A stretch of 29,052 nt of DNA, from the NCBI GenBank assembly GCA_005888755.1, contig VBBQ01000011.1, forward strand, positions 56,691 through 85,742, written 5' to 3'. The position numbers and the translations under genes are program-made. The DNA comes from Candidatus Bathyarchaeota archaeon. GTDB lineage: Archaea > Thermoproteota > Bathyarchaeia > 40CM-2-53-6. The notes beneath the pieces are model-generated. The model saw only the letters and a list, made by a program, of their open reading frames with translations, was not told where the DNA came from and ran no database searches. Of the stretch, positions 1-29,052 are shown piece after piece (within the stretch, counting starts at the first letter, position 1; the number at the start of each line of letters is the position of its first letter).

Positions 1-1
1 C

Positions 2-385
2 AAGAACTTCGATCCAGAAATGGTAGCGCGTTTTCGCAAAGCGGATGTGGCGCGACTCCTTGGTGACCCTGGCATCGTTCGATCCAAGGCCAAGATCGAG
101 GGGACAATCGGTGGCGCGCGCGCCTACCTTGCGATGCGGGCTTCGGGGAATGATTTCTCGAACTTCATCTGGGACCTCGCTGGCGGAAAACCCATTCAGA
201 ATAGGGGTCGCATACCTGCAAAGACTCCACTCTCCGAGGAGCTATCCAAAGTGTTGAAGAAGCGAGGATTCAAATTCGTAGGCCCTGTCGTCGTGTATGC
301 TTGGATGCAGGCGACTGGTATCGTCAACGATCACTCTGCAGACTGCTTCCGTCGTGGCATGATCCAAAAAATGGGCCGACAATAA
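2..385 (+). CDS. tag: DNA-3-methyladenine glycosylase I, C-terminal part (5' end outside window)
   Basis: This is the C-terminal part of a Tag-family base-excision enzyme that removes 3-methyladenine from alkylated DNA. The reading frame is open from base 2, so the first roughly 60-70 residues lie outside the window; the ATG at 20 is internal. Family hallmarks are visible: an FDP segment at the start, the IVRSKAKIEGTI helix region, GGKPIQNR, and the KKRGFKFVGPVVVYAWMQATG block. The final NDHSADCFRR matches the family's HxxxC pair, which together with N-terminal Cys and His residues binds a structural zinc. The next gene starts about 95 bases downstream with no sign of coupling. Family assignment is firm; only the missing N-terminus limits it. 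Confidence 0.93.
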   Translation, partial: KNFDPEMVARFRKADVARLLGDPGIVRSKAKIEGTIGGARAYLAMRASGNDFSNFIWDLAGGKPIQNRGRIPAKTPLSEELSKVLKKRGFKFVGPVVVYAWMQATGIVNDHSADCFRRGMIQKMGRQ

Positions 386-479
386 TGGTCGTTCAAGAGG
401 TATCGGCGTCCCGAGTGTTGGCGCTCACTCTTAATAGAGTGAAGGCGGCATTTCTGGCTTAGGGAATAGAGCATTGGCA

Positions 480-977
480 ATGAGCACTTTAGGAAAGCAG
501 ACTCCTAGACATGAGTCAGGCTTACGATTCCAGAGAATATTGGTAGCTGTCGATGGCTCTGAAGGTTCCACCAGAGCCTCGGAGGTCGCCGTGGATTTGG
601 CGGAGAAATACAATGCCCAATTATTCGTACTGAGCGTATTTCGAGGCTACCCCGAGTACATCACCACGTTTCCTTCCATTCCGGCTCCATCTGGGAAGGC
701 TTTCGAGGAATACGAGGCGTATGCGAGGAAGGCCGCAGTGGAGGTGGTCGGACGGATTGTCTCAATTGCCGAGAAAAAAGGCGTGAAGGCTAAGCCCAAA
801 ACCAACGAGACGATCGGTTCGGTCGTTCAAACAATAAACGATTATGCGGTCGCGGAGAAGATCGACTTAATCGTCATGGGGACCAGGGGAATGGGTGGTT
901 TCAAGAAAATGCTCCTCGGAAGCGTTTCGAGTGGCGTTGTCACACATGCTCAATGCACAGTTCTCGTGGTAAGGTGA
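480..977 (+). CDS. Universal stress protein (UspA family)
   Basis: A single-domain Usp protein of about 165 residues with the usual alpha/beta nucleotide-binding fold. The first strand is ILVAVDGSEGS, and the C-terminal GTRGMGGFKKMLLGSVSSGV fits the G-x2-G-x9-G-S/T pattern of ATP-binding members, so it probably binds ATP. It should be cytosolic and involved in stress or starvation responses; a specific trigger cannot be read from sequence. I chose ATG 480; an in-frame TTG six bases earlier (474) is also possible. The stop overlaps a purine-rich ribosome-binding-like stretch for the next gene, which starts 10 bases downstream, so the two are probably co-transcribed. Confidence 0.9.
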   Translation: MSTLGKQTPRHESGLRFQRILVAVDGSEGSTRASEVAVDLAEKYNAQLFVLSVFRGYPEYITTFPSIPAPSGKAFEEYEAYARKAAVEVVGRIVSIAEKKGVKAKPKTNETIGSVVQTINDYAVAEKIDLIVMGTRGMGGFKKMLLGSVSSGVVTHAQCTVLVVR

Positions 978-987
978 GCCTTCGAAC

Positions 988-1377
988 TTGCAACCAACAA
1001 CTGAAGTCTCAACCTCATTGCCGGTATACATTGTGGGGCTCGACGACCAGGACATCGAATCCTCCCTGGCGAAAACAAGATTTCAAAGATCAATAGAGTC
1101 TCTCAGTCACGTCTACCCTGAGATCGGTGAAGCCAGAGCTACCGTGAAGACATTTTCCAAAGAGAAGGCAAGAAAGCATTACGAGGTTCATGTTTTGATT
1201 AGAATGCCCAAGCACCAAGTCGAGTTCATAGAAGAAGGCTGGTCCATCGAAGAGGTCTTCGAGAACATAGGGTCGAAAATCAAGAGACTTATGACCAAAC
1301 CCCGAGACAGTCCGTCCCGACGTCGCTTTCCAGCAAGGGCTGTAACGGCCGCCGCTAGGTTCCAGCCAATCGCATGA
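988..1377 (+). CDS. Small protein resembling ribosome hibernation factor HPF/RaiA
   Basis: A 129-residue protein starting at TTG 988, chosen because an AAGGTGAG stretch sits about 10 bases upstream and no ATG is available. Predicted order is strand, helix, three strands, helix: a VYIVGLDD strand, a helix, the strand ATVKTFSKE, the strand HYEVHVLIRMP, then the helix VFENIGSKIKRLM and a basic tail. This is the topology of the S30EA/HPF domain that binds the 30S decoding centre in resting cells. Sequence identity to bacterial HPF is weak by eye, so the call rests on topology, the basic C-terminus and pairing with a universal stress protein. It could instead be an unrelated small ferredoxin-like or dsRNA-binding-like fold. 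Confidence 0.5.
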   Translation: MQPTTEVSTSLPVYIVGLDDQDIESSLAKTRFQRSIESLSHVYPEIGEARATVKTFSKEKARKHYEVHVLIRMPKHQVEFIEEGWSIEEVFENIGSKIKRLMTKPRDSPSRRRFPARAVTAAARFQPIA

Positions 1378-1408
1378 CAAGGACGTCTTAGCGAAACTCT
1401 ATCTTCCT

Positions 1409-2320
1409 ATGGCTTCTCACGGCAGATTCTCTCCAATGCCCTCTAGCCAAAGTGCTCGCCGAGACAATCGAACCGTAAACGATCAAGGCCTAATGAGAGC
1501 GCTGAATCTGAAGGAATTCTATCCTTCGCGATCTAACAATGCGCGCAAAGCTGACTTTGGTCGGGTCGTCGTTTGTGGTGGCAGCGACCGGTACGCGGGC
1601 TGTCTAGCCTTCAATTCATTAGCCGCATTGCGAGCGGGAGCGGATCTGGCAATAGTTGTAGCCCCTCGACGGGCAGCAGATATCGTCGCGGGGTATTCCC
1701 CAGATCTCATAACAGTGCCCTGCAGTTCACCCTATCCTGACCCGAATACTGCGATTGAAGTGCTCGAAAACGCCGATTCACTAGTCCTCGGCTGCGGCGT
1801 TACCAGGAACTTGGAGTCGCACAAGGCACTCATAGATATTATTCAAAGATGCAAGATACCGATGGTTCTGGACGCTGAAGCTCTCCATGCCTTAGCTGCT
1901 AACCCGGAATCAATCAAAGGAAAAAAAACGCTCTTGTCACCGAACGCCGGAGAATACCAAGTTCTCTCAGGAAAACCATGGCCTACAACTCTTGACGTCA
2001 AGAGAGTTGCGGTCGAAACGTTAGCGAGGCAATACAATGCAACGGTCATCGTAAAGGGAGCTCCAGACTTGATTTCCGATGGAGAACAGACTTTCGAGGA
2101 TCTTCAAGGGTCTCCCTACCTAACGAAAGGAGGGTACGGTGACCTCCTCGCGGGAGCTGCTGGTGCGCATCTCGCCAGGGGTAGGACACCGTTTGATGCA
2201 GCACGAGTAGCGGCCTTTGTCGTTGGACGCGCGGGAGAACTCGCCTCAGGCAAATTTGGCGAGAGCACCTTGGTCTCCGATGTCTTGCTGTTCTTTTCCT
2301 CGGTAATCCGTTCTGATTGA
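1409..2320 (+). CDS. nnrD: ADP/ATP-dependent NAD(P)H-hydrate dehydratase
   Basis: A ribokinase-like enzyme that repairs hydrated NAD(P)H using ADP or ATP. Visible hallmarks are the glycine-rich RVVVCGGSDRYAGC near residue 55, the ALRAGADLA helix, VLGCGVTRN, the VLDAEALHAL strand-helix, LLSPNAGEYQ, VIVKGAPDLI, and the anion-hole/catalytic region TKGGYGDLLAG. The family usually has GGTGD here; Tyr replaces Thr, while the catalytic Asp is retained. The epimerase domain (NnrE/YjeF_N) that many archaea fuse to this enzyme is absent, and the length of about 300 matches a stand-alone dehydratase. ATG 1409 gives a 27-residue polar leader; ATG 1493 is the more conservative alternative start. Confidence 0.88.
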   Translation: MASHGRFSPMPSSQSARRDNRTVNDQGLMRALNLKEFYPSRSNNARKADFGRVVVCGGSDRYAGCLAFNSLAALRAGADLAIVVAPRRAADIVAGYSPDLITVPCSSPYPDPNTAIEVLENADSLVLGCGVTRNLESHKALIDIIQRCKIPMVLDAEALHALAANPESIKGKKTLLSPNAGEYQVLSGKPWPTTLDVKRVAVETLARQYNATVIVKGAPDLISDGEQTFEDLQGSPYLTKGGYGDLLAGAAGAHLARGRTPFDAARVAAFVVGRAGELASGKFGESTLVSDVLLFFSSVIRSD

Positions 2321-2413
2321 AGGAAGTCTCCCGCCCAGGTCCATCGCTGTTATCGGAGCATCGAGTGGTAGAGGTTAAGAACATGCGTCCTCGTGCGGAC
2401 TCGAAAACTGGTC

Positions 2414-3961
2414 ATGACTATGAACGTGACTGACTCTCATTCGTTCTCGTCAACAAGTACACTGTCTCAATGGCAGGGGGCGTCACCAAAATTGAGCCAG
2501 CCAACACAAGGTTCCACCAGTCCTGTTCTCCGTGTGCGACTAGTTTTCTTCTTGGTACTTGTTGCCTTTTTCATGGATATAATCGACGCCTCGATAGTAA
2601 CGGTTGCTCTTCCTTCGATTCGGATCGAGTTCGCAGCTTCGATCCCAGACAGCCAGTGGATCTATGGGGCCTACGCGATTACCCTCGCAGGTTTCCTGTT
2701 GTTGATGGGAAGAGCGGGAGACACTTACGGCCAGAAGAAAATCTTCGTGGGCGGGCTGATCATTTTCACCATCGCATCGTTCACGGGCGGCATAGCTCCA
2801 TCCCTCTTATCCCTTGTCCTTTCGAGATCCATTCAGGGCGTAGGAGCAGCGATGACAACGGTAACCGCTTTCGCGATCTTCATCCGGATTTTTGCGGAAG
2901 GGCCTGAGAGGAACAAAGCGCTTGGATATCTCGTGGCCACCCTTTCAGGAGGATTTGCTGCGGGAGCCGTCGCTGGGGGGGCCTTGACGACGTTCTTGGG
3001 CTGGCGGTGGGTGATGTTCATCAATGTACCGATCGGGATCGTTGCGGCGCTTCTCTGCCAGAGATACCTACCAGGAGGTGGCGGCTGGCTGAAAAATCAA
3101 CATCTGGATATTCCGGGGGCACTTACCAGCACCACCGGGACGATTCTGCTTGTTTTCGGGCTGACCAATGCCGCAGGCGTTGGCTTCGCGTCGGAGTGGA
3201 CCTTCATTCCTCTCGCCGCGTCGGTCGTGGTTCTCGGACTCTTTCTGTTCATTGAGTCCCGGTCGAAGGCTCCCTTAGTGCCTCTAACCTTCGTCCGGAG
3301 AGGATCGGTTCTCACGGCCAATGCTTTGGCTCTAGTGTTGACGTCGATTGTTGGTGGGATCGGGTTCATCGTCCCAGTATATTTCCAGAACGTCCTGGGT
3401 TACTCGGCATTTTTCTCGGGTCTGCTGACTTTGCCCCCGGCGCTCATCTTTTTCGTAGTGGGGGGTTGGGGAGCCTCTCGTCTGGTGAATAGGTTCGGCG
3501 CCAAGCGCACGCTTTTGCTGTCAAGTGGACTAATCTCAATCGGGACTATCCTTCTAACCTTCATGTCTCCTAATGGTAGCGCTTTTGTGTTGATGCCTGG
3601 CCTTCTTGTCTGGGCGCTTGGGGCAAGCATAGGATTTCCCGCGGTTAACATGGCCGCTGTCGCCGGGACTCGGCCGGGTGAGGAGGGCTTGGCCTCGGGC
3701 CTGGTCAGCACCTCGTCCCGTATCGGATTCCCTGTGGGACTTGCGATACTTCTTACGATCGCCAGTGCCTTTGACCCGCCTGCAGCCGGGTCGACGGGCG
3801 CCTCGATTTCCGCGGCTGGAGTAGTTGCAGGGTTCCAGGTCGCCGAAATAGCCGCATCGCTCATAGGGGTCCTTGGTTTCTTGATTGCCCTGCGCTTGAA
3901 AGATGTAAAGCCGTCGTGGGCGTCGGGTAACTGGAAGCCCAGCGAACCAGTTCCTCAGTAA
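2414..3961 (+). CDS. MFS transporter, DHA2 (14-helix, EmrB/QacA-like) family
   Basis: A polytopic membrane transporter of about 515 residues with roughly 14 hydrophobic segments, typical of the DHA2 drug:proton antiporter family. The first helix carries FFMDIIDASIVTVALPSI, matching the D-x-T/S-I-V-N/T-V-A-L-P motif of this family. The loop between helices 2 and 3 has GRAGDTYGQKK, the MFS motif A (G-x-L-a-D-r-x-G-x-k-x). The RSIQGVGAAM segment follows in helix 4, then GYLVATLSGGFAAGAVAGGAL (motif C region). The substrate is unknown; drug or metabolite export is inferred. The start is uncertain: GTG 2393, ATG 2414 and ATG 2420 are in frame. A TTAAGA box at about 2375 favours the ATGs. Confidence 0.88.
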   Translation: MTMNVTDSHSFSSTSTLSQWQGASPKLSQPTQGSTSPVLRVRLVFFLVLVAFFMDIIDASIVTVALPSIRIEFAASIPDSQWIYGAYAITLAGFLLLMGRAGDTYGQKKIFVGGLIIFTIASFTGGIAPSLLSLVLSRSIQGVGAAMTTVTAFAIFIRIFAEGPERNKALGYLVATLSGGFAAGAVAGGALTTFLGWRWVMFINVPIGIVAALLCQRYLPGGGGWLKNQHLDIPGALTSTTGTILLVFGLTNAAGVGFASEWTFIPLAASVVVLGLFLFIESRSKAPLVPLTFVRRGSVLTANALALVLTSIVGGIGFIVPVYFQNVLGYSAFFSGLLTLPPALIFFVVGGWGASRLVNRFGAKRTLLLSSGLISIGTILLTFMSPNGSAFVLMPGLLVWALGASIGFPAVNMAAVAGTRPGEEGLASGLVSTSSRIGFPVGLAILLTIASAFDPPAAGSTGASISAAGVVAGFQVAEIAASLIGVLGFLIALRLKDVKPSWASGNWKPSEPVPQ

Positions 3962-4018
3962 ACTCGAGTCTATGACAAGCCTAAGAAAGGGATCTATTCA
4001 TCTAGCCGGGGACAGCTA

Positions 4019-5155
4019 GTGTCCCTCAATATCGGAAGAATAATTGGGATTCCCGTCAGAATCCACTACACCCTCTGGCTCGTCCTTCTCCTAATCGCGT
4101 GGTCTCTTGCCGAAGGCTACATGCCCCAACACTACCCTGGCCTAGGCGCTACGACTTATTGGGCGATAGGAATATTTTCCGCAATCATTCTATTCATCTC
4201 GGTGTTCCTCCATGAACTCTCTCACTCGTACATCGCAAAGAAGAACGGCTTGCCCATCGCTAGAATTACACTTTTCTTCTTTGGAGGCGTCTCAGAGATG
4301 AGCGAGGAGCCGAAGGATGCTGCACTGGAAGTTCGCATGGCAGCCGCCGGGCCGCTCGCAAGTTTTCTGATCGCAATCGTTCTAGGCGGCTTCTGGTATC
4401 TTACATTTCTGGTAAATGGACCAATCCCCATTATCGCGACGCTCTACTACGCTGCGTTCCTAAACGGAGTTCTCGGTGCATTCAACCTAATCCCGGCCTT
4501 CCCCTTAGATGGAGGTAGAGTCCTACGAGGAAGCCTCTGGCGACGATCGAAGAACCTTCTCAGCGCCACGGCGAATGCGACGCGAGTTAGCGAAGCTATT
4601 TCCTTGTTGATGATGGCAGTTGGGTTGTTCTTCGTCGTCTTCGGTGATTTCGTCAATGGATTATGGATCATCTTCCTGGGGTGGTTCATACGCTCTGGAG
4701 CGGAAACAAGTTTGCGACAAACAAGATTGACTGAGTCTCTTGCCGGTGTCAGGGTTGGAGACATCATGACCAAAGAACTGCTCTCCGTCTCTCCCGACGC
4801 ATCCGTTCAACAGCTTGTCTCTGACTACTTCCTTGTCCATCCTCACGGAGGCTACCCGGTCGTCTCAAACGCGAAACTGCTCGGAGTTGTAACGATGTCC
4901 TCCGTTCGATCGATTCCTCGCGAGAAAAGAGAGATCGAGAGGGTTACCGAGGCGATGGTTCCTTACGAAAGAACGGTTACTGTGAGTCCGACGACGTTAG
5001 CCATCGACGCTTTGCAACTTATGGCCAAGAATTTAGTAGGCAGACTGGTTGTCATGGATGGCGACAGGATTGCGGGAATGGTGACTCGCGGAGATCTGAT
5101 GAAGACTATGAAAGCAAGGCAGGACCTTGGACTTTGGGATCACACTCATGTGTGA
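4019..5155 (+). CDS. Site-2 protease family (M50) intramembrane metalloprotease with CBS pair
   Basis: A membrane-embedded zinc protease of 378 residues. The second hydrophobic segment carries HELSH (residues 65-69), the HExxH zinc-binding site. A later helix has NLIPAFPLDGGR, where Asp164 is the third zinc ligand (NPxPxLDG motif). About six hydrophobic segments span residues 15-235. The C-terminal part, about 245-370, contains two CBS domains: the first begins with VGDIMTKELLSVSPDASVQQ, the second has TEAMVPYERTVTVSPTT and ends in MVTRGDLMK. CBS domains commonly bind adenosine nucleotides, so activity may respond to energy state. GTG 4019 places the conserved N-terminal IPVRIHYT motif at residues 11-18, as in the family. 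The substrate is unknown. Confidence 0.93.
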   Translation: MSLNIGRIIGIPVRIHYTLWLVLLLIAWSLAEGYMPQHYPGLGATTYWAIGIFSAIILFISVFLHELSHSYIAKKNGLPIARITLFFFGGVSEMSEEPKDAALEVRMAAAGPLASFLIAIVLGGFWYLTFLVNGPIPIIATLYYAAFLNGVLGAFNLIPAFPLDGGRVLRGSLWRRSKNLLSATANATRVSEAISLLMMAVGLFFVVFGDFVNGLWIIFLGWFIRSGAETSLRQTRLTESLAGVRVGDIMTKELLSVSPDASVQQLVSDYFLVHPHGGYPVVSNAKLLGVVTMSSVRSIPREKREIERVTEAMVPYERTVTVSPTTLAIDALQLMAKNLVGRLVVMDGDRIAGMVTRGDLMKTMKARQDLGLWDHTHV

Positions 5156-5184
5156 CCGGGTAATCGTCACTGATAGAGTTCAGA

Positions 5185-5598
5185 TTACTTGACGCGTGCG
5201 ATCGGGCGGAGTTTCTCTTCCCGAACCTTTTCGGCGCCGGGAATGTCCTCTTTGTCCCATTTTTTCACCCATTCAGCGAGGTCGCCGAGGAGAGCGCGTA
5301 GTTCCATCCCCTTCTTGGTGAGGGAGTATTCCACTCTTGGTGGAGTCTCGGGGTAGACTTTTCGCTCGATAATCTTTCTCTGGTCAAGCTCATTCAGCCT
5401 CTCAGCGAGGCTCGTGGCACTAATCCCCTGTATTCTCCTCTTGAGCTCGTTGAATCTTGCCGGTTCCTTGAGCCCTAGAGCATGGATTACCGGAAGGGTC
5501 CAGACCTTAGTAAGATCGTTCCAGGCAGAATGTAGCAGCTTGCATTCCTCGGTCTGCTCTTTTGTGATGTCTTGGTTAACCTGGGTTGACTTACTCAA
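5185..5598 (-). CDS. HxlR-family winged-helix transcriptional regulator
   Basis: A 137-residue DNA-binding protein. The family core is clear: a cysteine near the N-terminus (ECKLLHSAW), WTLPVIHALG, the recognition-helix region RFNELKRRIQGISATSLAERLNEL, and the wing ending in RVEYSLTKKGMELRALL. HxlR proteins bind palindromic operators as dimers and often respond to thiol-reactive or aldehyde stress through the N-terminal cysteine. The start is TTG 5598; there is no ATG before the core, and a candidate promoter and palindrome lie directly upstream. It is divergent from the split-barrel/HtrA/DUF1512 gene set, so autoregulation and control of that set are likely but inferred. Confidence 0.92.
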   Translation of the reverse strand: MSKSTQVNQDITKEQTEECKLLHSAWNDLTKVWTLPVIHALGLKEPARFNELKRRIQGISATSLAERLNELDQRKIIERKVYPETPPRVEYSLTKKGMELRALLGDLAEWVKKWDKEDIPGAEKVREEKLRPIARVK

Positions 5599-5600
5599 CT

Positions 5601-5619
5601 AACTAATACCCACTTAGTT
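5601..5619. promoter_or_regulatory. Candidate HxlR operator: perfect 6-bp inverted repeat
   Basis: AACTAA at 5601-5606 and TTAGTT at 5614-5619 form a perfect inverted repeat separated by seven bases. It lies two bases before the start codon of the HxlR-type gene, over its expected transcription start, in the divergent intergenic region. Length and spacing fit a dimeric winged-helix regulator. Binding by the neighbouring HxlR protein is an inference. Confidence 0.5.
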
Positions 5620-5635
5620 TCCCTGGACTACCAAG

Positions 5636-5643
5636 TATATAAG
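5636..5643. promoter_or_regulatory. TATA box shared by divergent genes
   Basis: GTATATAAGC spans 5635-5644 and reads as a good archaeal TATA box on both strands. It is about 30 bases before ATG 5670 on the plus strand, predicting a nearly leaderless transcript. On the minus strand it is about 40 bases before TTG 5598, predicting a leader of about 14 bases. One box serving both directions is an inference. Confidence 0.55.
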
Positions 5644-5669
5644 CGTGACTGACCTCTAGCAGTTCAGAC

Positions 5670-6026
5670 ATGATGCGACATAAAGACGGTGTCAGAGGCT
5701 TCACCGAAAGAGAATACCGATACCTGATGGAGAGAAGCTTGGCAAGAATCGCCTTCGTCTGCGAAGACTCCCAGCCTCATATCGTCCCTGTAATCTACGA
5801 GTTCGACGGACGCTACCTATACTTGAGCGGTTGGAACCTCAAATACAGTCCAAGATTCCAGGACCTTGATGAGGAAAAGGTCACCCTTCTAGTTGACGAC
5901 TTGGAATCGGCCAACCGGCTGGTACCTCGTGGAATCGAGGTCACCGGGCTTGTTGAGACCAAAGAAAAAGACGAGAAGCTATACCTCAGAATCACGCCTG
6001 TAGGAAAAACAAGCTGGGGAATCTAA
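5670..6026 (+). CDS. Pyridoxamine 5'-phosphate oxidase-like split-barrel flavin/F420 protein
   Basis: A 118-residue protein of the split beta-barrel superfamily. The N-terminal half shows LARIAFVCEDSQPHIVPVIYEF, the strand pair that packs on the flavin or F420 in this superfamily, followed by RYLYLSGW, then the helix and strand LDEEKVTLLVDDL, and RGIEVTGLVET, the usual 'grGi.v.G.ae' strand. The protein ends soon after, so it is a minimal barrel. Whether the cofactor is FMN, F420 or haem cannot be told. It heads a run of four genes (next start 2 bases after this stop) and is divergent from an HxlR regulator, a pairing common for small flavin oxidoreductases. Confidence 0.75.
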   Translation: MMRHKDGVRGFTEREYRYLMERSLARIAFVCEDSQPHIVPVIYEFDGRYLYLSGWNLKYSPRFQDLDEEKVTLLVDDLESANRLVPRGIEVTGLVETKEKDEKLYLRITPVGKTSWGI

Positions 6027-6028
6027 AC

Positions 6029-7003
6029 ATGACAGCAACAATCCTATCCGCGTTAGAGAACCAGATTACTGAAGCAGTTGAGCGGCTAACCGAGAGCGTT
6101 GTCAGCATAGACAGCGTCCGAGTCACCCGAGACTTCCGCTACGGTCTCGTACCAATCGAAGGAAAAGGCTCCGGACTAATAATCGACCGCAACGGATACG
6201 TCATCACCAACAACCACGTAATCGATGGAGCGACAAGAGTCCAGGTTCACCTGAAAGACGGCAGAACCTTCCTCGGAGAGGTAGTAGGCTCAGACGCCTC
6301 CACAGACATCGCCGTAATCAAAGTAGACGCCGCCAATCTTCCCGCCGCCAGCCTAGGCGACTCGGAGAGACTTAAGGTTGGACAAATAGCTCTCGCCATC
6401 GGCAACACGCTCGGGCTCCAAGGAGGACCAACAGTCTCCATGGGAGTGGTAAGCGCCCTCGGACGGCCTCTGCCCGGCACAGACTTCATCTTCGAAGGAC
6501 TCATCCAGACAGACACCGCTATCAATCCTGGAAACAGCGGCGGACCCCTCGCTGACATAGGCGGAAACATGATTGGAATGAACACAGCGATGATTCCATT
6601 CGCTCAAGGAGTAGGCTTCGCCATACCCGTCAACACGATAAAATGGGTAGTCCAGCAGATCCTCGAAAAGGGAAGAGTCGTCCGCCCATGGCTTGGAATA
6701 TCAGGAGCCAACATGAACCAGGCAATCGCGCGAAGATACGACCTCCCAGCAGACTCAGGAGTCTTGGTGGTCGAAGTGGACACGCGAGGACCAGCTTACG
6801 ATGCGGGAATGCGGGTAGGAGACGTGATAATACAGGTCGGGTCCCACGCGGTCAAACAGATGAAGGACGTTCTTATGGCACTCTCGAAGCTCGCTATCAA
6901 AGAAGAGGTTGAAGTCGACTTCATAAGGCTCAACGCAAAACGAAAAGCTTTACTGAGATTGAAGGAGTCTCCTGTAGCAGTGTCCGTGTCGAGGGAAAGG
7001 TAG
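6029..7003 (+). CDS. HtrA/Deg-family serine protease with C-terminal PDZ domain
   Basis: A 324-residue trypsin-like protease. The catalytic triad is visible: His63 in ITNNHVIDGA, Asp93 in DASTDIAVIKV and Ser170 in NPGNSGGPL. One PDZ domain follows at about 225-315, with the GVLVVEVDTRGPAYDAGMRVGDVI carboxylate-binding segment. There is no signal peptide or transmembrane segment; the N-terminus is a short amphipathic helix, so the protein is predicted cytoplasmic, unlike bacterial DegP. Its ATG lies 2 bases after the preceding stop and the DUF1512 gene follows after 10 bases, so the genes are probably one operon. Quality control of damaged proteins is the likely role, given the family and the stress-type regulator nearby. 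Confidence 0.94.
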   Translation: MTATILSALENQITEAVERLTESVVSIDSVRVTRDFRYGLVPIEGKGSGLIIDRNGYVITNNHVIDGATRVQVHLKDGRTFLGEVVGSDASTDIAVIKVDAANLPAASLGDSERLKVGQIALAIGNTLGLQGGPTVSMGVVSALGRPLPGTDFIFEGLIQTDTAINPGNSGGPLADIGGNMIGMNTAMIPFAQGVGFAIPVNTIKWVVQQILEKGRVVRPWLGISGANMNQAIARRYDLPADSGVLVVEVDTRGPAYDAGMRVGDVIIQVGSHAVKQMKDVLMALSKLAIKEEVEVDFIRLNAKRKALLRLKESPVAVSVSRER

Positions 7004-7013
7004 AACAGGTAGC

Positions 7014-8099
7014 ATGGCCCTAATCGATCTCAGCCAGATAGTCAACCTCGTCTACTTCGCCTCCTTCTTCCTCATCTTCTTCTACGGGCAACGTCTCCAG
7101 GTGCAATGGCAACTCGTCAGTGTGAAGCGCAGCCTCGGAAAACTGGAGAGGAGCAAAACAGCCGCCCGCCAAAAATTCGTGGAGTCTATAGCGAGATTCC
7201 AGATGGACAAGAAAACCGTTGAGACCAAAATCGACAGACTCAACAACTCGTTCACTATAACCCCAGTAAGCCTCGACCCATCCGGAATAGTAGGAAAACT
7301 AGAACACGTCCTAGACACGTACGACGACCATTTGAAAATGGAAGTCAAGGCCATTGCCCCTAACGCCACCGAGTCTGATGTTAACACTCTGAGCAACCAG
7401 CTTGAGATCTCAATCGGCTTAGACGGTATGTTCCGCCTAGTCCGCCACTTCTACCTCCTTGCCAAGAAAACCGGAGGAATAATGGCACTCGCACAACTCC
7501 AAATGGCCCTACCCATGATTATGGAGGAGGCCGAGGCCTACGGTGCAGCAATCGACGCTTTCGCAAAAGCCGAACCGATAGGCGACGGAGTCGGACCCCT
7601 GGTCGTAAGCCAGATTACAGCCGGACGACAAGGAAACGAACTAGTCAAAGACACGATGGTCTACGATGTGGACTTTGAAGGTCGAAGAGTCTGGGTCGTC
7701 CGAGCAAAAGGTCCCGGAGGAAACGTTGGAAAACCGGGTCTTGCGGTCGAGAAGCTGATACAGGAATCGGGACCGATAAGTCTGGTAGTTACTGTCGATG
7801 CAGCGTTGAAGTTCGAAGGAGAGCCCAGCGGAGATGTTGCGGAGGGAATCGGCGCGGCTATCGGCGGACCGGGCACAGAGCGATATCACATTGAGGCTAG
7901 CGCTTCGAAGAACCAGATCCCTCTCTTGGCGGTAGTTGTCAAGATGTCCTCGAAAGAGGCCATATCCTCCATCACCCCTCTAGTCAAGACAGGGGTTAAT
8001 GCAGCTGTTAACAGAGTACAGAATGAGATCAGATCAAAGTCTAAGCCAGGCGAGAGCATTATCCTCGTTGGTGTAGGAAACACCATCGGCGTCCCTTAG
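7014..8099 (+). CDS. DUF1512-like archaeal membrane-anchored protein
   Basis: A 361-residue protein that I recognise as resembling the archaeal DUF1512 family, whose function is not established. A single N-terminal hydrophobic segment at residues 9-24 is followed by a charged, coiled-coil-prone helix at about 35-80, and then a large soluble alpha/beta domain. Conserved-looking glycine-rich stretches include GDGVGPLVVSQI, RAKGPGGNVGKPGLAVEK and the C-terminal IILVGVGNTIGVP. It lies between the HtrA-like protease and an F420-type split-barrel gene. The N-terminal helix suggests membrane attachment with the main domain in the cytoplasm, but topology is inferred. The family name is recalled from pattern, not searched. 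Confidence 0.72.
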   Translation: MALIDLSQIVNLVYFASFFLIFFYGQRLQVQWQLVSVKRSLGKLERSKTAARQKFVESIARFQMDKKTVETKIDRLNNSFTITPVSLDPSGIVGKLEHVLDTYDDHLKMEVKAIAPNATESDVNTLSNQLEISIGLDGMFRLVRHFYLLAKKTGGIMALAQLQMALPMIMEEAEAYGAAIDAFAKAEPIGDGVGPLVVSQITAGRQGNELVKDTMVYDVDFEGRRVWVVRAKGPGGNVGKPGLAVEKLIQESGPISLVVTVDAALKFEGEPSGDVAEGIGAAIGGPGTERYHIEASASKNQIPLLAVVVKMSSKEAISSITPLVKTGVNAAVNRVQNEIRSKSKPGESIILVGVGNTIGVP

Positions 8100-8111
8100 C
8101 GCGGCTCGACC

Positions 8112-8519
8112 GTGGAGCCATCTCTATTGAGCGCTGCAGACGACAAATTGTCTCAGTTCTCCGGCAAGAAACACATCAGCATCGAAACTTACCGGAAGAC
8201 CGGAGATCCTGTCCGCACACCGGTCTGGTTCGTTGAAGAGAACGGAGAATTGTTCGTCCGAACTGACTCTGAAACTGGAAAGATAAAGCGAATACGCAAT
8301 AATCCAAGGGTTCGCGTCGCTAGTTGCAACATGCGCGGAACCGTCAAGGGTTCATGGCTCGAAGGGGAGGCTCGAATAATCGATCCGGAATCCTCCAAAC
8401 ATGTTTTCTCTCTTCTTAGAAAGAAGTACGGAATACCCTACCGGCTCATCAGGTTTGCCGAAGGGTTCAGCAGGAGCAAAGCAAGGCCAGTCGGCTTAGC
8501 AATTCGAATCGGTTCTTGA
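8112..8519 (+). CDS. PPOX-class F420-dependent oxidoreductase-like protein
   Basis: A 135-residue split beta-barrel protein starting at GTG 8112. The segments KHISIETYRKTGDPVRTPVWFV, GELFVRTDSETGKIKRIRNNPRVRVASC and KGSWLEGEARIID follow the pattern of PPOX-class F420-dependent enzymes of the Rv2061-like type: substrate strand, cofactor-phosphate-binding KIKRIRNNP, and the 'G.a.i.' strand. The basic K-x-x-R-x-x-N-N-P motif fits binding of a phosphate-bearing deazaflavin. It ends a four-gene run that starts with another split-barrel gene. The reaction and substrate are unknown. Confidence 0.85.
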   Translation: MEPSLLSAADDKLSQFSGKKHISIETYRKTGDPVRTPVWFVEENGELFVRTDSETGKIKRIRNNPRVRVASCNMRGTVKGSWLEGEARIIDPESSKHVFSLLRKKYGIPYRLIRFAEGFSRSKARPVGLAIRIGS

Positions 8520-8555
8520 TTCCTTAGCGCGCCACGCCTCTAGCAGTGAAACTGG

Positions 8556-8764
8556 CCTATTATCAGCCCTGATCTCGAAAATGGGCGGGGCACTCAAGAC
8601 TACCTAGAAAATCGTTCACGATCAGGCGAAAAAACCCGATAAATCGCCACCCCGTCCAAGCCCAGATTGCGCCCTGACCCGCCCGTTTCGCCCATTGTCA
8701 ATGCCAGACAGGAAATGTTTCCTGGACAGTAGGGGGTCTTAGCGACTCGACCTCGCGTCGCACA
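8556..8764 (-). repeat. Dispersed ~210-base repeat, copy A (minus orientation)
   Basis: Read on the minus strand, this stretch matches 23977-24186 over nearly its full length, at roughly 75-80 percent identity by eye. The best conserved part is the first 60 bases, including GCGACGCGAGGTCGAGTCGC. Internal hairpins include a near-perfect palindrome at 8709-8724 (CAGGAAA/TTTCCTG) and GGCGA/TCGCC at 8625-8629 and 8644-8648. No reading frame is conserved. It fills most of the 357-base gap between the F420-type gene and the ferredoxin gene, and in its own orientation it lies downstream of the ferredoxin. It may be a structured RNA element or a non-autonomous mobile element. Confidence 0.8.
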
Positions 8765-8876
8765 AGTGGACAGTTCAGACTGATCATAAAGAGCAAATTG
8801 ATCTTACTGGGACAGGTGCACTATATCTCGTCGCAGAGGCAGCTCTATGTCTGCCTAGAGCTCCGAGCCGAATATT

Positions 8877-9275
8877 CTAGGGTTCGGTGATCTTTATCGC
8901 TTGAACGGGGCACTGGATCTCGCATGCTCTGCAGAAGATACAGTCCTGTTCCCGAGCCGGATCGGCCTTCCAGTTCGCCAACGGCGCCTTTCCACTATCA
9001 TTGGTAACGCCTTTGTCCATCTTCTCCTGTTCGCCGGGAAGTTCCATCCGGTCGAACACGTTGACGGGGCAGACGGTTATGCAGATGCCGTCAGCGATGC
9101 AAATGTCAAAGTCCACACCCACGTTACTCCCATGGACTCCGTACTCCTTGCTCACCCCGTTCTTGTAGAGAACCTTGTGCTGAATATGCGTCTCTTTTGT
9201 AGGCCACTGGTTTGGAAAACTAGCGTCCTCGATGAGCTTCCGAACGTTTCCTTCTGCCAAAGTAAATCCTTCCAC
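8877..9275 (-). CDS. Zinc-containing 7Fe-type ferredoxin
   Basis: An electron-carrier ferredoxin with the N-terminal zinc extension known from Sulfolobus and Thermoplasma ferredoxins. The zinc ligands are present as the HxxH in THIQHK, a His in YGVHGS, and an Asp in KADPAREQ. The first cluster motif is CIADGICITVCP, where Asp replaces the second Cys, as in family members carrying a 3Fe-4S cluster. The second motif, CIFCRACEIQCP, is complete for 4Fe-4S. GTG 9275 was chosen because the TATA box at 9294-9302 would lie inside a longer product; TTG 9323 (148 residues) and TTG 9260 are alternatives. It probably serves 2-oxoacid oxidoreductases or similar enzymes. Confidence 0.92.
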   Translation of the reverse strand: MEGFTLAEGNVRKLIEDASFPNQWPTKETHIQHKVLYKNGVSKEYGVHGSNVGVDFDICIADGICITVCPVNVFDRMELPGEQEKMDKGVTNDSGKAPLANWKADPAREQDCIFCRACEIQCPVQAIKITEP

Positions 9276-9293
9276 ACGAGCCCTTGTTAACGG

Positions 9294-9302
9294 CATATAA
9301 AA
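9294..9302 (-). promoter_or_regulatory. TATA box of the ferredoxin gene
   Basis: On the minus strand the sequence GGTTTTATATGCC gives a strong archaeal TATA box. It lies about 24 bases before GTG 9275, so transcription would start at or next to that codon (leaderless). This argues against the in-frame TTG at 9323 as start. Confidence 0.6.
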
Positions 9303-9319
9303 CCGTTGAATGGATTCTG

Positions 9320-9600
9320 TCAAGTCTCTGGTCGGTTGACCGTTGGACTTGGCTTCGGAGCATCGACTCTGAGGATTACCGTAGTTGTCGGGTTCCCCTT
9401 CACAGCTTCAACTGCTCCGCCTTGCAGCCCCATCTGGGCCCGTGAACGGTCGAACCTCAACCGTCCACGCCGGGACAGGTTGACCGCGGCAACCACATCC
9501 CGGTCCATCATACGCCTACACTTCTGACACCATTCTCATCGGCTAGGAATAACCAACGACTTCAACCTCTCCCGCAGTCCCGAAGAGTGTACTAGGTTGT
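9320..9600 (-). pseudogene. tnpB: Remnant of IS200/IS605-family tnpB (C-terminal end)
   Basis: On the minus strand the frame reads EWCQKCRRMMDRDVVAAVNL, then SRRGRLRFDRS, then AVEAVKGNPTTTVILRVDA. This is the C-terminal end of an archaeal TnpB: the second half of the zinc ribbon (CxxC), the DRDV motif with the third RuvC acidic residue, and the family tail. Just upstream the frame is broken by a TGA at about 9541-9543, and weaker similarity (a DCGRG-like first zinc-ribbon half) appears only in another frame near 9570-9585. The RuvC I and II parts are missing, so the gene is dead. It sits directly upstream of the ferredoxin promoter. The upstream limit is approximate. Confidence 0.8.
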
Positions 9601-9655
9601 TACAACACACGTATTCACGTGCCTTCAGCCATACTCTGCTCTAGGCCGGTCGACA

Positions 9656-10078
9656 ATGCGCACCCAGATCTCCACCCTATTCCACGAAACAGTGAACGAA
9701 TGTTTCCGAAACGCGCTCGACGGAATGGGACCGACGGTCCGCGATGTAATCTACGATCTACTTTCAAAGAAAGGAATTGAACAGTCAGAAATATCCTCCC
9801 GCTTTGACGATGTCGTCGCGATACTGACAGATTCTCTCGGAGCAAGCGCTCGCGTTCTCATCTACAGGACAATGACTTTACTGTGTCAAGAATACCAAAT
9901 GAGAGCAGATTTCAACTATCAAGACTCTCTCCGAGATAGAATGATCCTGCTCAGAGATCGAGTGGTCGATGATCATCTTTATCCAAAACGGGTACAACGA
10001 AACGATCCGATCTTCTCAACACCTAGCAACACTCAGCTTAGCGAGAATCCTCGCGTGGCAATTGCAGGAAAAAAATAA
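9656..10078 (+). CDS. NitrOD5-domain-like small helical protein
   Basis: A 140-residue, mostly helical protein. Residues 7-83 fit the pattern of the NitrOD5 domain seen in Thaumarchaeota and relatives: FHETVNECFRNALDGMGPTV, then a VIYDLLSKKGIEQSEI segment, and FDDVVAILTDSLGASARVLIYRTM. In family members such domains are often linked to signal-responsive regulators, but the biochemical role is not established. The remaining 55 residues are polar and Arg/Asp rich, with no recognised domain. ATG 9656 is the first start in the frame. It lies between the tnpB remnant and the tRNA-Ser gene. Domain naming is from recalled pattern and should be treated as moderate. Confidence 0.6.
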   Translation: MRTQISTLFHETVNECFRNALDGMGPTVRDVIYDLLSKKGIEQSEISSRFDDVVAILTDSLGASARVLIYRTMTLLCQEYQMRADFNYQDSLRDRMILLRDRVVDDHLYPKRVQRNDPIFSTPSNTQLSENPRVAIAGKK

Positions 10079-10299
10079 AAAATATCGAATCTGCCCATAT
10101 ACCGAGCGCGAGTCCACGTCTCGCATCCAGCTTGTTAGCTTTCTTCGACTCCACCGGACCAGTGATTCCTTAGCAAGCCATCTGGCCATCAGTAGACTCT
10201 TGACATTGACCAGGCGCCCTCACCCCGCGGCCCGATTGAACCGCTCTCAGCTGGCGCTTGCCAGGAATCTTGCTATGTCTACCTTAGGTTCGAAAGTGG

Positions 10300-10306
10300 T
10301 TTAAGA
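10300..10306 (+). promoter_or_regulatory. TATA-like box upstream of tRNA-Ser
   Basis: TTTAAGA at 10300-10306 is centred 27 bases before the first base of the tRNA gene, the standard archaeal TATA-to-start distance. No other AT-rich box lies at a suitable distance. Confidence 0.5.
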
Positions 10307-10329
10307 CCGGTATTCTAGTCGCGTTCCAC

Positions 10330-10445
10330 GCCGGGATGGCTGAGTGGTTAAGGCGACGGCCTCGAGATCTCAAGAGACAAGGGCCAGGACACGACAGCCG
10401 TTGGGCGTCACGCCCTCGTGGGTTCGAATCCCACTCCCGGCGCCA
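10330..10445 (+). tRNA. tRNA-Ser(CGA) with a 29-base intron at position 37/38
   Basis: The acceptor arms GCCGGGA (10330-10336) and TCCCGGC (10435-10441) pair fully, with discriminator G, as expected for serine, and an encoded CCA (10443-10445). The anticodon stem ACGGC/GCCGT is at 10356-10360 and 10397-10401. The loop reads CT-CGA-G, then an insertion from about 10367 to 10395, then A, which gives anticodon CGA at 10363-10365 and a canonical archaeal intron site. The variable arm is long (GGGCG-TCA-CGCCC), confirming a class II tRNA, and the T-arm is GTGGG-TTCGAAT-CCCAC. Exact splice points may shift by a base or two. It reads UCG codons. Confidence 0.95.
10425..10444 (+). repeat. tRNA-Ser 3' end, first copy of 20-base direct repeat
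   Basis: The last 20 bases of the tRNA region, from the T-loop through the first two C of CCA, recur exactly at 11678-11697. This is the pattern left by site-specific integration into a tRNA 3' end, where the intact tRNA carries one attachment site. Confidence 0.75.
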
Positions 10446-10751
10446 TATTCCGAGCTTTAGTGCCCAATACGAAAATAGGAAATCGACTTTTTCATGAATG
10501 GGGCGTCCCGGATCTCAGTCTCGTTCTTCCAAGCTGCTTGTCTTTTCGGGGTTGTTTTTGACATTCATGCGGAAGAGGACGCTTTGTCTTGTGCTGGCAT
10601 TTGCGCTTGGAATCGCCGTTTCTGTGAGGGGGTAGCTGTTTCTAGGGCGTTTCCGATGCGGAGTCTAGGGGAGGGGCGATAGCTTGTGTTCGTTAAGAAA
10701 AAGTTACCACGCGTCCTGCATTTGCCGTTGAGGGTTGAGCTTCTTAGCCTA
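10446..10751. other. Intergenic segment without a recognised gene
   Basis: No convincing gene is visible here. The only curiosity is a 22-codon frame at 10567-10635 (+) that reads like an isolated signal peptide, MRKRTLCLVLAFALGIAVSV, followed at once by a stop. It may be a leftover of a secreted-protein gene or chance. Confidence 0.4.
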
Positions 10752-11177
10752 CTAGCCAAACAAGTGAATTGGTCCCCAGCCGAAGAGGAAATCGTAGGCC
10801 AAGTTTCCCGTGAAGAGAATTATGTTCATGGTGAGGAGAAAGATCACGATTTTTCCTGATTCGAGCTGCTTCTTCAAGAGGAGTTCTCTGCCGGGTTTCT
10901 TCGATAGAACCTGAACTAATCCGTAACCGATGATCGCATAGATGACTACGTCCAAAGCGAAGAATGGCCAGGCGTAGTTGGTTCCGGTTTGTAGGCATGG
11001 TGGAGGGCATCCTCTGGTGTATCCTTTCCATGGAAATGGGAGGCCGAAGGCTTGCCATTCGCCCCCTGGCGAGGGAGTGTCGGTTAGCGGGAGGAAGCCT
11101 GTGGCTAGGGCTATGATTGAGGCTAGGCCGAAGAGGGCGAGAAGGGTCCGGAGACCAAGTATGTTTTTCCTTTCCAT
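10752..11177 (-). CDS. Small three-helix membrane protein, unknown function
   Basis: I do not recognise this 141-residue protein. It has three hydrophobic segments at about residues 10-32, 70-92 and 107-130. A loop of about 35 residues between the first two contains GCPPPCLQTG, a CxxxC pair that could form a disulfide or bind metal if the loop is outside the cell. A basic stretch, LSKKPGRELLLKKQLESGK, separates helices 2 and 3 and is probably cytoplasmic. ATG 11177 is the natural start, since hydrophobic sequence begins soon after it. The gene lies inside the 1.25-kb segment bounded by the tRNA-derived repeat, so it may be cargo of that segment. Confidence 0.72.
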   Translation of the reverse strand: MERKNILGLRTLLALFGLASIIALATGFLPLTDTPSPGGEWQAFGLPFPWKGYTRGCPPPCLQTGTNYAWPFFALDVVIYAIIGYGLVQVLSKKPGRELLLKKQLESGKIVIFLLTMNIILFTGNLAYDFLFGWGPIHLFG

Positions 11178-11269
11178 GATTCAGCTAAGTGTCAGAAGTT
11201 TCGCAAAAATGCTCTGTAACCTAGGATGTTCGGGTTTCTCTCTTACGAATATACCATCTAACGATCTCA

Positions 11270-11590
11270 ATGCGTGCGAGTCCCTGCTTGACAGGTCCTA
11301 GCCCCGAATCTGAAGAGGAGTACTTGGCGATATCACGTTGGCGTGAGACCGAGAGGACTCTCATGATAAGTGCGATTCATGAGATGATAGAAGAGGCGAG
11401 GAAAAAGGCAAAGTCCAACCGCGCTCCAGCGAACCAGAGAGTAAGATGGACTCGTCTCGCAGGTCAGCTAATTTAGTATTAGGATTCTATTCTGACGAGC
11501 ATGACCCAAGAAGCGATGGAGAGGGAGATGAGCTTGAAAGAGTTCATCGAATACGTGGACGGCACCCGCGTAATTCCCTCCGACCGATAA
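11270..11590 (+). pseudogene. Probable decayed small gene with two in-frame TAG codons
   Basis: From ATG 11270 the frame gives 68 protein-like residues, including RWRETERTLMISAIHEMIEE and RAPANQRVRWTRLAGQLI. It then meets TAG (11474), TAT, TAG (11480), and continues open and protein-like (DSILTSMTQEAMEREMSLKE) to TAA at 11588. The composition before and after the stops is consistent, and a tryptophan and a lysine codon would each become TAG by one base change. I read this as a gene broken by point mutation. It could also be two short genes (the second from ATG 11501). Function is unknown. The rest of the 11178-11746 gap holds only the tRNA-derived repeat. Confidence 0.45.
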
Positions 11591-11677
11591 CCAAGTGGAG
11601 CGTTCTTCTACGTCTAAGTCGAGATACCCACGGTTCTCACGCTTGGGCCGGACACTTTTGGGATTAGAGCTGAGAGC

Positions 11678-11697
11678 CGAATCCCACTCCCGGCGCC
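11678..11697 (+). repeat. Second copy of the tRNA-Ser 3'-end repeat (att-like)
   Basis: Twenty bases identical to 10425-10444, the end of tRNA-Ser, 1253 bases downstream and in the same orientation. No other tRNA parts surround it, so it is not a second tRNA gene. It probably marks the far end of an integrated segment (10446-11677). No integrase gene is visible inside. Confidence 0.75.
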
Positions 11698-11746
11698 TTA
11701 GGCGAGGGGAACAAAATGCTTTCCGGAAATTTAACTGTCCGCTAAT

Positions 11747-12568
11747 CTATTCTTTCTTGAACTTGTTCCAGAAGTGCTGTTTGTGTTTGGCGATTCTGGC
11801 CGCTTTCTCTACACCGGCATCAATGTCCTTGCTGTCCGACTTTTCGGTTTGATCACCTGTCGAACCTTCTGACGTTCCTATCGCCGATTTCGTGCTTGTT
11901 GAACCTCCACCAGTGCCCGGTTTCACCTCTCCCTTCAGCGGCGCCCCATCAACTTCGTTCAGGTCCACTTTTGGTTTTTCAGCTTCTTGTCCATCGCCTG
12001 TTTCGACAAGTGTGATCTTGAACTCGCACTCCGTTGCGCCTTGCGACATACAGCGGACCTCTTTTGCTTGAACTGTCTTGTCGAGTACTTCGGCGAATAT
12101 TCCAGCTAGGAAACCGCTCGTGAATATGCAGTTCGGTTCTTCCGAGAACCCGTTCTCCGTGGCTTCAAAACAGTTGACTACAACAATGCTTGCGCTGCTC
12201 TTATCGAAATCGAGCCCGTCAATCCTGATCTTGCCCAGTCCAAGGTTCGTGTCTTCCAGCGCTGAATGAACCAGGTTTTCCAAACTCTGCCTACTCTGCT
12301 CGCCGGTAGATCCAATGCTTTCTCTGAAAATGCTCCCCTCATGTACCCCTATTCCACTAGCCAAGTAAGAGAGGAAGGGCGCTGACTGATCTCCGACCAG
12401 TCTTTCGAGAGCCTCCCGCATAATCCGGATAACATCTCTCCTCAGAATGATCATTTTCTGTCCAAAGAACGACACTTCTCCCCTGTTGTCGTTGAAACGG
12501 AGCTGATTCACCGATCCTACGAGTCGTCGGAGGTCATAACCAGTAGATTTCTTGGGGCTAGTTTGCAA
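11747..12568 (-). CDS. V4R-domain protein with low-complexity C-terminal tail
   Basis: A 273-residue cytoplasmic protein. Residues about 125-188 match the V4R (4-vinyl reductase / hydrocarbon-binding) domain: strand IVVVNCFEATENGF, helix FTSGFLAGIFAEVLDKTV, then AKEVRCMSQGATECEFKI. Cys133, Cys147, Cys173 and Cys181 occupy the usual cysteine positions, and the domain binds small molecules or metal in known members. Residues 30-115 form a preceding alpha/beta region common in V4R proteins. Residues 190-273 are Gly/Ser/Thr/Lys-rich and probably disordered. The start overlaps the end of the MinD-like gene by 11 bases, so translation is likely coupled. It probably senses a ligand for the ATPase or surface-protein system of this operon. 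Confidence 0.82.
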   Translation of the reverse strand: MQTSPKKSTGYDLRRLVGSVNQLRFNDNRGEVSFFGQKMIILRRDVIRIMREALERLVGDQSAPFLSYLASGIGVHEGSIFRESIGSTGEQSRQSLENLVHSALEDTNLGLGKIRIDGLDFDKSSASIVVVNCFEATENGFSEEPNCIFTSGFLAGIFAEVLDKTVQAKEVRCMSQGATECEFKITLVETGDGQEAEKPKVDLNEVDGAPLKGEVKPGTGGGSTSTKSAIGTSEGSTGDQTEKSDSKDIDAGVEKAARIAKHKQHFWNKFKKE

Positions 12569-13343
12569 TCTTTGTCGCTCCTGACAATTCTCTCTCCAAA
12601 GTATCTACGGCTTCAGTTACCTTCTTGGCAAAGGCAGAGTCGGGATTGTCTACGACGAAAACGGATCTGCTGAGGTTGTTGATGACGTCGAGCTGGAACT
12701 CGAATGCTTGCAGGAAATGTGATCTGAACAGCTGGGATAGTTCCTGGCCGACTTTTACAGCGTCCTTGATCCGGACACCTGGCGGGATCATGTTCAGGGT
12801 GAGGAAGGTGGGCTTCTCGAATGTTTCTGCCAAGAGGACCATGACCGCAGTTCCAAAGAGGTCTTGTTGGTCGACCCTAGAAACAAGCACCAGCGCGTCG
12901 CAGCAGCCCATCGCAAGAACGGTATCGTTCTCGACCCCTGGATGAGTGTCGACTATAATGTAGTCAAGCTTGTTTTGCTCGCCAACCTTCTGAATTGTGT
13001 CCTGAAATACTTCGACTTCCAGACCAGACTTTAGCAGGCGAAGCATGTCCTCCACCTTGTTGCTTGCGGGACAGAAGAACAGTCCTCCTTTCTTGAGGTT
13101 GAACCTCTGTGTCAGATCTATCACGACATCTGCTGGTGTTGCATCTCCAAGAAAGATATCTGTGAGCGTTGCCTTGATCTCGCTTTTTTTCACGCCGAAA
13201 AGCACGTGTAAACCTGGTCCGGACAAGTCCAGATCCATGACTCCTACTCTCCGGTTCTTAGCGAGTATTGCCGCTAGATTCGCGGTTAGAGTTGTTTTTC
13301 CGGTTCCTCCTTTGAACGAGTGAACAGCGATTACCTTGGTCAT
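12558..13343 (-). CDS. MinD/ParA-family P-loop ATPase
   Basis: A 261-residue ATPase of the MinD/ParA/Mrp class. The deviant Walker A is KGGTGKTT at residues 11-18 with the signature lysine. The switch I region is VMDLDLSGPGLH at 35-46, and the Walker B-like segment is YIIVDTHPGVEND at about 127-139. No C-terminal amphipathic membrane-targeting helix of the bacterial MinD kind is obvious. Its ATG overlaps the stop of the upstream PKD gene as ATGA (13340-13343), and its end overlaps the V4R gene. Such ATPases position or assemble cell structures; here the partner is probably the short cytoplasmic tail of the PKD protein, which is an inference from gene order. Confidence 0.9.
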   Translation of the reverse strand: MTKVIAVHSFKGGTGKTTLTANLAAILAKNRRVGVMDLDLSGPGLHVLFGVKKSEIKATLTDIFLGDATPADVVIDLTQRFNLKKGGLFFCPASNKVEDMLRLLKSGLEVEVFQDTIQKVGEQNKLDYIIVDTHPGVENDTVLAMGCCDALVLVSRVDQQDLFGTAVMVLLAETFEKPTFLTLNMIPPGVRIKDAVKVGQELSQLFRSHFLQAFEFQLDVINNLSRSVFVVDNPDSAFAKKVTEAVDTLERELSGATKIAN

Positions 13344-15469
13344 TCTTTATCCTTCTTCAACTGGTCTTTCACCGACTGGAAGAATTCCTGGTTCTCGATC
13401 CGTCCCGCTTCCGCCTTGACAGCCTCAAGATCAATCTTCAACCTCGCGTGAGTCACCTTGTGTCTCCTGAAGGCCAGGAAAGTGCCGATCAACAGCGCCG
13501 CGATTAGAGCTGCAAGGATTCCGAAATAGTACAATGGAAAAGAGACGTTACTACTCGACTGGATTGGTTGGACAGTAATCGGGCTGGACGTTACAGACAT
13601 CGTGGACCCGGTGTTATCGTGAACCGTAACCGTGATGGTGTAGGTCGCAGAGGACGACCCGGCCCCCAGTGAATAAATGTGGCTGTCCGTTGTCGGAGGG
13701 CCCGAAATCGTGTCAGTGGTTCCATCACCCCAGTTCACAGTGGTAGTCGCAATCGTCCCATCAGGATCAGATGCCGAAATGGTAATGACTATCGACTGTC
13801 CCGATGTGGCGGCAGTCGCGGACTGCGTTAGCGCGATCGTCGGAGGCCTGTCGGTGATCGTCACTGTTTGTGTAGAGACGTTTGTGGAGCCGCTGTTGTC
13901 TGTAACGTTTAGCTTCACCGAGTACGTGCCGGCAATGGAGTAGCTATGAGTCGGAGTGGCTCCTGATCCTGTCGATCCATCTCCGAAATCCCACGAGTAG
14001 CCTACTACTGTTCCGTCAGGGTCATAACTTGTAGTTCCGTCGAAGTTCACTGAAACCGATGTGAGAATAGTTCCGGTTGTGAAAGTGAAACTAGCGATAG
14101 GGATCCTATCTTGCAACTGGATAGTCTTCGTCGCTCTTCCAGAATTCGGCGGAGACGCTGAGTCGGCCCCTGCTACGTTTAGCGACCACAAGCCTCCAGG
14201 CTCGATACCTGGAGAATATGTCCCAACCCAGAGGTTGAGGGTTGAGTCGTAGACGAGCTGTGTGATCGTATCATTGTGTCCACCCCCTGAGAATAGGAGG
14301 AAGGCGGCTGCTTGGCCTGTTTGATCGGTTAGCTCGGTTAGGTCGGGGTATTGGATTGTGGCATTGAACTTGATCTGTTCGCTTATCGCAAAGTAAGACT
14401 TGGAAGTAATTGTGACCGTCAAAGTGGCAGGTTGGAGCTGGGGCGATGCGGTTACGGCTGTACCGGGGCCTGTGTTTCCGAATCCGTCATCAAACCCGTT
14501 TACGGCCAGAGTCGCAGTCCAGGTGCCTGTCTGGTTGCCGGGAAAAGTCCTGTAAGTTGCGTTAAAGGTCTGAGCGACGTTGTCATAGACAGTTGTGAGT
14601 GAGACACTGTTTCCGCCAGCCCCTGTTACAAGTACTAACGCAGTCCCACTATTAGCATATTGTCCGTCAGGGTAGCGCGCGGCAAACGAGAATTTCATCG
14701 TCTCTGTTCTCTCATACGAGGTTTTGCTCGCACTCAACGCCGAAACCGACACTAACGCAGCTTTTACAGCAAAACCATGAGCATCGGCCGGGTTCTTTGC
14801 AGTACTCTTGCCCGTAATCGTGATCACGTAGTTGTCGAGAACAGCATTTCTAGGAATCTTCCAAGAACCCGTGACCAGCCCTGTGGAAGAAGCTATGGCT
14901 GTGGCATTGAGCACCACGGTTGAGGTTGTCTGGGTTCGGATGATTATCGTTGTAGTCTCGGAGGCATTGTATCCACTCGCTCTTATTCCGATTGTCTCTG
15001 TTCTTTGGTATTCTATCTTGTCGGTGACAATGAAATAGAACCCGCTCGGTGTCACGGCGACGGGATTGCTAGCAACCGCTGGTTTCATTTGGTTAACCCA
15101 GCCAACGTACTGTCCTACCAGAGAGCTTGTTCCGCGACCCACAAACGCGGCACTCGGATATGCTAGGATAATCCCGAACTGAGTCTCACCGAGAGACGTT
15201 GTGTAGTTTTCAGCTATGGAACCCCATATTCTCGTTGAGGGATCTCGAACAAAGAAGTTGAACTGGTACTGTGTTCCAGGAAGAGCCCCAGAAACACTCA
15301 GAATCAGAGTGATCGAGTACCCCTCTTGCGACATAAACGGCAAAGGTGTGAGCGCGTACTGTGTTCCAGTGGTAGGAGCATGAACCAATGGCAGACTTGC
15401 AAAGGCGAATGTGCTAAGAGCGGAGAGAACCAATAGGACAGCGTACCTAGTCGCTTTGGCTTGTGGCAC
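13340..15469 (-). CDS. Secreted, membrane-anchored protein with two PKD domains
   Basis: A surface protein of about 709 residues. From GTG 15469 the N-terminus is a typical signal peptide (KATRYAVLLVLSALSTFAFA), with a GGGGAG ribosome-binding-like stretch upstream; an in-frame TTG at 15580 would add 37 polar residues and is less likely. The ectodomain consists of repeated beta-sandwich modules with SYFAISEQIKFNATIQYPD-like strands. It ends in two PKD domains, each with a WDFGDGS or VNWGDGT motif. A transmembrane helix (FGILAALIAALLIGTFLAF) and a 40-residue charged, coiled-coil-prone cytoplasmic tail close the protein. It leads a tight operon with the MinD-like ATPase and V4R protein. Adhesion or an S-layer-linked role is likely; the ligand is unknown. 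Confidence 0.85.
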   Translation of the reverse strand: MPQAKATRYAVLLVLSALSTFAFASLPLVHAPTTGTQYALTPLPFMSQEGYSITLILSVSGALPGTQYQFNFFVRDPSTRIWGSIAENYTTSLGETQFGIILAYPSAAFVGRGTSSLVGQYVGWVNQMKPAVASNPVAVTPSGFYFIVTDKIEYQRTETIGIRASGYNASETTTIIIRTQTTSTVVLNATAIASSTGLVTGSWKIPRNAVLDNYVITITGKSTAKNPADAHGFAVKAALVSVSALSASKTSYERTETMKFSFAARYPDGQYANSGTALVLVTGAGGNSVSLTTVYDNVAQTFNATYRTFPGNQTGTWTATLAVNGFDDGFGNTGPGTAVTASPQLQPATLTVTITSKSYFAISEQIKFNATIQYPDLTELTDQTGQAAAFLLFSGGGHNDTITQLVYDSTLNLWVGTYSPGIEPGGLWSLNVAGADSASPPNSGRATKTIQLQDRIPIASFTFTTGTILTSVSVNFDGTTSYDPDGTVVGYSWDFGDGSTGSGATPTHSYSIAGTYSVKLNVTDNSGSTNVSTQTVTITDRPPTIALTQSATAATSGQSIVITISASDPDGTIATTTVNWGDGTTDTISGPPTTDSHIYSLGAGSSSATYTITVTVHDNTGSTMSVTSSPITVQPIQSSSNVSFPLYYFGILAALIAALLIGTFLAFRRHKVTHARLKIDLEAVKAEAGRIENQEFFQSVKDQLKKDKE

Positions 15470-15668
15470 CTGACTGCTCCCCGCGAAACAGAACCTGTCG
15501 AACGAGAACCAGTACGAGACTAAAGTGTCACGTAACTTCGAATGAGAGCCTAAGGTACCGAGCTTTCTCGGCAAACCCAAAGGTGATTGAGTTGCTTCAG
15601 CGAACTGAACTGTTCAACGGAGAACCTACCGGGCCTTCGAAGAAACCAATAAAGGGACGCACTCAGTC

Positions 15669-16088
15669 ATGAGCGTGATTATGTCAAAAATGACGAAACT
15701 GGATGATGATGCAAGGAAAATCCTGGAAGGCAAGAACTTCATCTTCCTCGCAACCGTGAACCCAGATGGCTCCCCCCAAGTCACACCGACGTGGGTCGAT
15801 ACTGACGGTCACTACGTGCTCATCAACACGGCAGTAGGTCGTGTCAAGCATAGAAACGTGAAGCAGAACCCACAGGTTGCTCTCGCGATAACAGAACAGG
15901 GCAATCCGTACAAGCTCGTGATGATTAAGGGTCGCGTCATCGAAGAGGTAACTGGACACGTAGCAGAAGATCACATCGACAAGATGGCGAAGAAATACAC
16001 CGGTTCGGAGAAATATCAGAATAGACGACCCGGTGAGAAGAGAGTCCTCTTGAAGATCGAGCCGCACCACATCTCCCGAATGCGATAA
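15669..16088 (+). CDS. PPOX-class F420-dependent oxidoreductase
   Basis: A split-barrel protein of about 135 residues matching the PPOX-class F420-dependent family. The order is: DDDARKILEGKNFIFLATVNPDGSPQVTPTWVD (substrate-facing strand pair), GHYVLINTAVGRVKHRNVKQNPQVALAI (cofactor-binding basic segment), KLVMIKGRVIEEV, and VLLKIEPHHISRM as last strand. This layout is close to Rv1155-like F420 reductases. ATG 15669 is followed by in-frame ATGs at 15681 and 15690; the last, starting MTKLDDDA, may be the true one. It stands alone between the PKD operon and the KaiC-like pair. Its substrate is unknown. Confidence 0.9.
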   Translation: MSVIMSKMTKLDDDARKILEGKNFIFLATVNPDGSPQVTPTWVDTDGHYVLINTAVGRVKHRNVKQNPQVALAITEQGNPYKLVMIKGRVIEEVTGHVAEDHIDKMAKKYTGSEKYQNRRPGEKRVLLKIEPHHISRMR

Positions 16089-16250
16089 GCAACCAAGGAA
16101 GACTAACTAACAACTCAACTCGGCGCTTCTGATAGCACGAGTGTAACGGGGCAGATCATTGCTTCGACTGGAAGTTCACTTCGGAAACCGAACCGATTTT
16201 ACAGCGGCTTCTAGGGCAGTCCGGCGGGCGTAGGGTTTGCACTTGCGGTA

Positions 16251-16706
16251 TCAGGTGACTTCTATGACGCGTCCGGTTTGGGCTTGATACTGGTATCGTA
16301 TGATCCTTTTCACGCAGTCTCCGTTCCAGCACTGGTAAACCCTGTCACCGTTCGAGAACAGTTCACGCATGATCATAGGCTTGCCGCATCCAACGCAGTG
16401 GAAAGCTCCTGATCTTCGCTCGTCGAGGAGAAGACGAAGGTCAATACCCCTAGTATCAGCTTCTTTCTTCATGTACTGTCGATAGGTAAGGGTGAGCGCC
16501 TGCCAGTAGGCAGCGTTCTGGGGTGTCGTCTCGTATTCGAAATTGCGGCCAGCGACCACGGGTGGGCTGTAGCCTTCCGCGACATAAACAGGGTTCTTGG
16601 AGTATGGCACCTTGATCCTCGGGCCGCCGCTTGGCGGGGAAGCATGGCTAGTGGGGACGGAACGGTGATTATCGTGATGAGCTGGTGGCTGATGAGCAGT
16701 GGGCAC
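16251..16706 (-). CDS. Zinc-ribbon protein, unknown function, next to KaiC-like ATPase
   Basis: I do not recognise this 151-residue protein as a named family. Its C-terminal third carries a zinc-ribbon-like pattern: FHCVGCGKPMI (CxxC) and VYQCWNGDC (CxxxxC), about 30 residues apart. The middle contains an aromatic helix (QALTLTYRQYMKKEADTRG), and the first 30 residues are His/Pro/Ser-rich and probably disordered. GTG 16706 is the start used; the ordered part begins near residue 30, so a later start is possible. It follows the KaiC-like gene by 34 bases on the same strand, so co-transcription is likely. It may act as an adaptor for that ATPase. Confidence 0.68.
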   Translation of the reverse strand: MPTAHQPPAHHDNHRSVPTSHASPPSGGPRIKVPYSKNPVYVAEGYSPPVVAGRNFEYETTPQNAAYWQALTLTYRQYMKKEADTRGIDLRLLLDERRSGAFHCVGCGKPMIMRELFSNGDRVYQCWNGDCVKRIIRYQYQAQTGRVIEVT

Positions 16707-16740
16707 TGTTAGCCCTCCCAGCCCTAAGGTTCCCCAAGAG

Positions 16741-17553
16741 CTACTTCTTTTTGCTTGTACGAGGCTTCTCCGACGTCAGTACAGGGACCGGGAGCGGAAC
16801 CTCCACGATCCCGTCCTGGGTAACCTGGAAGGTAACCCAGTAAGTTTCATGTGGTGCGCCTTTCATCTTGCGCACCCGGAACTGTTTGACCAACAGCCCT
16901 CTGTCTGCGAACCCAGGGTTGAACCTCACGTCAAATATTCCATCGACCACATAGAACAACAGATCGTCGAGATCAGCATATGCCCGCAACGGAGTGTGGT
17001 GGGAGCAGAAGAAGGGAACAAGCCTCTCCTTGGGACCCTTAGCTCTCCACGACTTGACACCGTCGAGCATGTGGAAGACAAGCGGCCTCTCCTCTTGGAC
17101 CAGAGTAAACATCTCCGTCAAAGAATCAACGAAGACAGCGCCTCTTCCCATCATCTTCATCTCCTCCATCATCGTGAAAAGCGCGCTTGTAACCGAGTGA
17201 AGATCCTTCGGATCCTTGACGAAATGAGAATATTTCGGAGTCTCAGTTGGTTCCATTCTGAAGGAGAAACAGTCCAGAAACCTGAGCTGACCGGAATCCA
17301 GGTATCGGTCAATGTTCCAGCCGAACGATTCCATGTCTTGTTGTAGCGCTATTGGGGGTCCCTCGAAGTTCATGTAGATGCAAGGCTCTTTCTCTATTTT
17401 CAGCATGCTATAGAGGAGTTGCTCCATTAAGACAGATTTTCCTGTTCCTAGGTCTCCTGCAAGAATTGTGAGGCTGTTTCGAGGTATGCCCTTCGGAAGA
17501 ACCTTGTCCACCGCATCGATCCCAGTTTCAAACGACTTCGGCAGCAAAGGCAC
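16741..17553 (-). CDS. KaiC-like RecA-superfamily ATPase (single domain)
   Basis: A 270-residue single-domain ATPase of the KaiC/RadA type. It opens with the family's FETGIDAVDKVLPKGIPRNS segment, then Walker A GDLGTGKS at residues 33-40, a MNFEGPP strand where KaiC has the catalytic-Glu region, and Walker B GRGAVFVDSLTEM at about 136-148. The C-terminus is basic (SEKPRTSKKK). Archaeal proteins of this kind are often signalling or motility ATPases (FlaH/ArlH-like) or recombination-related. No flagellar genes are nearby, so a specific role is unknown. The start is GTG 17553. The zinc-ribbon gene follows after 34 bases. Confidence 0.88.
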   Translation of the reverse strand: MPLLPKSFETGIDAVDKVLPKGIPRNSLTILAGDLGTGKSVLMEQLLYSMLKIEKEPCIYMNFEGPPIALQQDMESFGWNIDRYLDSGQLRFLDCFSFRMEPTETPKYSHFVKDPKDLHSVTSALFTMMEEMKMMGRGAVFVDSLTEMFTLVQEERPLVFHMLDGVKSWRAKGPKERLVPFFCSHHTPLRAYADLDDLLFYVVDGIFDVRFNPGFADRGLLVKQFRVRKMKGAPHETYWVTFQVTQDGIVEVPLPVPVLTSEKPRTSKKK

Positions 17554-17731
17554 CCTTTCGAATCTTTCCGCTTGCGCTGTCGAGATAAAGGATATTGTAA
17601 CTATGCCAACGCTCGGCCCTGCGCCAGGTTAGCGTCACGAGCAACGTCGGTTAGAGCTCGCTTAACGATCGGCGAGTCGTGCTCTACCCTAGGTTGCAAG
17701 AAACGAGGTGGAGAGATAGTGGACTATGGTG

Positions 17732-18118
17732 TCAGCGTATTTGGGCAGCTATAGTTCTGATGAAGGTTTTGTCGAGCGCACCAGCTTCGTACAGATTCAC
17801 CATCGTGTTGGTGCTTGCCTCGCCGCTGAGTCTTCCCTGATCATCTCTAACATGTCTCCACTTCAGTTGCGTGTGCCCGCTCTTGGAGTTGTAAATGATC
17901 CCGAGAACATAACTGACTCGGACGAAGCTGATATCGTTCACCCGGCCTAGAGTCACCTTGTCCTCAGCCTCAACGTACATTGTTCCTAGCTCGCGGGCGC
18001 GTTCTGGGAAGACCGAATAATCCGCGCCGTATTCATTTGGAATGAAAGAACGACACGTGCTGGTTATCATGAATCTTCGAAAGCTTTCGAGCAGACATGT
18101 TGTTTCCAGTTTGGCCAA
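17732..18118 (-). CDS. Unrecognised small protein
   Basis: I do not recognise this 128-residue frame. It starts at TTG 18118, or possibly at ATG 18070, which begins MITSTCRSFIPNEYG. The sequence has an even mix of charged and hydrophobic residues with plausible strands (TMYVEAEDKVTLGRV, FVRVSYVLGIIYNS, HTQLKWRHVRD) and a C-terminal helix (GALDKTFIRTIAAQ). This looks like a small beta-rich domain and not a chance frame. No metal-binding or catalytic motif stands out. It lies alone between the KaiC-like gene and a perfect 14-bp inverted repeat at 18154-18207. Confidence 0.55.
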   Translation of the reverse strand: MAKLETTCLLESFRRFMITSTCRSFIPNEYGADYSVFPERARELGTMYVEAEDKVTLGRVNDISFVRVSYVLGIIYNSKSGHTQLKWRHVRDDQGRLSGEASTNTMVNLYEAGALDKTFIRTIAAQIR

Positions 18119-18153
18119 TCTTTTAGTCCCCGAACTCTGCGGCTCAAGATAAA

Positions 18154-18207
18154 TGAGCTAGTTGAGGCTATTAACTTCACTCCTCAACACACACCTCAAC
18201 TAGCTCA
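18154..18207. repeat. Perfect 14-bp inverted repeat with 26-base spacer
   Basis: TGAGCTAGTTGAGG at 18154-18167 is exactly complemented by 18194-18207. The spacer contains two further CCTCAAC-like partial copies. It lies between two divergent small genes of unknown function, 36 bases upstream of the minus-strand start. It could be an operator for a dimeric protein, a hairpin in a leader RNA, or the remnant of a mobile element end. Confidence 0.7.
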
Positions 18208-18310
18208 GGATTGAGAATCAAAGCGGGCGGAATGGAACGTGCCCGACTTCTTTTCAACCCCCTAACTTATCTTTCCCGGATACATAGATTTCATTCCAAA
18301 GGCGTCGTAG

Positions 18311-18709
18311 ATGGCTATCCTCGTCCGGGTCCCAGTGCCGATTCTAGAGGACCTCGTCGAGGCTGCAATATCAAAACAAGGAAACATCTACCGGGCAGAA
18401 CTTGCAAAGCTAATCGGTGCTTCCAAGGAATCGCTCGACGGAAAAACCTCGCTTTATTTGATCAGTCTCATGAAGCTCTGTGGATTCGCCGAAGCAGACA
18501 TGGCTAAGATATTGAGGCAGTCGAAAATCGTCAACCAGCGGGGGGCTGTAACCCACGACATTTCCGCTGGGGACGAGCTGAAAGGAGTTATTGACAGCGC
18601 ACTAGAAGGGTTCCAGCTGCTTATCTCCGAGAGCTTCAAGCCAACAACGCAGGAAAAAGAGGGGCTGTTCAACCCGGCGGCATATCGGAAAAGGAACCCT
18701 GAAAAATAA
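18311..18709 (+). CDS. Unrecognised small helical protein
   Basis: A 132-residue protein that I do not recognise. It is predicted mainly helical: VPVPILEDLVEAAISK, then IYRAELAKLIGASKESLDG, then LYLISLMKLCGFAEADMAKILRQ, a short turn, then ELKGVIDSALEGFQLLISESF and a polar tail. The first 80 residues could form a helix-turn-helix-like bundle, but no clear recognition helix or wing is visible. ATG 18311 follows a short AT-rich region (CTTATCTTT near 18265). It is divergent from the unknown gene at 17732-18118 and upstream of the Nuo cluster, but separated from it by 188 bases with a separate promoter. Confidence 0.68.
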   Translation: MAILVRVPVPILEDLVEAAISKQGNIYRAELAKLIGASKESLDGKTSLYLISLMKLCGFAEADMAKILRQSKIVNQRGAVTHDISAGDELKGVIDSALEGFQLLISESFKPTTQEKEGLFNPAAYRKRNPEK

Positions 18710-18854
18710 AGGGTTCAGGAGACCCCAGAAAACACGTTTAGACAAAACACTCGATCATGAGCTAAGCCGGCATCCCCTTAGCTTAGGCGGGAGCTTTATC
18801 TCGAGGAAATCGCCAGGAACCAACGCAGGCCGCATTACAGTCGTGAAGATGCGG

Positions 18855-18862
18855 ATAAATAG
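18855..18862 (+). promoter_or_regulatory. TATA box for the Nuo/Fpo cluster
   Basis: GGATAAATAGG places an ATAAATAG box about 40 bases before TTG 18898, predicting a transcription start near 18884 and a short leader that contains a TTGGAAG stretch. No other gene start lies downstream before NuoB. Confidence 0.5.
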
Positions 18863-18897
18863 GTAAAACAGGCTAGAAACTGGCAGTTGGAAGAAAA

Positions 18898-19449
18898 TTG
18901 TCCGCTCAGAGAACGCCCCAAGAAGAAGACCCCGTAGCGACGCTCGCAGAAGGGCTTAGCATCTGGGTTGGAAAACTGAGCGACCTTGTCAAGAAAGTCG
19001 TTGACACAGGGCCGATTCGAAATGTGGTTAACTGGGCCCGGATGTATTCTCTCTGGCCGGTCAATATCACAACAGCCTGCTGCAGTGCCGAGTTCGGCGC
19101 GGCCAGCGGGGCACGACATGACCTCGAAAGATTTGGAGTTCTACCGATAGGTTCCCTCCGACAGTCAGACCTCATTGTGATCGAAGGGACCATCACTAAG
19201 AAGATGGCGAAGCGGCTTCGGATGATCTACGACCAGATGGCATTGCCCAGATACGTAATCGCAATGGGAGACTGCGCCATGTCTGGCGGCCTATTCCATG
19301 ACTCCTACAGCATCGTGAACGGCGCGCACGAGTTCGTTCCAGTCGACGTCTACGTTCCTGGTTGTCCGCCAAGACCGGAGGCTTTGGAGCAGGCAATCAT
19401 CATGCTTCAAGAGAAGATTCGAAGGTCAAAGGTGTACGAGCAAGGATGA
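18898..19449 (+). CDS. nuoB: NADH/F420H2 dehydrogenase subunit B (NuoB/FpoB-like)
   Basis: The subunit that carries the terminal N2 4Fe-4S cluster of complex I-type enzymes. All four ligands are visible: the tandem pair Cys61-Cys62 in TTACCSAEF, Cys126 in MGDCAMSGG and Cys156 in YVPGCPPRPEA. The GTITKKMAKRLRMIYDQM segment also matches the family. The 183-residue length is normal. The start is TTG 18898, with TTGGAAG nearby as a weak ribosome-binding site. Its stop overlaps the NuoC start as ATGA. It leads a five-gene unit B-C-D-I-F; subunit A and the membrane arm are not in the window. It passes electrons to the quinone or phenazine-like acceptor at the B/D interface. Confidence 0.95.
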   Translation: MSAQRTPQEEDPVATLAEGLSIWVGKLSDLVKKVVDTGPIRNVVNWARMYSLWPVNITTACCSAEFGAASGARHDLERFGVLPIGSLRQSDLIVIEGTITKKMAKRLRMIYDQMALPRYVIAMGDCAMSGGLFHDSYSIVNGAHEFVPVDVYVPGCPPRPEALEQAIIMLQEKIRRSKVYEQG

Positions 19450-19928
19450 GCCTATCTCACGAAAGAGAAGATGATCTCGTCCAGAAACTGAAAGAAGCCT
19501 TCTCCAACGATATCAAGGAAACAAACATCATCCGCCGCGGGAGGCTCGAAGTGACAGTTGCGCCCGAAAAGATCAAAGAAGTTGCGATGTTCTTGCGGGA
19601 CAAGCTGAGCTTCGATCATCCGAACGGTGTGTCGGCGGTCGACTACAACCGAGAAAACAGGTTCGAAATAGTCTACCATATCTCATCGATGCGTACCAAG
19701 GAGATGCGGGATCTCGTTCTCGACCTGAAAGAATCGGTTCCCAGAAACGCCCCCAAAGTAGGATCTCTAGTTTCAGTCTGGTCAGGCGTTGAGAACTATG
19801 AGCGAGAAAGCTTTGAGATGTTCGGAATACAATTCGACGGCCACCCGAGACTGGAAAAGCTGTTTCTCACCGATAACTGGGACGGGCCCCCTCCCCTCCG
19901 GAAGGACATCAGATTCCCTACGGACTGA
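19446..19928 (+). CDS. nuoC: NADH/F420H2 dehydrogenase subunit C (NuoC/FpoC-like)
   Basis: The 30-kDa-type peripheral-arm subunit, 160 residues. The C-terminal hallmark is complete: SVWSGVENYERESFEMFGI, then GHPRLEKLFLTDNWDGPPPLRKD. This matches the family's 'a.w.E.e.yD.fGi.F.gHp.lr..l..d.w.g.PlrKd'. ATG 19446 overlaps the NuoB stop by four bases (ATGA) and was preferred over earlier in-frame starts inside nuoB. NuoD starts 7 bases after the stop as a separate protein, so C and D are not fused as in Escherichia coli. The subunit has no cofactor and stabilises the D-B-I part of the arm. Confidence 0.94.
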   Translation: MSLSHEREDDLVQKLKEAFSNDIKETNIIRRGRLEVTVAPEKIKEVAMFLRDKLSFDHPNGVSAVDYNRENRFEIVYHISSMRTKEMRDLVLDLKESVPRNAPKVGSLVSVWSGVENYERESFEMFGIQFDGHPRLEKLFLTDNWDGPPPLRKDIRFPTD

Positions 19929-19935
19929 GACTCCG

Positions 19936-21081
19936 ATGTCAGCACCAGCGAAACCAGTTCCCCTAACAACTGTTGAATCCACCGAGACCTCCGATTCTGG
20001 TACTCAAACGCTCACGTTGAGCGTTGGTCCACAGCATTCTGGCTCCGGACACATGCGGTTGATCGTGGAGGTAGATGGAGATATCATTGTCAACGTTGCA
20101 CCGGACCCGGGTTATGTCCATAGGGGCATCGAGAAGATTATCGAGCTTAGAAATATCATCAAGAGCATACCCGTCATCGAGAGACCCTCTATCATCGACG
20201 CTTCCAACCTCAACCATGCGTGGGTGAGATCTATCGAGGAGATTCAGGGGGTCGAGGTCCCACGAAGAGGACAGTACCTCCGAACTCTCCTGAACGAGAT
20301 GAACCGGATAATGAGCCATCTTTATTGGCTCTCCATTTACGGCGTATTTCTTGGTCACACTACGATGTTCATGTGGCCGCTCGGCGATAGAGAGCTCTTC
20401 ATCGACCTCGCAGAGAAACTGACAGGGGCTAGAATCACGTACTCGTACCTTGTTCCAGGCGGGGTCCGGCGCGACTTGCCCCCAGGGTTCGCAGAGGAGG
20501 CTGTCAAGAGAACAGAGTATTTCGAGAAACGTCTCAAAGAGTATGATCGGATATTCTTCAACAACCCACTGTTCACATCCCGGGCCAAGGGAATCGGTGT
20601 ACTGTCGAAGGAGAAGGCGATCGAGCTAGGATGCACTGGCCCGACTCTTCGAGGATCGGGTGTTGACGCTGACCTTCGGAAAGACGAACCGTACGCAGCC
20701 TACTCGGAACTAGATTTCGAAGTCTCAACCCGGCCCGATGGCGATTCCTTCAGCCGGGCGATGGTGCATATGGATGAGATGCGAGAGAGTTGTAAGATGA
20801 TCCGCCAGATTGTCAAGAAGATTCCCGCAGGACCGATCCGGAGAAAAGCTCCGATCGTCCTTCCTCGTGGTGTTGCTTATGGGAGGGTCGAGTCGGCCCG
20901 TGGCGAATGCAGCTTCTATCTAATCGGAGAGGGGGGAGACAAGCCTTACCGTGCAAGGTACATTACAGGATCATACCGGAACATGGCGGCTATACCAGCG
21001 GTTCTGCTTGGAAATCGTTTGGCGGACATGCCTACCGCATGGTGGAGCATCGATTACTGGCCGGTAGAGGCGGACAGGTAG
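19936..21081 (+). CDS. nuoD: NADH/F420H2 dehydrogenase subunit D (NuoD/FpoD-like)
   Basis: The 49-kDa-type subunit (381 residues), related to the large subunit of NiFe hydrogenases. Family segments are clear: SVGPQHSGSGHMRLIVEVDGD near the N-terminus, PGYVHRGIEKI, then MNRIMSHLYWLSIYG, the LVPGGVRRDLP loop, GCTGPTLRGSGVDADLRKDEPYAAY, and ARYITGSYRNMAAIPAVLLGNRLADMP near the C-terminus. The Cys pairs that bind Ni-Fe in hydrogenases are absent at both ends, so it is a quinone-type and not a hydrogenase subunit. ATG 19936 puts the family start directly after the NuoC stop. With NuoB it forms the acceptor-reducing site. Confidence 0.95.
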   Translation: MSAPAKPVPLTTVESTETSDSGTQTLTLSVGPQHSGSGHMRLIVEVDGDIIVNVAPDPGYVHRGIEKIIELRNIIKSIPVIERPSIIDASNLNHAWVRSIEEIQGVEVPRRGQYLRTLLNEMNRIMSHLYWLSIYGVFLGHTTMFMWPLGDRELFIDLAEKLTGARITYSYLVPGGVRRDLPPGFAEEAVKRTEYFEKRLKEYDRIFFNNPLFTSRAKGIGVLSKEKAIELGCTGPTLRGSGVDADLRKDEPYAAYSELDFEVSTRPDGDSFSRAMVHMDEMRESCKMIRQIVKKIPAGPIRRKAPIVLPRGVAYGRVESARGECSFYLIGEGGDKPYRARYITGSYRNMAAIPAVLLGNRLADMPTAWWSIDYWPVEADR

Positions 21082-21085
21082 AAAG

Positions 21086-22675
21086 TTGGCCCCGATCATC
21101 GGCAAGGCCAAGGCGGCGGTCGATATTTCGATCGCGTATCTAACAGGTATCCGTCATCTCTTTCACAGACCGTATACCCTGAGATTTCCACAACAACGAT
21201 ACGCGGTTGAAAAGGGCTACAGAGGACGGCACCTCCTCCACCTCGATCGATGCACTGGGTGTGGGATTTGCGCGTGGATCTGTCCTGAGAAATGCATCAC
21301 GATCGTACCGCGGGGCCAGAGATGGTATCCACAGTACTTCTATGGCCGCTGCTGCTTCTGCCACTTTTGCGTAACCCCTGATACACTTGTTACGACGAAT
21401 CCTTCTGTATCACCCATAAGCCGAATATTGCCAGGCGATCGAGTCTTAACGCATACCGGGCACTATCGTCGAGTGCGTAAGGTCCTGACAAGAAACTACT
21501 CGGGAAGACTATACAACATCAAACCATTGGGAGCGCCCTTCCCGCTCAAAATGACGCAAGACCATCCTCTACTGGCATCTCCGAGAGACATTGTCAAGAA
21601 GGGAAGGCTCGAGAAGAAACCGCGCCCCCCTGTCTGGAAGACGCCCTTCGAATTGAAACGGGGTGACTACTTGACGATGCCTATCGCAAAGGAGGTCCGG
21701 GACACCGACGTTTACGAACAGGAGGTTGTAGTGGGTCAGCCCGGTACCAGAAAACCTCTTGAAAGCAAACTGATTCTGAACACCGAGCATAGTCTGTTTA
21801 GGCTAATCGGATACTATCTTGCAGAAGGCTATGTTGTAAGGAGAACTGTTGGTTTCGCCTTCGGCGAGCACGAAAGAGAATACATCGCCGACTCCGCCCG
21901 ACTCCTCGAGAAATATTTTGGCCGCGAAACCAAGAGGTTTACATTGCACAATTCGACCCACGTACTTCTCCATTCTGTAGTCGCCCTTCAATTCTTCGAG
22001 ACTTTTGGCCGAGGGGCGGAGAACAAGAAGCTTCCCGATTGGGCCATGTTTGCACCGACCCAGAAGCAGGCAGAGCTCATACGCGGAGCATGGAGAGGCG
22101 ACGGGTACTTCCACAGGCCGACTAAGGGTAACAGGTCAACGTTCTTCGAATACACGACGATTTCTAAGACCCTCGCCTTCCAGTTGCAACAACTCCTCTT
22201 CCGCGCAGGAATTGTTGGCCAGATCTCACTTGCCACCCATGCAAACAAGAAACCAAACTATGTAGTGACAGTTCGAGGCCGTTTTGTTTCAACAATGGCA
22301 GATCTGATGCAGGTCAAGTTTGAAGACAAGAGGGTCAAAACGTTCTCTCGTTTTGAAATGGACGCAAATTACGTTTACGCGCCGATTGAGGAAATATCGT
22401 CCTTTGAGGTTCATGATCAGCCCGTTGTGAACCTTTCAGTCGAAGGTGATGAGTCTTACGTGGCTGGAAACGTGACAGCACACAATTGCACAGATTATTG
22501 TCCAGAGTTTGCGCTGGAGGAGACGGTGGAGTATGATATTGCGGAGTATACTCGTGATCGGCTTGTGTGGAGTCCGGAGAGACTTTCCAAGCCGCCGGTA
22601 AAGAAGGACGACAAGTATGTTTTCAGCGTTGACACCATAGGGGGCGCGTCGCAGGTTCCCCAGAAGGAGGAATAG
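21086..22675 (+). CDS. nuoI: NADH/F420H2 dehydrogenase subunit I (NuoI/FpoI-like) interrupted in frame by an intein
   Basis: The precursor is 529 residues. Residues 1-94 and 468-529 form a two-cluster ferredoxin subunit of 156 residues after splicing, the normal NuoI size. The first 4Fe-4S motif is CTGCGICAWICP (Cys56, 59, 62, 66). The second is split: GRCCFCHF (Cys89, 92) lies before the intein, and CTDYCP follows it, restoring CxxCxxCxxxCP only after splicing. Splicing is therefore required for a working subunit. The start is TTG 21086, five bases after the NuoD stop. The next gene starts 4 bases after this stop. In the complex NuoI relays electrons from the FpoF-like input subunit to NuoB. 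Confidence 0.95.
   Translation: MAPIIGKAKAAVDISIAYLTGIRHLFHRPYTLRFPQQRYAVEKGYRGRHLLHLDRCTGCGICAWICPEKCITIVPRGQRWYPQYFYGRCCFCHFCVTPDTLVTTNPSVSPISRILPGDRVLTHTGHYRRVRKVLTRNYSGRLYNIKPLGAPFPLKMTQDHPLLASPRDIVKKGRLEKKPRPPVWKTPFELKRGDYLTMPIAKEVRDTDVYEQEVVVGQPGTRKPLESKLILNTEHSLFRLIGYYLAEGYVVRRTVGFAFGEHEREYIADSARLLEKYFGRETKRFTLHNSTHVLLHSVVALQFFETFGRGAENKKLPDWAMFAPTQKQAELIRGAWRGDGYFHRPTKGNRSTFFEYTTISKTLAFQLQQLLFRAGIVGQISLATHANKKPNYVVTVRGRFVSTMADLMQVKFEDKRVKTFSRFEMDANYVYAPIEEISSFEVHDQPVVNLSVEGDESYVAGNVTAHNCTDYCPEFALEETVEYDIAEYTRDRLVWSPERLSKPPVKKDDKYVFSVDTIGGASQVPQKEE
21368..22486 (+). other. Intein (373 residues) with LAGLIDADG homing endonuclease, in NuoI
   Basis: The intein runs from Cys95 to Asn467 of the precursor. 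Splicing motifs are all present: N-terminal CVTPDTLVTT (block A), TQDH at 157-160 with its block-B His, LSVEGDESYVAGNVTAHN at the C-terminus (blocks F and G), penultimate His466, terminal Asn467, and Cys468 as the +1 nucleophile. The central part has two dodecapeptide motifs of the LAGLIDADG type: LIGYYLAEG (240-248) with acidic Glu247, and LIRGAWRGDG (331-340) with Asp339. Both the splicing and nuclease domains look intact, so the element may be active. The insertion sits directly before an iron-sulfur ligand cysteine. Confidence 0.95.
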
Positions 22676-22678
22676 ACA

Positions 22679-23923
22679 TTGTCAGGGCAAACCGTGCCGA
22701 AACCCGCAACAACGGTAGCCGTTCCTCAGACTGTGCCGTTAAAGTCGACCGTTGAGGGTGAGGGCTGGAAAGCGCGTCCGATAAAGCTCAAGATCTTCGG
22801 CAACCTCATCCAGGAAGTTGTGAACAAGAATCTCTGCATGTATTGCGGAGCCTGCATTGCCTCGTGCCCGATCGACATTCTGTTTCACAGCGAAAAGGAG
22901 GAACCGGTCATGCGGGGCACTTGTGCTGCCTGCCAGGTCTGCTACTACAGCTGCCCTAGAATCGAACTGCCCGTCGCGGAGATAGAGCAACAGGTATTCG
23001 GGAGAGCGAGAACTGCCGAGGAGGCAATTCTCGGGATCCATGTCGGAGCGTACTCTGTCAAGTCGAAAGATCCGGACGTGGTCAAGCGAGCGCAGGATGG
23101 TGGGGCAGTGACTTCTCTATTGTTGTACGCGTTGGACCGGAAGATCATAGACTACGCTGTGAACTCTGGCCTCACCTCGGGAAAGCCTTGGCGGCCTGAG
23201 CCTCAGATCGCGCGGACAAAGGAGGACTTGTTGAACCACGCCGGATCTAGATACACGCCAGGAGGGCAGGTGGGCGGACTCGCAGAAGTAGCCATTCCTA
23301 ACCGATCAGTTGTCAACTTCCAGGAAGAACGTATCGCTCTCGTTGGCTTGCCTTGTGAGCTTCAGGGAAGCTGGCGGATGGGCACTCACTGGATAGCCGC
23401 GCCGAAGCTCGCGAGAAATCTCGTTTTCACGATCGGTCTCTTTTGTTCGAAAGTGTTTGATTATCAGAAGATGATGGTCGACTATGTCCAAGGCAAAAGA
23501 GGAATAAACCTCAACAACGTTACCAAGGTCAACATAAAGAGAAACAGGCTGCTCGTCTACACGGGCGACAAGCTCGCAATCGACGAGCCCGTCGAAGCCC
23601 TTGCAGGTGCGGCACGTGAAGAATGCAACGTATGCGTTGACTACTCGGCTGAATTGGCTGACATTGCAGTTGGTGCGATAGGATCCTCTCCTGGTTGGAG
23701 CACTGTGATTACGAGAAGTCCGAGGGGAGACGAGATACTGAGGGGCGCGGTGGAATCAGGATACTTGGACATGAGGCCGCTGGATCCCGTTGGTAAAGGG
23801 ATAAAGTTCCTTGAGAAATTGTGTGAGAAAAAACGGCTGCGTGATCCATCTGCCTATCTGAGGCATGAGACTGCTTCTCCAAAGCCGGAGCCAACTCTGG
23901 TACCGCTTGAGATTCCACAATAG
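22679..23923 (+). CDS. fpoF: F420H2 dehydrogenase input subunit (FpoF/FrhB-like)
   Basis: A 414-residue iron-sulfur flavoprotein that oxidises coenzyme F420H2. Two N-terminal 4Fe-4S motifs are present: CMYCGACIASCP (Cys53-63) and CAACQVCYYSCP (Cys82-92). The FrhB/FpoF core follows: RAQDGGAVTSLLLYAL, then RYTPGGQVGGLAE, the ALVGLPCELQG loop, GLFCSKVFDY, and the C-terminal ECNVCVDYSAELADIAVGAIGS. The first 35 residues are a Pro/Thr-rich extension. The start is TTG 22679 with a strong GGAGG at 22666-22670. Its position after NuoBCDI, with no NuoEFG, marks the complex as an F420H2:acceptor oxidoreductase; in Methanosarcina the fpoF gene lies apart from the other fpo genes. Confidence 0.93.
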   Translation: MSGQTVPKPATTVAVPQTVPLKSTVEGEGWKARPIKLKIFGNLIQEVVNKNLCMYCGACIASCPIDILFHSEKEEPVMRGTCAACQVCYYSCPRIELPVAEIEQQVFGRARTAEEAILGIHVGAYSVKSKDPDVVKRAQDGGAVTSLLLYALDRKIIDYAVNSGLTSGKPWRPEPQIARTKEDLLNHAGSRYTPGGQVGGLAEVAIPNRSVVNFQEERIALVGLPCELQGSWRMGTHWIAAPKLARNLVFTIGLFCSKVFDYQKMMVDYVQGKRGINLNNVTKVNIKRNRLLVYTGDKLAIDEPVEALAGAAREECNVCVDYSAELADIAVGAIGSSPGWSTVITRSPRGDEILRGAVESGYLDMRPLDPVGKGIKFLEKLCEKKRLRDPSAYLRHETASPKPEPTLVPLEIPQ

Positions 23924-23976
23924 GAAATCTCCACTTCGAGAATTCATCTAGCCTGAAAGAAGCGGAGAGCATACTC

Positions 23977-24186
23977 ATGCGACGCGAGGTCGAGTCGCTA
24001 AGACCCCCCTACTGTACAGGAACCATTTCCTGTCTGGCAGCGATAATGGGCAAGACAGGCGGGTTAGGGCGCAGTCTGGGCTTGGACGGGAGAGCGAAGC
24101 TCGCGGTCTTTTCGCGTTATCATGAACGATTTTCTAGGCAATCTAGGAAGCCCCTCCCAGAATTGCAATCCGGGCTGATAATGGGG
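23977..24186 (+). repeat. Dispersed ~210-base repeat, copy B (plus orientation)
   Basis: Matches the reverse complement of 8556-8764 from end to end, with clusters of conserved and variable bases. Conserved parts include GCGACGCGAGGTCGAGTCGC at the start, a palindrome at 24017-24032 (CAGGAA/TTCCTG), the TCTGGGCTTGGACGGG block, GAACGATTTTCTAGG, and GGGCTGATAAT at the end. Between 24091 and 24118 the bases differ from copy A but a GCGA/TCGC pairing remains possible. It starts 54 bases after the FpoF-like stop in the same orientation and occupies most of the 364-base gap to the next gene; the rest of that gap shows nothing I recognise. Confidence 0.8.
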
Positions 24187-24287
24187 ACGATTCTCGCAAT
24201 TTACAGTCTCTACTCTAAATGGTAGAAGACGGTCTTTTAGCGGAAGTCTTAGTTCATTCTTGAAAATATTCTCCCCTGAGAATGAGG

Positions 24288-24875
24288 TCATAGCCCACGA
24301 GTGCGTCCAGCTGCAGGACCTAGATTTTTGATTATCGGTGAAATTGGACTCACTGATCTGTACGCATGACGATGTCCGAACGCTCTCGGGGGAACGAGCA
24401 TCTGCAAGAGGCTTCTCACCGACTGCCTTGAATCCTCCTCCTTCGCTTCTGCAGCTGCCTCAGCCTCGACAGGGTCCGCCTCCACCATTTTCGGAAGACC
24501 ATTCCTGTGAGAGGGGCTACCCAAGAAATGCTCGGTCAGCAACGATCCTGGAGCCTGGAGCCCACAAGAAGGACAAGTATCGAAAGGCGCCACCGCTGCT
24601 GCGGGAATGTCGGGCGTCTGGCTTGGTTTGGGTGTTGCGCGAGACTTTTTCATCTTTGCCTTTCGAGTCGATCGAGTTAAACCGATATTGTTCGGTCTTC
24701 GATTGGGACGGGTTGAACTTCTTCGACGACGAGCTGGCGATGCCGATCTTGATTTTCGTACTTCAAGCATCGGCATTGTTTTTGGAGTCTGATGTCTGAT
24801 TCGAAAAACCGCCATCAGCCCTGCAAGACTGCTGCCCACTTGCCTGCCAAGGATCTTGAAGATAACAGGGTGCAT
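24288..24875 (-). CDS. C2H2-type zinc-finger protein with basic N-terminus
   Basis: A protein of up to 195 residues with a compact CPSCGLQAPGSLLTEHFLGS finger, where Cys101, Cys104, His116 and His123 form a C-x2-C-x11-H-x6-H site. After an acidic stretch (VEADPVEAEAAAEAKEED) comes a conserved-looking tail, SVRSLLQMLVPPRAFGHRH and RSVSPISPII. Residues 38-84 are very Arg/Lys/Ser-rich and may bind nucleic acid. ATG 24875 has GAGGAGAAG upstream and lies 16 bases after the preceding small zinc-ribbon gene; ATG 24653 (residue 75) is a shorter alternative that keeps the finger. Function is unknown; I assign no family name. Confidence 0.6.
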   Translation of the reverse strand: MHPVIFKILGRQVGSSLAGLMAVFRIRHQTPKTMPMLEVRKSRSASPARRRRSSTRPNRRPNNIGLTRSTRKAKMKKSRATPKPSQTPDIPAAAVAPFDTCPSCGLQAPGSLLTEHFLGSPSHRNGLPKMVEADPVEAEAAAEAKEEDSRQSVRSLLQMLVPPRAFGHRHAYRSVSPISPIIKNLGPAAGRTRGL

Positions 24876-24891
24876 AGTCTCGTTCTTCTCC

Positions 24892-25029
24892 TCACGCTAG
24901 CGGAACGTCCAGGTACGTGTCTTGGGCGCACCTTTCACAGATGACCCTCCCCCTTGGGGTTCTCCGGACCTGATCATCGCTCAATATTTCTCGCCCGCAA
25001 GAGGGACAGATTACGATGCACTGGCTCAT
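24892..25029 (-). CDS. 45-residue zinc-ribbon protein
   Basis: A very small protein from ATG 25029 to TGA 24892. It reads MSQCIVICPSCGREILSDD, then a basic middle (QVRRTPRGR), then VICERCAQDTYLDVPLA. Two CxxC pairs (Cys8/Cys11 and Cys31/Cys34) make a complete four-cysteine ribbon, with an extra Cys4. The pattern is far from random for this length, and the stop lies 16 bases before the next gene's ATG on the same strand, with the ribosome-binding-like GAGGAG between them. This supports a real two-gene unit. Its role is unknown; such ribbons act in nucleic-acid or protein binding. Confidence 0.72.
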   Translation of the reverse strand: MSQCIVICPSCGREILSDDQVRRTPRGRVICERCAQDTYLDVPLA

Positions 25030-25120
25030 ACGCTAACCGTCAAGAAGAAGATTGACGCGATCGAGTAATTCCCCGGTTGTAACTAATCCCGAAACTCTCT
25101 GGTAACACCCGCCTTAAATA

Positions 25121-25139
25121 GGCGGCAGAGATTGCCGCC
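25121..25139. other. Strong 7-bp hairpin in intergenic region
   Basis: GGCGGCA at 25121-25127 pairs perfectly with TGCCGCC at 25133-25139 around a 5-base loop. It lies in the gap between the 45-residue ribbon gene (minus) and the 53-residue ribbon gene (plus). It is not followed by a T-run, so a terminator is not obvious. The rest of 25030-25287 shows no convincing gene. Confidence 0.35.
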
Positions 25140-25287
25140 GATTCTTCCTCTCAATAAGCGTAGGTCTTGCAGACCTTCGGACCCGACCAGAGTCAGGAGA
25201 GAAAGGTCGCCGGGATAGTTCTCAGTTTCACTTTTGGCACCATCTCCTGGATAATACTTGCCGGAGGCTGTAGACTCGTGGTAATTA

Positions 25288-25449
25288 GTGTTGGAGAAGG
25301 TTACGAGCAATGAATGTCCACGCTGTGGGCGTGCGCGGTTGAACGTTTACTTCTCGGACCAAACTGACAATAGGGTTGGCGCTTGGTGTGAGTTCTGCAA
25401 TCTGAAGGCGTACTATTTCGGCGAGAAGCTAGTAACGATCAATTCCTAG
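25288..25449 (+). CDS. 53-residue zinc-ribbon protein
   Basis: A small frame starting at GTG 25288 or TTG 25291 (an in-frame TAA lies two codons upstream) and ending at TAG 25449. It reads EKVTSNECPRCGRARLNVYF, a short polar loop (SDQTDNRVGA), then WCEFCNLKAYYFGEKLVTI. Two CxxC pairs about 25 residues apart form a classical zinc ribbon with aromatic residues after the second pair, as in ribosomal or transcription-type ribbons. No ribosome-binding site is obvious. It faces away from the other small zinc-binding genes. Function is unknown. Confidence 0.65.
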   Translation: MLEKVTSNECPRCGRARLNVYFSDQTDNRVGAWCEFCNLKAYYFGEKLVTINS

Positions 25450-25502
25450 TACGTTCCATCAAACCGGCTCGCTGGATAGTGGGTCTGACAACCAACAGGT
25501 GT

Positions 25503-25844
25503 CTATTCTGGTGGGGACGTTCCCTCCGCAATGTTCAGCGTCATCTCTCCTTCGACCATTTTTCTCTGTAATCGTGCGGTGAAAAGTTCGAGGTCTACTC
25601 CTAGCTCCTCAAGTCTCTTGATCGCGTCTGGTTGGAGGATCGGGCTGACGTTTTGTCCGCCTATGCGTCCATACGCGACGGCTTCGAAGGGGAATCTTTC
25701 GCCTTTGTATATCGCGTAACCCGTTAGAAAGTTGGCGACTCCGCCGCCGACGCCGCTGGCGTCACCCATCTCATCGATGAACACGTCGATTTCATATTGT
25801 AGCTGGGCCTCCTCGGCTTTCCGGAACGGGTTCTGAGCGTTCAT
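25503..25844 (-). CDS. Unrecognised 113-residue soluble protein
   Basis: Not a family I recognise. The sequence is evenly composed and protein-like: LQYEIDVFIDEMGDASGVGG, FLTGYAIYKGERFPFEAVAY, then GRIGGQNVSPILQPDAIKRLEELGVDLE, and a final FTARLQRKMVEGEMTLNIAEG. It has no transmembrane segment and no cysteines. ATG 25844 is a clean start 6 bases after the stop of the membrane-protein gene, so the two are almost certainly co-transcribed and probably work together. Confidence 0.72.
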   Translation of the reverse strand: MNAQNPFRKAEEAQLQYEIDVFIDEMGDASGVGGGVANFLTGYAIYKGERFPFEAVAYGRIGGQNVSPILQPDAIKRLEELGVDLELFTARLQRKMVEGEMTLNIAEGTSPPE

Positions 25845-25850
25845 CGATGA

Positions 25851-26660
25851 TCAGCCGTAGGCTGGCATGTCGAGCGGGTGCCACTGTTTTGCTCTCAGAC
25901 CCCTAACGCGTGACCACGACAACCAGCCGGAGATAACAGATGCGGCCAGAGGGATGTCTATCGCTATCGCGCTCGCGGTGAGCCCGCCGCCAAACTGGAT
26001 TACTAGTTGAGCAACGAACGCGATTGCAACTGTTGCTAAACCCATGGTAGCGGGCCAGAGTTTGGGCTTACGCAAAAAGAATCCTGACACAACGGCCGCA
26101 GGGGCGAGAATTGCATAGATGCTGAAGATCGCTGGGGTGGCGAGGCTGAACGAGGCGACTAAGCCAAGCCAGATTCCTGAAATGATGAACAGGATGCTTG
26201 TGAGGTTGAGAACATTGTATCTAGAGGGGGAGATCACGGCCGCGGACAAGGGCGGGGTAAACGAGAACGGCTTTCCCAGCGCTTGGTTGGCGTTGGTTGT
26301 TCCAAGATGCTTCTTTCCCGTTATCACGTCGACTGGTGCGTTGACGAAGTTTTCGACGAGGATGATTCTGTGCTGGCCTATGCCAGAGGCGGGACCAACC
26401 TCTATCGAATAATCGGGTCCAACGGTGAGTTCGAGTTTTGTGTCAGGCGTGCAAGAGTGCTGGACAGTTGCGCCAGGTCTTGTCTGGATAAGGGTCCAGT
26501 TCGAGCCCTCTTTTCTCGTGCAGATTAGGGCGGCCCATTTTGAGCCAGGTTCTATTTTTGGGAGTCCAACTTCTGGGGCAAGGTCTGTCATGCCGAAACG
26601 TTTGTCTTCGCAGAATGTCTGTGGGCATGATCTGCATTTCCAGACGTCGATCGTGCCCAT
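25851..26660 (-). CDS. Membrane protein with N-terminal zinc-binding-like domain
   Basis: About 269 residues from ATG 26660. The N-terminal half is soluble and starts with MGTIDVWKCRSCPQTFCED, a CxxCxxxxC pattern that may bind zinc, followed by a beta-rich stretch (SKWAALICTRKEGSNWTLIQ, then VGPASGIGQHRIILVENFV). The C-terminal half has four hydrophobic helices between about residues 155 and 255. The frame is open further upstream to 26843, which would overlap the seryl-tRNA synthetase start on the other strand, so I prefer the internal ATG. It is followed after 6 bases by the 113-residue gene. Function is unknown. Confidence 0.65.
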   Translation of the reverse strand: MGTIDVWKCRSCPQTFCEDKRFGMTDLAPEVGLPKIEPGSKWAALICTRKEGSNWTLIQTRPGATVQHSCTPDTKLELTVGPDYSIEVGPASGIGQHRIILVENFVNAPVDVITGKKHLGTTNANQALGKPFSFTPPLSAAVISPSRYNVLNLTSILFIISGIWLGLVASFSLATPAIFSIYAILAPAAVVSGFFLRKPKLWPATMGLATVAIAFVAQLVIQFGGGLTASAIAIDIPLAASVISGWLSWSRVRGLRAKQWHPLDMPAYG

Positions 26661-26790
26661 GACGTTGCCGTTATCGATGAGGTTGACGACTCCGAAATAG
26701 ACTACGTCGTGCTGGTGTAACTCCAAGACTGGAGTGTCCGAGAGGGTCTTGGGCCTTGAAAAGTCTTGGCACACCGAAGGGGAACATTGG

Positions 26791-26797
26791 TTTTTTA
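26791..26797 (+). promoter_or_regulatory. TATA-like box of seryl-tRNA synthetase
   Basis: A TTTTTTA tract at 26791-26797 is centred about 36 bases before TTG 26830, predicting a transcription start near 26820 and a very short leader. This supports the TTG start over the longer in-frame start at 26734. Confidence 0.4.
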
Positions 26798-26829
26798 CCG
26801 ACGTAGAGAGTCTTGGACGCGAACGCGTT

Positions 26830-28116
26830 TTGCTGGACATCAAGCTCGTGAGGGAGAGCCCAGAGGTGGTGAAAGAGAGCCTGAGAAAGAGAGGCTTGAC
26901 CGAGAAGCTGGGCCAGGTGGATTTGTTGTTGAAGCTGGACGCTGAATGGCGGCTGCTCCAAGCGGAGACTGATCAGCTGAGGAAGAGACGGAACGAGGTC
27001 ACCGCAGCAATCGCGGAGGCGAGAAAAAAGAAACAGGATGCCACAGCACTAATGAAAGAAGCCGAGGCAGTCCCGGAGAAGATCAAAAGCCTCGAAGCAA
27101 GAATCGATGCGGAAAGAGAGAAGATCGATAATATTCTCTTGAACCTTCCCAACATTATTCACGATAGCGTGCCCTTTGGAAAAGACGAAGACGACAATGT
27201 AGAATTGAGAAAATGGGGCACTATTCCAAAGTTTGACTTCAAGGCTCTCGACCACATCGATCTAGGACTCAAACATGGGCTCATCGATGTTGAGAAAGCT
27301 GGCCGTGTTGCTGGTGCACGGTTCTATTATCTGAGAGAAGACCTTGTCAGGCTAAACCACGCGCTCATCCAGTACGGACTAGATTTTGTCAAGAAGAAAG
27401 GGTTCGAGCTCTACCAGCCTCCATACTTCCTCCGACGCGACATCATAGCTGGAGCGGTTCCGCTTACCGACTTCGAAGACATGATCTACAAGATCGAAGG
27501 GGAAGATCTGTATTTGATCCCGACAGCTGAACATGCTCTTCTGGCACTTCACAATGACGATATTATCGATCAACCGAAGCTGCCACTGCGCTACGCCGGG
27601 TTCAGCCCATGTTTTCGAAAAGAAGCCGGAGCACATGGGAGGGACACCAAAGGAATATTCCGAGTCCACCAGTTCGAAAAGGTCGAGATGTTCCTCTTCT
27701 CAACACCACAGGATTCATGGAAACTTCACGAGGAGTTGTTGCGGAACGTTGAGGAGTTCTTTCAAAGTCTCAAGATCCCGCACAGGATCGTTAACGTATG
27801 CACCGGGGACCTTGGGACGGTCGCCGCGAAAAAGTACGATCTCGAGGCGTGGTTGCCTGGACAAGGAAAGTATCGGGAGATGGCGTCATGCAGTAACTGT
27901 ACCTCTTACCAGGCTGTCAGGTCAAGGGTTCGTTATAGGGAGAAGCCCAGCCTTCCCACCAAATACGCACATACCTTGAACAGCACTCTAGTTGCCACTG
28001 AGCGCGCCATTGTGGCGATAATGGAAAACAACCAGACACCCGACGGAGCGATCGAATTACCTCATGTTCTGCAAAGTTACATGAATGGACAGCGAGAGAT
28101 TCCACAACACCGGTAA
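26830..28116 (+). CDS. serS: Seryl-tRNA synthetase (class II, common type)
   Basis: Charges tRNA-Ser with serine. From TTG 26830 the protein has 428 residues, and its N-terminus LDIKLVRESPEVVKESLRKR is the standard SerRS beginning. A long antiparallel coiled-coil arm follows at about residues 35-100. Motif 2 is FRKEAGAHGRDTKGIFRVHQFEKVE, and motif 3 with the tail reads TLNSTLVATERAIVAIMENN. The active-site segments IPTAEHALLALH and VCTGDLGTVAAKKYDLEAWLP are present, as is MASCSNCTSYQAVRSRVRYR. This is the common SerRS, not the rare zinc-dependent type of methanogens. Starting at 26734 would add an unrelated 32-residue leader. The window also carries a tRNA-Ser substrate at 10330. Confidence 0.96.
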   Translation: MLDIKLVRESPEVVKESLRKRGLTEKLGQVDLLLKLDAEWRLLQAETDQLRKRRNEVTAAIAEARKKKQDATALMKEAEAVPEKIKSLEARIDAEREKIDNILLNLPNIIHDSVPFGKDEDDNVELRKWGTIPKFDFKALDHIDLGLKHGLIDVEKAGRVAGARFYYLREDLVRLNHALIQYGLDFVKKKGFELYQPPYFLRRDIIAGAVPLTDFEDMIYKIEGEDLYLIPTAEHALLALHNDDIIDQPKLPLRYAGFSPCFRKEAGAHGRDTKGIFRVHQFEKVEMFLFSTPQDSWKLHEELLRNVEEFFQSLKIPHRIVNVCTGDLGTVAAKKYDLEAWLPGQGKYREMASCSNCTSYQAVRSRVRYREKPSLPTKYAHTLNSTLVATERAIVAIMENNQTPDGAIELPHVLQSYMNGQREIPQHR

Positions 28117-28165
28117 CATCCCTTACCATCAGAAGTTTCTTCGTCAACCTCGTGTGTTCTCTCAT

Positions 28166-28870
28166 TTAGACGAAAACAAGGGCGGATCCAATCAGGTATA
28201 CGGCTGCGGATGCAATAACGCCGATGAGCAATGTTTCTAGCCCGCTCCTCCATAATTTTCTGCCGACTATCCGACCCTTCCACACTCCGACCGCGAATAG
28301 AAACAACGGGGAGACCAGTGCTGCGGCTAGGATAGAGCTGTCTCTCGAGTTGAGAAGAAGGAAAGGAACCAAGGGTATCAGGGCACCGACTAGAAATGAG
28401 AGGCCTATCACTCCGCCCATCTTGAACGGGTTTTCCAGCCTTGTCCTGTGCTCATGTAACTCGTGGATCAAAATGTCTTCCAAGAATTTCTCCTTGTCAG
28501 AAGCAATTGTCTCAACCACTTTTCCTGCTTCGTCTTGACTGAGACCCTTTGCGACGTAGAAATTTCTCAGCTCGCTCTTCTCCTCTTCAGGCTCCTGTTC
28601 TATCTCGCCTGCTTCCCTTTTGGCGTCCGCCTGGTAGAGCTCGTACTCGGACCGCTCCGCAAGGAGACCTCCAAAAAACATGGAGATGGCCCCGGCGAGC
28701 ATAGAGGCTATTCCAGCGAAACGGATCAGTGGTAGATTGTTGGTCGCTCCGGCAAATCCGCTCAGAAACGCAAGGTTTGTGACAAGCCCGTCCGATATTC
28801 CTAGCGCTGAGCTTCCAATGTAGCCTCTAGCGCGGATATGCTTGTGTCTCTCGGCTGGCTGCGTTTTCAA
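28166..28870 (-). CDS. VIT1/CCC1-family iron/manganese transporter
   Basis: A 234-residue membrane protein of the vacuolar iron transporter-like family. Helix 1 carries SSALGISDGLVTNLAFLSGF, the family's 'D/N-G-l-v-s-n' motif, and helix 2 has FAGIASMLAGAISMFFGGLLAERSEYELY. A cytoplasmic charged, helical segment with many acidic residues (EAGEIEQEPEEEKSEL, then FLEDILIHELHEH) lies between helices 2 and 3; in plant VIT1 this region binds metal. Three more helices follow the NPFKMGGVIGLSFLVGALIPL segment. The start is TTG 28870. The likely role is Fe2+ or Mn2+ export from the cytosol, which fits the iron-rich biology of the window but is not specific evidence. Confidence 0.9.
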   Translation of the reverse strand: MKTQPAERHKHIRARGYIGSSALGISDGLVTNLAFLSGFAGATNNLPLIRFAGIASMLAGAISMFFGGLLAERSEYELYQADAKREAGEIEQEPEEEKSELRNFYVAKGLSQDEAGKVVETIASDKEKFLEDILIHELHEHRTRLENPFKMGGVIGLSFLVGALIPLVPFLLLNSRDSSILAAALVSPLFLFAVGVWKGRIVGRKLWRSGLETLLIGVIASAAVYLIGSALVFV

Positions 28871-28986
28871 ACGGGCTACCTATCGATCCACATTGAAGCT
28901 AGCGACTGGGGATCAAGCTGGGTTATTTCAGCCCTCGCCCTCTTAACTGGCCGGACACGTTAATTTCCCTCGCTAGGCTCACGGAT

Positions 28987-29052
28987 ATGAATGATGGAGT
29001 GGCATCGATGAGTGAGAAAAAAGATTTCAATGTTAAGGAGTTGTCAAATTCT
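28987..29052 (+). CDS. Start of a gene running off the window
   Basis: An open frame from ATG 28987 (or ATG 29008) continues past the last base. It reads MNDGVASMSEKKDFNVKELS, too short to recognise. It is divergent from the VIT1-like gene, with 116 bases between the starts. Confidence 0.4.
   Translation, partial: MNDGVASMSEKKDFNVKELSNS

Follow-up and report, generated by a model that had tools for sequence, protein, structure and literature searches.

A mobile, probably splicing class 1 intein interrupts NuoI at an iron-sulfur ligand cysteine in a Bathyarchaeota soil lineage

In the window analysed here (the whole stretch of 29,052 nucleotides, from a Candidatus Bathyarchaeota genome of a soil lineage), a NuoI/FpoI-like gene is interrupted in frame, directly before the third ligand cysteine of its second 4Fe-4S motif. 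We conclude with high confidence that the insert is a mobile and probably splicing class 1 LAGLIDADG intein, that it has spread horizontally among related Candidatus Bathyarchaeota MAGs, and that the gene it interrupts is the lineage's sole NuoI. The features of the region are as follows.

18898..19449, plus strand: NuoB (NF005012, 2.5e-61)
19362..19928, plus strand: NuoC/FpoC (NF040611, 5.6e-35); the true start is probably further in
19936..21081, plus strand: NuoD/FpoD (NF004739, 1e-124)
21086..22675, plus strand: precursor gene of a NuoI/FpoI-like protein (529 aa plus stop; start codon TTG)
21086..21367, plus strand: N-extein (residues 1-94), which holds the first 4Fe-4S motif and C89-C90-x-C92 of the second
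21350..21361, plus strand: Cys89, Cys90, Phe91 and Cys92, N-extein positions -6, -5, -4 and -3
21368..22486, plus strand: class 1 intein, 373 aa, beginning with Cys1 and ending His-Asn
21554..21565, plus strand: splicing block B, Thr63-Gln-Asp-His66 (TxxH), where T63 and H66 do not vary among 23 inteins
21773..22333, plus strand: homing endonuclease domain of the LAGLIDADG type, spanning about residues 136-322 (LAGLIDADG_3; I-DmoI-like fold)
21803..21832, plus strand: first LAGLIDADG motif, LIGYYLAEGY, with Glu153 as its acidic residue
22076..22108, plus strand: second LAGLIDADG motif, LIRGAWRGDGY, with Asp245 as its acidic residue (Asn in the G017 allele)
22481..22489, plus strand: C-terminal splice junction, His372-Asn373 then Cys(+1), the third ligand cysteine of motif 2
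22487..22672, plus strand: C-extein (CTDYCPEFAL...), holding the fourth cysteine of motif 2
22679..23923, plus strand: F420-reducing hydrogenase beta/FpoF-like subunit (NF006807, 4e-65; NF040616, 2.7e-34)

The open reading frame at 21086-22675 (plus strand) has no internal stop, and its extein residues (1-94 and 468-529) match NuoI in profile searches (TIGR01971, 1.9e-21; NF004541, 3.7e-22). The host protein carries two CxxCxxCxxxCP motifs, the first of them (C56xxC59xxC62xxxC66P) in the N-extein, and its gene lies in a Nuo/Fpo cluster of the order NuoB-NuoC-NuoD-NuoI-FpoF/FrhB-like; the membrane arm (NuoH and four antiporter-like subunits) is grouped on a different contig. Since the genome (2.01 Mb, about 95% complete) has no other clear NuoI, a working complex requires removal of the intein, and with the membrane arm present an intein that did not splice would be costly.

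The boundaries proposed in the sequence-only reading (21368-22486, 373 residues) were right to the base: Cys1 is precursor residue 95 (TGC at 21368), the last intein residue (Asn467) ends at 22486, and Cys468 follows; the insert begins CVTPDT and finishes VTAHN before the next Cys. The catalytic residues that it named (Cys1, TxxH, His-Asn and the +1 Cys at 468) are in place and invariant or nearly so across alleles; in an alignment of 23 inteins Cys1, Thr63, His66 and Asn373 never vary and His372 hardly does. Taking the insert out restores a conserved host protein that reads RCCFCHF-CTDYCPEFAL, the same as the intein-free alleles of G006, G007, G009, G012 and G002, with a predicted ligated junction peptide of CHFCTDYCPEFALEE...; alignment with such empty alleles also bore out the proposed position within the second 4Fe-4S motif of NuoI. 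Both of the LAGLIDADG motifs that had been claimed are present, with E153 and D245 in a domain that matches LAGLIDADG_3 in Pfam (6e-13) and has an endonuclease fold of the I-DmoI kind, and matches to Hint_2 (1.1e-5) and Intein_splicing (7.7e-4) both fall under the Pfam cut-offs.

The predicted structure of the intein (AlphaFold2, 23 aligned inteins; pLDDT 91 and pTM 0.90 over 373 residues) has the HINT fold. Its best solved matches are both whole inteins with endonucleases, the TliVMA intein (VIA-align Z 32.4 over 326 residues, 3.4 A) followed by PI-PkoII (Z 31.7). The splicing part by itself resembles mini-inteins (Z about 18), and residues 136-322 resemble I-DmoI (Z about 17). An AlphaFold2 model of the whole precursor (pLDDT 47) was too poor for distance measurement and was set aside.

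From these features we infer the splicing and endonuclease activities and the order of splicing relative to cluster assembly. The intein would be translated as part of NuoI and would then excise itself by way of a Cys1 thioester, transfer to Cys+1 and cyclisation of Asn373, rejoining CHF-CTDYCP into a product equal to intein-free NuoI; its endonuclease, active now or recently, would cut empty alleles, and homing and recombination would carry the element from one relative to another. Of the eight ligand cysteines, 468 and 472 sit beyond the intein, and by the established dicluster ferredoxin pattern these two serve different clusters; both clusters should therefore stay incomplete until splicing has taken place. 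Inteins are known to favour the most conserved positions, where the target DNA stays available and imprecise loss is punished (PMC2814812), and the location in NuoI agrees with this.

A survey of 61 genomes (our own included) places the intein at exactly the same NuoI site in 13 of the 18 genomes of the genus and, outside the genus but within the family, in one of three (G018, of another genus). Ten alleles are complete, every one of them 373 residues long. Contig ends interrupt the intein in G001, G004 and G010 (contigs G001:C136, G004:C58 and G010:C84), perhaps reflecting occupied and empty, or differing, alleles that coexist in a population, and the G013 allele (L019, G013:C4) has a frameshift near intein residue 315 that is either a decaying copy or an assembly error. 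Among close relatives, where it had been suggested that intein-free alleles be sought, there are seven clean empty sites (G002, G006, G007, G009 and G012 in the genus; G019 and G020 in the family), which read RCCFCHFCTDYCP, or CTEYCP in G019, without a scar. Two of these have flanks nearly identical to those of intein-bearing counterparts, with 98.9% identity in the upstream flank for empty G007 against G001 and 96.9% flank identity for empty G009 against G016. Among 256 genomes of the class (where the hosts of weaker hits were mostly read) no homologous intein was seen at the NuoI site outside the family, and in 398 genomes of the phylum the listed NuoI-like matches showed the split pattern only in this genus. 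G045 and G055 have long frames that looked like NuoI with an intein but proved to be NuoI-NuoB-NuoD fusions; these fusion frames of ~590 residues (L034, L035; G045:C33, G055:C2) belong to another Bathyarchaeia genus.

The occupied and empty alleles are distributed in a way that points to horizontal movement. On a flank tree (intein removed) presence and absence changed at least five times on well-supported branches, and a single clade of intein-bearers was rejected (p-AU 6.5e-47). Intein and flank topologies showed no significant discordance (p-AU 0.068 and 0.146), so the case for mobility rests on patchiness and on dS, which we compared between the intein and its neighbours (NuoD, NuoI and the downstream gene). 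For the pair G000 (the genome of the window) and G014, intein dS was 0.91 [0.72-1.23] vs 0.19-0.27 for the neighbours, for G017-G015 it was 0.15 [0.10-0.21] vs 0.50-1.21, and for G003-G008 it was 0.01 [0-0.03] vs 0.13-0.30; the bootstrap intervals of these discordant pairs do not overlap, and the control pair G011-G016 was in agreement (0.66 vs 0.55-0.85). Patchy presence together with discordance in both directions thus indicates that the intein moves horizontally. In G016 and G009 mismatches are concentrated near the insertion site, from about -290 to +300, and the sequences are nearly identical beyond (dS 0.018 for NuoD, 0.203 for NuoI), which looks like a conversion tract, although this is suggestive only. 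As for a vector, IMG/VR yielded only distant inteins (25-37% identity), as did phages (about 25-27%), so no viral carrier was found.

The same patchiness could come from the loss of an old element whose splicing is intact and whose endonuclease is mostly “dead.” Degraded-looking copies do occur: G017 has Asn in place of Asp245 in its second LAGLIDADG motif, G013 has the frameshift, and in G014 and G015 the second motif is altered. We nevertheless consider general decay rather unlikely: most pairwise dN/dS values are about 0.1-0.2, in the splicing and endonuclease parts alike, so that both are now or were recently under selection despite the G017 substitution, and an intein dS far under that of the flanks in two pairs argues for recent arrival.

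A mobile, splicing intein might in addition be regulated. Under oxidising conditions Cys92 (Cys-3) could pair with Cys1, or a metal could bind Cys89, Cys92 and Cys1, so that NuoI would stay unspliced until conditions became reducing and assembly of the peripheral arm would follow the state of the cell. In the Pyrococcus abyssi MoaA intein, a native disulfide between Cys-3 and Cys1 controls splicing by blocking it (PMC3922620, PMC10663303), and in NuoI the arrangement Cys92-His-Phe and then Cys1 places a cysteine, by sequence position, at the spacing of that trap. Further, Cys1 is the only conserved cysteine within the intein, leaving the extein cysteines as the only regular disulfide partners, and the KorB (WCPG/C) and AmrS (GCNWL/C) inteins of the same genome (splice points marked by a slash) likewise carry a ligand at -3 or -4 ahead of Cys1. 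Against this, the three cysteines upstream simply form the usual NuoI motif, with RCCFCHF identical in intein-free alleles, and so give no sign of regulation; the patchy presence and the closely related empty alleles show that hosts can do without any such control; and the interior of an anaerobe may rarely be oxidising. The proposal is plausible by analogy with MoaA, and as an addition to the mobile, splicing intein, rather than a replacement for it, we regard it as unlikely.

The genome as a whole carries roughly 16 inteins, two of which, besides that of NuoI, interrupt proteins at cysteines established in their families as Fe-S cluster ligands, each closely preceded by another ligand.

L046:1782-3869 (G000:C32:30781-32868), plus strand: intein of KorB (2-oxoacid:ferredoxin oxidoreductase beta), splitting the CPGC motif
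L053:226-2349 (G000:C32:40225-42348), plus strand: intein of AmrS (AmmeMemoRadiSam radical-SAM enzyme), splitting CxxxCxxC

The KorB intein (WCPG/C...GN/CGDFG) ends in Gly-Asn, not His-Asn, and occurs in 2 of the 18 genus members; that of AmrS (GCNWL/C...HN/CGYC) has about seven bearers in the genus, the rest being mostly empty, and its middle part does not have the LAGLIDADG layout of the others. If the inteins of NuoI, KorB and AmrS were all redox or iron “gates” that kept their oxygen-sensitive enzymes unspliced until clusters could be built, inteins at Fe-S ligands would amount to a post-translational switch on energy metabolism. We think this quite doubtful; insertion at such ligands in three hosts may reflect site choice rather than regulation, because conserved cysteines come in such motifs. 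The nearest relatives of the NuoI intein at other sites are inteins in MetK (G042), KorB, endonuclease IV and a Hel308-like helicase (hosts other than KorB were named by eye), and a tree of the NuoI, KorB, MetK and Nfo inteins had long branches and gave no resolution of their branching order. Two other inteins were seen along the way: one in a protein that by eye is Mrp/ApbC-like, after LPPG and with +1 Thr (L040, G018:C42:71129-74310, minus strand), and one (YSFW/CVPK...VHN/CADLPPEYSS) in a protein at L049 (G000:C27:59500-63200, minus strand), with similar frames across the genus.

That a NuoI fragment was joined to a foreign intein in assembly or binning is exceedingly improbable: three MAGs (G001, G004 and G010) do have contig ends inside the intein, but ten independently assembled MAGs, one of them of another genus and several with contigs over 80 kb, share the same in-frame junctions, and four further MAGs with broken or partial inteins share the N-terminal one, so the intein described in the sequence-only reading is real.

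The novelty claimed for the NuoI site is supported as far as the papers searched reach, where no described NuoI intein and no description of inteins in Bathyarchaeota was found, and where the work linking inteins with NADH-quinone oxidoreductase concerns ribonucleotide reductase inteins. We regard the intein as an element of a known kind at a host site that is new, by which a respiratory-complex subunit, at a metal-ligand cysteine, joins the list of intein hosts. The near-identical alleles with and without the intein form a natural experiment in a single-copy energy-metabolism gene and, taken together with the KorB and AmrS inteins, make gating of Fe-S enzymes testable in several native substrates with matched intein-free controls.

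The closest solved systems, the TliVMA intein (7qsu, 7qss) and PI-PkoII (2cw7), resemble the NuoI intein in whole-length fold, in Cys1, TxxH and His-Asn, and in having the endonuclease nested in the splicing domain; they differ in host (a V-ATPase subunit and a DNA polymerase, respectively) and have only about 20% sequence identity to it. The P. abyssi MoaA intein, likened here on its published description, shares an oxygen-sensitive host, a cysteine at -3 and a Cys1 nucleophile (PMC3922620, PMC10663303), but MoaA is a radical-SAM protein rather than a respiratory subunit, and redox control is demonstrated for MoaA, where in NuoI it is a hypothesis. The intein of the tetraether lipid synthase Tes (NF045703) also has an archaeal Fe-S (radical SAM) host and is the best NCBIfam match to the NuoI intein (E 3.6e-11), although the host is another one and the match is weak and mostly to the endonuclease part. 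Within the genome itself, the KorB intein is about 32% identical and has the same layout, with a ligand cysteine at -3, Cys1 and a +1 ligand cysteine, yet it differs in its host protein, its Gly-Asn end and its rarity in the genus.
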